A DNA stretch of 64,000 nucleotides from Sporosarcina psychrophila. GTDB lineage: Bacteria; Bacillota; Bacilli; Bacillales_A; Planococcaceae. The notes beneath the pieces were generated by a model, which was not told the DNA's origin, did not search any database, and saw only the letters and a program-made list of their open reading frames with translations. Positions 1 to 64,000 of this stretch are shown piece by piece. The DNA lies in assembly GCF_001590685.1 (NCBI RefSeq), contig NZ_CP014616.1, positions 2,913,001-2,977,000 on the forward strand. The letters run 5' to 3'. Position numbers and translations under genes: made by a program. How positions within the stretch are numbered: the first letter of the stretch is position 1; every line of letters starts with the position of its first letter.

Positions 1-17
1 ACTATTCGATTAATCAT
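1..17 (-). CDS. 5' end of a CDS running off the left edge
   Basis: An AGGAGG ribosome binding site (positions 25-30 on the complement) lies 7 nt before an ATG at 17, giving the peptide start MINRI before the window ends. It follows the aldehyde dehydrogenase gene on the same strand, so it may be the next gene of the phenylacetate operon. The first residues would suit a 3-hydroxyacyl-CoA dehydrogenase (PaaH type, which often begins with a similar stretch before its Rossmann glycine motif), but five residues cannot establish that. Confidence 0.5.
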
Positions 18-47
18 AAGTGATCCTCCTTTTTATGATGAAAGAAT

Positions 48-84
48 ACGGACAGGAGATCATACATCCCTGTCCGTCGTTTTT
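48..84 (+). terminator. hairpin with T-run, plus orientation
   Basis: Nine-base arms at 48-56 and 69-77 pair perfectly and are followed by TTTTT at 80-84 on the plus strand. On the minus strand, where the neighbouring genes lie, there is no T-run after the stem. It sits in the 5' leader of the left-edge CDS, so it may act there as a structured leader rather than as a terminator. Confidence 0.4.
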
Positions 85-123
85 AAAAAGATAAGAAAAC
101 ATTAGTTTTTCAATTTGGAGCAG

Positions 124-240
124 TGTCTAGCTCCACGCGCCACCCCCTTGGTCATAAGCAATCCAGCTATGTGGCAAAGAGCGCCACGTCACTAGATCGT
201 CTTATGCCTGTCGCGTCTTGCGGGCGCCTTTCGCTTTTCT
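124..240. repeat. GC-rich intergenic repeat-like segment (possible distant family member)
   Basis: This stretch is much richer in G+C than its surroundings. It contains internal complementary blocks (GCGCC / GGCGC, CATAAGC / CTTATG) and ends in GGGCGCCTTTCGC. The layout resembles the dispersed repeat seen at 15564, 34190 and 35876 (GC-rich ends, central ATAAGC/CTTAT, terminal GCGCCTTCGC), but base identity is low. I therefore list it as a possible distant relative only. Confidence 0.35.
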
Positions 241-1758
241 TTATAGTCCAAATGGATTTACTGGACGACTGCCAAAGTACGACATAATGCTTTTTGTTTC
301 AGTGTAAAGATCAAGCGATCCGATTGCTAGCTCACGGCCAAATCCGGATTGTTTATAGCCACCGAATGGTGTACCTGGGAATGCAGAGAATGGCGTGTTG
401 ATCATAACGATTCCCGCTTGAATTTGGTTCGCAACACGTGTTGTAGTTGCAGTATTTGTTGACCAAATAGAAGAAGCTAGCCCAAAATCTGAGTCATTTG
501 CTAATGCAATTGCCTCTTTTTCGTTTTTAAACTTCGATACAACGACAACTGGTCCAAAGATTTCTTCACGAACAACTTTCATGTCTTGTGTTACGTTTCC
601 GATTATTGTCGGCGCATACCAAAATCCGTTTTCAAAGCCTTCTGGTTTTAATTCTTTACCACCAGTAAGGATTTCAGCACCTTCATCAATTGCAGATTGA
701 ACATACATTTTCACTGTGTCCAACTGGCACTGATCGATAACTGCGCCCATATGTGTTCCTTTATCAAATGGATCCCCAATTACAAGTTTTTCTGTTTTAG
801 CAATAAATTTCTCAACGAACTCATCGTACACATTTTCATGAATATAGATGCGTGTACGCGCATCACACGATTGACCTGAGTTATTGAAAGCTCCGTAGAG
901 TGAACCATCAACTGCTGCTTCAATATCTGCATCTTCAAAAACAAGGCTTGGGGATTTTCCACCAAGTTCTAGTGTTACGCGTTTTACTGTTCCTGCTGCT
1001 TTTGCCATAATGTCTTTTCCAATTGGTGTAGAACCCGTGAATGCAACTTTATTCACTAGTTCATGTTCTACCAAGTAATTACCGATTTCAGATCCAGATC
1101 CTGGCAAAATGTTAACGACGCCTGCTGGAACCCCTGCTTCGTAGCAAATTTCTCCAAGAATAATAGCTGTAAGTGGCGTGAGAGACGCTGGCTTAATAAC
1201 GACGGAGCACCCTGCTGCAATAGCTGGAGCAATCTTCCAAGCAGCCATCATAAGTGGATAGTTCCACGGAATAATTTGCGCGCATACACCAAGTGGTTCT
1301 TTTTCTGTGTAATTATGGAATTGACCAGGTACATTATTCACAGAACCCCCATGTCCAACAATAGCGCCCGCATAAAATTCAAAGTCTTCAATGGCTTGTG
1401 AAATCTGCCCTTTAGCAGCTGCAAGTGATTTACCCGTATTCAAAATTTCTAGTTCTACAAGTTCATTAAAGCGTGAACCCATAATTGCTGCAATTTTGTT
1501 TAGTACACGTGCACGCCGTCCTGCAGGAGTTATTTTCCATTTGCCATTATCAAATGAATCCCTGGCAGCTTGAACAGCTTTTTCAGCGTCTTCTTTGGTT
1601 GCTTTCGCTACTTCAGCAAGTAGTTCACCCGTCGCCGGATTATAAATCTTTGTGCGCTCGCCACTGCTACTTTCGACTTGTTCACCGTTGATAAAAAGTT
1701 TATAGAAATCACGCTTTATCGTTTCTTGTTCGATTTCGATTTCATGGGTTTTTGTCAT
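241..1758 (-). CDS. NAD(P)-dependent aldehyde dehydrogenase of the phenylacetate cluster
   Basis: Aldehyde dehydrogenase superfamily, 505 aa, the usual length. Visible landmarks are PWNYP (Asn166), the cofactor-binding VVIKP (Lys189), LELGG with the general base Glu264, and GQSC with the nucleophile Cys298. It starts at ATG 1758 behind GGGGGAAG and follows paaG by 15 bp, so it is the last complete gene of the paa operon here. It would oxidise an aldehyde feeding or arising in the pathway, such as phenylacetaldehyde. It is a single-domain enzyme and not the PaaZ hydrolase-dehydrogenase fusion, because no MaoC-type hydratase domain follows. Substrate is inferred from context only. Confidence 0.9.
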   Translation of the reverse strand: MTKTHEIEIEQETIKRDFYKLFINGEQVESSSGERTKIYNPATGELLAEVAKATKEDAEKAVQAARDSFDNGKWKITPAGRRARVLNKIAAIMGSRFNELVELEILNTGKSLAAAKGQISQAIEDFEFYAGAIVGHGGSVNNVPGQFHNYTEKEPLGVCAQIIPWNYPLMMAAWKIAPAIAAGCSVVIKPASLTPLTAIILGEICYEAGVPAGVVNILPGSGSEIGNYLVEHELVNKVAFTGSTPIGKDIMAKAAGTVKRVTLELGGKSPSLVFEDADIEAAVDGSLYGAFNNSGQSCDARTRIYIHENVYDEFVEKFIAKTEKLVIGDPFDKGTHMGAVIDQCQLDTVKMYVQSAIDEGAEILTGGKELKPEGFENGFWYAPTIIGNVTQDMKVVREEIFGPVVVVSKFKNEKEAIALANDSDFGLASSIWSTNTATTTRVANQIQAGIVMINTPFSAFPGTPFGGYKQSGFGRELAIGSLDLYTETKSIMSYFGSRPVNPFGL

Positions 1759-1773
1759 ATGGTTTACTTCCCC

Positions 1774-2547
1774 CTATTGGCCTGTAAAAACAGGTTTTCT
1801 TTTTTTCATAAATGCATTGATGCCTTCGCGATGATCTTTTGTTAAACCAGCTATTCGCTGTCCTTGAGCTTCATGTTCAAGATATTCTTCAAAAGAAAGT
1901 TCTGATATCGTCATCAATGAGCCTTTGATTAATCCGATTGCTTTTGTTGGTAAAGCGGCAAGTCGTGTTGCAAATGCAGATACATCCTCTTCCCATGTTT
2001 CTGATGGAATCAGTCGGTTTGCAAGACCCATTGCAACCGCCTCTGTAGCTGGCACTTTTTCTCCTAAAATGGCTAATTCTGCAGCTTTAGATTGTCCGAC
2101 TAATTGTGTTAAATAATAAAGATTACCTGAATCCGGAATAAGCCCCACATGGATGAATGCATTTAATAAACTGGCACGCTCAGACATTAGTCTAAAGTCA
2201 CAAGCAAGCGCAAGGCTAAACCCCGCCCCTGCTGCTACACCATTTACTGCCGCAATAATCGGTTTTTCACATTTTCTGATTTGCTGGATCATCGGTCCAT
2301 AATGATCTCTTAACACTTGACCATGATCCATAAATTCATCAATTTCTGATAAATCTTGTCCGGAACAAAATGCCCGTCCTTCACCTGTAATGACAACACA
2401 GCGCACTTGTTCATCGTATGATGCCGCTTTGATTGCATCTTTTACTTCACGATTCATCTGCGAGATAAAAGCATTCAGTTTGTCAGGTCTATTTAAGATG
2501 AGCCACGCAATTCCATCTTTGACATCGTAACGAATTGTCTCAAACAT
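1774..2547 (-). CDS. paaG: PaaG-like 1,2-epoxyphenylacetyl-CoA isomerase (crotonase family)
   Basis: Crotonase-fold protein of 257 aa. The CoA-binding region contains FCSGQDL (about residues 60-66), and the oxyanion region contains GVAAGAGFSLALACD (103-117). The two catalytic glutamates of ordinary enoyl-CoA hydratases are absent, and an aspartate is present at IPDSG (Asp139), the pattern of PaaG isomerases. These convert the epoxide made by PaaABC to the oxepin. AAGGAG precedes ATG 2547, with 12 bp to the stop of the upstream paralog. Alternative: a generic enoyl-CoA isomerase. Confidence 0.85.
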   Translation of the reverse strand: MFETIRYDVKDGIAWLILNRPDKLNAFISQMNREVKDAIKAASYDEQVRCVVITGEGRAFCSGQDLSEIDEFMDHGQVLRDHYGPMIQQIRKCEKPIIAAVNGVAAGAGFSLALACDFRLMSERASLLNAFIHVGLIPDSGNLYYLTQLVGQSKAAELAILGEKVPATEAVAMGLANRLIPSETWEEDVSAFATRLAALPTKAIGLIKGSLMTISELSFEEYLEHEAQGQRIAGLTKDHREGINAFMKKRKPVFTGQ

Positions 2548-2559
2548 TTAGCACACTCC

Positions 2560-3336
2560 TTACTTTCCTTGATAATCCGGCCTTCTTTTCTCAACAAATG
2601 CGCTCATACCTTCTTTTTGGTCCAGTGATGCGAAAAGAAGGTAGAAATTTTTCCGTTCATACTGCATTCCTTCATACAAGGGATAATCCACTGCTTTATT
2701 AACCGAATCTTTAATAAGGCGCAGTGAGAGCGGTGGTTGTTTGGCTAGTCGATTTGCAAACTTCAGCGTTTCTTCTATTAATAGTTCAGGAGCAACAACT
2801 TTGTTAATGACTCCATGTTTGAGTGCTGTTTCCGCGGAAATACGCTCTCCTGTCCAAAGCCATTCGAGCGCTTTCGTACGTCCGACAAGTTTCGTCAACC
2901 GCTGTGTCCCTCCTGCACCCGGCATGACGCCGAGGCCTGCTTCCGGGAATGAAAATTCTGTACCGCTTGCTGCAATTAAAATATCACAGCACAATGCAAG
3001 CTCAAATCCCCCTCCTAAAACAAAGCCTTTTACTGCACCAATGATTGGCTTTTTAATAAGTGTAAAACGGTCCCAATCAGCAAATTGGTTCAAGAGTTCA
3101 AGGCTGACTGGGTCATCTCCAGTCATTTCATCAATATCAGCCCCAGCTGAAAATGAACGGCCTTTTCCAGTAAGGACGATAATGCGAACTTCTTCTTCTC
3201 GATCAAACATTTCCATTGCAGTAACGATTTCACAAACCATTTTCCGATTCAACGAATTTAACTGGCGAGGACGATTCAGTTCAATCACCGCGATGTTTCC
3301 CTTTACTGTCGTTTCAATGAATTCAAAACTATACAC
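2560..3336 (-). CDS. paaF: PaaF-like enoyl-CoA hydratase
   Basis: Crotonase family, 258 aa. Both hydratase glutamates are visible, in GGGFELALCCD (Glu112) and FPEAGLGVMPGAGGTQRL (Glu132), so it should be an active hydratase. In the phenylacetate pathway PaaF hydrates 2,3-dehydroadipyl-CoA in the beta-oxidation phase. The start is GTG 3336, sharing its first G with the TAG stop of the EthD gene (TAGTG), with GAGGA upstream. That indicates translational coupling. It is a paralog of the next gene, which has lost these glutamates. Confidence 0.85.
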   Translation of the reverse strand: MYSFEFIETTVKGNIAVIELNRPRQLNSLNRKMVCEIVTAMEMFDREEEVRIIVLTGKGRSFSAGADIDEMTGDDPVSLELLNQFADWDRFTLIKKPIIGAVKGFVLGGGFELALCCDILIAASGTEFSFPEAGLGVMPGAGGTQRLTKLVGRTKALEWLWTGERISAETALKHGVINKVVAPELLIEETLKFANRLAKQPPLSLRLIKDSVNKAVDYPLYEGMQYERKNFYLLFASLDQKEGMSAFVEKRRPDYQGK

Positions 3337-3638
3337 TAGGCATCCTCACCAATCATTAATGTAACAAGATCACCCGCAAACCCCATCAAATCTTTGCCTG
3401 ATGCCTTTCCTTCAGCTGTGCGCAAACCTGCCTGTAACGCTTCTAGATTGTCATACTTCATCTCACATGTGAGGTAATATTTCCCTTCACCTCCCATTGG
3501 AGATCCTGATATTTTTGTTACCTTCATTTCACGGAGACCAGGGATTTTTGCTGTTAGCGGTGAATGTACATTGAAATAATGATCATCAAAAGCCTCTTTG
3601 TTTTCTGGGTGTTTGTACAAAGCAATTAGTTTAGCCAT
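3336..3638 (-). CDS. EthD-family small dimeric alpha/beta-barrel protein
   Basis: 100 aa with the EthD pattern: an N-terminal beta strand (KLIALY), a conserved HYFNVHSPL segment (residues 20-28) and a C-terminal strand. EthD-fold proteins form dimeric ferredoxin-like barrels, and some take part in degradation pathways without a fixed chemistry. It lies between paaD and paaF, fused to the operon by a one-base stop/start overlap with paaF and 17 bp from paaD. That makes a role in handling a phenylacetyl-CoA epoxide or oxepin intermediate plausible but unproven. GAGGAG precedes ATG 3638. Confidence 0.8.
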   Translation of the reverse strand: MAKLIALYKHPENKEAFDDHYFNVHSPLTAKIPGLREMKVTKISGSPMGGEGKYYLTCEMKYDNLEALQAGLRTAEGKASGKDLMGFAGDLVTLMIGEDA

Positions 3639-3655
3639 TTTTTCTTCTCCTCACT

Positions 3656-4156
3656 TTACATTAATGTAGACACGGGTTTCATTGCCTCAAATACGTTTTT
3701 ACAGCTTTTGCAATACAAAATACTTCTGCAGGCCGTCGGTCCAAAAATATTTTCCATTGATACATAGCCAGATCCGCAATAGGCACAATCCACATGCCAT
3801 GATCCATCTTCCTCAAAATAGCGGGGCGGTGGAGCAATCCCAAATTTTTTCAGATTCACATGACCTTGTTCCGTTATACGGTCTGATGTCCATGGCGGAT
3901 GAAAGACGAATTCTACTTCAATCGTTTCAACTTCCGGTAGTTTTTTCACAGCATTTACTGTATTCGTTTTAATAAATTCGAGTGCCGGACATCCCAAAAA
4001 AGTCGGTAGAAGTGTGATTTTGACGTTATTTCCTTCGGTTGTAACTTCGCCCACCATTCCAAGATCAATAATACTCACCGAATCAATTTCCGGATCTTTC
4101 ACATTCATAAGTACTTCAAAAATACGCTCAGTTGAAACATCTACAGAAGCAGTCAT
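3656..4156 (-). CDS. paaD: PaaD, metal-sulfur cluster assembly-type subunit of the phenylacetyl-CoA epoxidase operon
   Basis: 166 aa from ATG 4156. I chose this over GTG 4165 because the GTG lies inside the AGAGGTG ribosome binding site. The N-terminal two thirds is a MIP18/SufT-type domain with the conserved VKDPEIDSVSIIDLG stretch and the LGCPA cysteine motif (Cys about 58). The C-terminus is a zinc-ribbon-like segment with two CxxC pairs (CAYC, CKSC) plus an intervening cysteine. PaaD proteins are needed for maturation of the epoxidase, probably its Fe-S reductase. Only 26 bp separates it from paaC. Confidence 0.88.
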   Translation of the reverse strand: MTASVDVSTERIFEVLMNVKDPEIDSVSIIDLGMVGEVTTEGNNVKITLLPTFLGCPALEFIKTNTVNAVKKLPEVETIEVEFVFHPPWTSDRITEQGHVNLKKFGIAPPPRYFEEDGSWHVDCAYCGSGYVSMENIFGPTACRSILYCKSCKNVFEAMKPVSTLM

Positions 4157-4182
4157 ATTATTCACCTCTTTCCTGGTACCGT

Positions 4183-4995
4183 TTACCAGACAGCTGCCGG
4201 GTCAAGTTTGTAAACTTCGGAAAGCGTGCCGAGTGCTTCATCTAAGTCTTTTGTGTGCTCACCGTTTCGTCCGTTCATCACGGGATGATTCGGGATCAAC
4301 GGTACTTCCATTTGGAGGGTTTCGAACACTGGATTGATGATAGCTTGCCATTGTTTCTTCATTTCTTCCTCACTGTCTATTAAGTTACTGCTTTCAATCT
4401 TTTGTTTCTGATTTCCAAAAGAAAATACATCTCCAAAATCATTCAAAACAAGCGTAATTGCATCATTCATTTTCTTTTTTGCCACATCTGTAGAATTCAT
4501 TAACTGCTTAAACCACGTTTCCCAGTGCAACTTGTGATAATAAAGTTCCATTTTCACTTTTATCGCCACTTCAGCAATAGGTTTGTATGAGCTTTCACAT
4601 AACGAATCCATTTTTACCTTTTTCGCTTGTATATAAAAATAACTCCTTACGACTTGATAGGCCCAGTCATAATTGGGTGTTTCCATATAATAACCTTCGC
4701 CGTTCACCCGTTCCGTCAAAATGCTGTTCTTTCTTTCATCTGTCGGACGTAAATGGGCCAAGTCATCCGCTTTTCCAGCTCCAAGCTCTTCAAGTAATTT
4801 GTAGTACATCGCCGCATGCCCCATACTGTCTTGGCTAATGGATGAGGAAGCTACGTCTTCTTCAATGTGAGGAGCGAGTCCGAGCCATTCAGATCCGCGG
4901 AATGCGTACAGAAAATCATCATCTGCTAATTGGAACAACAAACTAGTGATTGCTTCTTTATATTCCATGCTCATGCCATTGTCTGTTATGCTCAT
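4183..4995 (-). CDS. paaC: PaaC, structural subunit of 1,2-phenylacetyl-CoA epoxidase
   Basis: 270 aa from ATG 4995, preceded by GGGGAGGGGAG and overlapping the paaB stop by four bases (ATGA). A longer reading to 5013 would place the start inside the binding site. The protein is a ferritin-like helical bundle containing FQLADDDFLYAFRGSEWLG near the N-terminus and ISQDSMGHAAMYY. PaaC forms the stable PaaAC core with PaaA and lacks a full diiron site, acting as a scaffold. Confidence 0.92.
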   Translation of the reverse strand: MSITDNGMSMEYKEAITSLLFQLADDDFLYAFRGSEWLGLAPHIEEDVASSSISQDSMGHAAMYYKLLEELGAGKADDLAHLRPTDERKNSILTERVNGEGYYMETPNYDWAYQVVRSYFYIQAKKVKMDSLCESSYKPIAEVAIKVKMELYYHKLHWETWFKQLMNSTDVAKKKMNDAITLVLNDFGDVFSFGNQKQKIESSNLIDSEEEMKKQWQAIINPVFETLQMEVPLIPNHPVMNGRNGEHTKDLDEALGTLSEVYKLDPAAVW

Positions 4996-5339
4996 TTCCG
5001 CTCCCCTCCCCATGACAAAATTTCTTTTTCATCAAGCACTTGCTGTTCATATTGACGCCATTTTTTCTTTAAGTAACCATAGCCTTTTGTCGTCCTGTAC
5101 TCTTTATTGTCTAGCCTGGTGAGCGTCATCTTCTCTTCGGCATTCATTTTCCTAACATTCTTTCGATTTATAATCCAAATGTCTGCAACTGGTTCACGGC
5201 GCATGAAATTTTCCTGTGCCAAAATAAGTGCCATATCTTCATTTGGAGCCAGTAAGCTGAATTGGTGTTGGAATGCCGAGCTCGGTGTCCGCTTACTGAA
5301 CACTTCATATTCTTGATAAAATGTTTTTTCTCCAGTCAT
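4992..5339 (-). CDS. paaB: PaaB subunit of 1,2-phenylacetyl-CoA epoxidase
   Basis: 115 aa from ATG 5339 (AAGGAG 10 nt before). An upstream ATG at 5357 overlaps the paaA stop and lacks a site. Conserved PaaB elements are YEVFSKRTPSSAFQHQFSL and the ADIWIINR segment. PaaB bridges PaaAC heterodimers and is required for electron transfer. At the 3' end it overlaps paaC by 4 bp. Confidence 0.92.
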   Translation of the reverse strand: MTGEKTFYQEYEVFSKRTPSSAFQHQFSLLAPNEDMALILAQENFMRREPVADIWIINRKNVRKMNAEEKMTLTRLDNKEYRTTKGYGYLKKKWRQYEQQVLDEKEILSWGGERK

Positions 5340-5356
5340 TTTACTGACTCCTTCCA

Positions 5357-6307
5357 TTAATTAACGACTGCACTTAAAGCATCTCGCACCCATGTATTAT
5401 TTTCATAAGATGTACGACGCAGGTTCAGGCGTGCCTGAGAACGAGGTCCTTCATTTCTAATATTTTTCTTGAATTCATTCCAATCCGGTTGTTTGTACGT
5501 CCATATTTTGCTTTCAGCATCGAATTTTATGGTCGGATCTGGGATTGTTAGACCAAGAGATAAAATACGCGGGATATATTTATCAAAAAAGATTTGCCTG
5601 AACTCTTCGTTTGTTTTTGTCCGGATTTTATATTTAATAGTCAAATCTTGTTTCGAAGAACCTGTTGTTTCTTTACTCGCAGGTCCGAAGAACATTAACA
5701 GAGATTCCCACCAATAATTGATTGATTCCTGAATCATCGATTTTTGATCATTTGTACCTTCCGCAAGTGCCATAATAATAGATTCACCATGCTGTGCATG
5801 AAACACTTCTTCAGCGCAAATACGCTGTAACGCTCTCCCGTAAGGCCCATAAGAAGCCCCAAGCATATTTGTTTGTGTAATAATTGCAGCCCCATCAACG
5901 AGCCAACCGATTATTCCAGCATCTGCCCATGTAGTTGTTTTCATGTGAAATACATTATGAAATTTCAAGTCTCCATTGAATAAGTCCTGCATTAAATCTC
6001 CGCGATTCTTGCCATATGGTTTAAGTAAATCTTCAGTTACGCGAAGAAGCAGTTGACCGTGGCCCATTTCGTCTTGCACCTTGGCCATAATGCCTAACTT
6101 ACGAGAAAGGGATGGGGCTTTTGGTACCCATTCTTTCTCTGGGAGAGCCCCCATTATTTCGCTCATTCCATGCATGGAAATCAATTTAATCAATGTCAGC
6201 CTATATTCTTCAGGCATCCAATCATCGGCTTCAATTTTGTCACCTGCTTCAATCCTCTGCATAAAGTGAGCTAACTTTTCTACTTCCGAATTGTATAAAC
6301 CCGTCAT
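5357..6307 (-). CDS. paaA: PaaA, catalytic diiron subunit of 1,2-phenylacetyl-CoA epoxidase
   Basis: 316 aa, the normal length. Two ExxH iron-binding motifs are visible, EMGH (in KVQDEMGHGQLLLR) and EVFHAQHG, together with the acidic ligands expected of this ferritin-like oxygenase. With PaaB and PaaC it epoxidises the aromatic ring of phenylacetyl-CoA using O2 and reducing equivalents. It is the first gene of the operon and starts at ATG 6307 behind AGGGGG. A PaaE reductase is not found in the window, so electrons must come from a partner encoded elsewhere or beyond the left edge. Confidence 0.95.
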   Translation of the reverse strand: MTGLYNSEVEKLAHFMQRIEAGDKIEADDWMPEEYRLTLIKLISMHGMSEIMGALPEKEWVPKAPSLSRKLGIMAKVQDEMGHGQLLLRVTEDLLKPYGKNRGDLMQDLFNGDLKFHNVFHMKTTTWADAGIIGWLVDGAAIITQTNMLGASYGPYGRALQRICAEEVFHAQHGESIIMALAEGTNDQKSMIQESINYWWESLLMFFGPASKETTGSSKQDLTIKYKIRTKTNEEFRQIFFDKYIPRILSLGLTIPDPTIKFDAESKIWTYKQPDWNEFKKNIRNEGPRSQARLNLRRTSYENNTWVRDALSAVVN

Positions 6308-6432
6308 TTCACAGCCCCCTAGTTTAAGGTATGTGTTTCCGACTAAACATATAACACTTACATAACGTTAATCTAAAACTCAGTTATATTTATAGACATA
6401 CCAATCCGATAATACCGTGTGCCTTTTCCATA

Positions 6433-6572
6433 AACAGTCGCTTACTTAATACTTGGTCGCCCACTTTAATAGAATCTGTCGGACATCCGACTTATGCATC
6501 TTCTAAATCTTCAAGAAGATGTTCAGGTACTTCTGCTGTTCCTTCATTTCTATACTTTGAATACCTTCTGGG
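6433..6572 (-). pseudogene. remnant of a 4Fe-4S ferredoxin C-terminal half
   Basis: Reading the complement in the frame containing position 6545 gives EGTAEVPEHLLEDLEDA, a TAA stop at 6494-6492, then VGCPTDSIKVGDQ. This matches the end of single-cluster Bacillus-type ferredoxins (NEGxxEVPExLLEDLxDAxxGCPTDSIKV), including the last cluster cysteine in GCPTDSIKV. No start, no N-terminal CxxCxxC and an internal stop show that it is broken. It lies on the same strand as paaA and immediately upstream of it. Confidence 0.6.
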
Positions 6573-6587
6573 ACAATTCCCAAAAAC

Positions 6588-6617
6588 AAAAAAACACCGG
6601 CAAAATTCTGCCGATGT
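6588..6617 (-). terminator. terminator of the S8 protease gene
   Basis: Arms 6594-6602 and 6609-6617 (ACACCGGCA / TGCCGATGT, one G-T type pair) with a 6-nt loop. On the minus strand the stem is followed by a run of seven T. It lies 19 bp after the protease stop codon. Confidence 0.88.
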
Positions 6618-6635
6618 CCATTTTTAATACGTAAA

Positions 6636-9600
6636 TCAATTGCTCATGCTATTTTTCTCGATGCTTTCAATGTCTTGAATGACCTCACCATTTTCCACTT
6701 TTTCTCCATTCTCCATGTTTATAAACAACTTGCCTTCCGCCATTTTACGCGCTTCGTTTTTGAAGTTGTCAATAACTTTTGCTTCAATACGCGCTCCGTC
6801 AGCAGTGACACCAAACGGTACTGTCCAGTAACCTACATAGTGACCTGGTGATGTCTCACTAAATGGAAGTTCGGTGGCATTTGTCACTTCGTTGCCTACA
6901 TTTGTCAGTGGCATGTGGATTACAAAACTAGCTTTTAGTCCTGGGGCACTGTCAAATTCTATTTTTACACTTTTGCCTGTTGTTAAGTAGACATCATTAG
7001 TTGGTGTTAAATTTTCGATTGATGGTGCATTATATTGAGCTGTAACTACCACCGTCTTCGAAGTTTGGTTATTCGCTTTATCACTTGCAACAACCGTTAT
7101 TTCGTTTTCACCATTATCAAGCAAAATACGTTTGGAATAGTTTCCATTTACGACTTCCGCATTTTGGCCGTTTACTTTTACCCAATCAAGGTTAGCATCA
7201 GAAACCGTCCCTTCAACCATAACCGTTTCACGATTCGATTTATCACCGTTTTTCGGGTTATCGATTGTCAGTTCAGGGTTTTCAGTATCTAATGTCACTG
7301 TAACTGGAGCAGATTCGCCTGTCACTTTGCCATTAAGCGTGGAAACTGCCTTGAACTCATTTACTCCTTCTGCAAGCTCATTTTTGATTGTAAATTTGCC
7401 GTCTTCTCCAACCACTGCCGTACCTGCATCTTCTCCGTTGTTTTTCAGCTGGATTGTTGTCGTCGGAGATGCTGTCCCTTCGATCGTAATACTTGATTCA
7501 TTTGTCGTGAAGTTCTCTGCAGGTGAAGTAATAATTGGTGCATGGACTTCATAGCTGACACGTGCACGAATCATGTAATTCCCTTCCGCCGCAGGTGCTG
7601 CTGACCACGCGCCCGATACATATTGATAACTTCTTCCCGCGTTCGTTCCAGTTTCATCTGTCGCGAGACCAGGTGAATTTGGACTTGGATCTTTCTGGAT
7701 GTAAACCATGTAAAAGTCACCGCTGACAACTATGTTGTGCTCAGTTAAATCTACAACTGTCCACTCTCCGTTACGCAGAGCCTGTGCATCGATTGGTCCT
7801 GCAAGTTTCTTGCCAGGAGTTCCGTCAGCACCCGTTGCATCCCATACTTCTACTGCAAAAGCCGTCCCTCCTGGAACTGGCCATTCCGTATCCCAGAAGC
7901 GGAGTACGCCGTCTGTGACAATTCCGGATTCTTTACCTTCTGGAAGAGACATTTTCACTCCCCAGCCATTACCTGCATCGTAGAATGCACGCGCATTCTC
8001 GCCTGTGCCGTCGTCATACCCAATTTCGCCGCCTGGATATGTGTAAAATGGTTCTAGTGCGAAATCTTTTTCAGTCGTGCCGTCGCCAATTGTGATAGCC
8101 GCTTCTTGACTATGGTAGCCACGTGCAATCACCTTCAACGTGTAGTCGCCTTCATAAGCGGTGATGGAATAATTCCCATTTCCATCTGTTTCGACAGGTG
8201 TAATGTTTGCATCTTCGATTAGCAGCAATGTTGCTCCACCAATTGCTTCACCTGTTGACTGATCAGTAATTGTACCTCTTACCGTGGATTGTGTAATTTC
8301 ATTTAGCGTGAAATTAACTTTCGTTGAACTGTCTGCTTCGATTGTTACGGATTGCTCTTCAGATTGGAATCCGTATGCTTCTGCTTTCGCCGTAAATGTT
8401 CCTGCTCCATGCGTCAGTGAATATTTTCCATCAGCAGGGTTCGAATAGACCGAACGCCCTGTTTCAAGCACACTGACTTGTGCACTTAAAGGAAGCAGTG
8501 TAGGGTTTGCCTTTTCGTCTTGGACTGGCGGTTGTTCTTTCTTAGGAACTACCGGGTGAATTTTTGTCGGATCGATAGGTTCTTTGAATGCATCTTTTTC
8601 TTTTTCTTTAATAATACCGAGGTCTTTACCAGATTCGGTTTTAATAGCTTCAAGATTTTTACCGCTATTTTTCTCATTGCTTCCGTTACTATCTTGTGTA
8701 GTTCCTTTTTGCATTTTGCCCGTTTTTGAAGTAGTTGTCAGTGCTACATCATCAATATACCAGCCATCTTTTACAACGCTAGCGTCGGAAAATGCATTGA
8801 AACCGATGTAAACACGTTGACCGCTATATTCCGACAAGTCAACTTCACCGTCAATCCAACCGTCCGATTGACCTTGAACCATGAGTAGTTGGGTCCATTC
8901 CACCTGATCTATGGAAATGAATACATGACCGTAATCCCATGCTCTGCCGGATGTAGATTGCTCGAAGTTATGCCATTGTTTAAATTGCAAGAAGGAATCC
9001 CCTTCTGGCAAGTCAACTGGAGGCATGACAAGTGTTGCATTCATATTAGTTTCATATGTGCCTGTAAGATTTGTCGCATATACTTTTTCACCTGAAGAGG
9101 CGCTATTTGGGCCAGATGTTGGTACGCCCCACTCCCAGCTGTTCTTCTCGCCAAATGAAGTCCAACCAATCGGCGTTGTTTCAAAGTCTTCTGAGAAGCC
9201 GATTGTGATGCCCGGCTTCACTTGAATCGTGTATTCTTCACTTGTCACTTCATTATTCCCAAAATCATTGATTGTCCATTTGTAAGTGAATGTATTGCCT
9301 GCGATACTTTCGCCCGCAATCGTTGCTCCAAATTCACCTGACTGGTAATTACCCGACTTACGGCTAGCTTCCACCGCTTGCCACTTGTTAGCTGCGTCCT
9401 TATAGTTCAATGTGACAGACGCGATACTAATATTATCTGTCGCTTGAACCCTCAAATCTAAATCCATTCCCGCGTATGTTTCTGCAGGCGCATCATGCTT
9501 GTATGTTGGTGCTTCATGATCGTCACCTTGTTTTGAAACTTGACCTTCCATTTTCCCAAGGCCACTAGCGATTGATGAAACAGCTTCGTAAGCATCGACA

Positions 9601-11099
9601 AGTCCATATCCATAGCCGTGGTTCGGAGACTGTGGATATACTGCGTCAGTCAACGGTGTCGCTGTATCAAGTAAAATCTGTTCCATTTCATCGACTGTTA
9701 AGTTGGCGTTTACTTGGCGAAGTAGCGCTGCCACGCCCGATACAGCCGGTCCTGCCATTGATGTTCCATTCCAACCGCCTTCATAACCGCTGCCTGGAAC
9801 GGATGAACGAATATTCACACCCGGTGCAGAAATGTCGGGTTTAATTTCTGCATATGGAGATGGACCACGTAGAGAAAAGCTGCCTACTTTGTTATTAATG
9901 TCCGTTGCGCCAGTTGCAAAAGATTCAGGGTAATTCGATGGAGCTGCAACTGATCCGGGTCCGCCTGGATTAGATAGCGTCGTGTTTCCTGCAGAAAACT
10001 CTGGGAAAATTTCTGCTGCTCGCCAGTTTTTGACAACATCACGATACCATTCATCAAGTCCTGGTCCACCTCCCCATGAATTATTCACGACATCTGGCGC
10101 TAGATCGACGCGTACATTACCGTTGGCGTCTGTCGGTGCCAAAATCCATTGAGCTGCAGCCAGTAAATCTCTATCTGACCCACCAGCCGTAGTGAATGCT
10201 TTAACAGCGATCCACTTAGCACCTGGAGCAACACCGATTTGGTTAGATCCATTCGGTTCGCTACCGACCATTGTGCCAGTAACATGTGTTCCATGACCGA
10301 CATCATCATATGGTGTAGCTTGTCCTACAGTTGCGTCAAACCAATTGAAGTCATGGTTCACATCACCTGATGCCGCATTATACCCTCGATATTGTTCTTT
10401 CAATGCGGGATGGTTCCATTGAACACCTGTATCGATGCTCGCAACAACCGTACCGGAACCGTCAATGCCCATGTCCCAAACTTGCGGTGCATTGACACGC
10501 TCAACGTTCCATTCTACATTTGCAATTTTAGATTCAGGAGCAACTGCATTTTCAGTTTTTGTTGCAAAAAGTTCGCGCGTTTCATTGGGTAGCACTTTTT
10601 CAACCTCTGCGAATGTCGCTACCTTTTGCGCGACTTCCTTCGTGGCCGTAACAGCCATACCGTTTACGATAAAGTAAGAGGTGATGTCTTTAGCGTTTCC
10701 TGCTTTAACTTGCTGTTCAAGATACTGTTTAACATTTTGTTGTGTTTCGATAGATGTTGTTTTCAGCTCGGATACGACAGCCGATCGTTGCATAAGTTCC
10801 ACTTTTTGTGCCGATAAATTTGCATTAATTGCATGTTTTTTTGCTTCACTCGCTACTTTTTCCGTATCCGTTTTTTCTTTAAATTTTATCAAAAAAGTGA
10901 CGGTGTCAGCTTTTCCGAAGCTTTCCAGCAAGCGATCACTTACTTTGTCCTTTGAAATTACATTAGAGTTATTTAAAGATTCGTGGAGTTTTTGATTCGG
11001 CTCTGCGTTCGCAACTCCAGGTGTGACCAGGGAAAACACCATGAGTAACGATGCAATAATGCTGAACACTCTTATTCGACTACGCTTCTTCAAATTCAT
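6636..11099 (-). CDS. bpr: large secreted subtilisin-family (S8) serine protease, bacillopeptidase F-like
   Basis: 1487 aa. Signal peptide about residues 1-32 (KKRSR, hydrophobic core, VANA), an inhibitor-type propeptide (about 45-180), then a subtilisin domain with catalytic Asp223 (SIDTGV), His269 (GHGTH), oxyanion Asn340 and Ser447 (GTSMAGP). After residue 530 come an Ig-like segment, an immune inhibitor A-type MAM-like domain (about 630-790), a Lys/Glu-rich linker, two carboxypeptidase-regulatory-like beta repeats (about 860-1030), and tandem Ig-like domains near the end. B. subtilis bacillopeptidase F has the same plan and about the same size. There is no sortase motif. GGAGGGAGGA abuts the ATG. 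Confidence 0.9.
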   Translation of the reverse strand: MNLKKRSRIRVFSIIASLLMVFSLVTPGVANAEPNQKLHESLNNSNVISKDKVSDRLLESFGKADTVTFLIKFKEKTDTEKVASEAKKHAINANLSAQKVELMQRSAVVSELKTTSIETQQNVKQYLEQQVKAGNAKDITSYFIVNGMAVTATKEVAQKVATFAEVEKVLPNETRELFATKTENAVAPESKIANVEWNVERVNAPQVWDMGIDGSGTVVASIDTGVQWNHPALKEQYRGYNAASGDVNHDFNWFDATVGQATPYDDVGHGTHVTGTMVGSEPNGSNQIGVAPGAKWIAVKAFTTAGGSDRDLLAAAQWILAPTDANGNVRVDLAPDVVNNSWGGGPGLDEWYRDVVKNWRAAEIFPEFSAGNTTLSNPGGPGSVAAPSNYPESFATGATDINNKVGSFSLRGPSPYAEIKPDISAPGVNIRSSVPGSGYEGGWNGTSMAGPAVSGVAALLRQVNANLTVDEMEQILLDTATPLTDAVYPQSPNHGYGYGLVDAYEAVSSIASGLGKMEGQVSKQGDDHEAPTYKHDAPAETYAGMDLDLRVQATDNISIASVTLNYKDAANKWQAVEASRKSGNYQSGEFGATIAGESIAGNTFTYKWTINDFGNNEVTSEEYTIQVKPGITIGFSEDFETTPIGWTSFGEKNSWEWGVPTSGPNSASSGEKVYATNLTGTYETNMNATLVMPPVDLPEGDSFLQFKQWHNFEQSTSGRAWDYGHVFISIDQVEWTQLLMVQGQSDGWIDGEVDLSEYSGQRVYIGFNAFSDASVVKDGWYIDDVALTTTSKTGKMQKGTTQDSNGSNEKNSGKNLEAIKTESGKDLGIIKEKEKDAFKEPIDPTKIHPVVPKKEQPPVQDEKANPTLLPLSAQVSVLETGRSVYSNPADGKYSLTHGAGTFTAKAEAYGFQSEEQSVTIEADSSTKVNFTLNEITQSTVRGTITDQSTGEAIGGATLLLIEDANITPVETDGNGNYSITAYEGDYTLKVIARGYHSQEAAITIGDGTTEKDFALEPFYTYPGGEIGYDDGTGENARAFYDAGNGWGVKMSLPEGKESGIVTDGVLRFWDTEWPVPGGTAFAVEVWDATGADGTPGKKLAGPIDAQALRNGEWTVVDLTEHNIVVSGDFYMVYIQKDPSPNSPGLATDETGTNAGRSYQYVSGAWSAAPAAEGNYMIRARVSYEVHAPIITSPAENFTTNESSITIEGTASPTTTIQLKNNGEDAGTAVVGEDGKFTIKNELAEGVNEFKAVSTLNGKVTGESAPVTVTLDTENPELTIDNPKNGDKSNRETVMVEGTVSDANLDWVKVNGQNAEVVNGNYSKRILLDNGENEITVVASDKANNQTSKTVVVTAQYNAPSIENLTPTNDVYLTTGKSVKIEFDSAPGLKASFVIHMPLTNVGNEVTNATELPFSETSPGHYVGYWTVPFGVTADGARIEAKVIDNFKNEARKMAEGKLFINMENGEKVENGEVIQDIESIEKNSMSN

Positions 11100-11675
11100 T
11101 CCTCCCTCCGATTTTTACAACGATTGAACTGCATTTTTTAAATCAATAAAAAACACCCCTTGCCCCCTTCCTAAAAGTTAGTGTAGGTACCCGACGGTGT
11201 CGCTTGTGAAAATCTAGTTGATACTACTAAACATACACGGATACTAAATCTCTTTTTGTCGAATATTGACAGAACTTTACCAATTGATAGTTTTTATCTA
11301 CTCTAACCCTATTTATTCCAGTAGAAAAGTTCTATGGAAATAATTAGCACTTCGACAAATGAGTATGCTACGCCCTTGGTATCATTGCGTTTTCTTGATG
11401 ACTTGAATTGAAGATAGATTACCATTTTTTTGCATCATAATGAATAAATACATAGATATGACTAGGTATGATAAAATAATGCCAATTTCCAATTATACAG
11501 ATAGGAATAAATAGGTATTTGTAACTTGTATAAATAGAAACAAAGCATGCATAAAGTACTAATTCGATCATATTTCATCGATTTAATTCCTATTCTCAGT
11601 AATGTAGATGCCCAGACGTGAATTTTCATTTTAGGGGGGATTTCACCACTGAAAGGATTTGAAGTTCTGGAGAAC

Positions 11676-11761
11676 GATAAAAAAGTAGTAATGGCGAACT
11701 ATTTATTGACTATAAAAGCACAAAAAACCGGGTTCTAGAATAATCCCGGCATAAATTTTTC
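11676..11761. repeat. 86-bp direct repeat, copy 1
   Basis: Nearly identical (a handful of substitutions) to 11917-12003. Both contain AAAAAAGTAGTAATGG, TATTTATTGACTATAAAAGC and a CCGGG/CCCGG hairpin that reads as a terminator on the minus strand. This copy has no gene directly in front of it, so it looks like a duplicate of the functional terminator segment. Confidence 0.85.
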
Positions 11762-11775
11762 CGATAATAAATTTC

Positions 11776-11915
11776 ATCTTCAATCAGAGGGGGGTTTCTC
11801 CCCCCTCACTGATTGATAGTTTAACCATTCGGGCTTTTACGGGTTCTTCATCCCCCACTTATTCTTCTCGTGTCCTTGAAGACTTGAAGTGGGGGTCTTA
11901 CTGCCCGTTAATGCG
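11776..11915. mobile_element. IS200/IS605-like non-autonomous remnant (both ends, no transposase)
   Basis: The left part is a perfect-armed hairpin (11780-11816) with arms TCAATCAG and CTGATTGA around G6/C6. The right part is a long imperfect palindrome with arms ACGGG..CCCCCACTT (11839-11860) and AAGTGGGGG..CCCGT (11887-11908), followed by TAATGCG. Subterminal hairpins at both ends, no inverted terminal repeats and no target duplication are features of IS200/IS605 elements, where the right hairpin also forms the TnpB guide RNA scaffold. No tnpA or tnpB sequence remains. The shared left and right pieces at 16501 support mobility. Family assignment is from memory of such ends. Confidence 0.5.
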
Positions 11916-11916
11916 A

Positions 11917-12003
11917 GATAAAAAAGTAGTAATGGAGAATTATTTATTGACTATAAAAGCACAAAAAAACCGGGTTCTAGAATGATCCCGGCATAACTTT
12001 TTA
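11917..12003. repeat. 86-bp direct repeat, copy 2
   Basis: Second copy of the repeat at 11676-11761, lying between the IS-like remnant and the end of the membrane protein gene. The repeat flanks the IS-like remnant on both sides, which is not expected from single-strand IS605 transposition. It points to a local duplication or recombination event. Confidence 0.85.
11963..11991 (-). terminator. terminator of the two-gene membrane protein operon
   Basis: Arms 11970-11974 (CCGGG) and 11987-11991 (CCCGG), flanked by TTCTAGAA, and followed on the minus strand by seven T. It lies 57 bp after the stop of the 12049-12513 gene. The twin at 11722-11749 has the same form. Confidence 0.75.
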
Positions 12004-12048
12004 CTCGGTTATAAAATAGTTTAAACCCATTTTATTACCTAGCGCCCT

Positions 12049-12513
12049 TCACTTTTTCATCAACGAAAATCTCACTAACAATGTCGTGGCACAAAGCAAC
12101 AACAATCCGAAGATCCCAACCGCAATACCCGTGTTTTGTAATGTTAGGATCGATGCAGACAAACCGCAAAGGGTCGGGTCGAATGAGATAGCACCTACCA
12201 TCGTCCCCATGATTGCTGCTACTCCTCCATTAAAAAAACCGGCAAGAACCGATTGTTTCTTTACCACCGAACTAAATTGAGTGCCTATTACAATGCCAAT
12301 CCATAGGTTAATCGTACAGATAACCGTAAAATCCATCGGAAAAACCAAATATAATGTGATCGCGATGACAAAACTGGTAATTTGCCCCGCGGCTAAGGTA
12401 ACTGTAAATCTGAGACGGTCGCTGATTCCAAAACGTAACTTATAGAATAATGCATACATATAAACGCCCAACAAACTACTTAACACGAGCAAAAATAATC
12501 CAAATAAGATCAT
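12049..12513 (-). CDS. unrecognised small integral membrane protein, paralog of the upstream gene
   Basis: 154 aa with four likely membrane segments (about 1-22, 37-60, 62-82, 95-150 in two spans). I do not recognise the family. The middle, GIVIGTQFSSVVKKQSVLAGFFNGGVAAIMGTMVGA, lines up with the upstream protein's Gly-rich region (GxxxGxxF, LxGxxxGxxxxxMxxMxGA), so the two are probably diverged duplicates forming a heteromeric membrane unit. AAGGAGAGG precedes ATG 12513, 13 bp after the upstream stop. Function unknown. Confidence 0.8.
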   Translation of the reverse strand: MILFGLFLLVLSSLLGVYMYALFYKLRFGISDRLRFTVTLAAGQITSFVIAITLYLVFPMDFTVICTINLWIGIVIGTQFSSVVKKQSVLAGFFNGGVAAIMGTMVGAISFDPTLCGLSASILTLQNTGIAVGIFGLLLLCATTLLVRFSLMKK

Positions 12514-12526
12514 CGTATGCCTCTCC

Positions 12527-12952
12527 TTATGTTTTTCGAGAAGACTTTGTCGCTTTAAACAACATCATAAATGAGCACAAGACGAATAATTCCATCATGA
12601 TGGCAAACGGAATACTATATGACGCAGCAGCTCCAATCATCGGTGCCATCATTCCCGTCATAAGCCCGCTAATATATCCGGTGAGCAACGTTTGATTGTC
12701 AAAAATTCCTCCGAACAAACTTCCCACCAGCATCCCTGTCAAAGCAGCTACTACGGTCACTTCCATATAATAGACCGGGAATTCATAAATCAAGAGGACG
12801 CCCGTTCCAAGAGCCAGTCCTCCGCCCGCTACCATGGCGATATTCATGCCCAGATGAAAATCTATCAACTTTCTTCGCCTGTATAAAAACTGATAAGTGA
12901 CACCAGCAAGTAGAAATTGAAAAATTAACAAGCTCCAAATCCATGCCGACAA
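12527..12952 (-). CDS. unrecognised small integral membrane protein, first of a paralogous pair
   Basis: 141 aa from TTG 12952, which has GAGGAGG 8-9 nt before it. The longer open frame to 13024 runs into the terminator hairpin of the preceding gene and is rejected. Four probable membrane segments are interrupted by a basic YRRRK loop. The Gly/Met-rich motif (GMLVGSLFGGIFDN, then TGYISGLMTGMMAPMIGA) is shared with the next protein. Methionine- and glycine-rich helices can suit metal or gas transport, but nothing here proves it. No known family recognised. Confidence 0.75.
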   Translation of the reverse strand: MSAWIWSLLIFQFLLAGVTYQFLYRRRKLIDFHLGMNIAMVAGGGLALGTGVLLIYEFPVYYMEVTVVAALTGMLVGSLFGGIFDNQTLLTGYISGLMTGMMAPMIGAAASYSIPFAIMMELFVLCSFMMLFKATKSSRKT

Positions 12953-13001
12953 ACGGATTCCCTCCTCACGACATTGTATGAAAACGGGGAGTAAAAGAAT
13001 C

Positions 13002-13051
13002 AAAAAAATGCCAAGCACCAACACAATTTAAAATTGCGTTGGTGCTTGGCA
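13002..13051 (-). terminator. very strong terminator of the succinate-semialdehyde dehydrogenase gene
   Basis: A stem of about 20 bp (13009-13029 with 13032-13051, one mismatch, TGCCAAGCACCAAC arm) is followed on the minus strand by seven T (13008-13002). It sits 95 bp beyond the dehydrogenase stop and shows that the next gene must start later than the open frame suggests. Confidence 0.92.
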
Positions 13052-13145
13052 CCGATTTATTCTGATGAATTGTTTGTTAGTCATTTATCAACCAAAGGAT
13101 ATCACTTCATCGCATGATAGTGAAAACATCCCAATACGATTGTAG

Positions 13146-14576
13146 TTAAATAATCGCAATTGAAACATACTGCGACTCTAAGAAGGCTTCAATCCCTTCA
13201 CGTCCGCCTTCACGTCCAACTCCGCTTTCTTTCATACCACCGAAGGGAGCTTGTACTGCAGAAGGTGTTCCATCATTCCAACCCACAATACCAAAGTTAA
13301 GTTGTTCGATTAAACGTGTCCCTATAGCAACGCTATCCGTAAATACATAAGCAGCCAAACCGTATGGTGTATCATTTGCTAATACGATTGCTTCTTCTAT
13401 TGTTTCCACTTTCTGAATAGGAGCCACAGGTCCAAATGTTTCTTCTTTCATAATAACCATGGACGGATCCGCGTTACTAAGGACTGTAGGGGCATAGAAA
13501 GTCCCCCCATCTTTTGTAATTAGCTTGCCTCCTGTCATAAGGGTAGCGCCTTTAGACAGTGCATCCTCAACATGATGCGACACCTTCTCAAGACTTGCGC
13601 GATTTACTAATGGTCCAATATCTACATTTACATCTGTACCATTTCCTACTTTCAACTGGCTAACTGCTTCAGAAAACTTTTCTACAAACTCGTCATGAAT
13701 ACCTGACTGTACATAAATACGATTAGCACAAACGCATGTTTGTCCAGCATTCCTGAATGCTGACGCAATCGTACCTTTCACTGCTAGATCTACATTGGCG
13801 TCATTTAATACAATCAAAGGCGCATGACCACCGAGTTCGAGTGATAATCGTTTTACCTGATGAGCACTTTGTTCGATTAAAATTTTACCGACTTCGGTAG
13901 ATCCAGTAAAGGTAACTTTTCGAATTTTTTCATTTTCCATGATTGCTTTCCCTATTTTGCTTGAAGATCCAGTCACCAAGTTAATGACACCTTTAGGGAA
14001 CCCAGCCTTTTCACATAACTCTATCATTTTAATGGCAGTCAGCGGACTTTCACTTGAAGGTTTAATAACAATGGTACACCCCGCCGCTAAAGCCGGCCCC
14101 ATTTTCCTCGCTAACATGGCAGCTGGGAAATTCCATGGAGTGATAGCGGCTACAACACCAACTGGTTTTTTCCACACTTGCAAACGTTTGCTCGTCGTAT
14201 GTGTAGGCAAGATTTCACCGTAAACGCGCTTGCCTTCCTCAGCAAACCATTCTAGAAAAGCAGCGGCGCTTGTCACTTCTCCTATGGATTCATTAATTGG
14301 TTTTCCCATTTCCATCGTCATCGTTTGAGCCAAATCATCACGATGTTCTATCATCAGTTCATAGAGCCTTTTCAAATAGTTCGCACGCTCATAAGCTGTC
14401 GTTTGTGACCACGTTTGAAATGCATCATAAGCAGCGTCAATAGCCACGTGTGCTTCTTCTTCCCCACCAATTGGCACACTACCTACGATTTGACCATTAG
14501 CTGGATTGATAACATTTAATTTTTCTAGATCTCCCCCAAGCCATTCACCGTTTATATACATTAAATGATGTTTCAT
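13146..14576 (-). CDS. gabD: NAD(P)-dependent succinate-semialdehyde dehydrogenase (GabD-like)
   Basis: 476 aa aldehyde dehydrogenase. TPWNF (Asn149), IKPSSESP, LELGG (general base Glu247) and GQTCVCANRIYVQ with nucleophile Cys281 are visible. The CxC pair (Cys281/Cys283) and the FRNAGQTCVCANR context are typical of GabD-type enzymes, in which the second cysteine can form a redox-switch disulfide. These oxidise succinate semialdehyde to succinate at the end of GABA or 4-hydroxyphenylacetate breakdown. Alone in its transcript: a strong terminator follows and over 1 kb of non-coding DNA precedes. GGAGG lies before ATG 14576. Confidence 0.85.
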   Translation of the reverse strand: MKHHLMYINGEWLGGDLEKLNVINPANGQIVGSVPIGGEEEAHVAIDAAYDAFQTWSQTTAYERANYLKRLYELMIEHRDDLAQTMTMEMGKPINESIGEVTSAAAFLEWFAEEGKRVYGEILPTHTTSKRLQVWKKPVGVVAAITPWNFPAAMLARKMGPALAAGCTIVIKPSSESPLTAIKMIELCEKAGFPKGVINLVTGSSSKIGKAIMENEKIRKVTFTGSTEVGKILIEQSAHQVKRLSLELGGHAPLIVLNDANVDLAVKGTIASAFRNAGQTCVCANRIYVQSGIHDEFVEKFSEAVSQLKVGNGTDVNVDIGPLVNRASLEKVSHHVEDALSKGATLMTGGKLITKDGGTFYAPTVLSNADPSMVIMKEETFGPVAPIQKVETIEEAIVLANDTPYGLAAYVFTDSVAIGTRLIEQLNFGIVGWNDGTPSAVQAPFGGMKESGVGREGGREGIEAFLESQYVSIAII

Positions 14577-14825
14577 TTCCTATTACCTCCACTCTCTATT
14601 TATTCAATAAACCTATCTATTTCTTTACTACCCTATTTATTCCCTAAGTATACGCTTTATTTCTTGCTTCATCTCTTCATGGGACTTCGCAGTTCCACAT
14701 CACTACCTACTAGCCCATCCTAGTTTGATGATTCTTAAAAGTCAAACTAATAGTGTTTTTTCGAATTAAGAGCAGCCCCACAGTAAAAATGCCCCTGATG
14801 GAAATAGAATCAATCCAACTAAAAA

Positions 14826-14882
14826 GAGCCACTTACAAAGACAAGAGATTGTAAAGCAAAATCTCGTCTTTATAAATGGCTA
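14826..14882. repeat. long imperfect palindrome
   Basis: The arms AGCCACTTACAAAGACAAGA and the complement of TCTCGTCTTTATAAATGGCT pair over about 22 positions with two or three mismatches, around a 7-nt centre (GTAAAGC). No T-run follows on either side. Role unknown; it could be a remnant of a mobile element end. Confidence 0.6.
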
Positions 14883-15013
14883 CTAGCCCACATCTGTTGA
14901 TTAACCTAAAGTAAACAGTGAATAACATAATTTCCTACTAGGCGCTACTTGTATAGTTGAATTTTCGAGTGCTCCGGATTGAATGACTTCTATACAGTTA
15001 CCGGGATGTCTGG

Positions 15014-15056
15014 CTGTGTAGGGATGCGACCTTGTCGCATCCCTACACAGTTTTTT
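15014..15056 (+). terminator. orphan perfect terminator
   Basis: Arms 15014-15029 and 15035-15050 are perfectly complementary (16 bp, CTGTGTAGGGATGCGA), with a 5-nt loop and six T directly after. This is a textbook rho-independent terminator on the plus strand. No plus-strand gene precedes it: the whole preceding stretch back to 14577 is non-coding, and the gene before that lies on the minus strand. Confidence 0.9.
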
Positions 15057-15563
15057 CGGTAATCGTATGGTGGTCCTTCATCCATCGCGCTCTAAATGCA
15101 TAAGTACTCGTAGTGCTGAAACTTTTTTTGACGAAAGAATAGCTGTCTTCTTAACTGGAAATAAGCCGCCAAAGATGCAATTTTGGCGGCTGATGCTTTC
15201 TATAAGACATCACATGAATTTGATGCATAATCTTTACTAAAAGTAAGCAAGGAACACATTGTACAAAGTGCTAGAGTGCTCGAAATTGTATCTTCGGGCA
15301 CTTACACTCTCTGTAGAAAGTCATCTACTCATTTCTTTCAAAGCAACTGCATTTTTCACTTGAATAGTGTAGGAACGCGATAGGCAACTATTCGCAACAC
15401 TCTTTCAGTAAATCAATCATGAATAGTTTGTCGAAAGCCGTCCGAAAATAGTGCAGTGAAAATGTAGGTCATCAAACCCGACTCACCAGTATTTTATGCA
15501 AAAAACTGGGTAATCAACAGAAGTGCTGCTACCTATTATATATGTTGTAATAAAGAATCCTAC

Positions 15564-15665
15564 CAACAACGCTCTGCGCTAGGGGATACCTCCCACAATA
15601 AGCCAGACAGAAAATCACTCTCAGTCTTATTGCTTCAGCTACCCCAGTAGACGCCTTCGCTGAAA
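15564..15665 (+). repeat. dispersed GC-rich repeat, full-length copy
   Basis: Aligns along its whole length with 35876-35990: AACGCTCTGCGCT, GGGGATACCTCCC, ATAAGCCA, CAGTCTTA, GCTTCAGCTACCCC and GACGCCTTCGCT occur in the same order. No coding frame is conserved. Confidence 0.7.
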
Positions 15666-15731
15666 ATTATATAGTTGTATTATAAGGTTAATCTATTACC
15701 TTATCAAAAGTCATCGTACTCAATTAGATTG

Positions 15732-16229
15732 TTATAATTTATAGTCCATTACAATCGTTTTCTTCAATTGTTTTAAGTGGCGTTTTTCATGCAATCCAAC
15801 AAAAGGAAACCACTGAATCAGTGGCACTTGCCCAAAAATTGGGTGTTTGAATGATTTTTCACGAAGTACGTCCTTTGTACTTGATTCATATACATCTAAT
15901 AAAAAGAGGCGCGAATCATAGAGTGCATTTTTCATCTCTATTTTTGATTTGTACTCTTTCGTTGGTGCAGTATAGCCTGGAGCTTCCACTTTTATGAAAC
16001 GAATCGTGGAAAGTGCAATTGGTTTCTTCATCGATTTCGGGCTATCAGGATTTGTTAGTTCTTTGGCTATATTTGTCGCAATGACTGTCTCCATACGTAC
16101 AAGGTGTTCAAATATTTGTTTCGGAGACCATCCGCCATTTGAAGGTATTTTATTGAATTGTTCATCCGTTAACCCTTCAATTGCTTTAAATAACTCTTTT
16201 CGGATGATAGTATTTTTTCCTAAAATCAT
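15732..16229 (-). CDS. DinB-family (YfiT-like) protein
   Basis: 165 aa helical protein of the DinB four-helix fold. Visible are the family's WSPKQIFEHLVRME segment (residues about 29-42), carrying a metal-binding histidine, and the C-terminal VGLHEKRHLKQL with two further histidines, so a His-based metal site is likely. The family includes DNA-damage-inducible proteins and bacillithiol-dependent or metal-dependent transferases; specific function cannot be read. AAAGGAG lies before ATG 16229. It stands alone between two long non-coding regions. Confidence 0.8.
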   Translation of the reverse strand: MILGKNTIIRKELFKAIEGLTDEQFNKIPSNGGWSPKQIFEHLVRMETVIATNIAKELTNPDSPKSMKKPIALSTIRFIKVEAPGYTAPTKEYKSKIEMKNALYDSRLFLLDVYESSTKDVLREKSFKHPIFGQVPLIQWFPFVGLHEKRHLKQLKKTIVMDYKL

Positions 16230-16619
16230 TTAAATATCTCCTTTGATAACCTCAGAAATCTTTTCCGTAGTTGTTGTTTGCAAGTGGTACGTTTCACATG
16301 ATAGTACAGTTAATGTGTACGCCTATTTGATAGTGTAGGAACTGATTTAGTCATCTTTTTGTTTCCCTACCTACAATAGAAGCTTTTCTCTTTTTTCGCA
16401 AGTGATTTAGTGAAAAACACTTTTGCTAAAGACATTTTTGTGTCGTTTAAAATGAGGGATTATTCAATTCATTTTTTTAGTAATTATCCAGATAAAGTTA
16501 ATCTTCAATCAGAGGGGGGTCCTTACAGCCCGTTAATGCGGGTTAAATACTAGGACATCGACTACTCGAATACACTCAATCTTTAAAAAGTATTCCTCTC
16601 GTTATCGATGAAAAGTTCC
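16230..16619. other. 390-bp gap with a collapsed IS-like remnant
   Basis: AT-rich and without a coding frame. It contains the joined left and right IS-like ends at 16501-16545. Promoters for the DinB gene should lie at its left, but no clear boxes are visible. Confidence 0.6.
16501..16545. mobile_element. collapsed IS200/IS605-like remnant (left and right ends joined)
   Basis: ATCTTCAATCAGAGGGGGGT is identical to the left end of the remnant at 11776. It runs straight into CCTTACAGCCCGTTAATGCG, which matches that remnant's right end (CTTACTGCCCGTTAATGCG). The junction falls at GGGGGT, a motif present in both ends, so the interior was probably lost by deletion between these short repeats. Confidence 0.5.
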
Positions 16620-17387
16620 CTAATTCTTTTCAGAATTCGCGAACCAGTATGCCGCCCCAACGAACACAGCTCCACCAATTATATTGCCAATTGTTACTGG
16701 TACTAAGTTTGCCGTCATCCCGGCCAATGAAACAGTGTCCGGGTGAGGGATCATCAACGAGAGGGAAAGCAAGGTCATATTTGCGATACTATGTTCAAAC
16801 CCCGAAGTGATAAAAGCAAATAAGCACCAAAAAATCATAATCAATTTTGCTGTTTCATCCTTAAGTTTAAATGCGCACCAAACAGCCAGACAAACGAGTA
16901 TATTACACAGAATTCCACGCATAAGCAACTCTACAAATGGCGTATTCATCTTGGCGCTTGCCGCTGAATTGATATAGTCCGCTGTCCCACCTATGGCCAG
17001 TCCCGAATAGACAAAAAGTGCCGCAACGAGAATAGAGCCTGCAAAGTTGCCAACATAGCTGAATGTCCAAATTTGTATGGTTTCATACCAAGTCGTTTTC
17101 TTCGTCAATATACCAATCGTCATGATCATATTATTACTTGTGAAAAGGTCTGCCCCTGCCATTAACACTAAACTTAACGCAATCCCAAATGTAACGCCCA
17201 TAATAATTTTCGTTCCTGCAAAATCAGTTGGTCCTAACAAACCACCAATCGTAAAAATAAGTATAATTCCAAATCCAACGAAAACCCCAGCCATCATTGT
17301 CAATGTTAGGTATCTACTTTTACTCGTATGTAATTGATTCACTTTCGAAATGGCTGTATCACCCAACACAGCGATTGTTGCTTTCAT
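16620..17387 (-). CDS. formate/nitrite transporter family channel
   Basis: 255 aa from ATG 17387, which has GGAGGG six bases before it (an earlier possible start at 17414 has none). The protein has about six membrane helices and FNT signatures: the VTFGIALSLVLMAGADLFTSNNM region, and GFEHSIANM, carrying the conserved pore histidine. FNT pentamers pass formate, nitrite or hydrosulfide across the membrane. No formate or nitrite enzyme genes adjoin it, so the substrate is open. The N-terminal extension of about 30 residues is mostly polar. Confidence 0.88.
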   Translation of the reverse strand: MKATIAVLGDTAISKVNQLHTSKSRYLTLTMMAGVFVGFGIILIFTIGGLLGPTDFAGTKIIMGVTFGIALSLVLMAGADLFTSNNMIMTIGILTKKTTWYETIQIWTFSYVGNFAGSILVAALFVYSGLAIGGTADYINSAASAKMNTPFVELLMRGILCNILVCLAVWCAFKLKDETAKLIMIFWCLFAFITSGFEHSIANMTLLSLSLMIPHPDTVSLAGMTANLVPVTIGNIIGGAVFVGAAYWFANSEKN

Positions 17388-17739
17388 TTTTTTCCCTCCA
17401 ACTACCATTAGCATGACTTTTTGGATGCCTAGTATCTTTTTTTACCCAAGTATATATTCTATCTCTAACGACTATACTACTAAACACAGATATACGGTAC
17501 TTCCGACGGAAAACGGATGATAATACAACGACCAATCCGAGATATGGGGTTGGTTTTTCGTCATTCAGACAATACACCCGGTAAACTAAACCTCCTACTA
17601 AGATAACAGTCATGGCACTGGGTAACGCCAACAGACCTTTTCGTAATTCAAGTGTATGATTGTCATGTATACTAGGCATAGTCCTAAACCCATTGTCCTA
17701 TCATTAAGGGGAACTTAAAATCATTTGAGGTGTCTATTT
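17388..17739. other. divergent 352-bp intergenic region
   Basis: Separates the FNT channel gene (minus) from the metallo-hydrolase gene (plus), so both promoters should be here. A 106-codon open frame overlaps the channel start on the minus strand but has no ribosome binding site and no family resemblance. I see no clear operator. Confidence 0.5.
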
Positions 17740-18672
17740 ATGAAAAAAACACGCTATGAAAATACGGATAGGAATGCATCACTTGCCACGTTTAAAGATT
17801 TACTACAGTGGCGCAAAGAAAGAAAAGGCAAACTGAAAGATTTATCATTCCAAGTGCCACTAGTAGATAAAACGGAAACAGCGTTCTTGCAATCAAACCG
17901 GACGATTCCAACAATCACTTGGATTGGCCATTCCACATTTTTAATCCAACTAAATGGACTAAACATCCTAACAGATCCAGTTTGGGCAAATCGTCTTGGC
18001 ACAGATAAACGGCTGACACCACCAGGACTGCCAATTAAGGAATTACCGCCAATCGATATGGTCCTAATTTCACATAGCCATTACGATCACCTGAGCTATG
18101 GTTCTATTAAAAAACTAAAAGGTGATCCAACTTTTTTTGTGCCAATTGGACTTGGTAACTGGTTTAAAAGAAAAGGATTCAACAAAACTGTGGAATTTAA
18201 CTGGTGGGATGAGCAACAAATAAGCGGATTAACGATTTCCTTTGTTCCAGCTCAGCACTGGTCAAAAAGAACGCCGACGGATACAAATCACTCTCATTGG
18301 GGGGGATGGATTATCCAAAATCCAAATCAAACACTCTATTTCGTAGGAGACAGCGGCTATTTCGAAGGCTTTCACACTATCGGAGAAAAGTATGCCATTG
18401 ATTATTGCTTGATGCCGATTGGCGCATATGAGCCGGAATGGTTCATGGCTGCTCAACACGTAAACCCTGAAGATGCTGTCAAAGCCTTCATCAATACACA
18501 GTCGAAAGTGATGATTCCGATGCATTACGGCGCTTATAGGTTAGCCGACGATACACCTAAAGAAGCACTTGATAGATTACAAGCTGAATGGGAGAAAAGA
18601 AAGTTAGATGGCAAGAAGTTAACTGTTTTGAAACTTGGGGAAACTATTCAGATGGAGACTCCAACTACTTGA
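17740..18672 (+). CDS. metallo-beta-lactamase-fold hydrolase (UlaG / NAPE-PLD-like)
   Basis: 310 aa from ATG 17740 with GAGGTG 7 nt upstream; a TTG at 17725 precedes that site and is rejected. WIGHSTFLI, TDPVWANR, the metal motif SHSHYDHL (His112, His114, Asp116, His117), and later FVGDSGY and MIPMHYG supply the remaining ligands. This is the subgroup of N-acyl-phosphatidylethanolamine phospholipase D-like and UlaG-like enzymes, which hydrolyse phosphodiester or lactone bonds. Cytoplasmic, no signal peptide. The substrate is unknown. Confidence 0.85.
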   Translation: MKKTRYENTDRNASLATFKDLLQWRKERKGKLKDLSFQVPLVDKTETAFLQSNRTIPTITWIGHSTFLIQLNGLNILTDPVWANRLGTDKRLTPPGLPIKELPPIDMVLISHSHYDHLSYGSIKKLKGDPTFFVPIGLGNWFKRKGFNKTVEFNWWDEQQISGLTISFVPAQHWSKRTPTDTNHSHWGGWIIQNPNQTLYFVGDSGYFEGFHTIGEKYAIDYCLMPIGAYEPEWFMAAQHVNPEDAVKAFINTQSKVMIPMHYGAYRLADDTPKEALDRLQAEWEKRKLDGKKLTVLKLGETIQMETPTT

Positions 18673-18676
18673 GCTA

Positions 18677-18718
18677 AAAAGAGCGAACTCCCTATACTTT
18701 CAAGGGGTTCGCTCTTTT
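18677..18718. terminator. bidirectional terminator between convergent genes
   Basis: Arms 18677-18688 and 18707-18718 (AAAAGAGCGAAC / GTTCGCTCTTTT) are perfectly complementary, with T-runs available on both strands. It lies between the metallo-hydrolase (plus) and the RNase J gene (minus). Confidence 0.88.
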
Positions 18719-18797
18719 AATGGGCCACAACGCCGGAGACTTGGGTCAACAGGATGTTGGTTATTCAGTAGAAGTGGTTGAATTCTGCTAAATCAAG

Positions 18798-20471
18798 TTA
18801 AATTTCAATAATGACTGGAAGAATCATCGGCCTTCTTTTTGTCCGCGTATATAAAAGTGTTTCAACCGATTTTTTTATGTGTTGTCTGAGATTAATTCGT
18901 TGGTTTCCACTTTCGCCTCGCGAGTTGTTAATGGTCGTAATGACTAACTGATTCACTTCATTCAATAGTGCTTGTGAATCATTCCTATAGACGAATCCGC
19001 GTGAAATTGTATCCGGATCGGAAATTAGCTGTCCATCTGTTTTACTTAGCGTTAAAACAATAACGAGCATGCCCTCCTCAGAAAGCAATTTACGGTCACG
19101 TAACACGATGTTTCCAACATCACCAATGCCCAATCCATCTACGAAAATGTTCCCCGATTGGACTTTTCGTGTTTGGCGGGCAACGCGGTTGTTAATATCG
19201 ACAACATCACCATTGTTAATAACGAAAATATTTTCTCTTTCCACACCTACGGATTCTGCTAATAAACGATGCTGATAAAGCATTCTAAACTCACCATGAA
19301 TGGGAATGAAATACTTCGGCTTCATTAAGGTTAGCATTAATTTCAATTCTTCCTGACAGGCATGTCCTGAAACATGCATACCCGTTACAGTCCCCGATCC
19401 ATAGATCACCTTGGCTCCCAAAAGATATAAATTATCAATAATACGTGATACACTTTTTTCATTTCCAGGAATTGGCGATGAAGCAAAAATAACCGTATCA
19501 TCAGGGTGGACTTCTACCTCACGGAAGTTTGAACTGGATAGACGTGACAGAGCCGCCATAGGTTCTCCTTGACTTCCCGTGCAAAGAATAACAACCTTCT
19601 CCGGATCCATTCCTCTAACTTCATTTTTATCAATTAACATTCCTTCAGGGATAGTCAAATACCCGAGTTCTGAAGCAACCGCTACTACATTCACCATACT
19701 TCGGCCAAGTAATGCAAGCTTACGGTTCGTTTTTTGCGCGGCATCTACTACTTGCTGTACACGATGAACGTTAGAAGCAAATGTAGAAATAAATACTTTC
19801 CGACGGGCTTTGCGGAATGCTTCTTCAATATGCCCTCCTACAAGTATTTCAGACGGATTAAAACCAGGACGTTCCGCATTGGTACTTTCTGATAACAATA
19901 GCAACACACCATCACTGCCGATTTTAGCCATTTTATGAATATCCGGATAGTCATTATTGACAGGCGTTAAATCGAATTTGAAATCACCAGTATGCACAAC
20001 TGCCCCCTCTGGCGTATGAAATACAACGCCTAAACAATCAGGAATGCTGTGGTTTGTTTTGAAAAATGTTACTTTCACTGTTCCAAACTCCAAATCCGAA
20101 TCAGAATCAATCAGAACTAACTCAGTTTGCCTAAAAAGTCCGTGTTCTTTTAACTTAAGCCCAATTAAACCTAGCGTTAATCGTGTCGCATAAATCGGCA
20201 TATTTAATTGCTTTAATACGTACGGAATGCCTCCAATATGATCTTCATGTCCATGAGTGATAACTAACGCCCGAATCTTATCCTTATTTTCCTGTAAGTA
20301 TGAAATATCCTGGATAATCAAATCAATTCCTAATAAACTTTCATCTGGAAACTTAGCACCACAGTCAATCACAACGATATCGTCTTCATATTGTAGGACA
20401 TACATATTTTTCCCAATTTCATTAATACCACCTAGTGCAAAAACTGATAATTTATTTTCAGTTTTAATCAA
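18798..20471 (-). CDS. rnjA: ribonuclease J
   Basis: 557 aa, full length. Metallo-beta-lactamase domain with the motif ITHGHEDHIGG (His73, His75, Asp77, His78), beta-CASP domain (SESTNAERPGFNPSE, FASNVHRVQQ), HVSGHACQEEL and the C-terminal domain. RNase J is the main 5'-3' exo- and endoribonuclease of Bacillales mRNA and rRNA processing. The start is TTG 20471 behind AGGAGG, a common choice for this gene. I call it J1 by overall resemblance; a J2-like paralog is the alternative. Not in an obvious operon. Confidence 0.85.
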   Translation of the reverse strand: MIKTENKLSVFALGGINEIGKNMYVLQYEDDIVVIDCGAKFPDESLLGIDLIIQDISYLQENKDKIRALVITHGHEDHIGGIPYVLKQLNMPIYATRLTLGLIGLKLKEHGLFRQTELVLIDSDSDLEFGTVKVTFFKTNHSIPDCLGVVFHTPEGAVVHTGDFKFDLTPVNNDYPDIHKMAKIGSDGVLLLLSESTNAERPGFNPSEILVGGHIEEAFRKARRKVFISTFASNVHRVQQVVDAAQKTNRKLALLGRSMVNVVAVASELGYLTIPEGMLIDKNEVRGMDPEKVVILCTGSQGEPMAALSRLSSSNFREVEVHPDDTVIFASSPIPGNEKSVSRIIDNLYLLGAKVIYGSGTVTGMHVSGHACQEELKLMLTLMKPKYFIPIHGEFRMLYQHRLLAESVGVERENIFVINNGDVVDINNRVARQTRKVQSGNIFVDGLGIGDVGNIVLRDRKLLSEEGMLVIVLTLSKTDGQLISDPDTISRGFVYRNDSQALLNEVNQLVITTINNSRGESGNQRINLRQHIKKSVETLLYTRTKRRPMILPVIIEI

Positions 20472-20632
20472 ATTTAATAGCCTCCTACTTTTGAAATAGT
20501 ACTCAAAGTATGCCCGTAAAAAATTCTTTTATGACTTAAGGTTCTTAAGAGAACATTCGAGTAGCAGTTTGGCTGATGATAAGTTCGACTGTCACTCTTT
20601 TTAGAGCTACCTCTTCCAACTATCTGCAGACA

Positions 20633-21685
20633 TTAAAGTAAATAAAAACCGATTGCCATAATCAGATAAGCGGAGAAGAGGATTAGACCCTCGAACCAAT
20701 TTGATTCACCATCACTGCACAGAGTAATGACAAGGAATGTTGCGGATACCATCGCCACTAGCTCTGGCACAGTGAAAACAAGTGCCATTGGTTCCGACAT
20801 TGTTAGTGAAATGAGTACGAGGATTGGCGCAACGAACATGGCGACCTGCAACGTGGAACCTACTGCAATTTCCACAGCTACATCCATCTTATTCTTGACC
20901 GCCATTGTGATTGCGGACACATGTTCCGCCGCATTTCCAACAATAGCAACGATAATGACACCAATGAACAATTCGGTCCAACCAAACTTTTCACCAAGCA
21001 TTTCAAATGTATGAACCAACTGCTCTGATACGAAAGCAACCGTTAGCGTTGCTAAAAATAGTACAAGAATCGACTTGCGCTTTGTCCATTCCGGCGTTTC
21101 CTGCTCCTCCACTACCTTATCAGAAGAGGCGAAGACACCTCGATGAGTGACGAGTTTGAAAAACAGCCCTGCAAGATAAAGTGTAATTAGTACAACAGAT
21201 ATGCCGATACTCAAGTTAAATGTCGTTTGTGTATCCATTGACATGGAGAAAATCTCAGGGATGACAAATGCCACGATGACAGCAAAAATCAGCAATCCCG
21301 AATTGTATTGTGCATCATGGAGACTGAAATTTTGACGTTTGAATTTGATGCCCCCCGCGAAGAAGGAAAGCCCGAGCACAAGCAACAGATTCCCAAGTAC
21401 AGAGCCTGTGAGCGAAGCCAAGACGATGCCCACCATTCCTGCCTTCAATGTAAAAATGGAAATGATGAGTTCGACTGCGTTGCCAAATGTCGCATTCAAC
21501 AACCCACCAATCCTTGGTCCACTAACGATAGCAAGGCTTTCTGTAGCCCGGCCTATGTATCCTGAAAGCCCTATGATGCTTATACAGCAAAGGATGAACA
21601 TCAAGATGTCCGACCAATTTAGGAATGCACCAGCAATCACGAGTGGGACACCGGTGATAACAAGGATGGCAAATAACCGATTCAA
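20633..21685 (-). CDS. Ca2+/H+ antiporter (CaCA family, YfkE/Cax-like)
   Basis: 350 aa from TTG 21685 with AGAGGTG 6 nt before it; an 81-bp longer frame lacks a site and adds a non-family N-terminus. About eleven membrane helices hold two inverted repeats with the cation-binding GNAVELI (residues about 67-73) and GNAAEHV motifs, joined by a polar loop (EEQETPEWTKRK). These exchange cytoplasmic calcium for protons. The best-known relative is the B. subtilis exchanger YfkE, whose expression is spore-linked; regulation here is not visible. Confidence 0.9.
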   Translation of the reverse strand: MNRLFAILVITGVPLVIAGAFLNWSDILMFILCCISIIGLSGYIGRATESLAIVSGPRIGGLLNATFGNAVELIISIFTLKAGMVGIVLASLTGSVLGNLLLVLGLSFFAGGIKFKRQNFSLHDAQYNSGLLIFAVIVAFVIPEIFSMSMDTQTTFNLSIGISVVLITLYLAGLFFKLVTHRGVFASSDKVVEEQETPEWTKRKSILVLFLATLTVAFVSEQLVHTFEMLGEKFGWTELFIGVIIVAIVGNAAEHVSAITMAVKNKMDVAVEIAVGSTLQVAMFVAPILVLISLTMSEPMALVFTVPELVAMVSATFLVITLCSDGESNWFEGLILFSAYLIMAIGFYLL

Positions 21686-21806
21686 CAGAATCACCTCTTG
21701 GGATAATTGAAATCTTCTCCCTATCTTTCCCTTATGAAGATAAAACAAACTTAAAAATGTGTTCATAACTTATTTTGATGCAGCCATATCGGAATACAAT
21801 GATAGT

Positions 21807-21840
21807 TAAAAAAACCAACCGGATTACTCTCGGTTGGTTC
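21807..21840 (-). terminator. terminator, minus orientation
   Basis: Arms 21813-21821 and 21831-21839 (AACCAACCG / CGGTTGGTT), followed on the minus strand by a run of T. It lies about 200 bp beyond the YugN-like gene and just ahead of the antiporter promoter region. A weaker T-run on the other side allows some plus-strand activity. Confidence 0.75.
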
Positions 21841-21960
21841 TTAGTTTTTCTTATGCATTTGTAAATTGTTTACCAACTAATTTCATGCACCCGACGTCAA
21901 TCCTGGATTTTTTAATCCAATTTTTAACAACTAACTATTTTCTACTATCACTTCTGTTGA

Positions 21961-22012
21961 CTTGGCTTATGACGGGAGGAATCCCCAAGCGAATTCAATG
22001 GGGGGGTTTTAT
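21961..22012 (-). repeat. dispersed GC-rich repeat, half copy
   Basis: Read on the complement it gives CCCATTGAATTCGCTTGGGG, then ATTCCTCCCGTCATAAGCCA. This equals the first half of the copy at 35876 (ACCATTGAATCCGCT, GGGGATGCCTCCCGCCATAAGCCA). The second half is missing. Confidence 0.65.
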
Positions 22013-22039
22013 TTCAACCTATATATCATGACATTTCCA

Positions 22040-22474
22040 TTAACTTGATTTTAGGTGCTCTTGAGCATGCAAACAATCTATAAGTTCTTTTACGGCAACT
22101 TCACCTGCATGAATCCACCTATTTTTATCAACGATTTTCCCATCTGGATCAATCGGTTTTTGGAATTGGCTAAAACCAGTTGCATTTAACAATGAACTTT
22201 CATCACTATCTAGACCAACATGCACGACATGCTTAATCACATAAGGTGTTTCAAATTCTATGGAAGCATTATATTCATCAAGTTCTCCGTCCGTTACGAA
22301 AAATGGAATTCGCACATAAATAGTTTCACCGCCTTCGCGGCATAAAATATGGTCAAAACATCCTTTATGATAATCCCAGTTTCCACCTAAGTGATAGCCG
22401 AGCCCTTGAATACAATCACTCACAACACCAAATGAAGCCCTTTGCCCATCAAGCTCAGTTTGTAATTTCAACAT
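22040..22474 (-). CDS. YugN-like family protein
   Basis: 144 aa, matching the B. subtilis YugN family by length and by the GLGYHLGGNWDYHKGCFDH segment near residue 26 and the HVVHVGLDSD segment in the middle. Function of the family is unknown; the proteins are cytoplasmic, acidic and structurally compact. AAGGAGG precedes ATG 22474. Monocistronic, with a terminator at 21807. The second half of its 3' neighbourhood is a dispersed repeat copy. Confidence 0.8.
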   Translation of the reverse strand: MLKLQTELDGQRASFGVVSDCIQGLGYHLGGNWDYHKGCFDHILCREGGETIYVRIPFFVTDGELDEYNASIEFETPYVIKHVVHVGLDSDESSLLNATGFSQFQKPIDPDGKIVDKNRWIHAGEVAVKELIDCLHAQEHLKSS

Positions 22475-22696
22475 TGTTTTTCCTCCTTGTAAATTGCTCT
22501 ATAAACAGCATTCACAAAAGAAGGCGGAAAAATACTACCAACATTTACAAGGACAACAAAAGAAAAAATGTAGCAAGCAGTCTCTTTATTCCCTTCCCTA
22601 TCCGCATCAAATTCATAGTGTGTTAAATTATTTCCAAACCGTTCGACTATTTGATTGATTACGAGGCATTTCCTATAATGTCCCCATTTCAGAACG

Positions 22697-23257
22697 TTAA
22701 TTCTCCATTTCTTTCGCTAACATTGAGAGCTTGTTGATTGTTTTCCAATTCCGCATCGTTGAAGGAACCTCTAGTCTTTGTAAATTATTCGCAAGCTTAG
22801 CGTTTCGAACACCACGCTGGAACAACAGATAGACTTCCCGCCCTTCGATCAAATACTCATCATTGTCACTTTTATAAGTGGCCAATCGATCGATTCCTTC
22901 TTGTGAAGGTTTGTCCTGCAATAAAGAAACGTAAAGGCTTTCTCCTTCTGAAGTAAGTTTTGCTTCTGCTACTGCTTCCTAAGTAAACGGACAATTCTTA
23001 GTAATCCATTCCAACTCTGCAGCCGTTCTGATTACAACATTGATCGAAAATCCGAAGACCTTCTCAATCTCCCCTTGAATACACTTGATTAGGGATTGCT
23101 CACTTTCATCTGATTCGAACAAAACGTTACCACTTTGAATATAGGTCTGCACCCGGCTAAAGCCCAGCATTTCAAATAGCTGTCGTAGTTCTACCATTTT
23201 TATTTTATTATGCCCACCCACGTTAATGCCGCGTAGTAATGCAATATTAATTCTCAT
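22697..23257 (-). pseudogene. DUF1697 protein gene interrupted by an in-frame TAG
   Basis: The start is ATG 23257 (AAGGCGG upstream). The first part, INIALLRGINVGGHNKIKM and YIQSGNVLF, is the diagnostic DUF1697 N-terminus. A TAG at 22981-22979 follows CPFT, and the same frame then continues without interruption (EAVAEAKLTSEGESLYV ... LQDKPSQEGIDRL ... NWKTINKL) to 22697, the normal end of the family. So a single nonsense change splits an otherwise intact 186-codon gene. A sequencing error or readthrough remain possible. Family function unknown. Confidence 0.85.
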
Positions 23258-23426
23258 CCCAATATCCCGCCTTTCTATTAGTAACAACAATTCATTCAAA
23301 CAAAAGGTGTCTATCTTCTCTAACCAATCTATTAGTAAATTCCACTCATTTAGCCTAATTCCTCTAGCGTCTCATTACAATACGGTTTCGATTAAGTCAC
23401 GCTGCGCATTTTTTGCGTGTTAAAGG

Positions 23427-23552
23427 ATATCATTACCATGAGATGGGTTATGACCGTCTTGAGTGGAGTTATGATCGCCATGAATGGCTTTATGACCGTC
23501 TTGAAGCACATTATGACCGCCACACACGAGTTTATGCTCGCCATGCCCTTTT
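23427..23552 (+). repeat. 21-bp tandem repeat, six units
   Basis: Five clear units begin at 23448, 23469, 23490, 23511 and 23532 (pattern TTATGAYCGYCWTGARTGG), with a degenerate unit before them. In one plus-strand frame they encode a heptad repeat Y-D-R-L/H-E-W-x. The open frame has no ribosome binding site, so it may not be translated. The array sits directly after the terminator of the hydroxylase gene. I recall similar YDRHEW-type peptides from other Bacillales annotations, but cannot verify that here. Confidence 0.85.
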
Positions 23553-23561
23553 TCTCCATAA

Positions 23562-23600
23562 AAAAATTGATTGTCTCCTAAAAAAGAGCCAATCAATTTC
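23562..23600 (-). terminator. terminator of the hydroxylase gene
   Basis: Arms 23564-23573 and 23590-23599 (AAATTGATTG / CAATCAATTT) with a T-run on the minus strand side. It lies 11 bp after the stop codon of the 4-hydroxyphenylacetate 3-hydroxylase-like gene. Confidence 0.8.
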
Positions 23601-23610
23601 CATTGAATAT

Positions 23611-25044
23611 TTATCCCAATATATCATTCACTCGCTTCACATATGGTTTCTTATCATAGGAACGATATAATTCACATGAAAGTTTAATAGGATCGCCAAA
23701 GAAAAATCGTTCATATAACGTTTCGCGAGTACCAAAAGAGCTCATCGTTAAATCCCATGCTAAACGAAATATTTTGACGCGATCCTCTGCATTTTTGGAT
23801 TTAGCCTGCAAATATTGATCTAAATCTTTTCTAACACTTGATTGAAAAGCTTTTTCTGTTGGAATGGACATCAATCCACTTGCACCTAAAAGCTGAATGA
23901 TTTCAGTAAATCTCGGGTAAACCCGTGGAAATATATTAATCGCGATTTGCAGCGTTGTTCGATTGGGTCGCATAAATCCCCATTCATCGATTTCAGCTTC
24001 AATTTCTGATTTCATTACCAATGCCTTCATTGTTTCTAAAGCTACAATAATTTCAGAAGCCTTTTCTTGAACATGCTGATATTCACCGATATTAATGGTC
24101 TCGATGATTGACTGAACTATTCCCAATACAAATTCCGTTTTGACAATTTGTCTAGAAACAACTTGATGCAATGTAAATGGTAAGAACGAACTCAAAGCCA
24201 CGAAACTGTTCGATACTTCTATGTTGTCATAGTAAAACACGCGCTCCCATGGGACCAATACATTGTCGAAAACAACGATCGTATCCATTTCCTCATACCG
24301 CGAACTTAATGGATAGTTAAATGTGGAGTCGCCCCCAACAAATGATTCTCTGCAGACAAACTTTAGACCATGACTATTACTAGGGATAGAAAACGCAAAT
24401 CCATACGCTTTATCATCAACCCCACCCGCTGAAATCACCATGATTTCATCCGTTATGCCGCCCTGTGTCGCCAGCAACCGCGCACCTTTTATAATGATTC
24501 CCGCTTCGTTTCTATCCATCACTTTGGCAGCAATCGGCTCATCTGAATCTTCAAAATAGAATTGCCCCCGGTTTACTTGTGGGTCAATAAATGTATGTGT
24601 CATGGACAAATCATTTTCACGTGCATATTCATAGAACGCAAGTATGTTTTCCGGGAAACAATTTTCTTTTCCTTCCAATAAACCCACAGACGATGCAAGA
24701 GCCATTAACACAGTATTCATATAGTCTGGACTTCTTCCCATCATACCATTGTTCGATTTAGCCCACTGTTGAACCATTGCCCGCCTTTTAACTAAATCCT
24801 CTTTTGATTTCGGCTGTAAATAAGACAGACCTATTGAATCTCCAGTTGATGGCGATGGATAGGTCATGACGTCTTTACATGTCGCATCATATTGCAAATC
24901 ATATAGCGCTGCCTGGCTTTCCATGACACCTTTGAATGCAGGATGTTTAGAAATATTGTCCGTTACAAGTTTACCATCTATCCATACATTCGTTTGTAGC
25001 CGATCAATTCGTTCAAGATAATCGTTTCCTGTAATCGCTGGCAT
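23611..25044 (-). CDS. 4-hydroxyphenylacetate 3-hydroxylase-family FADH2-dependent monooxygenase
   Basis: 477 aa from ATG 25044 (AGGGGTG 5-7 nt before it; GTG at 25050 is too close to the site). The sequence shows the HpaB pattern: an N-terminal helical domain (DYLERIDRLQTNVWIDG), a flavin-binding beta domain (THTFIDPQVNR, ARLLATQGG), and a C-terminal helical bundle. HpaB-type enzymes use reduced FAD supplied by a separate reductase (HpaC) to hydroxylate phenols. No reductase gene adjoins it. Relatives also include 4-hydroxybutyryl-CoA dehydratase, but its Fe-S cysteine pattern is not seen. It may link to the aromatic-acid metabolism of the paa genes. Confidence 0.82.
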   Translation of the reverse strand: MPAITGNDYLERIDRLQTNVWIDGKLVTDNISKHPAFKGVMESQAALYDLQYDATCKDVMTYPSPSTGDSIGLSYLQPKSKEDLVKRRAMVQQWAKSNNGMMGRSPDYMNTVLMALASSVGLLEGKENCFPENILAFYEYARENDLSMTHTFIDPQVNRGQFYFEDSDEPIAAKVMDRNEAGIIIKGARLLATQGGITDEIMVISAGGVDDKAYGFAFSIPSNSHGLKFVCRESFVGGDSTFNYPLSSRYEEMDTIVVFDNVLVPWERVFYYDNIEVSNSFVALSSFLPFTLHQVVSRQIVKTEFVLGIVQSIIETINIGEYQHVQEKASEIIVALETMKALVMKSEIEAEIDEWGFMRPNRTTLQIAINIFPRVYPRFTEIIQLLGASGLMSIPTEKAFQSSVRKDLDQYLQAKSKNAEDRVKIFRLAWDLTMSSFGTRETLYERFFFGDPIKLSCELYRSYDKKPYVKRVNDILG

Positions 25045-25172
25045 AGACACACCCCTAACTAATAGTAGCGGATTGTTTTAGCATCCATCTATTTCTTTAG
25101 TTGTATACTATTATTATGTTCTTTCGGTTGTTACAAGGTCATATCTATGCCCATGCGTATTATCAGCAAATC

Positions 25173-26669
<1,497 letters not shown>

Positions 26670-26720
26670 TTAGTCCCCCATATAGTGAGTTTTTATTACA
26701 TAATGTATGAATCTTCTTAG

Positions 26721-27545
26721 CTATTCTGTAACACTTTGTTTTGCGTCTTGTGCTGACTCTTTTCTTAATGAATACTGTGCACCTAACAATACCGCTAACA
26801 CAATACTACCAACAATCCAAAATGCAATGCTAGTAACACCTTCAAACACTTGTTGATAAAACAGCGCACCAAATGTTCCGCCCAATAACGGACCTACGAC
26901 AGGTATCCATGCGTAACTCCAATCCGACTTCCCTTTCTCAGGAATCGGCAAAAAGAAATGGGCTATACGCGGGCCTAGATCACGGGCTGGGTTAATGGCA
27001 TAGCCAGTTGTTCCACCCAATGAGACCCCAATGGCAACAATCAACGCACCTACAATTAGTGGATTCAGGCCTTCCGTAAACTCATTTGCACCGATTGCTA
27101 GTAAACCCAGCAGTAAAATGAACGTACCAATTATTTCACTCGTTAAATTGGAGAGTGGATGACGTATTGCCGGAATTGTAGCGAATACAGATAACTTCGC
27201 CGCTTCGTCTTCAGTTTCCTTCCAGTGAGGCAAGTAATGGAAATAAACAATGATTGCTCCACAAATCGCTCCAAGTATTTGAGCTAGCATATACATGGGG
27301 ACATCAGCCCATGGGAATTCACCAATGGAAGCCATTCCGAGGGTCACCGCGGGATTCAAGTGTGCACCGCTGACACCACCAACTGCATATACCCCCATTG
27401 CAACGGCGAGTCCCCATCCAATTGTGATTACAATCCAACCAGAGTCTTGGGCTTTCGACTTCTTCATCAAAACACCACCGACGACTCCAGCACCGAAAAT
27501 AATTAAAATCATTGTCCCAACTAGCTCTGCTATAAAGGGTGTCAT
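26721..27545 (-). CDS. glpF: glycerol uptake facilitator
   Basis: 274 aa aquaglyceroporin with six membrane helices and the two half-helix motifs NPA at 64-66 (SGAHLNPAVTLG) and NPA at 185-187 followed by RD (INPARDLGPR). The Asp after Arg marks glycerol facilitators rather than water channels. First gene of the glpFK transcript, behind a sigma-A promoter and a leader terminator. AAGGTGG lies before ATG 27545. Confidence 0.95.
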   Translation of the reverse strand: MTPFIAELVGTMILIIFGAGVVGGVLMKKSKAQDSGWIVITIGWGLAVAMGVYAVGGVSGAHLNPAVTLGMASIGEFPWADVPMYMLAQILGAICGAIIVYFHYLPHWKETEDEAAKLSVFATIPAIRHPLSNLTSEIIGTFILLLGLLAIGANEFTEGLNPLIVGALIVAIGVSLGGTTGYAINPARDLGPRIAHFFLPIPEKGKSDWSYAWIPVVGPLLGGTFGALFYQQVFEGVTSIAFWIVGSIVLAVLLGAQYSLRKESAQDAKQSVTE

Positions 27546-27589
27546 TTTTAATCCACCTTCGTTTCTATTTTGTAGTGGTTGATTTTAGA

Positions 27590-27656
27590 CATGAAAAAGC
27601 CCACGTTTAAACACCTACATTACGTAGGGTTCAAACGTGGACTCCTTAGCTCAACC
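27590..27656 (-). promoter_or_regulatory. GlpP-type antitermination leader of glpFK
   Basis: On the minus strand the leader carries TTGAGCTAAGGAG (27656-27644), followed at once by a long hairpin (27640-27600, CCACGTTTGAACCCTACGTA / its complement, 17-18 bp with mismatches) and a T-run. The glpD leader has the same order with TTGAGCTAATGAG. In B. subtilis, GlpP with glycerol-3-phosphate prevents termination at such leaders; glpP itself is the next gene upstream here. The shared TTGAGCTAA element is a candidate GlpP recognition site. Confidence 0.8.
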
Positions 27657-27677
27657 ACTTACTATTGACTTGCTATT

Positions 27678-27706
27678 AGTATATTCTTATTAAAAAAGAC
27701 TGTCAA
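27678..27706 (-). promoter_or_regulatory. sigma-A promoter of glpFK
   Basis: TTGACA (27706-27701), a 17-bp spacer, then TATACT (27683-27678) on the minus strand: near-consensus. The predicted start point is about 10-15 nt ahead of the TTGAGCTAA leader element. The -35 box overlaps the stop codon of glpP (27705-27703), so glpFK transcription starts inside the end of the regulator gene. Confidence 0.85.
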
Positions 27707-28263
27707 TCTTTGATGAATGAATCCCACAGCTCATGGTCTGATGTTGTTACTGCGACAGCACCCGCATCCAATGCATCTTGGACATGTTTTTTTGTCCGAA
27801 TCAAGCCTCCATTAATAATTGGAATTCCTGTTCTATCATACACTTCGCTAATGAGTTCTGGTATTACCCCCGGCAACATTTCAATATAGTCAGGAACTGT
27901 CTGATCAATCAAGGAATAACTTTTTTCCAAAGCGATTGTATCTAAGAGAAACATGCGTTGAATAGCGATAATTCCTTTGGCTTTCGCTTTCATGATCATA
28001 TTGGACCTCGTCGAAATAATGCCAGCTGGTCTAATGTCATTGCATAGAAAATCGGCAGCAAAATTATCCGTTTTCAATCCTTGAATCAAATCGGCATGGA
28101 TGATTACTTTTTTCCCATATTTCTCTGCTTCTGTTTTGAGCGTTTTAAGATTGCCAACATGCACTTCTAAAAGAACAATGTATTCAAATGGGCTTTTTAG
28201 CAACTGTTCAAACTGCTTTAAGCTTCGCGCAGCGGGCAATATCTTTTGATCGTGAAAAGGCAT
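27703..28263 (-). CDS. glpP: glycerol uptake operon antiterminator
   Basis: 186 aa from ATG 28263 (PFHDQKILPA start as in B. subtilis GlpP; GTG 28272 is only 2 nt from the AAAGGAGG site but would add three residues). A TIM-barrel-like protein with VLLEVHVGNLK, FLCNDIRPAGIISTRSN, DYIEMLPGVIPE and GGLIRTKKHVQDAL. It binds glpFK and glpD leader RNA in the presence of glycerol-3-phosphate and lets transcription pass their terminators. It lies between glpD and glpF, 46 bp after the glpD stop. Confidence 0.93.
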   Translation of the reverse strand: MPFHDQKILPAARSLKQFEQLLKSPFEYIVLLEVHVGNLKTLKTEAEKYGKKVIIHADLIQGLKTDNFAADFLCNDIRPAGIISTRSNMIMKAKAKGIIAIQRMFLLDTIALEKSYSLIDQTVPDYIEMLPGVIPELISEVYDRTGIPIINGGLIRTKKHVQDALDAGAVAVTTSDHELWDSFIKD

Positions 28264-28309
28264 CTTTTGCACTGCCTCCTTTCATGCTTCCTGTCTCCAA
28301 TATAGCATG

Positions 28310-29956
28310 TTACAACACTGTTGTTGCAATTGTCAGCTCATCAGCCAGTTCTTTTTCGTATTGCTGACGCTCTGCATCTGTCCACTCGAAAATGAATGCC
28401 ATTTCATCTAGCACGTCTTTTTTCCCAGCTTTAACGTTGTCAATATTGAAGAACATATCCCCAGTTCTCCGAACAAAGAAATCAGTTGGTTTGGCAACCA
28501 TTTCGGATTCAATTGCATAGCGTAATTTCACATAAAGAATACGTGGAATTGCTGTGTTTGCTTCAAAGGGAATCGCAAATACTTGGTCAACATTGGTGCC
28601 ATATAGTGTTGCCAAGTGTCGGCTTTGTCGTTCCGTAAATCCAGCTAATTGACCTTTTTCAATCGCCTGGGCCATAAATCGATTCATATTTGATGAACCA
28701 CCAATATCACCACCTGAGATTGGCAAATTCTTCGTCACACATTTATTAAAATGACGAATTTCTTCATGACTAAGTTGATCAACTATTTTATCCACCACAG
28801 TTTCCGCCATTTTACGATAGCCGGTCAATTTCCCACCTGCAATTGTAATGAGACCTTTCTCCGATTCCCAAATCTCATCTTTTCTCGATACTTCCGACGG
28901 ACCTTTGCCCTCCTCATGGATGAGTGGTCTGACACCTGCCCAACTCGACTCTACGTTTTCCGCTGTCAATTTAAGACTAGGGAACATATAATGAATCGAA
29001 TTTAAGATATACGAGCGATCCTCTTCAGTAATTTGCATCACTTTCGGATCTCCTTCATAGAATGTATCCGTTGTTCCCACATAAGCTTTTCCATCGCGAG
29101 GCACTGCAAAAATCATACGTTTATCGGGTGTGTCAAAATAAACTGCTTGGTGCAACGGAAAGTCTTTTTGATCGAATACAAGATGCACACCTTTTGATAA
29201 AATTAAGTGTTTTCCTTTTGTTGTAGCCTCGCCTTCGATCCCCTTCACATCATCTACCCAAGGTCCAGCCGCATTGACAACTTTTTTCGCCTTAATAACA
29301 ACTTTTTTATTTGTTAATGTATCTAACACTTGCACACCGGCAATTTTTTCTTGTTTATAAATAAAGGTTTCTGCTTTTGCATAGTTTGCTAAGGTTGCGC
29401 CTTTTTCAGCAGCTGCTTTCATAACTTCAATTGTCAGGCGAGCATCATCAGTGCGGTATTCGACGTAAATGCCGCCGCCTAATAATCCTTCTTGTTTCAC
29501 AAGCGGTGCTTTCTGAAGGGTTTCTTCTTTTGTTAACATCCTTCTTCTTTCAGCTTTCTTAACGCCTGCGAGAAAGTCATATACTTTCAAACCAAAGGAA
29601 GTCGAGTATTTGCCAAACGTTCCTCCTTTATGAAAAGGAAGGACCATCCATTCTGGAGTCGTGACATGTGGTCCATTTTCATAGACGATTGCCCGCTCTT
29701 TTCCAAGTTCCGCTACTTCTTTGATTTGAAATTGTTTTAAATAACGTAATCCGCCATGGACAAGTTTTGTCGAGCGGCTTGAAGTGCCAGAAGCAAAGTC
29801 TTGCATTTCGACAAGCGCTGTTTTCAACCCACGTGCCGTAGCATCTAAAGCGATTCCAGCTCCTGAAATTCCCCCTCCGATTATGAGTAAATCAAATTCC
29901 TCTGTTGCTAATTTGTCTAATGTCTCTTCCCGTTCTAATGATGAAAAGTTTGTCAT
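28310..29956 (-). CDS. glpD: aerobic glycerol-3-phosphate dehydrogenase
   Basis: 548 aa flavoprotein. FAD-binding [20 protein letters not shown] (residues 24-43), [17 protein letters not shown], and the C-terminal DUF-type helical domain are all present. It oxidises glycerol-3-phosphate to dihydroxyacetone phosphate at the membrane, passing electrons to quinone. Here glpD is the first gene of the cluster and precedes glpP, whereas in B. subtilis it comes last. Its own leader carries a GlpP-type terminator. GAAGGAG lies before ATG 29956. Confidence 0.96.
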
Positions 29957-29995
29957 TTATCTCGTCTCCTTCTAAATTATGATATTTTATAAGTG

Positions 29996-30060
29996 AAAAA
30001 GAGACCTCAAGAAATAAGTTGCGATACGCAACCATTCCCTGAGGTCTCTCATTAGCTCAA
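29996..30060 (-). promoter_or_regulatory. GlpP-type antitermination leader of glpD
   Basis: TTGAGCTAATGAG (about 30060-30048 on the minus strand) runs into a hairpin with outer arms GAGACCTCA (30001-30009) and TGAGGTCTC (30040-30048) and an inner stem GTTGC/GCAAC (30018-30032), then TTTTT. This is the same organisation as the glpFK leader. The element and stem overlap at GAG, so GlpP binding at the element could block stem closure. Confidence 0.8.
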
Positions 30061-30220
30061 ACCCAATATATTAACTTACATCTATTTTATCATATATCCA
30101 ATGAATTACATAATAGTTTGTTTCGTCGAATAACACTCTACCCGGGTTCATTTTTCTTCACTTATCTATAAAAAACAATTTAATTCCGAAACATTATTTC
30201 AAACGGAGTGAGATAAAGAA

Positions 30221-30265
30221 TCCCATTGAATTCGCTACGGCTCCCCCTTGTAAGGCACCTTCGAT
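30221..30265 (+). repeat. dispersed repeat, short derivative
   Basis: CCCATTGAATTCGCTACGGC, then TCCCCCTTGTAAGGCACCTTCG. It matches the two outer parts of the long copy at 35876 joined together, with the middle missing. The same short form occurs at 40182. Confidence 0.65.
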
Positions 30266-30432
30266 CGGTAAATATAGGTATTCATTTATTCAACATATTA
30301 TAGAAGGATCCATCTAAGAGCTTTTCATATTTCTCTACTAATAGAAGGAAAGCAAACATACACTTTAGTAACTACGATTAGGGGCAGGCTAATATAGCTG
30401 GATAACAAAGGGTGGAGGCGTCTTATTCATTG

Positions 30433-30696
30433 ATGGAAAAAGCACTTATTTTCATAATTTTATTGAGAATTTTATCTGGAAGTATTGATATTACAGCAGC
30501 AATGTTTATGTTTAAGTTTAATGATTTAGAAAAAGCCTTTTATATCAACACCCTACTGGCCTTAGTAGGTCCATGTATTTTAATTATTACGACAGGAATA
30601 GCATTGGTTGGACTAACTGAAAAAATTTCATTCGTAAGGATGATTTGTCTCTTTGGCGGAATTTTACTCATCCTCATCAGCTTAAAATCTAAATAA
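30433..30696 (+). CDS. yqhV: YqhV-family membrane protein (DUF2619)
   Basis: 87 aa with three hydrophobic segments. The motif FxIxLLRxLSGSIDITAAMFMFKFNDLEKAxYINTLLALVGP matches B. subtilis YqhV, which lies upstream of the spoIIIA operon there but not here. Function unknown, probably sporulation- or membrane-related. Start uncertain: GGAGG at 30414-30418 is 14 nt from ATG 30433, 11 nt from TTG 30430, while a GTG at 30412 overlaps the site. No spoIII genes follow; the next gene is the PTS IIA. Confidence 0.75.
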   Translation: MEKALIFIILLRILSGSIDITAAMFMFKFNDLEKAFYINTLLALVGPCILIITTGIALVGLTEKISFVRMICLFGGILLILISLKSK

Positions 30697-30829
30697 GAAA
30701 AGCATAAGGCGTCTTCGGTGAATAAACCGATAGAACTATAAGCTTGCAGCCTTGTAAAAAAAAGTTTATTTTTCTATTGCATTATAATAAATTAAATGTT
30801 ATTATCCGAATAGAAGTTTAATAGCGGAT
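30697..30829 (+). promoter_or_regulatory. presumed promoter region of the PTS operon
   Basis: TATAAT occurs at 30783-30788, about 40 bp ahead of the RAT element, and is the best -10 candidate. No good -35 hexamer lies 16-18 bp upstream (the nearest TTGTAA is 25 bp away), so the promoter may need an activator or the true one may be elsewhere in this AT-rich stretch. Confidence 0.35.
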
Positions 30830-30911
30830 CACATGTTACTGACTCGATCAGGCATGGTGGTAAACTTAGAAGGTTTTTTTAAAATCTTCTTTTTTACCCC
30901 ATGCCTTTTCT
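30830..30911 (+). promoter_or_regulatory. RAT antiterminator element overlapping a leader terminator
   Basis: RAT-like element 30830-30859: CACATG, TTACTGA, loop CTCGA, TCAGG, CATGGTG, which folds on itself (CAC/GTG, ATG/CAT, CTGA/TCAG). Its 3' half GGCATGGTGG also pairs with the downstream CCCCATGCC (30897-30905) to form a long terminator whose inner arms are AGAAG/CTTCT, followed by TTTTCTT. The two structures are mutually exclusive, the standard arrangement for BglG-family antiterminators. It resembles from memory the ptsG RAT bound by GlcT in B. subtilis. Confidence 0.82.
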
Positions 30912-30989
30912 TGTTTGCTCGTTGTGATTGCACAATATAAATCGAGGGATACGAGCCCTACATCACCGACAATAAAGGAGTCCACAGAC

Positions 30990-31472
30990 ATGCTATCAAA
31001 ATTATTCAAGAAGAGTAAATTACAGATATTCGCACCTATTAATGGAGAAATAATCCCACTTGACCAAGTTCCGGACCCAGTCTTTAGCCAAAAAATGTTG
31101 GGCGAAGGAGTCGCTATCATGCCAAAGAAAGGTAGTATTCATGCTCCTATAGATGGAACTGTCATCTTAGTATCCGATACAAAGCACGCCATTGGCCTCC
31201 GTTCAAGTGATGGGACAGAAATTCTTATTCACATCGGATTGGAAACGGTTTCATTAAAAGGAAATGGTTTTACAGTATTAGTCAAAGCAGGTGACGCAGT
31301 TTCGGTCGGTCAATCACTTATTGAAGTAGATTGGGATTATATTAGCGAACATGCAAAAAGCATTATAACACCCATCGTGATTACAAATAGTGCGGAACGG
31401 AATGTAAAGTGCGAAGTTGCAAAAGAAGGCATCATGGGAGAAACAGTGTTAATGACAATTTCCACTAAGTAA
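30990..31472 (+). CDS. crr: PTS sugar enzyme IIA, glucose family (Crr-like)
   Basis: 160 aa from ATG 30990, with AAAGGAG 9 nt ahead; the open frame reaches further upstream but without a site and into the leader. Conserved IIA-Glc motifs: FAPINGEIIPLDQVPDPVFS, HAPIDGTV, and TEILIHIGLETV with the phosphorylated His81 (partner His66). It accepts phosphate from HPr and passes it to the IIB domain. First gene of the RAT-controlled operon; it supplies the IIA function missing from the IICB protein two genes on. Confidence 0.92.
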   Translation: MLSKLFKKSKLQIFAPINGEIIPLDQVPDPVFSQKMLGEGVAIMPKKGSIHAPIDGTVILVSDTKHAIGLRSSDGTEILIHIGLETVSLKGNGFTVLVKAGDAVSVGQSLIEVDWDYISEHAKSIITPIVITNSAERNVKCEVAKEGIMGETVLMTISTK

Positions 31473-31512
31473 TGCATGAGTATATCCAGTGAAAAGAAGG
31501 CGGTGACTTTCG

Positions 31513-32331
31513 ATGAAAATAACAAAGATTCTCAATAATAACGCTGTCGTCGTACTAGATGGCCAGCATGAGAAGATTGCTGTTGGCACCGGGATTGCTT
31601 TTAATAAGAAACGCAACGACATTGTGAATGTCGAAAAAATCGAAAAGTTATTTGTTATGAGGGAGAATGACAAGTTACAGCAGCTTCTAAGTCGAATTCC
31701 AGAAGAGCATTTCACCATCTCAGAAGAAATTATTACATACGCAGAGGCGTATATGGGCACGAAATTAAACGAGCATATTCACATCGTCCTTACTGATCAT
31801 CTGTCATTTGCAATCGAAAGAATTAGAGATGGTATTCATCTAAATAATAAGTTATTGCATGAAATAAAAATACTTTATAGAAGAGAATTTGAAATTGGGC
31901 TTTGGGCAATCCAACATATAAAAGAAAGATGTCAAGTGGACATGCCTGAGGATGAAGCCGCTTATATTGCACTTCATATCCATACCATGAAACCGCAAGG
32001 AGGTGATTTGCATCAAACCCTAAGACAAACGGCGATTATTAGAGACATGGTCCAAACAATCAAGGAACACTTAATGATCACGATTGAAGAGGACGATATT
32101 TCTTATCATCGCCTAATTACGCATCTTCGCTCCACCCTAACAAGAATGAATCAGTATGGGCTTCACACGATGGATGAGGAAATGTTGGTCATGATTAAAA
32201 AGAAGTTTCCTCTTTCATATAATTGTGCAACCGAGGTTGCAAAGGAATTAGTTGTGTTACATGCAGTCGAGCTGCATGAACAAGAGTTGGGCTATATCGC
32301 ACTTCATATTGAACGATTAAGAAAGCAATAA
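31513..32331 (+). CDS. BglG/LicT/GlcT-family transcriptional antiterminator
   Basis: 272 aa. RNA-binding CAT domain at 1-55 (KITKILNNNAVVVLDG, VGTGIAFNKK), PRD1 (about 65-170) with His96 and His155/157, and PRD2 (about 175-272) with His204 and His265. These histidines are where HPr and IIB phosphorylate such proteins to switch them on or off. It should bind the RAT at 30830 and so control its own operon. By its first residues it looks closer to LicT/SacT than to B. subtilis GlcT, hence no symbol. 40 bp after crr, 75 bp before the IICB gene. Confidence 0.9.
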   Translation: MKITKILNNNAVVVLDGQHEKIAVGTGIAFNKKRNDIVNVEKIEKLFVMRENDKLQQLLSRIPEEHFTISEEIITYAEAYMGTKLNEHIHIVLTDHLSFAIERIRDGIHLNNKLLHEIKILYRREFEIGLWAIQHIKERCQVDMPEDEAAYIALHIHTMKPQGGDLHQTLRQTAIIRDMVQTIKEHLMITIEEDDISYHRLITHLRSTLTRMNQYGLHTMDEEMLVMIKKKFPLSYNCATEVAKELVVLHAVELHEQELGYIALHIERLRKQ

Positions 32332-32406
32332 AGTCAACATGAGTCGTCATCATATATATTCTTCCGAACAAACTATCTAAAAACTATGAATAGGGGTGAG
32401 TTTAAC

Positions 32407-33867
32407 ATGATGAAATACCTTCAAAAGCTTGGCCGTTCTTTGATGTTACCTGTAGCTGTATTACCTGCTGCGGCAATTTTAATGGGGATCGGGTATTGGA
32501 TTGACCATGATGGTTGGGGTTCAGGAAACGTATTAGCTGCCTTCTTAATCAAAGCCGGGTCTTCGATTCTCGACAGCCAAAATATGTCTATTCTTTTCGC
32601 AGTCGGGGTAGCACTGGGTATGTCCAAAGATAAGGATGGCTCTGCCGCGTTAAGTGGTTTGGTCGCTTTCCTCGTAACTACGACATTGCTATCAACAGAT
32701 TCGGTAGCTATGTTACTTAGCACGGATATTGCTAATGTAAATCCTGCATTTGAAAAAATTGAAAACCAATTTATCGGGATATTGTCTGGAATTATCGCAT
32801 CCATTATGTACAATCGTTTTAGTCATGTACAGTTACCGGATGCACTTGCCTTCTTTAGTGGAAAACGCTTAGTTCCCATTATGACAGCTGCCGCTATGTT
32901 AGTCGCTTCAGCAGCATTATTCTTTATCTGGCCTATTGTATACACAGCTTTAGTTAGTTTTGGTGAAGGTATTAGTGGATTAGGTGCTACTGGTGCAGGA
33001 TTATACGGCTTCTTTAACCGACTATTGATCCCTACCGGATTACACCATGCATTGAACTCCGTATTTTGGTTTGATGTTGCTGGTATTAATGACATTGGTA
33101 ACTTCTGGGCTGGAACAGGCACGAAGGGTGTTACCGGTATGTATCAGGCAGGTTTCTTCCCAATTATGATGTTTGGGCTACCCGCTGCAGCACTTGCAAT
33201 GTATCATACAGCTAAAACAAAAAGAAAAAAACAAGCAGCATCTTTGATGTTAGCAGCAGGTTTCGCTGCATTCTTTACAGGTGTTACAGAACCACTTGAA
33301 TTTGCATTTATGTTCTTGGCACCAGCTCTTTATGTTGTGCATGCTGCGTTAACAGGTTTATCGTTGTTTATTGCCGCTACTTTCCACTGGACAGCAGGAT
33401 TTGGATTTAGTGCTGGTTTTGTCGATTTAGTCTTGAGTTTCAGATTACCACTTGCTAACCAACCCTATATGTTAATCGTTCAAGGTTTAGTCTTTGCAGT
33501 CATTTACTACTTCCTATTCCGTTTCTTAATCGTGAAATTCAACTTAAAAACACCAGGTAGAGAAGACGATGAGGATGTAGCAGATGAGGATGTAGACGGA
33601 GTAGCAAGTACTACAACAGGTAATAAATTCTCAGGCATGGCCGCTACGATTTTTGATGGCTTAGGCGGAGACGCTAACGTAACTTCCGTTGACTACTGTG
33701 CAACACGCTTACGTGTAGAAGTAAAAGATATGAATGCGGTCAACCAAAAGAAAATTAAAGATACAGGCGTACCAGGGATAAACGTGGTAGGGCCACAAAG
33801 TATTCAAGTTATTGTTGGCACAAATGTACAATTCGTTGCGGATGAAATCGAAAAAATCCGCAAATGA
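32407..33867 (+). CDS. PTS enzyme IICB, glucose/N-acetylglucosamine family (NagE-like)
   Basis: 486 aa from ATG 32407, 8 nt after AGGGGTG (the ATG at 32386 precedes that site). IIC domain of eight to ten membrane segments (about 1-370), with LMLPVAVLPAAAILMGIG, FFSGKRLVPI, LLIPTGLHHALN and GVTEPLEF. A linker rich in Asp/Glu, then a IIB domain with phosphorylated Cys431 in DYCATRLRVEV. NLKTPGRED and the FSGKR and IPTGLH contexts resemble NagE/NagP (N-acetylglucosamine) more than PtsG. No IIA domain is fused; crr supplies it. Substrate: GlcNAc or glucose. Confidence 0.88.
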   Translation: MMKYLQKLGRSLMLPVAVLPAAAILMGIGYWIDHDGWGSGNVLAAFLIKAGSSILDSQNMSILFAVGVALGMSKDKDGSAALSGLVAFLVTTTLLSTDSVAMLLSTDIANVNPAFEKIENQFIGILSGIIASIMYNRFSHVQLPDALAFFSGKRLVPIMTAAAMLVASAALFFIWPIVYTALVSFGEGISGLGATGAGLYGFFNRLLIPTGLHHALNSVFWFDVAGINDIGNFWAGTGTKGVTGMYQAGFFPIMMFGLPAAALAMYHTAKTKRKKQAASLMLAAGFAAFFTGVTEPLEFAFMFLAPALYVVHAALTGLSLFIAATFHWTAGFGFSAGFVDLVLSFRLPLANQPYMLIVQGLVFAVIYYFLFRFLIVKFNLKTPGREDDEDVADEDVDGVASTTTGNKFSGMAATIFDGLGGDANVTSVDYCATRLRVEVKDMNAVNQKKIKDTGVPGINVVGPQSIQVIVGTNVQFVADEIEKIRK

Positions 33868-33886
33868 TAACATGCGATTATGAATG

Positions 33887-33915
33887 GACCAGGTCTCTGC
33901 AGACCTGGTCTTTTT
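33887..33915 (+). terminator. terminator of the PTS operon
   Basis: Arms 33887-33896 and 33901-33910 (GACCAGGTCT / AGACCTGGTC), 4-nt loop, TTTTT directly after. It lies 20 bp beyond the IICB stop codon. Confidence 0.95.
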
Positions 33916-34189
33916 GCATTTTAAAAACAACTATATATGTCGAACAAATGAATACGGCATATGCGCTTTACAAAGGGTTTTGGGAGGCCGCTGAAAAGTT
34001 CTAATACTAAAACTCCTACCAATACCGCTTCGCCGCTTTGTGGATGGACTATGTGAGAAAGAGCTTTTCGTTATCGGAATGAGACCTGCAATCTCTAGTG
34101 CGTCCTTCTTGAACTAAATCACTTTCAAAAAATAATCACATTATAATCTCGGCATATACACTCCGAATCATAACTCTCTTCAATAATGA

Positions 34190-34305
34190 ACAACGCTAGC
34201 GTAGGCGCGGCAAAGGGGTAGCCGAAGCCGTGAGACTGGATGCGAAGCGCCAATCCAGGCTTAGGGCGAGAGGCATCCCCAAAGCGCCAAGCGTTCTACA
34301 ATCCA
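34190..34305 (-). repeat. dispersed GC-rich repeat, full-length copy in reverse
   Basis: On the complement: GAACGCTTGGCGCTTTGGGG, ATGCCTCTCGCCCTAAGCC, then CCAGTCTCACGGCTTCGGCT, ACCCCTTTGCCGCGCCTACGCT. Order and most bases match the copy at 35876. G+C content is far above the flanks. Confidence 0.72.
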
Positions 34306-34475
34306 CACCCCGAATTACACCTCTCTCATTATTGAGCGCCACAACAGATTCAATAGTATTTTTTAATTCAACATATATACTTATGAATACCTGTATAAAT
34401 TGAGCGTATGCGCCTTACAAGAGGTAGCTGATGCGTGTTTGATGGAATATTTCACTATATACATACTCGTGATTA

Positions 34476-35771
34476 CTACCTACTCTTTACTAGCATTCTT
34501 AGCCCAATAAATAGTGCCCATGCTTCATTCTTTTCATCAATAAAGAACCGAATCGGCTTCTCGAGCGGCATAATTATTAGTGTTGTCTCGTTACTTGCGC
34601 GAAGTGTGTAGGTTTTATTATCAATTGTTGCCATGACGGTTTGATCTTCTAATGAAATATCAACTTGGGACCCTTCAGCTGATATATATGTCCCTAGTAC
34701 ACGCTGTTTTTGTTCTTTAGTCATTTCAAATTCAGGCTCTGTGTTTCTCTTTTGGTCGATTGGGATACCTAATGCAGTATTCACAGCCGCAAGCCAAATT
34801 GCGTCGGCACTTACACCGCTCATATTCGCTAAAACGACAGCAACAATTCCCTTTTCTGGAATGAAACCGAAATTAGAAGATACACCCGGCTGGCCTCCGC
34901 CATGTTCGACTAATGTAACCGCTGAGTAATTTGGAGTCGTTTGAAGGGCAAACCCATAAAAACTCTTGCCATTCGTTTGATGAACGGGTTGTGCCATTTG
35001 TGAAGTATACGCCCTACTGACAATATTCCTTTCAAGTACATCCACATAGATGTTTCCGTATTTCAACAAATCAACTACCGTCGACCGAATACCACCCCCA
35101 ACGGCATAATTTCCTAACGTCGGCCACGGACATGCTACCGGCTTACCATCCTCCAGCACATATGGTGTTGTGACATTTTCAAAACTCTGTAATCCAAGAA
35201 GATTATATGTCGTTCTGGTCATTTGTAAGGGGTTTATAATTTGATTATTGATATATGCCTGATAATTTTCGCCAGTTATTTTTTCAATAATTGCGCCCAG
35301 TAAGAGAAACATATCATTGTTATAGCACATATATTCCCCAGGCTTCCCTACCCAGCTCCATGCTTTTTCGTTTAAATAATGAAGATGTTCATCGAATTTC
35401 GTGAGTTGTTCCTTTCGCTCCATTGTTGCAAGACCTGTTGTGTGAGAAAGGAGATGACGTATTTTTATATCCTCCATATCGGCATAATCGACTAATTGAA
35501 ATTCAGGAAGATGCTCGATCACCGCGTCTTCAACTTGTAAACGTCCTTCTTCTGCCAGTTTCATAATAGCAAGTGCGGTAAATGATTTTGTGATTGATGC
35601 GATTCCGAAAATCGTTTCTGGGGTGACCGGCTCATTCGTTTCAAAATTCCTTGTCCCAAATCCTCGCTCATAAATGGATTGTCCGTTTTTCGAAAGTGCA
35701 ACTGCAACACCCGGTATTTGTTCCTTTTCCATTACTTCCACTATAAACTTTTCAAATTGTTCCCACTGCAT
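34476..35771 (-). CDS. serine hydrolase of the class C beta-lactamase / penicillin-binding protein fold
   Basis: 431 aa from ATG 35771 (the TTG at 35783 is inside the AAGGGATTG site; TTG 35774 is a possible alternative). Ser59-x-x-Lys62 (SITK), Tyr150-x-Asn152 (YNN) and the third motif HGGGQPG (replacing KTG) define the family. A C-terminal lipocalin-like beta domain follows (VLGTYISAEGSQVDISL ...). No signal peptide, so a cytoplasmic esterase or D-aminopeptidase-like role is more likely than cell wall work. Upstream of the opp genes on the same strand but separated from them by the opp terminator and a repeat. Confidence 0.85.
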   Translation of the reverse strand: MQWEQFEKFIVEVMEKEQIPGVAVALSKNGQSIYERGFGTRNFETNEPVTPETIFGIASITKSFTALAIMKLAEEGRLQVEDAVIEHLPEFQLVDYADMEDIKIRHLLSHTTGLATMERKEQLTKFDEHLHYLNEKAWSWVGKPGEYMCYNNDMFLLLGAIIEKITGENYQAYINNQIINPLQMTRTTYNLLGLQSFENVTTPYVLEDGKPVACPWPTLGNYAVGGGIRSTVVDLLKYGNIYVDVLERNIVSRAYTSQMAQPVHQTNGKSFYGFALQTTPNYSAVTLVEHGGGQPGVSSNFGFIPEKGIVAVVLANMSGVSADAIWLAAVNTALGIPIDQKRNTEPEFEMTKEQKQRVLGTYISAEGSQVDISLEDQTVMATIDNKTYTLRASNETTLIIMPLEKPIRFFIDEKNEAWALFIGLRMLVKSR

Positions 35772-36053
35772 CAATTGTATCAATCCCTTCGTAAGTTTAT
35801 TGTTATTAAGTAGATAGGTAGTATTAGACAGGAAATGATTGTGTTAATAATAAGACTGTATAGGTTGAAATCTGGAACACCATTGAATCCGCTGCGGCGC
35901 TCGGGGATGCCTCCCGCCATAAGCCAAGCAGCTTTGCTGCCAGTCTTAGGGCTTCGGCTACCCCTTTTAAGGCGCCTTCGCTTAATTAATTATAGATATT
36001 ACATTTATAGGGATTATGCTAGTAGATAACGTTATCTTAAACGATCTTTAGCA
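35772..36053. repeat. intergenic region with a full dispersed repeat copy (35876-35990)
   Basis: The best preserved copy, used as the reference: ACCATTGAATCCGCTGCGGC, GCTCGGGGATGCCTCCCGCC, ATAAGCCAAGCAGC, CCAGTCTTAGGGCTTCGGCT, ACCCCTTTTAAGGCGCCTTC, GCTTAATTAATTAT. The rest of the gap is AT-rich and must hold the promoter of the serine hydrolase gene at its left side. Confidence 0.75.
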
Positions 36054-36087
36054 AACAAAAAAGTTGCCCCTGCTAATCAGGACAACT
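36054..36087 (-). terminator. terminator of the opp operon, overlapping the oppF stop
   Basis: Arms around AGTTGCCCC (36062-36070) and GGACAACT (36080-36087), with one mismatch, followed on the minus strand by six T. The stem includes the last oppF codons (stop at 36079-36077). Confidence 0.8.
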
Positions 36088-37096
36088 CTACATTAATTGG
36101 AACTGCATCTTGTCGGGACATTACTTTTTCATCGTGCAAATGACAGGCGACATAGTGGCCCTTCTCTACTTCCATAAACGCCGGTTCAAGCTCCGCACAA
36201 ACTTTCATCGCTTTCGGACATCTCGTCCGGAACCTACATCCACTTGGAATGTCGATTGGACTAGGGACGTCACCTTTCAGGACAATTTGTTTTCTAGAGC
36301 GCTCCAGGTTCGGATCGGGCAATGGGATAGCTGAAAGTAGAGCCTCAGTATAAGGATGCAATGGTTTCTCATAAAGCGTTTCACTTTCCGTTAACTCCAC
36401 AATTTTCCCTAAATACATAACTGCAATTCGGTCGCTTATGTATTTCACCATTGATAAATCATGCGCAATGAATAAAAAAGTAAGCTCTTTTTCTTTTTGG
36501 AGTTTCTTCAATAAGTTGACGATTTGGGCCTGTATCGATACATCCAGTGCAGCGATTGGTTCATCTGCGACAATAAATTCTGGCTCAACGGCCAATGCAC
36601 GTGCAATACCGATACGCTGCCTTTGCCCTCCGCTGAATTCATGAGGATACCTTTGCGAATGTTTTTTGTTCAAGCCCACGAGCTCTAACAGCTCATTCAC
36701 TTTTACTTCTCGTTCTTTCAATGATAACTCGGCTGAATGAATGACTAGCCCCTCTGAAATGATTTCCATAACAGTCATACGCGGATTCAATGAAGAATAG
36801 GGATCTTGGAAAATCATTTGCATATTGCGCTTCTTCTTTTTTTGCTCTTGTTTACCGCGTTTTGAATGGACTACTTCATTAGCAAAAAGAATTTGGCCAC
36901 TCGAAGGCTCATAAATTTGAGTAATGGTTCTCCCGACTGTCGATTTCCCACATCCTGACTCACCAACAAGACCCAGCGTCTCCCCTCTTTTTATCGTAAA
37001 ACTAATTCCATCAACGGCTTTTAATGTACTATTCTTATTAAGCTTGAAATGTTTTTTCAATTCTGTAACGACTAATAAATCTTCATTCATATTCAT
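36077..37096 (-). CDS. oppF: oligopeptide ABC transporter ATP-binding protein OppF
   Basis: 339 aa. Walker A GESGCGKST, Q-loop FQDPYSSLNPRMTV, ABC signature SGGQRQRIGIARAL, Walker B FIVADEPIAALD and the C-terminal oligopeptide-type extension with Cys-rich SGCRFRTRCPKAMKVC. It pairs with OppD to drive peptide import. The ATG overlaps the oppD stop by one base (TAATG), showing coupling. Last gene of the operon. Confidence 0.93.
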   Translation of the reverse strand: MNMNEDLLVVTELKKHFKLNKNSTLKAVDGISFTIKRGETLGLVGESGCGKSTVGRTITQIYEPSSGQILFANEVVHSKRGKQEQKKKKRNMQMIFQDPYSSLNPRMTVMEIISEGLVIHSAELSLKEREVKVNELLELVGLNKKHSQRYPHEFSGGQRQRIGIARALAVEPEFIVADEPIAALDVSIQAQIVNLLKKLQKEKELTFLFIAHDLSMVKYISDRIAVMYLGKIVELTESETLYEKPLHPYTEALLSAIPLPDPNLERSRKQIVLKGDVPSPIDIPSGCRFRTRCPKAMKVCAELEPAFMEVEKGHYVACHLHDEKVMSRQDAVPINVELS

Positions 37097-38115
37097 TATT
37101 TTACACTCCTAACTTTTTCCGGGACATGTTCGGCCGGCGTTCGCACATCTTGCAGCCAACATGAAACTGAGTGACTTTCACCAAGCTGCGTCGTTTCTGG
37201 ATGGAAGTTATGACAGACCTTCATCGTATACGGACAACGGGCAGCAAATGGACAGCCTGTACCAAGTGTTGCTAAGTCTGGCGGTGAACCCGGAATAGGA
37301 ATAAGTGGCTCGGATCGACTGGCATTCAAGTTAGGCATGGAATGAAGAAGTCCTAACGTATACGGGTGTTGTGGTTTATAAAAAATTTCATCTAGCGTCC
37401 CTTGCTCCACGATTTCACCCGCATACATGACAGCAACTCGATTAGCCATGTTTGCGACAACGCCAAGATCATGCGTAATTAAAACAATTGCCGTATCCAT
37501 TTTTTCTTGCAAGTCCTTCATCAACCGCAGGATTTGCGCTTGAATTGTTACATCGAGAGCTGTTGTCGGCTCGTCAGCTATTAATACTTTGGGATTACAA
37601 GCAAGCGCCATTGCTATGACAACACGCTGCCTCATTCCACCTGAAAACTGATGCGGATATCCATCTAGGCGTTCTTCAGCATTCGGTATACCGACCATTT
37701 TAAGCATTTGAAATGCTCTTTGTTTGGCCTCTTTTTTTGTCATCTTCTGATGTTTTATGAGGCCCTCCATAATTTGTTTCCCAATTTTCATCGTCGGATT
37801 CAAGGAAGTCATTGGATCTTGGAACACCATTGATATTTCTGAGCCTCTTACCTTCTGCATATCACTTAACGATAGTTTTAAAAGATCCCGCCTCTCGTAA
37901 GTGATGTCCCCTTGTGGAATTAATGTATTATGCTTTGGTAAAAGACGCATAATTGATTTTGCGGTAACAGATTTCCCTGAACCTGATTCACCAACAATCG
38001 CCAACGTTTCACCTTTGTTTAACTTGAAATTCACACCTCTTACCGCCTTAACCGCACCTGTTTGGGTCTGGAAGGAAATGTGTAAGTTATTGACTGACAA
38101 TATTTCTTCATTCAT
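37096..38115 (-). CDS. oppD: oligopeptide ABC transporter ATP-binding protein OppD
   Basis: 339 aa. Walker A GESGSGKSV, FQDPMTSLNPTMKIG, signature SGGMRQRVVIAMAL, Walker B VLIADEPTTALD, and the family's C-terminal GTGCPFAARCPYTMKVC. The four cysteines of that tail bind an Fe-S cluster in some homologs. Heterodimer partner of OppF. Starts at ATG 38115, 14 bp after the oppC stop. Confidence 0.93.
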   Translation of the reverse strand: MNEEILSVNNLHISFQTQTGAVKAVRGVNFKLNKGETLAIVGESGSGKSVTAKSIMRLLPKHNTLIPQGDITYERRDLLKLSLSDMQKVRGSEISMVFQDPMTSLNPTMKIGKQIMEGLIKHQKMTKKEAKQRAFQMLKMVGIPNAEERLDGYPHQFSGGMRQRVVIAMALACNPKVLIADEPTTALDVTIQAQILRLMKDLQEKMDTAIVLITHDLGVVANMANRVAVMYAGEIVEQGTLDEIFYKPQHPYTLGLLHSMPNLNASRSEPLIPIPGSPPDLATLGTGCPFAARCPYTMKVCHNFHPETTQLGESHSVSCWLQDVRTPAEHVPEKVRSVK

Positions 38116-38129
38116 TAAAGACCCACTCC

Positions 38130-39188
38130 CTATTTTCTCATTTTCGGATCTAACGCATCACGTAATCCATCAGCGAGTAGATTGAAGCAAATCATAATCG
38201 TACTTATTACAAGTGCTGGGAATAGTAGCTTGTATGCGAAATACCTCATAGATTTATAGCCATCTTCAATTAACACACCAAGCGATGCTTGTGGCGCCTG
38301 CAATCCTAAGCCTATGAAACTTAAAAAGGCTTCGAAGAATATGGCTGTAGGAATTGTAAACATGATGGTAACGATAATCGGCCCCATTACGTTTGGCAAT
38401 AAATGCCTCCAAATCAATCTAGAATTTGATGCACCGAGCGTTTGGGAGGCTAGGACAAATTCTTGACTTTTCAATTGCAAAATTTGTCCGCGTACAACAC
38501 GTGCCATTCCTACCCACCCGGTTATCACCATCGCTAAAATAATGGACGTAATACCCGGTTCAAGAATGAGTATGAATAAGATAATGATAATCAAATTCGG
38601 TATTCCCATTAATACTTCAATTATTCGTTGCATAACATTATCTACTCTGCCTCCGTAGAAGGAGGAGATACCGCCATAAACGACACCAATAACTAAATCT
38701 AAAGCCGCAGCAACAAGCGCAATGAAGAGTGAAATTTGCGTTCCTTTCCATACCCTTGTCCATAAATCCCGGCCAAATTCATCTGTCCCGAACCAGTAAT
38801 TTGCTTCTATATTTCTTTTTTCATAAACATCTACACCTTTTATATCTGTTCCATCAAAACCAAGCCACCCGAGTCCAGGGACTTTTGCAGGTAGATTAGA
38901 GTGAACCAAGTTTTGACTTCGATACGTATGCTCATTCATTAAGGGACCTATTAGAGCCAAAATGATTAGCAATACGAGTAAAACCAGTGAAATAACTGCT
39001 CCCTTGTTCTTAAATAATCGGTGGAATGCCTCCTGCCAAAATGAGACAGATGGCGAATTGATATCTTCCAGTTCCATTGGATCCAGCGGAGCGGGCACGA
39101 ATAGATCAGCTGTAATTCCATCTGTATTCATTTTAAAGTTATCCGTAGATTTGCTTTGAATGGACGAATCTTTTTCGATTTTGTTCAT
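38130..39188 (-). CDS. oppC: oligopeptide ABC transporter permease OppC
   Basis: 352 aa with a long N-terminal cytoplasmic tail (about 80 residues, including DPMELEDINSPSVSFWQEA), then six membrane helices. The EAA loop, with WRHLLPNVMGPIIV, docks on the ATPases. WFGTDEFGRDLWTRVWKG is the OppC/DppC hallmark. Overlaps the oppB stop by 4 bp (ATGA) with GGGGGG upstream. Confidence 0.92.
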   Translation of the reverse strand: MNKIEKDSSIQSKSTDNFKMNTDGITADLFVPAPLDPMELEDINSPSVSFWQEAFHRLFKNKGAVISLVLLVLLIILALIGPLMNEHTYRSQNLVHSNLPAKVPGLGWLGFDGTDIKGVDVYEKRNIEANYWFGTDEFGRDLWTRVWKGTQISLFIALVAAALDLVIGVVYGGISSFYGGRVDNVMQRIIEVLMGIPNLIIIILFILILEPGITSIILAMVITGWVGMARVVRGQILQLKSQEFVLASQTLGASNSRLIWRHLLPNVMGPIIVTIMFTIPTAIFFEAFLSFIGLGLQAPQASLGVLIEDGYKSMRYFAYKLLFPALVISTIMICFNLLADGLRDALDPKMRK

Positions 39189-40126
39189 GCCTGTCCCCCC
39201 TGTTTATAATCAATCCGAGGATCCAGAAGACCATATAAAATATCAACAATAAAGACAACGAATATGAACAACGCACTATAAAATAAGGTAATTCCCATAA
39301 TTACGCTATAATCGAGGACCATAATTGACAATGTGAACTGTTCCCCGAGGCCAGGTACTGAAAATATCTTTTCAATAACTAATGTTCCTGTCATGATCGA
39401 AACTGCTAACGGACCGAGCATCGTAACAACAGGGATTAGCGCATTTCGAATGACATGTTTCGCCATAACCGTGGATTCGTGCAAGCCTTTTGCTCTTGCT
39501 GTCGTCACATAATCCTGTCCTAATACTTCGAGCATTTCACTTCGTATGAAACGTGCGACCGTTGCGATAACTGTTACTGAAAGTGCGAACGACGGTAAAA
39601 TGGTACTCGCATAACTTTCCCATAAAGCAACAGGTAATAATTCATACTTCACCCCAATGAAGTATTGTAGCAATGCTGCAAAAACGAACGATGGGATAGA
39701 CATCCCGAGTACTGCAAGTGTCACAGCACCATAGTCAAGAAGTGTATTATGTCGTAATGCAGAAATAATACCGAGTACTAGCCCTACAATCGTCCCAAAT
39801 ACAAGTGCTTGTAAACCAATGAGCGCAGAAGGGCCAATACGATTAACGATCATACTTTTTACAGTTCGACCTTCATATTGGAATGAATAGCCAAGATCGC
39901 CTTGTACTAAATTCCCTAAATAGCGAATGTATTGGATTGCTGCCGGTTGATCTAATCCATATTTGGCATTTAAAATAACGAGTTGCTTATCAGATAACTT
40001 TTCCGGGTTTGTAAACGGCGTTCCCGGAAGGAATTGCATAAGAAAGAACGTTGCTGTGATAATGATAAACAATGTAATAATCATAAACCCGAATCTTTTT
40101 ACTATGTAGCGCTTCAAATCGGACAC
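39185..40126 (-). CDS. oppB: oligopeptide ABC transporter permease OppB
   Basis: 313 aa, six membrane helices, with the OppB start (KRYIVKRFGFMIITLFIIITATFFLMQ), FLPGTPF and the EAA loop (TARAKGL, HVIRNALIPVVT). Start uncertain by three codons: GTG 40126 has AAGGAA before it, while TTG 40117 has GGGGTG 6 nt ahead and gives the usual MKRY start. First of the permease-ATPase unit, 200 bp after oppA; that gap holds a dispersed repeat copy. Confidence 0.9.
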   Translation of the reverse strand: MSDLKRYIVKRFGFMIITLFIIITATFFLMQFLPGTPFTNPEKLSDKQLVILNAKYGLDQPAAIQYIRYLGNLVQGDLGYSFQYEGRTVKSMIVNRIGPSALIGLQALVFGTIVGLVLGIISALRHNTLLDYGAVTLAVLGMSIPSFVFAALLQYFIGVKYELLPVALWESYASTILPSFALSVTVIATVARFIRSEMLEVLGQDYVTTARAKGLHESTVMAKHVIRNALIPVVTMLGPLAVSIMTGTLVIEKIFSVPGLGEQFTLSIMVLDYSVIMGITLFYSALFIFVVFIVDILYGLLDPRIDYKQGGQA

Positions 40127-40181
40127 CCCAATTCCTTAAAAAGCTCTTGATTTTCCTTCTATAAATGTTGATATAAAATAT

Positions 40182-40240
40182 CCCATTGAATTCGCTTCGG
40201 CTAACCCTTGTAAGGCGCCTTCGCTCAGATTAAATAGATA
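40182..40240 (+). repeat. dispersed repeat, short derivative, between oppA and oppB
   Basis: CCCATTGAATTCGCTTCGGC, then TAACCCTTGTAAGGCGCCTTCGCT: the outer parts of the long copies joined, as at 30221. It is transcribed if oppA and oppBCDF form one operon, and might fold and reduce downstream expression relative to the binding protein gene. Confidence 0.65.
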
Positions 40241-40326
40241 TTCTTTTCTCAAGTTATTTATCAATCAGAAAACGAAGATGCTCCAGTTGGATACACCTTC
40301 GCTTATCTGTTGCTTAAATCATATGT

Positions 40327-41976
40327 TTATTCGATGTGAGCCCATTTGTAAGTGAATTCAGCACCCGTTGGATGTTTAGCTAAATCTTTGATTTTATCAC
40401 GTACAAGAATTGCAGACCCTCGTTGATAAAGAGGCGCAACTGCTGCATCTTCTTCCAACAAAACCTTTTCAATACCAAGCAACATCTCGTAACGCTTGCT
40501 TAAATCCGTCTCACCGCGTGCATCATGAACTAATGCATCTAATTTTGGATTGCTATAATCCATACGGTTTGAAGAACTGCCTTTTACCCACATATCTAAA
40601 TAGGTCATCGGGTCACTATAATCTGGTCCCCATGTAGAAAGAGAAAGTTCATAGTCGACTGCTTTTTCAATTTCAAGACGCTGAGCGAATGGTACAGCTT
40701 TAATATCAAGCTTAAATCCAGGAAGATTGTCTTCAAGCTGCGCTTGTAAGTACTCAGCTACTTTTTTCATTTCATCCGAGTCAGCAATATTGAGTGACAC
40801 TGTCAATTCTGTTTGTCCAACTTCAGCTAAAGCTTTTTCCCATATTGCTTTTGCTTCTTCAGGAGTCCCTTTATTGAAGTCTCCATTTAACTCTCGGTAA
40901 TCCTTATTCTCAGGCGAGAAGTAAAATCCTTCTCCAACTACTCCGTAAATTGGTGAAGAACCGTCTTTCAAAATAACATCTGTCAAACCTTGACGGTCAA
41001 CTGCCATTCCAATCGCACGGCGAATTTCTGAATTCTTAAGCACTGGATGGTTGTGATTAAAGCGTAAGAAGACAATACCTGAGTCTTTTTCAACTTTAAA
41101 GTTTTTATCCTCAACATATTGGTCGATAAGTGCAGAAGTTAATTTGACGCGGTCAATTTTCTCTGTCTCATATAAATTCGCCCCGGCAGACGGGTCTTTA
41201 ACGACAAATACATTTACCTCTTCAATTTTCACTGTTCCTGCATCCCAATAATCTTCATTTTTAACAAGTTTCCAGCTTTGTTCTTGTGACCAGTTATCAA
41301 GTTTGAATGGACCATTTGCTAAAATGTTGTCAGCTTCGAGTGCATACTGATCTCCAAGCTCTTCTACAAACTTTTGATTTTGCGGTAAGAATGTCGGGAA
41401 TGCCAGTAATGTTTCAAATAATGGATTTGCACTTTCAAGTGTCACTTCAAGCGTTTTTTCTCCTGTTGCCTTAATACCAAGTTCTGCAGCATCCATTTCT
41501 TCGTTCATGATAGCTTCGGAATTCTTGATGCCTGCAGTAACAAGCATGTAATTATATGCACCAGCTTCTTTCATAACACGTTTCCACGCGTATTCAAAAT
41601 CGGCAGCTGTTACAGGTTCGCCGTTGCTCCACTTCGCGTCTCTAATTGTAAATGTATGAACGATGCCATCTTCACTTTTCTCATGCTTCTCTGCGAGCGC
41701 GGGAACAGATTGGTTACTTTGATCCTGACGATACAGCCCCTCATTCACGTTATTCAAAACGTCAAATGCAATAGCGTCATGCGCTTTTGTTGAATCCAAT
41801 GTTGGAATATCAGCCGTTGCACTCAAATTAAGTACTTGTGCAACCTTGCCGTCTGCTTCTTTTTCATCCTCTTTCTTGTCGTCTTTCTCTTCAGTTGATG
41901 AGCTGAAATTACAACCCGAAACAATCAAAGAAAAAATGGCCAAGAAAATTAAGCCTAACCATGTTTTTTTCTTCAT
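40327..41976 (-). CDS. oppA: oligopeptide-binding lipoprotein OppA
   Basis: 549 aa solute-binding protein. Lipoprotein signal with LIVSGC, lipidated Cys22, then an acidic linker (SSSTEEKDDKKEDEKEADG). Family 5 signatures: VLNNVNEGLYR, HTFTIRDAKWSNGEPVTAADFEYAWKR, and DSGIVFLRFNHN. It would capture oligopeptides outside the membrane and deliver them to OppBC. The promoter with a palindrome lies upstream. GGGGGG precedes ATG 41976. Bacillus OppA homologs also import signalling peptides for sporulation; this is possible, not shown. Confidence 0.93.
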   Translation of the reverse strand: MKKKTWLGLIFLAIFSLIVSGCNFSSSTEEKDDKKEDEKEADGKVAQVLNLSATADIPTLDSTKAHDAIAFDVLNNVNEGLYRQDQSNQSVPALAEKHEKSEDGIVHTFTIRDAKWSNGEPVTAADFEYAWKRVMKEAGAYNYMLVTAGIKNSEAIMNEEMDAAELGIKATGEKTLEVTLESANPLFETLLAFPTFLPQNQKFVEELGDQYALEADNILANGPFKLDNWSQEQSWKLVKNEDYWDAGTVKIEEVNVFVVKDPSAGANLYETEKIDRVKLTSALIDQYVEDKNFKVEKDSGIVFLRFNHNHPVLKNSEIRRAIGMAVDRQGLTDVILKDGSSPIYGVVGEGFYFSPENKDYRELNGDFNKGTPEEAKAIWEKALAEVGQTELTVSLNIADSDEMKKVAEYLQAQLEDNLPGFKLDIKAVPFAQRLEIEKAVDYELSLSTWGPDYSDPMTYLDMWVKGSSSNRMDYSNPKLDALVHDARGETDLSKRYEMLLGIEKVLLEEDAAVAPLYQRGSAILVRDKIKDLAKHPTGAEFTYKWAHIE

Positions 41977-42010
41977 TTCCCATTCCCCCCTTGTACTATT
42001 CTAGTAACTA

Positions 42011-42039
42011 TATATAATTGTAAGTGCTTACAATCACAA
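42011..42039 (-). promoter_or_regulatory. oppA promoter with an operator-like palindrome in its spacer
   Basis: On the minus strand: TTGTGA (-35, 42039-42034), 17 bp, TATATA (-10, 42016-42011). The spacer is filled by ATTGTAAG-N2-CTTACAAT (42017-42034), two perfect 8-bp arms around a 2-bp centre. It differs at one position from the CcpA cre consensus (TGWAANCGNTNWCA), so a catabolite-control site is a good guess; another dimeric repressor is possible. Confidence 0.6.
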
Positions 42040-42110
42040 TAGCAATAATATTTTTAATTAATAGATATATCCCTATTAATCTATAAATAAGGTAGGAGTT
42101 GTTAACCTCT

Positions 42111-42488
42111 ATGAAAAAGAAAAGCTTACTTCTTTCTTTTTGCATCACATCTTTCGTTATTTTATTCTCTACTGTATTTATGGCCCCAAAGTATATCATT
42201 ATTTTACTTGATTTATTTTTCTATATCGGCATCATCATGTTACTAATCGGCAGTGTATTACTCATCATCCAAGATGGTTTTTTCACTAGATTTATCAACA
42301 ACTCGAGACGTTTCTATTCAACCCTTAGCAAACGCGAGCAAGTTATACAGGACGTAGAAGGTAAAAACGGAGAAAACCCGAGTTATTTAAAACAGTTTCC
42401 CTTACTAGCCTATATTTTACCCCTCGGCGCTTTCTACTTCTCACTCAGCTTGATTGGCTCTCTTATTACCGTTCAATTAGGACGATGA
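42111..42488 (+). CDS. DUF3899-like membrane protein
   Basis: 125 aa from ATG 42111 (AGGAG 12 nt before; TTG 42099 is too close to that site). Three or four hydrophobic segments with a central FFTRFINNSRRFYSTLSKREQ loop and a C-terminal membrane span. The DGFF..RFxxxxRRF..LSKR pattern fits the DUF3899 family of Bacillales, of unknown function. It reads divergently from oppA and its 3' end overlaps the dipeptidase gene on the other strand by 16 bp. Confidence 0.65.
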   Translation: MKKKSLLLSFCITSFVILFSTVFMAPKYIIILLDLFFYIGIIMLLIGSVLLIIQDGFFTRFINNSRRFYSTLSKREQVIQDVEGKNGENPSYLKQFPLLAYILPLGAFYFSLSLIGSLITVQLGR

Positions 42489-43399
42489 TCCATAAAGTTT
42501 TGGTAGGCAAAACCTTTGACCGTCTCTTCACTGTATTTTTTTAGCAACTCATTTAGTAAATTCGGATGCATAGATGCATCTTCCAAATTAACAATCTTCG
42601 ACGAGATACCATCGAAGTCTGAGCCTAACCCAATTTGTTTCTCTCCGCCTAAAGAACAGAAATGGTCAATATGTTCGATTAGGTCTGTTATCACAACTTC
42701 CCCTTGTTCCTTCACAAACGGCGGATTGTAGACAACATGGACGAGCCCATTTTTTTCAAACAGTGTTCTTGCCTGATCATCTGTCAGATTACGAACATGA
42801 TTGCATAATGCTCTGGCATTCGAATGGCTCGCAATTGGATAGTTTGCTTCTTCCATGACATCCCAAAAAGCCTTTTCACACAAATGGGAGACATCGGTCA
42901 AAATTTTATGTTCATTATTGAAATGAACAATCTCTTTGCCAAACGACGTCAGTCCCGCTCCACGTGGTTCTCCCGCTCCGTCTGCTGCCAAGTTGGCATT
43001 ATTCCAAGTAAGACCAATCGAATGGACTCCCAATTGATGAAGAATAGTTAGCTTTTGTAGATCGTTTCCGATTGCATCCACACCTTCAAGCGTCAACATC
43101 GCTCCAATTTCTCCGTCTTTTAACTGATCGAAATCGCTCCACTCCTTGATCAGTTTCATATTCGGATTGTTCCCAAGCACATCTGTATAGAAATAATGGA
43201 TTTGATCTAAAGCAGCTTGAAATTTCTGATCTGACTTCATTTCCGGATACACGAATATAGCAAATGCTTGTACTTTTACTCCACCCTTTATTAGTTTTTC
43301 ATAACTCGTATCGAGTTCCAAAGAATCTTGAAACTTCATTTCCCCTTTTGATTCATACAATCTAAGCAATACATCACAATGCAAGTCGATAATTTTCAA
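42473..43399 (-). CDS. membrane dipeptidase-type (M19) metallopeptidase
   Basis: 308 aa from TTG 43399, with AAAGGGG 8 nt before it (an open frame to 43438 has no site). Peptidase M19 / renal dipeptidase fold: IIDLHCDVLLRL (zinc-binding HxD), MLTLEGVDAIG (bridging Glu), LTDVSHLCEKAFWD and PIASHSNARAL (metal histidines), GLGSDFDGI. These are TIM-barrel enzymes with a two-zinc centre that cleave dipeptides. No signal peptide, so cytoplasmic. It may process peptides imported by the neighbouring Opp system, though it is on a separate transcript. Confidence 0.92.
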   Translation of the reverse strand: MKIIDLHCDVLLRLYESKGEMKFQDSLELDTSYEKLIKGGVKVQAFAIFVYPEMKSDQKFQAALDQIHYFYTDVLGNNPNMKLIKEWSDFDQLKDGEIGAMLTLEGVDAIGNDLQKLTILHQLGVHSIGLTWNNANLAADGAGEPRGAGLTSFGKEIVHFNNEHKILTDVSHLCEKAFWDVMEEANYPIASHSNARALCNHVRNLTDDQARTLFEKNGLVHVVYNPPFVKEQGEVVITDLIEHIDHFCSLGGEKQIGLGSDFDGISSKIVNLEDASMHPNLLNELLKKYSEETVKGFAYQNFMDHRPN

Positions 43400-43658
43400 T
43401 TTATTTGCCCCTTTCAGATACACAAATAGAATCAACAATTAGAACTATCTGTTAATAAAAATAGTAGCAAACAACTAGTTGGATTTCAACTTCATATTCG
43501 CAAAAATAAATCCATCACCTGTATAGTCCAAGTGATGAATTTCGAGTATCTATTCGATAAACAGTCATGAAGGTTTCACAACTCACACTAATCCCTTACA
43601 AAGGTACTGTATGTTTAGTCAATACCTAAACAATACATTTCATTTTAAAATAATCGTG

Positions 43659-43723
43659 TTGACGAAAGCAGTTGGGTTACTATACAATTAATGAGTCAAC
43701 TATTATTATATTTCAGTTAACAC
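43659..43723 (+). promoter_or_regulatory. bioY promoter and BirA-type operator
   Basis: TTGACG (43659-43664), 16 bp, TATACA (43681-43686). Immediately downstream is an imperfect inverted repeat GAGTCAAC (43693-43700), 15 bp, GTTAACAC (43716-43723), which has the half-site sequence and spacing of BirA biotin operators (GTTAAC / GTTNAC type). It overlaps the expected transcription start, so BirA with biotin should repress bioY. Confidence 0.75.
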
Positions 43724-43742
43724 AAAAGGGGATTTGCACACT

Positions 43743-44312
43743 ATGACTGAGTCAAGTTACAAACTACGAATGATGATTATTTCAGCACTATTCGCAGCAA
43801 TTATTGGTGTATTAGCGCAAGTTACAGTTCCATTACCACTTGTACCAATTACTGGACAAACGCTTGCCATCGGACTTGCTGCGACAATATTGGGCGCACG
43901 ATATGGTACATTGTCAGTACTCATTTATTTATGCATGGGCGCAATAGGGATACCGGTATTCGCACAGATGTCTGGGGGTTTAGGGATTCTAGTCGGGCCA
44001 ACTGGTGGGTATTTGATCGGGTTCATCCCAACTGCACTTATCATTGGCTTTTTTCTTGAAAAAACGAGTTTTACAGTTAAAAACGCAATCATCGCAAACG
44101 TAATCGGAATGTTTATTGCATTAACTTTTGGAACGGTTTGGTTAAAAGTCATTGCAAATCTTTCTTGGACCGCAGCATTTTCAGGTGGATTTGCACCGTT
44201 TCTTCTTGTTGGCTTCATTAAAGCGACACTGGCAGCATGGGCTGGCATTACTGTTAGAAATAGGTTGAAATCAACAAATCTAATATATGCATGGAACGCT
44301 GAAGTAAAATAA
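43743..44312 (+). CDS. bioY: biotin ECF transporter S component BioY
   Basis: 189 aa from ATG 43743 (GGGG 11 nt ahead; a TTG at 43734 is too near). Six membrane helices with the BioY hallmarks: VPLPLVPITGQTLAIGLAA, GARYGTLSVLIYL, GIPVFAQMSGGLGILVGPTGGYL. It binds biotin with high affinity and works with the shared EcfA/EcfT module encoded elsewhere. A single gene with its own BirA-type operator and a terminator. Confidence 0.95.
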   Translation: MTESSYKLRMMIISALFAAIIGVLAQVTVPLPLVPITGQTLAIGLAATILGARYGTLSVLIYLCMGAIGIPVFAQMSGGLGILVGPTGGYLIGFIPTALIIGFFLEKTSFTVKNAIIANVIGMFIALTFGTVWLKVIANLSWTAAFSGGFAPFLLVGFIKATLAAWAGITVRNRLKSTNLIYAWNAEVK

Positions 44313-44315
44313 ATC

Positions 44316-44360
44316 ATACCGGATTCCAAAACGGCTAGTAATTGTTTTGGAATTTGGTAT
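44316..44360 (+). terminator. terminator of bioY
   Basis: Arms 44316-44332 and 44344-44360 pair apart from a two-base internal mismatch (ATACC, ATTCCAAAAC / GTTTTGGAAT, GGTAT). The following T content is modest (TTCACACTTTT). It lies 3 bp after the stop. Confidence 0.7.
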
Positions 44361-44600
44361 TTCACACTTTTCATCTGCTATCCAACCTACTTTCTACCCC
44401 AATAAAACTCTAGTAGATTAACGTCCCATTCCACTATTTCATACATATTCTAAACGCCAGATATGAGGATTCTTTGCCATACGGAAAATATCATTGTAGT
44501 AATCGTCTTCTTCCCGAGAACTGTAATCGACAAATAATTATTGTGAATTTGGGAACGCTATCTCTTGAAGGTTTTTAAAAAAGTTGAAGGAGGAAGTATA

Positions 44601-44825
44601 ATGACTAACATCAAACCGAATGATTCAGATGACAATGTAAATAGGCTAAAGAAAACCATCAGTAATATGGAAGCAGCCGAAGCAGCGATGGAATTCGCCG
44701 AGGGGAAAGAACTTGCTGCAATCAAGGAGAAAAACGAGCGACGTAAAGAAAGCATTGAAGGATTACAAACTGAAATAAGTGCAGAAGAAGAATCACGAAT
44801 TAACGGGTATAAAAAAAGAATGTAA
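44601..44825 (+). CDS. tlp: Tlp family small acid-soluble spore protein
   Basis: 74 aa from ATG 44601, with AAGGAGGAAG ahead; the longer frame to 44565 includes that site. The sequence follows Tlp: DNVNRLKKTISNMEAAEAAMEFA, IKEKNERRKESI, EISAEEESR.NGYKKR. Tlp is a minor acid-soluble spore protein made in the forespore and degraded on germination in B. subtilis. Highly charged, no cysteine, probably a helical hairpin. Monocistronic. Confidence 0.9.
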   Translation: MTNIKPNDSDDNVNRLKKTISNMEAAEAAMEFAEGKELAAIKEKNERRKESIEGLQTEISAEEESRINGYKKRM

Positions 44826-45383
44826 GTATAGATTTAGGCGATATTGTGCCTAGTTGTGCATTTCTACTACGTATGTATGCTTCGCACAATTTCTTAGCTA
44901 TATGTTTAGTATCGACAATAGAACCCACCATGCCTCTTACAATGCGGACCATGGTGGGTTATTTTTATATTGAATATTTTTCCACAGATAAAGCCTAGGA
45001 CTATTCCTATACTGATTAATAATAATTGCCAGACAGACAATCGAGCAATTTATGTATCTAAATATATATAAATAAGTATCCTTCAATTATTACAACGTTT
45101 CAATTAACCGTTTCTCATCAAGTTCTGTCGATTTAACAACGGATTCAGTTATATAATAGTCCGATCTTGAATGGTAGAATTTTTACCATTAGATATCGTC
45201 GTGATCGTTCTATCATAAGGTCTGGTGCCCAGATTTTTTAAAAATAGTGAAACAAAAACCAGTACAAAATCAATTTAGTATACAAATATCTAAATATCAA
45301 ATAAACGTACCCGCCTAACCAGAGTTGATCATCTTCCCCCTAGTAAAATACTTACGCTACAAATTTATTCGTTACGTATCTTG
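44826..45383. other. 558-bp non-coding region after tlp
   Basis: Holds the tlp terminator (44922-44966). The remaining 400 bp, up to the end of the germination permease gene on the other strand, is AT-rich with no coding frame or clear structure that I can see. Confidence 0.6.
44922..44966 (+). terminator. terminator downstream of tlp
   Basis: Arms 44922-44932 and 44950-44960 (AACCCACCATG / CATGGTGGGTT), followed by ATTTTTAT. It lies about 100 bp after the tlp stop. Confidence 0.85.
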
Positions 45384-46496
45384 TTATTTTGTAACTTCTT
45401 TCTTCAAACCCTTCCTTCGTATTCCGTAAACGATAACTAACAATAAGGGAAATATAATTCCAACTACTAATGTAAGAGAATTTCCCGTCGTATTATCCCA
45501 ATTCTGTTTATAGATAATATTAGGATATATAACAAGGGAAAGAACCACGGTAATTATCCCTATTGGCATTATTAAAGGGCGATAATCTTTCAAATTTAAA
45601 ATTTGTGCAATCGCTAAAACAGTAGCGTAAAAATAAAGAATCATTTTAAAATAGAGAGAAAGAATCCATAGTAAAGCCATTAATACTTCAATTCTTTCTA
45701 TGAAATTTCCAACACTAATTCTTTTGGCCAATTCATAGCTTGGATAAATTTCGTTCGCCGTTTTTCCTGCTCCTAACACAGAAATACTCAAAAATGTAAT
45801 GAGAATAATAATAAGTCCACCAATTAAATTTCCAAGTAGAAAGGATTTTTTTGCATGTTTAACATCATTTACAAATGCGGGGAAAATCATTAATAAAACA
45901 ATTGCATTTCCAGAAGACATAAGGACATAAAAGATGGAGGATTTGATCATCGTTTTCGGTTCTGCCTCAAACACAGGCTTTAGGTGGTCAACCTGGATAT
46001 CGGGTGCAATTAAAACGGTAAATATAATAAAGATGATGATGAAAAAGGCACCAAAGATTTCTGCAGAACGTGCGATGGTCTCTAACCCAAGGTAAACGCC
46101 CATTACCACAACTCCAGCCATCAGAATATTAAGCGCTGACAAGGGCGTATTCGGCATGATATGGGTATTAAAAAAATTACCTGATTGAAATAAAAGAGTT
46201 GAAGCATAAAGAAGTGACATCATTGCAAATAAAACTGAAACGGCATTACCAATCAATTTTCCAAATACTTTTTCATTCATTTGAACATAGGTGAGGTGAG
46301 GAAACCAAAGTGCTATCGCGGTGAAAAGCCATACCACCAATAACCCGATTCCCGTACCAATTATAGCTGTAATCCAGGCATCTTGGTTCGTTTTTGCTGC
46401 TAAAACTGACGGAACTTCTAAGATGCTCGTCCCAATCGTAAAAAAGATAACTAACACTAGAAATTGATTTGAATTTATTTTAATATTATGCATCAT
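45384..46496 (-). CDS. spore germination permease, GerAB type (first receptor)
   Basis: 370 aa, ten membrane helices, APC-superfamily GerAB/ArcD/ProY family. Begins INSNQFLVLVIFFTIGTSILEVPSVLAA, the typical first helix. It is the B subunit, thought to bind the germinant in the spore inner membrane. It is placed last in its operon, after a small D-like gene, unlike the classical A-B-C order. 35 bp after the 46532-46756 gene. Confidence 0.9.
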   Translation of the reverse strand: MMHNIKINSNQFLVLVIFFTIGTSILEVPSVLAAKTNQDAWITAIIGTGIGLLVVWLFTAIALWFPHLTYVQMNEKVFGKLIGNAVSVLFAMMSLLYASTLLFQSGNFFNTHIMPNTPLSALNILMAGVVVMGVYLGLETIARSAEIFGAFFIIIFIIFTVLIAPDIQVDHLKPVFEAEPKTMIKSSIFYVLMSSGNAIVLLMIFPAFVNDVKHAKKSFLLGNLIGGLIIILITFLSISVLGAGKTANEIYPSYELAKRISVGNFIERIEVLMALLWILSLYFKMILYFYATVLAIAQILNLKDYRPLIMPIGIITVVLSLVIYPNIIYKQNWDNTTGNSLTLVVGIIFPLLLVIVYGIRRKGLKKEVTK

Positions 46497-46531
46497 TTCA
46501 ACTCTTCACCCTCCTTACCTCTCTAATTCAA

Positions 46532-46756
46532 CTAACGGAAGAGCGTTTCATTTATTGGTCTTAGAATGAAAGTTAGTAAGTCCATTGGATTTGGAATGGG
46601 TTTTCCTAATACTTGAGCAATCCCTAAGCCTGTACCAATAGAAAGAAAGAGTAAAAAGACAACCAATTCTTTTTTATTTTTCTTTCGTAATAGGGATGGA
46701 ACTTCAAACCGTACGATTGCCGCTACTATCAACAGGAGTCCAATAATTTTCAGCAT
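46532..46756 (-). CDS. small two-helix membrane protein in the germination operon (D-subunit-like)
   Basis: 74 aa with two predicted membrane segments (about 3-18 and 31-50) separated by a basic RKKNKKE loop, and an amphipathic tail. Several gerA-type operons of Bacillus and Clostridium carry a short fourth gene (D subunit) of this form that modulates receptor activity; this is probably one by position and topology. Six bp after gerC, 35 bp before gerB. Confidence 0.75.
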   Translation of the reverse strand: MLKIIGLLLIVAAIVRFEVPSLLRKKNKKELVVFLLFLSIGTGLGIAQVLGKPIPNPMDLLTFILRPINETLFR

Positions 46757-46762
46757 GATTCT

Positions 46763-47950
46763 TTATTCCTCTAACTTTTGTAAGAATGAATTGCTTACTG
46801 TACCCGTATCACGTATTTTCATATCAACCTCAACGTTCACTGTTAATTCCGTAAACTCTTCATCCCACTGATTTTTAATTTTTTTCCATGTTTTCGGATT
46901 GGATCGATGAATAGCTTGTCCAAATCCAAAAATATCTGAATTATATTGTTTTTGTAGCGTTTCAATTGTTTGATGAACGATTTCCTTCAATTCTTTTTCA
47001 TAACTTTTTTCTAACGCATCTATTGTTTTTGTGTCTTTCATATCGATGTGACATTCCACTTCTCCCACATTCCCCTCTACTTCGATAGTTACATTTACTT
47101 CAGGCTCCCCTTTGTTAATCTTTCCTTTCAATTCAGATTTAGAATTAATTACCTCTATCGAAACTTTCCCTTCCTCGGGACATGAAATTGATGCTACTGT
47201 CGATTTAACGGAGTCGATAATATAGTTATATCCCTTACTTTCACTTTCATTTAACCATCCCACTAGTTTATCTTGCCTAAATACCGCCAAATAATCATAT
47301 TGAATTTGGGCAGCAGGCGTAATTGACTCCACATTCTGCTTGCTTGAACCTACTTCCTGATTTCCAAACACCTGAATACCCGTTAAAACTGCATCCTTTC
47401 CATCTGTTATAAAATCGCCTAACAGCTCATCTAATGTAACCCCTTTCGTCACAGCCCAGTTTTCCTCAGACGTTTTAAGCGTATTAAACATTTTATTTGC
47501 AGGTATGCTTTCAATCGGTGTTGTAACATTCAGTATTTCTGCAGCAGTCTTATCCTTTGCAACAACAACATAGAAATCTGACCTTAGTTCCCAATCTCTT
47601 GATAGTAAATCCAATGACTCACCTACACCTGCTTTAGCTAATTCCTCGCCAATCACAAGCATTCGAAGATGACCGGGATATATCTTTCTGGGTGAGTCGA
47701 TTGTCATTTTTCGAAAGGCTTCAAATATTGTTTCACCGGTAGCTTGGAATAAGGTTACTGTTGAACGACCAGAACTTTGTTTCATGGATACTTCCGACGG
47801 TACAACTACTTGAGCAGTTAATTGAAATTCTTCATCCACTTTGTCAATTCCTAGCGCTAAAGTGATCGCAATCTCATTTAATTCCCTCCTGTCCCAACAT
47901 CCCGTTAAAACAAGACTCAGAATTAGGAGCACAAAAGTATATTTTTTCAT
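46763..47950 (-). CDS. spore germination lipoprotein, Ger(x)C family (first receptor)
   Basis: 395 aa. Lipoprotein signal LSLVLTGC with Cys18 followed by WDRRELNEIAITLALGIDK, the diagnostic Ger(x)C start. Three alpha/beta domains follow (GHLRMLVIGEELA, FQLTAQVVVPSE, FGQAIHRSNPKTWKKIKNQWDEEF). The C subunit sits on the outer face of the spore inner membrane and is required for receptor function. It comes directly after the A subunit here, 14 bp away. Confidence 0.93.
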   Translation of the reverse strand: MKKYTFVLLILSLVLTGCWDRRELNEIAITLALGIDKVDEEFQLTAQVVVPSEVSMKQSSGRSTVTLFQATGETIFEAFRKMTIDSPRKIYPGHLRMLVIGEELAKAGVGESLDLLSRDWELRSDFYVVVAKDKTAAEILNVTTPIESIPANKMFNTLKTSEENWAVTKGVTLDELLGDFITDGKDAVLTGIQVFGNQEVGSSKQNVESITPAAQIQYDYLAVFRQDKLVGWLNESESKGYNYIIDSVKSTVASISCPEEGKVSIEVINSKSELKGKINKGEPEVNVTIEVEGNVGEVECHIDMKDTKTIDALEKSYEKELKEIVHQTIETLQKQYNSDIFGFGQAIHRSNPKTWKKIKNQWDEEFTELTVNVEVDMKIRDTGTVSNSFLQKLEE

Positions 47951-47964
47951 CGTTTAGGCTCCTT

Positions 47965-49572
47965 TTACTCCTCATTTTTTGGTGGCTTTGGTTTTGCAGA
48001 AGCTGAATCTTGTTGCCTAACTATATTTTGTTGATTGATAAGACGAGGTCGAGTAATCATTGCCCATCTAGGCAATCGAATAAATGTATCCTTTTGATCG
48101 GAAATATTAAATGGACCCAATGGAGACATGTAGGGAATGCCAAAAGAACGAATACTACATAAATGGAGTACGAGGGCAATTAAACCCACCATAATTCCAA
48201 ATAAACCGAACGAGGCAGCTATTCCCATAAAACCAAAACGCAGTAATCTTACAGCAATCGCTATATCATAGGTTGGAGAAACAAAGCTCGCGATAGCAGT
48301 TATTGAAACAATAATTACCATCGCCGCAGAAATCACACCTGCTTCGACAGCTGCCGTCCCTATGACGAATGCACCTACAATAGACATGGCAGATCCAATC
48401 GATCGAGGCATTCTTACGCCTGCTTCACGTAATATTTCAAAGGTCAATTCCATTAGCAATGCTTCAAAGAATGCAGGAAATGGAACACCTTCTCGTTGGG
48501 CAGTCAGACTAATTAGCAGTGCTGGTGGCAGCATCGTCTGATGAAAAGTTGTGATTGCAATAAAAAACGCCGGCGCCAGCAAAGAAATACCAAAAGAGCC
48601 AAAACGAAGGAGTCGAATAAAACTCGAAATATCCGCACGTTGATAATAGTCCTCAGAAGACTGGAAAAATTGAATGAACAACGCAGGAACGATAAGTACA
48701 AATGGCGTTCCATCTACCAAAATGGCTATTCTTCCTTCCAGTAGTGCTGCAGCTACTACATCTGGGCGTTCTGTATTGAAAATAGTGGGAAAAGGTGAAT
48801 GAGGTGAATCCTCAATTAATTCTTCGATATATCCACTTTCTAGAATTCCATCAATTTCGATATTATCCAAACGCAAATGGACTTCTTTCACTATTTTTTC
48901 ATCTGCAACACCGTTGATGTACATCAACGCAATATCCGTTTTCGTCCGTGTTCCAATTACCTTAGACTCCACCCAAAGATTAGGATCTTTAAGTTTCCGT
49001 CGAACTAATGCCGTATTTACGCGTAAGTTTTCGGAGAATCCTTCACGGGGTCCTCTCACTACCGTTTGAGCAACTGGTTCCGTTACCCCACGCTCAATCC
49101 AGTGCTTATTTGAAATGACTAATCCTTGTGAATAGCCATCGATCAGTATTATTGTATCGCCCGACAAAAGACCATTATAAAGTACTTCAAAAGTAGTGAA
49201 ATCTTTTATCTCTCCTACTGTCATGGAAAAATCTTTTAAAATGCTAATAATACTTTGCCCAGTTGACAACTTTACCTGTAATTCAATATCTTTAGTATCC
49301 AACATAAGTGTTTCTAAAATGAATTCTTGTAACGAAGTTGTATTTGTTAACCCATCAGTGTATATAATGCCCGCTTTAATGCTTCCTTCTTTTCCAATTC
49401 GAATTTCTCGAAAGACAATATCCGTACTTTTCCCAAGTGTATCTTTTAAGATTTGTATATTTTCCTGAAGACTAACTTTCAGACCATCTTTTTTATTTGG
49501 ATCCACCATTTGACTTTGTGAGGGAACAGCTTTATTTGATTCGTTTGTTTTTTTCTTTTTAAAAAACCGCAT
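47965..49572 (-). CDS. spore germination protein, GerAA type (first receptor)
   Basis: 535 aa. N-terminal soluble domain (about 1-290, with VNTALVRRKLKDPNLWVES, IALMYINGVAD), then about five membrane helices starting near residue 290 (VLIVPALFIQFFQSSEDYYQRADISSFIRLLRF), and AFFEALLMELTFEILREAGVRMPRSIG, the GerA hallmark. A subunit of the germinant receptor. CATAATA at 49599-49593, 20 nt ahead of the start, fits a sigma-G -10 box, but no good -35 is seen. Confidence 0.93.
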   Translation of the reverse strand: MRFFKKKKTNESNKAVPSQSQMVDPNKKDGLKVSLQENIQILKDTLGKSTDIVFREIRIGKEGSIKAGIIYTDGLTNTTSLQEFILETLMLDTKDIELQVKLSTGQSIISILKDFSMTVGEIKDFTTFEVLYNGLLSGDTIILIDGYSQGLVISNKHWIERGVTEPVAQTVVRGPREGFSENLRVNTALVRRKLKDPNLWVESKVIGTRTKTDIALMYINGVADEKIVKEVHLRLDNIEIDGILESGYIEELIEDSPHSPFPTIFNTERPDVVAAALLEGRIAILVDGTPFVLIVPALFIQFFQSSEDYYQRADISSFIRLLRFGSFGISLLAPAFFIAITTFHQTMLPPALLISLTAQREGVPFPAFFEALLMELTFEILREAGVRMPRSIGSAMSIVGAFVIGTAAVEAGVISAAMVIIVSITAIASFVSPTYDIAIAVRLLRFGFMGIAASFGLFGIMVGLIALVLHLCSIRSFGIPYMSPLGPFNISDQKDTFIRLPRWAMITRPRLINQQNIVRQQDSASAKPKPPKNEE

Positions 49573-49803
49573 ACTCTCTGTCCCTCACTTTCTATTATGA
49601 ATACGATTATATTCTGCTAATAAAAATTACATTATTCGGTGGGTCAAGTCCCTTTTATAGTATTCAGCATGAGCTATTTCTCTTTTTTTCATACGTTTGT
49701 TATGTCGTAGTCCATAGGTATTCTTGTAAGCTTAAACTAACTCCGTTGTGATTTTAAACCCCTGCTTATCCATCAATACTTACTTTATTAGACAATAGAC
49801 ATT

Positions 49804-49935
49804 TCAGTTTCGCTGCAAAAAACACCTCGCATCTGGATGAGCGAATACCATCGCAGATACGCATACTTTGGATTCCATCAGCAATCCTTCTGTTAACTGC
49901 ATGCCAATATCTTCAGGTCTTTTCAAATTAAATAA
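49804..49935 (-). pseudogene. metH: C-terminal fragment of cobalamin-dependent methionine synthase
   Basis: The complement reads LFNLKRPEDIGMQLTEGLLM, then ESKVCVSAMVFAHPDARCF and a stop at 49806-49804. MetH activation domains end with L(F/D)xLLKPEDIGVxLTEGxMMDPEASVSAMVFAHPDAxYF, so 30 or so positions agree in order. Only about 43 codons remain in frame and the sequence before them is out of frame. A family identification from memory; the rest of the gene is gone. Confidence 0.6.
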
Positions 49936-50557
49936 CTAGGCTAGTTTCTAGTAAAATCAAGTCACTTTCGCTTGTATCTAAAAGTCATGTCTTACTTAAT
50001 CAAACCTATTTTCACATGTGACAAGCAGCTTTTTCGTCGCAGGCGCAATTGCTCCAGCACAAAACTTGGCCACTGGTGTAAAGAATTCTTCTGTATATTT
50101 CCCCACAAATTATTCTTTCAGAAATTAATGTCATGTACTTTGTCTCCAAGATGATAGTCATTCAACACAACTGGCTTTCCATCGAACGTGATCGATTAAA
50201 TGAAATCGGAACCCAGTACTAAATAACCTCGATGAATATTTTCAATAACCTCTCGATTGCTAGATTAAATTCATTGCCAAGTAAATTACACGTATATTGT
50301 ACAGCATGCAAAATACGCTCCATACTATTGCGTGAGCAATCGAAACACCTCAGTATTATTTCTGTAGATGAAATACTACATGGGATTAATTTCGCCTTCT
50401 TTGCCACTACTATATTTGCGATTAGTAGTCTATTTGCCGAGATTTTGTTGGCCATTTGAATACGAAGAAAATCAAGAAATGGTTATCGGTAAAAATCACC
50501 TTAAGAGATTCCGCGTGAGAGGAGCAAAATAAGTAATTCACATATCTCAATACACAT

Positions 50558-50588
50558 TAAAAAAACCAGACATTGAGCTGCCTGGTTT
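50558..50588 (-). terminator. hairpin with T8, minus orientation, no gene ahead
   Basis: AAAACCAG / CTGGTTTT arms around CATTGAGCTGC; the minus strand has eight T after the stem, the plus strand TTTTC. No minus-strand gene lies upstream before 54004, so it is either a relic of the decayed locus or acts in the plus direction. Confidence 0.55.
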
Positions 50589-50747
50589 TCTTGCTATGCT
50601 CATGCAATTGTAGTGTCCCGCTTAGGTACCTAATAAATTGGGTCGTTTCATAAATATAGCCTGAATTGGGTATACTCATATTGTATCTGCATTTTTGAGA
50701 GAGATAGAAGATGAATACATAGACTTACTGATACAGGAGGATTAGCG

Positions 50748-51410
50748 ATGAATATACTAATCGAATGGATTTACAAATCTCCAAAAGGAGCAGAAACCGT
50801 CTTCCGCTCCGAGGAGATGCCGGCAGCACAAGCCATACTAGTTGCGGAAGACTTGGCACGGACCGGACGTACCAAAAATGTACTATTCATTGACCAGTTC
50901 GACAGCACGTGGACGGTCAAAGAGATGAAAGGTTATTTGAAAGGAATTGAAACCGAACCACATAACATCACGGTTTATTTCGACGGCGGCTTCGATCTTA
51001 CAACACGTAAATCAGGATTAGGCTGCGTCATCTATTATGAACAAAGCGGGAAATCGTATAGGTTACGGCAAAATGCACCTTCTGCCGAACTCTCATCGAA
51101 TAACGAGGCAGAATATGCAGCACTCTACCTTGGCCTACAGGAGCTCGAGCATTTGAATGTCCATCATCTACCGGTCCGCTTCATCGGGGATTCACAGGTG
51201 GTCATCAACCAGCTGACTGGAGAATGGCCGGCTCTCGAAAATAATTTGTCTAGCTGGGCAGACCGGATAGAAGAAAAGCTGAAAGACCTCGGTATCCAGC
51301 CAGCATACAAACTGGTACAGCGGAAGTTAAATTCAGAAGCGGATCGGCTGGCAACACAAGCGCTGAATGGAGTTTCGATTACTGCCACGAGCGAAGTTAC
51401 AGTGGATTAG
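50748..51410 (+). CDS. RNase H-fold protein (reverse transcriptase-like / YpdQ-YpeP type)
   Basis: 220 aa. The N-terminal 70 residues (NILIEWIYKSPKGAETVFRSE, FIDQFDSTWTVKEMKGYLKG) form the small domain seen in Bacillales homologs. The RNase H domain follows, with the acidic residues in YFDGGFD, NNEAEYAAL, FIGDSQVVINQLTGEW and NSEADRLATQAL, so all four catalytic positions appear present. B. subtilis carries the two halves as separate genes ypdQ and ypeP; here they are one. It should cleave RNA in RNA-DNA hybrids. AGGAGGA precedes ATG 50748. Confidence 0.85.
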   Translation: MNILIEWIYKSPKGAETVFRSEEMPAAQAILVAEDLARTGRTKNVLFIDQFDSTWTVKEMKGYLKGIETEPHNITVYFDGGFDLTTRKSGLGCVIYYEQSGKSYRLRQNAPSAELSSNNEAEYAALYLGLQELEHLNVHHLPVRFIGDSQVVINQLTGEWPALENNLSSWADRIEEKLKDLGIQPAYKLVQRKLNSEADRLATQALNGVSITATSEVTVD

Positions 51411-52024
51411 TAAGTCTATAAAGTTCAACTAAAGGCTATCTACAAAAAGTCATGAAAGTTAAACTTTCATGACTTTTTCTTATATATACCAGAAATTGTA
51501 GTCGGTAATTCCAGGTGAAATTTCATTAAGTATTTCTTACTTGCCTTTACTCAATTTCTTCACAGTTACCTCTCAATCAGATATGTAAATCCCCCCGAAT
51601 TACCCTTCCCACTATCAAATCTTTTGAATCTACTTATTATAGGAAACAGACATAAGAAAAGTTTCAATGCCCTAACTATTATCCCAAGTTTATTAAATGG
51701 GTATTCCAGATTAACTCACTACAAATACCCTTTCAGCTATATCCAATCATTGAATTGAATGAGGTTCTTCTTGTCAGAGAATTTGTAAGTTAAGCAAAAG
51801 GTATAATACATTTTTAATATCGTGAGAGCCATATATGTATATTCCGGATTGAATTACGAGCAAAAACAACCTCCCCATGGCCTGCTTCTATTGTTAATGA
51901 GTGCTCCAATTTTGATGAAAGTCATTATTCCCGGAAAATAAATTTCTGGAAATCGGGACAACTTGTAACACTTTCCAACAATTTTAATATATTAGTAATA
52001 GCTTATATAAAAGGAGGTGATAAA
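51411..52024. other. 614-bp non-coding region
   Basis: Contains the RNase H gene terminator (51444-51478). The remainder is AT-rich. No start codon with a good binding site and no clear promoter boxes are seen, although the promoter of the 52025 gene should lie at its right end. Confidence 0.6.
51444..51478 (+). terminator. terminator of the RNase H-like gene
   Basis: A 17-bp perfect palindrome: AAAAAGTCATGAAAGTT (51444-51460) and its complement (51462-51478) with a minimal loop, ending in TTTTT. Works in both directions by sequence. Confidence 0.9.
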
Positions 52025-52492
52025 ATGCGTGATTATAGAAACGAAGACAAATGTAAGTATTACCATGAATACGGATGTGAAGACAAGCGAAAAGATAAAT
52101 GCAAATGTGAAGATAAACATAAAGATGATCATAGGTTAAAACCTATGGTATTATCAACAGGTGTATTGAATACGGTTGTTGGCCAAACTGCAGCTCATAT
52201 TGAAGTAGCTAACCTTGATCCAACTAGAACCTTTCAAGTAAGGGTACAAGTTATCAATTGGAATAGTGGTGGTCCAGAAGTCCTACTCAATCAATTAGTG
52301 ACTCTTTTACCGAATCAACACATCAACTTAAGTCAATTCGTTGAACCATTCCACTATGAAGTTAGAATCTTTCATCCTGGAAGTCCGAATGTTATTGCGA
52401 ATACTTTTGCAATAAATGCAGGGACTTTCACTCTTCCTGGTTTAACCTTCAACCAAAAAGACCTTATGAAGTTAGATGTATCTTTCATTTAA
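52025..52492 (+). CDS. unrecognised protein with a Cys/Lys/Asp-rich N-terminus and a beta-rich body
   Basis: 155 aa, preceded by an ideal AAAGGAGGTGATAAA site. Residues 1-37 are nearly all charged and hold four cysteines (10, 18, 26, 28) in DKCK, YGCED and KCKC contexts. The rest looks like a beta sandwich: VLNTVVGQTAAHIEVANLDP, FQVRVQVINWNSGG, FHYEVRIFHPGSPNVIANTF. No signal peptide or membrane segment. Bacillales exosporium and spore-surface proteins often have this make-up, so a role on the spore is a guess. Own terminator follows. Confidence 0.75.
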   Translation: MRDYRNEDKCKYYHEYGCEDKRKDKCKCEDKHKDDHRLKPMVLSTGVLNTVVGQTAAHIEVANLDPTRTFQVRVQVINWNSGGPEVLLNQLVTLLPNQHINLSQFVEPFHYEVRIFHPGSPNVIANTFAINAGTFTLPGLTFNQKDLMKLDVSFI

Positions 52493-52509
52493 TTTCAAAT
52501 TCCCCCAAT

Positions 52510-52548
52510 AAATAACCCAGAAGCACCTCATGCTTTTGGGTTATTTTT
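52510..52548 (+). terminator. terminator of the 52025 gene
   Basis: Arms 52511-52519 and 52537-52545 (AATAACCCA / TGGGTTATT), with an inner AGCA/TGCT stem and TTTTTCT following. It lies 18 bp after the stop. Confidence 0.9.
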
Positions 52549-52684
52549 CTATTACCTGTACATCTAAACATTCACAAGTGTTTCTTACACAGCATACTTC
52601 AAACTAGTATAATGGTTTACAAGACTGTTTTCACACGGTCCTATAGCCCCCTTACTAAAATCGAAAAGAGAGTTGGGACAAACA

Positions 52685-53746
52685 ATGATGAATGTAGACA
52701 TACCTTTGTTGAATAAAGCAGCGGGAGAAAAAGCAACTTCTTACATAGCAACATTAACAAAACCTTTAGGTAGTTTGGGCAGGTTGGAAGAAATCGCAAT
52801 TAGTCTGGCAGAAATGACAGGTAATTTGACTCTAGAGATTACACCACCAGGCATCATCGTATTTGCTGCCGATCATGGCGTTGTAAAAGAAGGTGTATCC
52901 GCTTATCCACAGGAAGTGACGCTCCAAATGGTAGCAAATATTGTAAATGGCGGAGCCGCTATCAATGTATTTGTTAGACAAATCGGTGCAAAATTCAAAG
53001 TCGTCGACGTAGGTGTAGCGGGAGATGTAACAGAGGTGCAAGTTGTTCATAAGAAAATTCGTCAGGGCACTGGAAGCTTCCTCACCGAATTAGCAATGAC
53101 ACGAGAAGAAGCAGAAAAAGCGGTACTCATCGGTTATGAAGAAGGGATTCAGATTATAGAAAGTGGGATCAAATGTCTGATTATCGGTGAAGTCGGTATC
53201 GGCAACACGACAGCAAGTAGCGCTGTTCTAGCATCGATTACTGGTGCAGACCCCGCTGCAATTGTCGGATTTGGGACTGGTATTTCCACTGAACAGCATA
53301 ATCGGAAAGTTGCGGTTGTTCGTGATGCAATCAGCTTACATCAGCCGAAACCGACGGATGCCATTGATATCCTGTCGAAAGTGGGCGGACTTGAAATGGC
53401 GGCAATGGCTGGTGCAATGCTCGCCGCTGCAGAAAAGCGGGTACCTATTCTTGTCGATGGTTTTATCTGTACGGTTTCCGCTTGTCTAGCTAAATTGATG
53501 GCTCCTACTGTAGTAGATTATATGATTTTATCGCATCAATCAGTAGAACCTGGACATACAACGGCAGTCAAACATTTGCAAAAAGAGCCGTTACTCCAAC
53601 TAAATATGCGTCTCGGCGAAGGGACCGGTGCAGCCGTCGCTTTCCCGATTCTACAATCCGCAGTCAATATGATCAATGAGATGGCTACATTCGAAAATTC
53701 CGGTGTATCGGGCAAAGACGAGACAGAAGTGATAATGAATTCATAA
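52685..53746 (+). CDS. cobT: nicotinate-nucleotide--dimethylbenzimidazole phosphoribosyltransferase
   Basis: 353 aa from ATG 52685 (or 52688); a TTG at 52673 abuts the weak AAAAGAGAG site. CobT landmarks: LTKPLGSLGRLEEIA, FAADHGVVKEGVSAYPQEVT, GEVGIGNTTASSAVLA, and LGEGTGAAVAF with the catalytic Glu. It makes alpha-ribazole phosphate for the lower ligand of cobalamin. No other cobalamin gene and no B12 riboswitch adjoin it. It suggests salvage or lower-ligand attachment, with the rest encoded elsewhere. Confidence 0.93.
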   Translation: MMNVDIPLLNKAAGEKATSYIATLTKPLGSLGRLEEIAISLAEMTGNLTLEITPPGIIVFAADHGVVKEGVSAYPQEVTLQMVANIVNGGAAINVFVRQIGAKFKVVDVGVAGDVTEVQVVHKKIRQGTGSFLTELAMTREEAEKAVLIGYEEGIQIIESGIKCLIIGEVGIGNTTASSAVLASITGADPAAIVGFGTGISTEQHNRKVAVVRDAISLHQPKPTDAIDILSKVGGLEMAAMAGAMLAAAEKRVPILVDGFICTVSACLAKLMAPTVVDYMILSHQSVEPGHTTAVKHLQKEPLLQLNMRLGEGTGAAVAFPILQSAVNMINEMATFENSGVSGKDETEVIMNS

Positions 53747-53813
53747 CAACGCAATATTCATAGAACAATTTTAAAACCTGACGCATAAGTGAATGGTGGT
53801 CAAAAAAATAGCA

Positions 53814-53846
53814 AAAACGCCAAGTTCACTCCGAACTTGGCGTTTT
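53814..53846. terminator. bidirectional terminator between cobT and the GNAT gene
   Basis: A 14-bp perfect stem (53814-53827 with 53833-53846, AAAACGCCAAGTTC arm) and 5-nt loop with A/T runs on both sides. It can end both convergent transcripts. Confidence 0.92.
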
Positions 53847-54003
53847 CATTAAATATATCTAGACATTCCCACAGTTATTCCCAACAAGCCAAGAACTGAA
53901 GAAGACCATCTCCTGTAATTTTCGGATGCATATATATGCACTGATCAATCATGATCGTTTATACTTTCAAGTTCATTTGAAAAATATGACAGCATCCATG
54001 CAA

Positions 54004-54504
54004 TTAACTTTCTATCCAAAAACGTCTAACCACCGTTCCATCTTCTTCAATAAAGCTCTTGTCTTCAATGCCGCCATTCTTCTCTATCGTTTTTGCTGAT
54101 CCAATATTGTCTTCATTACAAGTTACCAGTACCCGATCGATTCCGAGTTCACCGCATTTCTTCAATGCCTCTGCAAGAATCCATGTCGCATAGCCTTTCC
54201 TTCTTTCCGCAGGTCTCACACCATACCCGATATGCCCGCCGACATTATGTAAGTAATCTGTCAGATCGTGCCTGATGTCGACCATCGCTAATATCCGGTC
54301 ATTATAACCCACCAAAAAATAATTCGTACTAGGCACCCATTTTCCGTCTCCGCTTTCTCGGATTTGCAGTGCTTCTAAATATGTTTCATAGTCCTCGTGA
54401 CCAACTACATTAAAACTGCTGGGCGTTATCCGGGATTCATCCCACTCTTTCATGTAATTTTCATGCTCGTTTTTCCATTCAATGGATGGTCTCACTAATC
54501 GCAT
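54004..54504 (-). CDS. GNAT-family acetyltransferase
   Basis: 166 aa from ATG 54504, which has GGGG 8 nt before it (ATG 54510 is too close). GCN5-related fold with the acetyl-CoA loop GYGVRPAERRKGYATWILAEAL (Q/R-x-x-G-x-G/A variant RRKGYA), and the C-terminal VLVTCNEDNIGSAKTIEKNGG typical of RimJ/RimL-like enzymes. The substrate is unknown. Single gene, convergent with cobT. Confidence 0.85.
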   Translation of the reverse strand: MRLVRPSIEWKNEHENYMKEWDESRITPSSFNVVGHEDYETYLEALQIRESGDGKWVPSTNYFLVGYNDRILAMVDIRHDLTDYLHNVGGHIGYGVRPAERRKGYATWILAEALKKCGELGIDRVLVTCNEDNIGSAKTIEKNGGIEDKSFIEEDGTVVRRFWIES

Positions 54505-54597
54505 AGCCATTTCCCCATTCCCTGTTTTTATAAGTTACCTGTTAAAGACTCAAAAACAAACAATTCATTCGCCGACTTAAATTTGCGGATTGCAGCT

Positions 54598-56046
54598 TCA
54601 AATGCTTTTAGCCTTGCTAACTTTTAATTTCTTTCCTTTGATTGTCGTTTCTTTCATTGCCTGCATAACTAATGAACCTTTGTCATTCAGAATATCAACA
54701 TAAGTCAACTCATCCTGAATGGTAATAATACCGATATCATCTGCTGTTACTCCAGGAATCTTCGCAATCGTGCCAACAAAATCTACGGCTCGAAGCTTCT
54801 TCTTTTTTCCACCATTGAAATGGAGTTTCATGACATCCTTGTTTGGTTGCACATGTATAGTATTTTTGGTTTTCTGACGACCACTGACTTTTTCATCGAA
54901 AGCATTTTTTCCAACAGCTACTTTCTGCTGCGTCGGCGCTTCCAAAACAGGTATCTCAAAGCCAATGTATGCTTCAATTGCTTTAATGAGTTTGCTGTCA
55001 TTTGGAGTTGCAAACGTAATTGCTTTTCCTTTATTACCAGCACGACCGGTTCTGCCAGTTCGATGAACATAGCTCTCTTTTTCCACGGGAACGTCAAAGT
55101 TGATGACAAGTGTTATTTTAGCTACATCAATTCCCCTTGCAGCTACATCGGTCGCCACAAGATAACGAAAATTCCCCATTTTGAAGCCTTCCATAACCGC
55201 AAATCGGTCCTCCTGTACAATTCCACCATGAATCTTTTCACAAGAATAGTTAGACCTTTCCAATTCCGCAAAAACTGTGTCAACTTGCCCCTTAGTTCTG
55301 CAGAAGATAATACAGCTATCTGGGTTTTCAACAACAGTAATGTTTTTCAGCAATGCCATTTTCCCTGCTTCTTTCACTTCAATTACGCTATGTTCAATTG
55401 TACTCGTCGTGACTCCCGTAGAAGCGATTTGAATAGATATAGGTTTTTTCATATAGGTATGGCAAAGATTCTCAACCTTTTTAGGCAACGTAGCGGAAAA
55501 TACCATCGTTACTCTAGTAAGCGGAAGTTTTTGTATGATAGCTTCTACTTGGGCAACAAAACCCATAGTCAACATTTCATCAGCTTCATCTATAATCAAG
55601 TATTTTATTTCATCTACACAAAACGTTCCTCTCTCAATATGGTCCATCACACGCCCAGGAGTACCGACGACTATATGTGTTTTTTGTTCCAACTCTTCCT
55701 CTTGTTTATTAAAGGATTCTTTGCCGTAAACCGCTAGGGCTTTAATTCTTTTAAAACGCCCAATAGCTGTTACATCCTCTTGAACTTGAACAGCAAGCTC
55801 TCGAGTCGGCGTAAGAATTAATGCCTGTGGATTTTCCTTCTCCCAATCAATCATTTCGCAAAGAGGGATACCAAAAGATGCCGTCTTGCCACTGCCTGTT
55901 TGAGATTTCACGATGAGATCCTGATTTTCCAATGCTCTCGGTATGACTTCACTTTGAACCTCCGTCGGCCTTTCAAATTTCAACAAGGCAAGTGCTCTTG
56001 TTATTTCAACGCTTAAATTATAATCCTCAAAACTTCTTTCATTCAT
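54598..56046 (-). CDS. dbpA: ATP-dependent RNA helicase DbpA (YxiN-type)
   Basis: 482 aa from ATG 56046 (GAGG 8 nt before); the frame extends to 56094 without a site. DEAD-box core with Q motif ([13 protein letters not shown]), SQTGSGKT (48-55), PTRELA, DEAD, SAT and [10 protein letters not shown]. The C-terminal domain, [22 protein letters not shown], is the RNA-recognition fold that binds hairpin 92 of 23S rRNA in DbpA/YxiN. It acts in assembly of the large ribosomal subunit. Confidence 0.95.
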
Positions 56047-56113
56047 ATAAGTAACCTCATTTATTATTATTTGACCCCGTTTTTTTCTGATCAAGTGTAG
56101 TCATCCCTAAAAT

Positions 56114-56151
56114 AAAATAATGCTACCCAATACATAAGGTAGCATTATTTT
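56114..56151 (-). terminator. terminator of selO
   Basis: Arms 56114-56127 and 56138-56151 (AAAATAATGCTACC / GGTAGCATTATTTT), perfect. It lies 32 bp beyond the SelO stop and separates it from dbpA. Confidence 0.88.
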
Positions 56152-56182
56152 GTACTGCTAGCAAACCATGAAAAGCCAATTA

Positions 56183-57658
56183 TTAAGTCCCACAAAATGT
56201 TTGGTAAGGCCTTGTTGATTGCGCGGGAAGTGTGGAATAATCATCCTTCCCAGGAGTGTACGCATACGGATTTGATAGAACTTCTAATAGCCTTTCCATC
56301 ACACTGTAATCACCTTGATTCACCGCGGCTTCTAGCGCAGCTTCTACCCGATGGTTCCGTGGGATTAGTACAGGATTACTATCCCGCATTAACTGCTGTG
56401 AGCTGATCTTTGATTCTTGCTGTCTGCCTAGTCTTGACTGCCACAGTGCATACCAGTTGGTAAATTCCGGAGTCCCAAAAAGGACATTATCTTCTAAATT
56501 ATCATACGTTAACGCGCGAAAAGTATTGGTAAAGTCAGCGCGATGCTTCTGCATTAGTCGAAGAAGGTCTTCAATAAGGGATTCATCCTGTTTCTCTTCA
56601 TTAAATAGTCCTAGTTTCGCTCTCATTCCCGCGAGCCAATTCGCATGATAGTGCTCAGGGAAATCGGAAATGGCATCTTGCGCCAGTTTGGCACCCTCTG
56701 CATAATCTTCATGCAGTAATGGTATTAGGGTTTCAGCAAATCGCGCAAGATTCCACCCGACGATATTCGGCTGATTGCCGTAAGAGTAGCGACCTTGAAT
56801 GTCAATGGAACTGAAGACCGTTGCTGGGTCATAGGTATCCATGAAGGCACACGGACCATAATCGATGGTCTCCCCACTTATCGTCATGTTATCGGTATTC
56901 ATTACTCCATGGATAAAACCAACCATTTGCCATTGTGCTACCAAGGCCGCCTGACGCTTGATCACTCCCTGAAGCAACGCAAGATAGCGATTTTCATCAG
57001 TTTCAACTTCCGGAAAATGTCGCTGTAGTGCGTAGTCGGCAAGAACTTGTAGTTCCTCATCCGTTCCCCATTTTGCAGCGTATTGAAAGGTTCCGAAGCG
57101 TAGATGACTGACAGCCACACGAGTCATAATGGCACCTGGAAGATCGGTTTCACGGATGATAAACTCACCGGTTGTCACTACTGCTAGACTTCGAGTAGTA
57201 GGAATACCAAGCGCATGCATGGCTTCACTGATGATGAATTCGCGTAACATTGGTCCAAGTGCCGCGCGACCATCTCCCCCGCGGGAATATGGTGTTCGGC
57301 CCGAACCCTTAAGCTGAATATCAAACCGTTCACCTAAAGGGGTTATCTGTTCGCCAATTAACATAGCCCGGCCGTCCCCTAACATCGCAAAGTGCCCAAA
57401 TTGATGGCCCGCATACGCTTGAGCAAGTGGCAAAGCGCCTTCAGGAATTCGATTCCCAGCAAGCACTGCCACTCCATCTTCGCTTTGCAACTCATGGACA
57501 TCCAATCCCAAGGAAATTGCCAAGGAATCATTGAAAATGATCAACTTCGGTGACTGTACAGGGTTAGGACTGAGGTTTGTAAAAAATGATTTTGGCAGAC
57601 GGGCATAACTATTATCTAAATTCCAGCCTGATTCTATTAGTTCTTTTCGGTTTGTCAT
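56183..57658 (-). CDS. selO: protein adenylyltransferase SelO (YdiU/UPF0061 family)
   Basis: 491 aa from ATG 57658, the family's usual start ([16 protein letters not shown]) and length. An upstream extension to 57787 is not family-like. Pseudokinase with [92 protein letters not shown]. SelO transfers AMP from ATP to Ser/Thr/Tyr residues, tied to redox stress. This homolog ends without the C-terminal selenocysteine/cysteine: the last residues are TFCGT, so a Cys is near the end. Confidence 0.92.
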
Positions 57659-58152
57659 CGTATCTTCTATCTTCCTTTCGTCTGTTTGCCTGATTTTTTT
57701 ATATAAAACATAAATCACGGTATCCCTTTTCATTAGGTAGTCCTTCGTAGTGTTTTCTTCTGTTAATTTAGTATACCCTTTCCACACGTTGGTAACTCCC
57801 TTAGTTTTCGCTAACTATGCAGGGTGCACTAATGTGTTTCCCATAAGTGTCGTATACAGTGACCGACAGCGTACCTACACCAACATTCTCAGTTCTTCAT
57901 CATAGATTTTTGTCGTTTAGATGCGCGTGTATTGCAAGCATCACTCAAAATTTACGCCACATTTTAACACGATATTTGAACCATCAGGTCAGTGTGATAT
58001 ACCCGGCCATTTCACCATAATATAGTATAAATGGATTTAACTGAAATCCCGTGTGGATAAGAACTTTCCTGCGACACATACTTTGGTAATACACAAACTG
58101 AGCACAGTTTTTTCAGATCAGTAAATAATCACACCGAAAGAGGGGTATTCTA
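57659..58152. other. 494-bp divergent region between selO and the nucleoside hydrolase gene
   Basis: Promoters for both genes should lie here. No coding frame and no clear hairpin are visible. Sequence near 57790-57900 looks like eroded coding DNA but I cannot assign it. Confidence 0.5.
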
Positions 58153-59100
58153 TTGGCAAAAAAAGTTCTTTTATTTGGTGATATTGGAATAGATGACACA
58201 GTGGGCCTTATCTACGCCCACTTTAATGACGAGATTGATATCGTCGGAGTGGTAGCCGACTATGGGAATGTATCAAGAGAAGATGCAATGTCAAATATTC
58301 GCTATTTGTTTAACTTATTTAATTTCCCCAATAACATTCCAGTCATAAGTGGTGCAGAAATGCCGATGACTGCAGAACTCCCCACCTACTATCCGGAAAT
58401 CCATGGCGTACATGGTCTCGGACCCATAGTACCGGATGACTATGAATTCGTGATAGAAAACTTCCTGGAGATTGTAAATATAATTAAAATGTATAAGGAT
58501 GAGCTGATTATCGTAAATATTGGCCGCCTGACTTCACTTGCTACATTGTTTATTCTTTATAAAGAATTAATGGGCAACGTGAAGGAATTTTATATTATGG
58601 GGGGAGCATTTGGGGTACCTGGAAATGTAACACCTGTCGCGGAAGCAAACTTTCATGCAGATCCTGTAGCGGTGAAAATCGTCCTTTCTTATGCCAATAA
58701 TGTCACAATAATCCCTTTAAACGCAACACAAAAAGCAATTGTCACACCTGAAATGGTCGATTATATTGATCACTTTGGAAAAACCGCAATCTTTAAGTCG
58801 TTAATGGACTTTTACACCGAATTTTATCAAGAAAGGGATCCAACTCTTCAAGGAAGCCCCGTGCATGACGCACTTACACTGATGGCGGTCATACACCCTG
58901 AAATGTTCACGTTCAATTCACGTTCTATCGAAATCGGGCAGCATTTGGAAGGACCTGCAAGGGGGCAAAGTATTGCTGATATACGGCCAGGTGACCAATT
59001 TTATGACAACGAAAAAAATCACCGCATTGCATTTGACTTGGACTACGAGACATTTTTCCACAAATTCCTGTCTGTCATGACAGGTAAACAGTCAAAATAA
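58153..59100 (+). CDS. inosine-uridine-preferring nucleoside hydrolase family protein
   Basis: 315 aa from TTG 58153 (AGAGGGG 8 nt ahead). In the N-terminal calcium motif DxDPGxDD the second Asp and the Asp pair are kept (GDIGIDD), but the first Asp is Phe. The C-terminal VHDALTL carries the His-Asp pair of the active site. Members split purine or pyrimidine nucleosides into base and ribose. The loss of one of the four metal-binding Asp residues could change activity. The gene ends 12 bp before the convergent germination gene. Confidence 0.82.
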   Translation: MAKKVLLFGDIGIDDTVGLIYAHFNDEIDIVGVVADYGNVSREDAMSNIRYLFNLFNFPNNIPVISGAEMPMTAELPTYYPEIHGVHGLGPIVPDDYEFVIENFLEIVNIIKMYKDELIIVNIGRLTSLATLFILYKELMGNVKEFYIMGGAFGVPGNVTPVAEANFHADPVAVKIVLSYANNVTIIPLNATQKAIVTPEMVDYIDHFGKTAIFKSLMDFYTEFYQERDPTLQGSPVHDALTLMAVIHPEMFTFNSRSIEIGQHLEGPARGQSIADIRPGDQFYDNEKNHRIAFDLDYETFFHKFLSVMTGKQSK

Positions 59101-59112
59101 GGTGAGTACTAA

Positions 59113-60237
59113 TCATTCAAAGACTCCACTTCTAAGCAGTGTAAAGTCAACATGGACGTTAACTTTCATTTCCTTGTACAACTCATGCCATTTCTCTTCC
59201 GTCAATTCAGAATGACGTACAGAGCTTCTATAAATCTCACCATAGCCAAAAACATCCGAGCCAATGTTTTGGCAATAAGCAATTACCCTTGATATTTCAC
59301 TCGACAGACTCTTACTGATCGCTTTTTCAAGTGCTTCCACCTTTTTAGAATTTCCAACATTAACGTTAGGTTTTATTTCTAATAATCTTGCTTGCACTGT
59401 AAGGTATAGGTCAAATTCAGGAGTTTTTGGATTGACTAACTTCACTTCTTTATGCGTTTTTATCGGATCGAATACCAGATTAATTTCATCAGGAGGATCC
59501 TTCAGTAAAGATGAAGGTAAATCATCCCCTTTAATTTTCAATTCAAATACTCCAGCATGATAATCATCTCGACTTAACTTCACATAAAAGCTATCATCGA
59601 TAGTAAGTTTACCTATCATTTTGTCCTTTTTAAATAAAGCGATTCCAGAAATCTCTATTAGCTCCTCATCTCTTCTTATAATAGGCATCGCTATGTCCCT
59701 GCCCATGAAATAATAATCTTTGGCTACGTCATGAAGAGTGGATGAAACCACTTGCTCACTTTTAATATTTTGCTCTACCAGCTTATAAATATGTTCCCCA
59801 ATATCCTCTATATCTGGGTATTGGTATTCCAGTAAGGCTTTCGTTTGACCTTCAACAACCGCCATAATAATATCCCCACTCATTGCAGGATTTTTCAACA
59901 AATTTTCAATGTAATGACCAATACCGTCTTGGGCAAACTCTTCACCGAATAAGACCCCCCTCAATTGTCCGCTCATTATTTTTTCAGCTGCTCTGCGATT
60001 GATTTTTGAACGTGTCCCTTGACTTGTTTCGTTTTCAGCAGTAATAACTGCAACTTTACTTTCTAACTCTGTGCTCACTTGGCGAACAACCGCTGTAGTC
60101 TCTACGCCTTCCTCTTTACCCAAGTCATAGCCAATTAAAGTGACTAAACCTACCCTTTCAAGGAGTTTTGTTTCTGCACATCCTACCAAACCAATGAAAA
60201 GAAATAGCAGTAGTAAAAAACAACAAAAATTTTTCAT
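59113..60237 (-). CDS. spore germination lipoprotein, Ger(x)C family (second receptor)
   Basis: 374 aa. Lipobox FIGLVGC with Cys21, then AETKLLERVGLVTLIGYDLGKEEGVETTAVVRQ. The family's WDxxE start is altered here, but SGQLRGVLFGEEFAQDG, YGEIYRSSVRHSELTEEKWHELYKEM and the C-terminal domain are clear. C subunit of the second germinant receptor. The ATG overlaps the gerB stop by 4 bp (ATGA). Last gene in its operon. Confidence 0.9.
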   Translation of the reverse strand: MKNFCCFLLLLFLFIGLVGCAETKLLERVGLVTLIGYDLGKEEGVETTAVVRQVSTELESKVAVITAENETSQGTRSKINRRAAEKIMSGQLRGVLFGEEFAQDGIGHYIENLLKNPAMSGDIIMAVVEGQTKALLEYQYPDIEDIGEHIYKLVEQNIKSEQVVSSTLHDVAKDYYFMGRDIAMPIIRRDEELIEISGIALFKKDKMIGKLTIDDSFYVKLSRDDYHAGVFELKIKGDDLPSSLLKDPPDEINLVFDPIKTHKEVKLVNPKTPEFDLYLTVQARLLEIKPNVNVGNSKKVEALEKAISKSLSSEISRVIAYCQNIGSDVFGYGEIYRSSVRHSELTEEKWHELYKEMKVNVHVDFTLLRSGVFE

Positions 60238-61346
60238 TCTATTTGCTCCTTACGTGATTTGATTTTCCTTTTCGCCACTGCTAAGACATACAAGATGATA
60301 GGATAAACAAAAACAATATAAAACGCCACCTGGCCAAAGTAATTATTAAATGTATTTATTTGAAGTCGAGTTTTAAGTGTTAAGCTTACAATTAATATGA
60401 TGAGCGAGAATACCCAGACGAATTTATTCGCACTTACCTTTACTAGTCGTCTGGTTCCGCGAAAAGCAGCCCATAGAAATAGACACAGGTTCGGCAAAAT
60501 AATCAACATCCAAAAACAAACCGCTATATACTCAAATCGTTCAATGAACGGAAATTTAACAATACTAAATAAAGACAAAGTCGCCCAAATGGTTTTAGTT
60601 AATTGTTCCCCGCTGAAGTAAGTTAACGAAACCAACATGATGGCAAGGTAAATCAATGTCGTCATGAACAAACCAAGATGAATATTTTTTTTTGCATTCT
60701 TTTTATCCTTTATAAAGGGATAAATCACATATAATATTTCAAATCCAACAACCGTAAAGGTCATGGACTTTACACCTTTCAGTATTTCGCTCATATTAGC
60801 CTCTAAAATCGGAAGAAGGCTTCTCAATTCTATATATTTCATTGGATAAGCCAACATCGGGAAAAGCCATATGGAAAGTATAAAACTAAAAAAAGAAACG
60901 CCTACAATTACCCGCAGACCACCGGTAAACGTGTAAATTACAATTAATAGCAATGAAGCCGCAATAAACCAAGTATTTAAATTCGGAAAAACCCATGTTT
61001 GAACGACCTCAATATAGTTTCTCAAAACGGAGAAAAAGGCACCTGAACAATAAAAAATATAAATGATATTTAAAAAATTCCCTAGCCATTTACCAAATAC
61101 ATCTTGATGAATTCCGTATAAATCATTTGAACCGTATATTTCCAACGTTTTAAGCATGAAAATTGCGATAATATGCGTGGCGAGACCTGCGAGTAGTACA
61201 GAAATCCATGCATCATGTTTTGCGTCCTGGTATATAATCCGTTGAAATCCTTGAATCCCGATTCCGATTTGAGCGGTATGAATGATGAAAAAAAGTAGAA
61301 AAGCATTAATTGTATCAGTGGGACCAATTTGTATGGAATTTTTCAC
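60234..61346 (-). CDS. spore germination permease, GerAB type (second receptor)
   Basis: 370 aa with ten predicted membrane helices, same family as 45384-46496 but clearly diverged. The start is GTG 61346, directly after the gerA stop, with AAGGTG ahead. It would be the germinant-binding B subunit. Begins with SIQIGPTDTINAFLLFFIIHTAQIGIGIQGF, the expected first helix. Confidence 0.9.
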   Translation of the reverse strand: MKNSIQIGPTDTINAFLLFFIIHTAQIGIGIQGFQRIIYQDAKHDAWISVLLAGLATHIIAIFMLKTLEIYGSNDLYGIHQDVFGKWLGNFLNIIYIFYCSGAFFSVLRNYIEVVQTWVFPNLNTWFIAASLLLIVIYTFTGGLRVIVGVSFFSFILSIWLFPMLAYPMKYIELRSLLPILEANMSEILKGVKSMTFTVVGFEILYVIYPFIKDKKNAKKNIHLGLFMTTLIYLAIMLVSLTYFSGEQLTKTIWATLSLFSIVKFPFIERFEYIAVCFWMLIILPNLCLFLWAAFRGTRRLVKVSANKFVWVFSLIILIVSLTLKTRLQINTFNNYFGQVAFYIVFVYPIILYVLAVAKRKIKSRKEQIE

Positions 61347-62903
61347 TTATTTCACCTTCTGTTCATTTTTCTCAGGATTTATCGGTTGCGGCTCATATTT
61401 ATCTTCATCCTCCGGTCTGGTATTTGAAGGTCTCTTAAATGTAAACGGCAACGGCAACCTGACAAGACTATCCCGCCAATCAAGCAAGCGAGGAGGATAA
61501 AAAGGCGCTGTATACGGCGAACCTAGGCTTGTTTGACGCAAAAGATGGATTAGGATAAAACAAAGCCCCAGCATAATGCCGTAAAATCCCCAAAGTCCTG
61601 CTAATACTATTAACGGAAACCGAATGATTCTGATGACATTACCCATCATGTAACTTGGTGTTGTGAAGGATGCCAACGCCCCTAAGGCGACGATAATAAT
61701 TAAAATATTACTCGTAATCCCTGCTTGTACGGCTGCGGTTCCAATAACAATACCGCCAACAATACCGATCGTTTGACCAACCTTCGAGGGTAATCTGACT
61801 CCAGCTTCTCTAAGTAGCTCAATAATGAGTTCTAAAAGTAGGGCTTCAAATAAAGGGGGGAAAGGAACCAATGCTCTTGATTCACTTAGCGGGACTAAAA
61901 GAGATTGCGGAATTACTTCATAATGAAATGTCAATGCTGCTACATATAAAGGGGATAAAAAAACAGATAGGACGACTGCACTAAATCTTAATAACCGGGC
62001 AAATGTAGCAATTTGCCATCTAAGATTTTGATCCTCCTGACTTTGGAAGAACTCAAGAAATGAGTGTGGGCAAACGATTGCAAGGGAACTTCCATCCACG
62101 ATGACCCCTAATTTGCCATTCAAAAGTTCAGCACAAAGCTTATCCGGTCTTTCTGTTAGTAACATTTGCGGAAAAATCGATAAAGAGTTGTCGTCTATCA
62201 TTTGCTCAAGAATCGAGCTATCTAATACCGAATCCACTTTAAGGTCGGCAATCCTTTGTCTTAGCGTATTCACCATTTCATCGGAAGCAACGCCTTTAAT
62301 GTATAACATCGCAATCGTTGTCTTCGATTGCTTTCCAACTTCTAATCCTTCATTGCATAGATTTGGGTTTTTTATATACCTCCGAATCAAGGAAATATTT
62401 GTCGACAGACTTTCAGTAAACCCAACTTGGGCACCGATTACCTGGGATTCGTTTTCCGGTGCTGATAAAGCCCGTGATTCATTGGTGGGGATATTAGCCA
62501 ATACAATTTGCGAGTAGCCTTCAACATGAATAAGTACCGTTCCATCCATCATTGCAATTACTGCTTCTCCTATTTCATTAGCCATTTTCACCTGCGCTAT
62601 TGTCAGGGTGGATATTATATTTTCTGGTGATTCATTTGTATGCTTCAACAGGTCCTTAAGGATATGATAATTTAACGTCGGGACATCTACTAGGTTCTCT
62701 ATATATATGAGCGTAAGATTCGGTAATATCGATTTAGTGATTAAATCAGATGAATTGTGAGTAGCATCTTTTATGGACTGAATAAAAATATCACCAGAAG
62801 TTGAAATCTGTATTTGTATTTCTTCTGTGTTTTCTTCAGTCACAACTGTTTCCTGTTTTTCTTTTGAAGATCGTTTGGACTTTTTGTTAAACAGTAGACT
62901 CAC
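61347..62903 (-). CDS. spore germination protein, GerAA type (second receptor)
   Basis: 518 aa. N-terminal soluble domain (to about 285), then five to six membrane helices, with FFQSQEDQNLRWQIATFARLLRFSAVV and PLFEALLLELIIELLREAGVRLPSKVGQTIGIVGG. C-terminal proline-rich tail. GTG 62903 lies inside GAGGTGAG, so the true start is uncertain; no other start with a better site is seen nearby. A-B-C order, unlike the first receptor, so the two were not made by a recent duplication. Confidence 0.9.
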   Translation of the reverse strand: MSLLFNKKSKRSSKEKQETVVTEENTEEIQIQISTSGDIFIQSIKDATHNSSDLITKSILPNLTLIYIENLVDVPTLNYHILKDLLKHTNESPENIISTLTIAQVKMANEIGEAVIAMMDGTVLIHVEGYSQIVLANIPTNESRALSAPENESQVIGAQVGFTESLSTNISLIRRYIKNPNLCNEGLEVGKQSKTTIAMLYIKGVASDEMVNTLRQRIADLKVDSVLDSSILEQMIDDNSLSIFPQMLLTERPDKLCAELLNGKLGVIVDGSSLAIVCPHSFLEFFQSQEDQNLRWQIATFARLLRFSAVVLSVFLSPLYVAALTFHYEVIPQSLLVPLSESRALVPFPPLFEALLLELIIELLREAGVRLPSKVGQTIGIVGGIVIGTAAVQAGITSNILIIIVALGALASFTTPSYMMGNVIRIIRFPLIVLAGLWGFYGIMLGLCFILIHLLRQTSLGSPYTAPFYPPRLLDWRDSLVRLPLPFTFKRPSNTRPEDEDKYEPQPINPEKNEQKVK

Positions 62904-63362
62904 CTCATTTGTATCTTTGTCCCTAGAATAGCCTTTTGAGGGAGAATCTATACCCTTCTTTCGGCTTCAGTTAACGGGGAGAGATGGGGTTAATGGGGCG
63001 TACGCACTCTGTCTCCCCATTTTTTAAGGCGTTGTTTTTTCAAAATATCCTGGAATTGGTCATTCCAATCAACTACAGTTATTAGCAAATTTGGAAATAC
63101 TTCAGTCAAAGTAGCGTACGAATTCCCGTTCCACTTCCGTATCTGAAATTTTCAGTTCATTTTCTCTAACTATATTCACCACTGAAAATGCTTTTATGTT
63201 GAACACTCACTACGAAGTGTTAGTCTAGCAAAAACTACCTAAAACCAACCTCTATACCAATCCCTTCTAGACACTTCGATTTTTCAACATAAAGGGTTCA
63301 GCTCTTCCCTCTGCGGGTATCACAAGTTGTGAAGCTTGTTTTACAGAAGGGGATATATAAAT
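62904..63362. other. 459-bp non-coding region
   Basis: A plus-strand hairpin AATGGGG (62992-62998) / CCCCATT (63015-63021) with following T lies near 63020, without a plus-strand gene before it. The complement of 63100-63135 reads EVEREFVRYFD, which may be an eroded coding fragment I cannot place. No other structure noted. Confidence 0.45.
62992..63025 (+). terminator. terminator-like hairpin, plus orientation
   Basis: Seven-base arms AATGGGG/CCCCATT with a 16-nt loop and TTTTT. The preceding GGGGAGA can alternatively pair with TCTCCCC. No gene on the plus strand stops before it. Confidence 0.45.
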
Positions 63363-63983
63363 ATGTTTGGACTCAAAGATTTACTGTCATTGATTACTTC
63401 AGCATTTATCATCTTGCCTCTTGTCATTTTTTTGAGGGAGTCTGGTTACTTTATTGTCAGTGGCATTTTCGGTGTTAAGAACCCAAGGTTGACCATTGGA
63501 TCAGGTCCTCGGATTTTCAAAATCGGATTCTTTGATGTGCGAAAATATTATCATGTGTATAGTTGGTTTTCCTATGACTCGTTGAAAAGAAAAAATAATT
63601 TTGCATATATATGTGTTTACTTGGGACCGATTCTTTCCAACCTTGTATTTGCTGTTACTATAAATGCACTTCTAGCCAATGGGATGCTTCACGAGTATAG
63701 AACATTTTGGGAGCGATTTATTTTCTATGCGTTCTATTATGTACTTTTTGACGCCATTCCCATGATAACTGTAAACGGTAAGCCGAATAACGGAATGATC
63801 ATTTATGAAATGCTACGGCATGGTAAACGAACCGACTACAATAACGAGCCTTTTATCCCAGCGACTAGTGACGTAGAAGAGCAATATCAGAAAGAAATGG
63901 AAGGTATTCAAGAACTGGAAGAGGATAAAAAAAAGGCTAAACAAAGTATTATAAAGGAAATCCAAGACTTAAAGAAGAAATGA
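63363..63983 (+). CDS. membrane protein resembling an M50 (site-2) protease that lacks HExxH
   Basis: 206 aa from ATG 63363 with AAGGGGAT about 10 nt ahead. The first segment, LPLVIFLRESGYFIVSGIFGVKNPRLTIGSGPRIFKIG, follows the start of M50 proteases (xIFxHExGHFxVAxxFGVKVxxFSIGFGP), but the zinc motif HExGH reads RESGY. The second M50 motif (NxxPxxxxDGG) reads DAIPMITVNGKPNNG. So the fold seems kept and the catalytic residues lost. It ends in a charged, probably helical tail (EEQYQKEMEGIQELEEDKKK). Function unknown, not a working protease if this holds. Confidence 0.7.
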   Translation: MFGLKDLLSLITSAFIILPLVIFLRESGYFIVSGIFGVKNPRLTIGSGPRIFKIGFFDVRKYYHVYSWFSYDSLKRKNNFAYICVYLGPILSNLVFAVTINALLANGMLHEYRTFWERFIFYAFYYVLFDAIPMITVNGKPNNGMIIYEMLRHGKRTDYNNEPFIPATSDVEEQYQKEMEGIQELEEDKKKAKQSIIKEIQDLKKK

Positions 63984-64000
63984 ATGAATACACTCCTATC

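Follow-up and report, generated by a model that had tools for sequence, protein, structure and literature searches.

In the GlcT-ptsGHI system of Bacillus subtilis, the antiterminator gene glcT lies upstream of its RAT, the antiterminator hairpin. In Enterococcus faecalis, the Kd for binding of the antiterminator NagY to its own leader is 4.18 nM; nagE expression rises 16.6-fold with N-acetylglucosamine (GlcNAc) and becomes constitutive once the leader region is deleted (PMC9981650). Published work lists polysaccharide lyases (PL8) and enzymes of GH20 and GH18 as NagY targets, gives the enterococcal RAT as CATG...GGCATGG with a two-nucleotide bulge, and describes SacY as acting also on sacB, a gene for a secreted enzyme (PMC9981650, PMC12502629).

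A three-gene PTS operon of Sporosarcina psychrophila, located within the 64,000-nucleotide stretch of DNA analysed here (the window), is very probably governed by a NagY-type RAT/terminator switch that responds to GlcNAc, is read by the antiterminator encoded by the second gene of the operon and so would feed itself (Table 1). The sequence itself shows a pair of competing folds that are conserved, the order of the genes, the families of their proteins, the co-occurrence of RAT and antiterminator, and no consensus promoter found between the terminator and the regulator gene. The switch is of an ordinary, known kind, with a predicted regulon in Bacillaceae and Exiguobacterium.

Table 1. Features of the leader and operon in the window (all on the forward strand)
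Feature	Position	Strand	Basis
Probable promoter, TTGCAT, 17 nt, extended -10 TGtTATTAT	30777..30805	+	sequence; predicted start ~30812
RAT (antiterminator hairpin), NagY type	30826..30861	+	fold, alignment of 41 distinct RATs, pair counts, model R1 60.5 bits
Intrinsic terminator overlapping the RAT 3' half	30851..30909, T-run 30906-30909	+	folds, pair counts
PTS enzyme IIA, glucose-family type (earlier 'crr')	30990..31472	+	PF00358 177 bits; TIGR00830 above cut-off
BglG/SacY-family antiterminator, NagY group: CAT, PRD1, PRD2	31513..32331	+	PF03123, two PF00874 stretches, alignment, tree
PTS enzyme IICB, N-acetylglucosamine type (nagP-like)	32386..33867	+	TIGR01998 656 bits vs cut-off 553.2
Operon-end terminator	33886..33911	+	11 pairs, 6 G-C, T-rich tail

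The leader (30826-30911) accommodates two mutually exclusive hairpins that have the stretch 30851-30861 in common. A preliminary description of this DNA had noted a self-complementary element at 30830-30859 whose 3' half is also the 5' arm of a terminator; folding confirms this arrangement and sets the extent of the element at 30828-30861. Folded alone (-9.5 kcal/mol), it contains a one-nucleotide and a two-nucleotide bulge: above the lower stem (AUCAC/GUGGU) a bulged G leads to AUGU/GCAU, after which come the two-nucleotide bulge, the pairing CUGA/UCAG and a loop of five nucleotides. The terminator hairpin (30851-30905) reaches -28.1 kcal/mol, with a z-score of -7.55 and 0/200 dinucleotide shuffles as good, and has TTTT behind it at 30906-30909; taken together, 30826-30911 adopts the terminator fold at -31.6 kcal/mol (z -6.63, 0/200 shuffles as good), so the terminator goes beyond chance. 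An energy difference between the two folds, on which the preliminary description had made the switch depend, amounts to 18.6 kcal/mol. The leader terminator escaped a simple scan for terminators, apparently because its stem is interrupted, and no Rfam family reached its gathering score anywhere in the window, sub-threshold matches near the element being at chance level.

By itself the energy of the RAT is unremarkable (z -1.14, 31/200 shuffles as good), and the case for it is one of conservation and motif rather than energy. Its core motif has a single match in the 64-kb window against 0.02 expected, and among 41 distinct sequences its pairing is retained in 94.1% of cells, compared with at most 48.4% when the pairing is slid. 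Covariation was given up as the main support: the RAT barely varies and therefore yields little signal, with 4 cells changed on both sides and five measures reached by 7-33 of 500 shuffles, and in the terminator 6 of 10 pairs are invariant and 351 of 500 shuffles reach the observed count of pairs in which both sides have changed.

The wide margin of stability of the terminator over a RAT of ordinary energy might suggest that the hairpin merely terminates or attenuates upstream transcription and that the RAT-like fold has no role, a reading made highly implausible by the conservation across Bacillaceae and Exiguobacterium of RAT letters that the terminator does not need (30828-30850), and by the recurrence of the same pair of structures ahead of unrelated genes. 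The terminator is the more stable fold in all 67 ortholog loci with a RAT (from the best 80 of 186 relatives plus further sets), and the whole leader folds into it in 66.

As a sequence type, the RAT joins a GlcT-like core to a NagY-like foot. All 41 distinct RATs read ATG...GGCAT, followed in 40 by GG (ATG...GGCATGG; L064 is the exception, with GGCATAG), and that of the window bears the NagY-type marks, CATG...GGCATGG together with a two-nucleotide bulge; the minimum-energy folds of the foot differ between species. RATs of the GlcT type, collected with a looser pattern beside GlcT-like genes, have the foot ACGTG...GGCATGAG in ten cases out of ten; the gene behind each resembles ptsG in its first letters, and five of the ten proteins beside them were confirmed as GlcT by model or tree. 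The 20-letter pattern GTTACTGAnnCGATCAGGCA occurs with zero mismatches in both RATs of the genome, that of the nag operon and that of GlcT. R1, a covariance model made from the 41 distinct RATs, finds in this genome one full-length site, the window's own RAT, which is among the sequences used to build it (60.5 bits), and the core of the GlcT RAT (28.7 bits, positions 9-29); R1 found no further full-length RAT there, so a multi-target regulon like that of E. faecalis was not encountered in this genome.

The core, exact in both RATs and sufficient for R1 to reach the GlcT one, speaks for the idea that the genome's GlcT reads the switch, alone or with the operon's antiterminator, and that the operon responds to glucose; a genome that retains RAT and IIA without the antiterminator (G009, below) points the same way. 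This is quite unlikely, considering that the feet of the two hairpin types differ consistently, that RAT and window-type antiterminator occur together, and that the operon encodes a dedicated antiterminator. Within a set of 61 genomes, all 8 with a window-type antiterminator have a full-length RAT of at least 45 bits; among the 53 without one, a RAT above 30 bits was found in only two, G009 and G054, under stricter filters by which weak matches are lost. In G009 (L133, reverse 4303-5269), the RAT and IIA are kept, the antiterminator and most of IICB are gone, and a fragment that matches the C-terminal hundred residues of IICB follows IIA. In G054 (L134, reverse 3372-7031), a RAT of 36.5 bits precedes IIA, an antiterminator of 50% identity and, ahead of these two, a gene that by eye is ptsI-like, which places general PTS genes behind such a switch.

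Matches to PF00358, CAT_RBD, PRD and PTS_EIIC/EIIB uphold the earlier assignment of the three genes, separated by gaps of 40 nt (IIA/antiterminator) and 54 nt (antiterminator/IICB), to an IIA, a BglG-type antiterminator composed of a CAT domain and two PRDs, and an IICB. In the antiterminator, which was also matched by sequence to the LicT, SacY and GlcT structures, CAT_RBD (PF03123, 65.8 bits) is followed by two PF00874 (PRD) stretches, all above cut-off; the IICB consists of PTS_EIIC and EIIB domains. Histidines 96, 155, 204 and 265 of the antiterminator, in PRD columns, are invariant in 17 aligned sequences including the window's, and by analogy with LicT we take H96, H155, H204 and H265 to have a regulatory role. 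Elsewhere in the window, a DUF2619 gene (30412-30696) lies just 5' of the leader and is apparently unrelated to it, and a GlpP-type antiterminator gene (PF04309, 27703-28272, minus strand) adjoins genes resembling glpD, glpF and glpK, forming a second, unrelated antitermination system.

The window antiterminator scores below both the GlcT model NF047357 (232.7 versus 320) and the LicT model NF046042 (256.1 versus 300); the genome's other antiterminator, 35% identical to it, passes the GlcT model (381.7 versus 320) and belongs to a locus ordered glcT, GlcT-type RAT, ptsG-like gene, so that the contrast originally drawn with a glcT ahead of its switch holds within the same genome. A tree of 38 antiterminators unites the window protein with 14 relatives and two NagY-like proteins (99/97), with GlcT standing apart (100/99); by model score and tree, the window antiterminator is not GlcT. 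The NagY-like proteins, on which the enterococcal comparison is based and which come from two genomes picked by the published E. faecalis RAT (28/28 and 27/28 letters), show 40-44% identity and have a long branch in the tree; a wider tree, which carries a long-branch warning, puts the outgroup within the window group at weak support. The best named match of the window antiterminator is 96% identical, which fits a Sporosarcina.

As for the transporter, IICB failed the glucose models, the best of which gave 410 bits against a cut-off of 591.8. The preliminary description's 'autoregulated PTS operon' thus stands as regards autoregulation, supported by sequence, and does not stand in its 'crr' label and glucose comparison, the IICB being of GlcNAc type and the antiterminator NagY-like; sequence evidence favors a GlcNAc/NagY-like system and not a glucose/GlcT one. 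The genome has nagA, nagB and a GntR-type gene (the last recognized by eye) side by side. The operon could be as described and yet take its signal from glucose, glucosamine or a disaccharide, given that IICB family names are model-based and that the next best model is a glucose one, even if below its cut-off. Such a signal is unlikely: IICB passes TIGR01998, enterococcal NagY responds to GlcNAc (PMC9981650), and the RATs of relatives mostly precede enzymes acting on amino-sugar glycans.

Conservation of the arrangement was assessed in 70 ortholog loci of 62-100% identity, drawn from 80 named loci, the best of 186 relatives, plus two further sets. L041 and L042, which duplicate the contigs of L008 and L009, were taken out, leaving 68 loci; an antisense hit in L049 was also discarded before counting, and L104-L120, relatives of 47-55% identity, were kept out. 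RAT and terminator are present in 67 of these 68 loci; in the remaining one, L090, the RAT lies outside the fetched stretch, ahead of IIA and IICB and about 9 kb from the antiterminator (L175). In that genome, a large GH84 gene that has no separate RAT stands between IICB and the antiterminator (L175, 3087-8984).

The order RAT-IIA-antiterminator-IICB is found in 45 of the 68 loci (from the best 80 of 186 relatives plus further sets, as are the counts that follow), RAT-antiterminator-IICB in 4, whose loci showed no IIA, and RAT-IIA-IICB-antiterminator in 1; in 17 the antiterminator is convergent to RAT-IIA-IICB and lacks a RAT of its own within the locus, and 1 (L090) has no RAT in the locus. 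The antiterminator is therefore behind the RAT in 49 of 68 loci. The 17 convergent loci (L063, L066, L068-L071, L073, L074, L076-L078, L080, L082, L083, L088, L095 and L103) form one clade, mostly of Neobacillus (93/92, wider tree), in which autoregulation has apparently been lost. Among the more distant L104-L120, 15 of 17 loci carry bgl-type RATs, and no window-type RAT was found at E-values up to 0.01; six of them (L104, L106, L107, L112, L115 and L119; 48-54% identity) have a bgl-type RAT before IIA and a second one after the antiterminator. The record L043, labelled Arthrobacter beigongshangensis (Actinomycetota), has an antiterminator that falls among Sporosarcina in the tree and is probably mislabelled or contaminated.

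The probable promoter of the operon may have counterparts in the relatives: in 58 of 69 loci (from the best 80 of 186 relatives plus further sets), a number that includes two duplicates and near relatives and for which no null was computed, the best-scoring promoter-like pair ends 16-22 nt upstream of the RAT block. A strict consensus scan did not report the promoter at 30777..30805. On the plus strand, from 30911 to 31513, the consensus scan found no promoter-like site, which is weak evidence in view of its also missing the likely upstream promoter; on this basis the antiterminator gene is probably dependent on the switch. The absence of a strong promoter at 30911-30990, on which the earlier reading had relied, is in keeping with that scan, and the gene order likewise places the regulator behind its own switch as first proposed.

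Matches to a NagR/DasR-type operator consensus (up to three mismatches) number 16 in the window against 18.1 expected, with none in the leader; two lie inside coding genes of the operon, and the nagA locus has a two-mismatch site. NagR control of the operon was dropped, there being no operator match in the leader and a count close to expectation. Catabolite-response (cre) sites, also searched with a consensus, number 105 in the window against 76.6 expected, with none in the leader and a one-mismatch match at 31240-31253 within the IIA gene.

By homology with described systems, we infer start point, binding, sugar signal, phosphate logic and feedback as follows. Transcription would start near 30812 and by default stop at the terminator ending at 30909. 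Uptake of GlcNAc would drain phosphate from the IIA/IICB pair, upon which the antiterminator would lose an inhibitory phosphate on PRD1 and dimerize; its CAT domain would then bind the emerging RAT and hold it, blocking the terminator and allowing IIA, antiterminator and IICB to be made. With the regulator gene behind its own switch, induction would feed itself and depend on some basal readthrough.

In addition to the nag operons, RAT-terminators recognized by R1 precede other genes in the relatives. A first set of 39 genomes with the antiterminator contains 19 full-length or near-full-length sites beyond the nag operons, whose first gene (the first open frame of at least 100 codons on the same strand, overlapping smaller frames being removed) belongs to GH84 in 8 cases, GH20 in 4, GH3 in 4 and DUF218 in 3. 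The prediction of these four classes was noted in the same step as the search of the remaining 19 genomes, which gave 24 further sites, 18 of them as predicted (GH84 7, GH20 4, GH3 5, DUF218 2); one PL8 and one GH101 gene fit the idea and were absent from the prior prediction. Four sites do not fit, namely a TPR-containing remnant in L203, a nuclease-like gene followed by DUF218 in L213 and L214, and the geneless L192. The RAT of L192 (62.8 bits, with terminator) has no gene on its strand for 2.4 kb and is antisense to an apparent two-component pair. As most of its genomes fall in the same groups as those of the first set, the second set is a replication and not an independent sample.

Together with one GH3 site in G051, this makes 44 further RAT-terminators (L135, L172-L174 and L176-L215): 25 ahead of GH84, GH20, PL8 or GH101 genes, 10 ahead of GH3, 5 ahead of DUF218 and 4 ahead of none of these. 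They are not 44 independent events, since many represent one locus in sister species, chiefly the GH3 locus of Exiguobacterium; 27 core-only R1 matches (positions 9-29) and the GH84 gene of L175 were left out. G475 has nine RAT sites besides its nag operon. Judged by eye from their first letters, the enzymes of the predicted regulon are apparently secreted. GH3 is a family of mixed activities, and from a motif observed in the L135 protein its members here are presumed to be NagZ-like. L191 encodes F5/8, Big_2 and Lyase_8 domains, a set resembling that given for HylA, a known NagY target. In the window's own genome GH20 was sought and is probably absent; the search for GH84 there, whose control matched nowhere, carries no weight as to its absence.

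The parallel between this predicted regulon and that of enterococcal NagY supports GlcNAc as the signal. We consider it reasonably likely that the switch of the window is part of a large undescribed NagY regulon of Bacillaceae and Exiguobacterium, in which one GlcNAc-sensing antiterminator controls its own transporter operon and GH84, GH20, GH3, PL8, GH101 and DUF218 genes, with up to nine further sites per genome, and in which one clade, mostly Neobacillus, has moved the regulator outside the loop. Titles and abstract beginnings of the open-access literature yielded the enterococcal work and nothing on a NagY-type system in Bacillaceae.

The enterococcal system would thereby extend to Bacillaceae and Exiguobacterium; for B. 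subtilis, the control described for uptake of GlcNAc is the NagR repressor. The RAT model offers a cheap finder of enzymes that scavenge amino sugars, and links genes of no known function, DUF218 among them, to a signal. Relatives with and without the regulator behind the switch allow a direct test of what autoregulation does to induction; if the regulon reading is true, nature offers the same circuit in both forms, the one without autoregulation in the mostly-Neobacillus clade. RNA specificity in turn has a natural test in the two RATs of this genome, which share an identical core and probably answer to two antiterminators.

Among known systems, GlcT of this same genome shares with the window an identical RAT core and the protein family of the antiterminator, but its gene precedes the RAT, the hairpin has a different foot, the protein belongs to a separate clade and the transporter is of glucose type. 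The RAT of SacY is of the GGATTG...GGCAAAACC type, unlike that of the window, and bgl differs in responding to beta-glucosides, in having the antiterminator as its first gene and in carrying a second RAT behind it. The sacXY operon of B. subtilis resembles the window in having the transporter gene first, the antiterminator second and a single RAT (PMC9981650, PMC12502629), and differs in its sugar, sucrose, and in that SacX is a IIBC; in the bgl operon of Escherichia coli, as in the window, the antiterminator, BglG, controls its own operon (PMC12502629). Autoregulation as such is hence not unusual, a regulator behind its own switch being described for sacXY, bgl and nagYE (PMC9981650, PMC12502629). 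NagP of B. subtilis is a transporter of the same kind, an IICB for GlcNAc, whose gene is repressed by the GntR-family NagR with no antitermination (PMC3648570, PMC6148471). In nagY-nagE of E. faecalis, a BglG/SacY antiterminator lies, as in the window, behind its own RAT-terminator and adjoins a GlcNAc PTS gene, and the regulon, as in the relatives, takes in glycan-degrading enzymes. Compared with it, the window has a separate IIA gene in first position and an IICB in place of the enterococcal IICBA, the upper part of its RAT is GlcT-like, and its genome carries no second full-length RAT.
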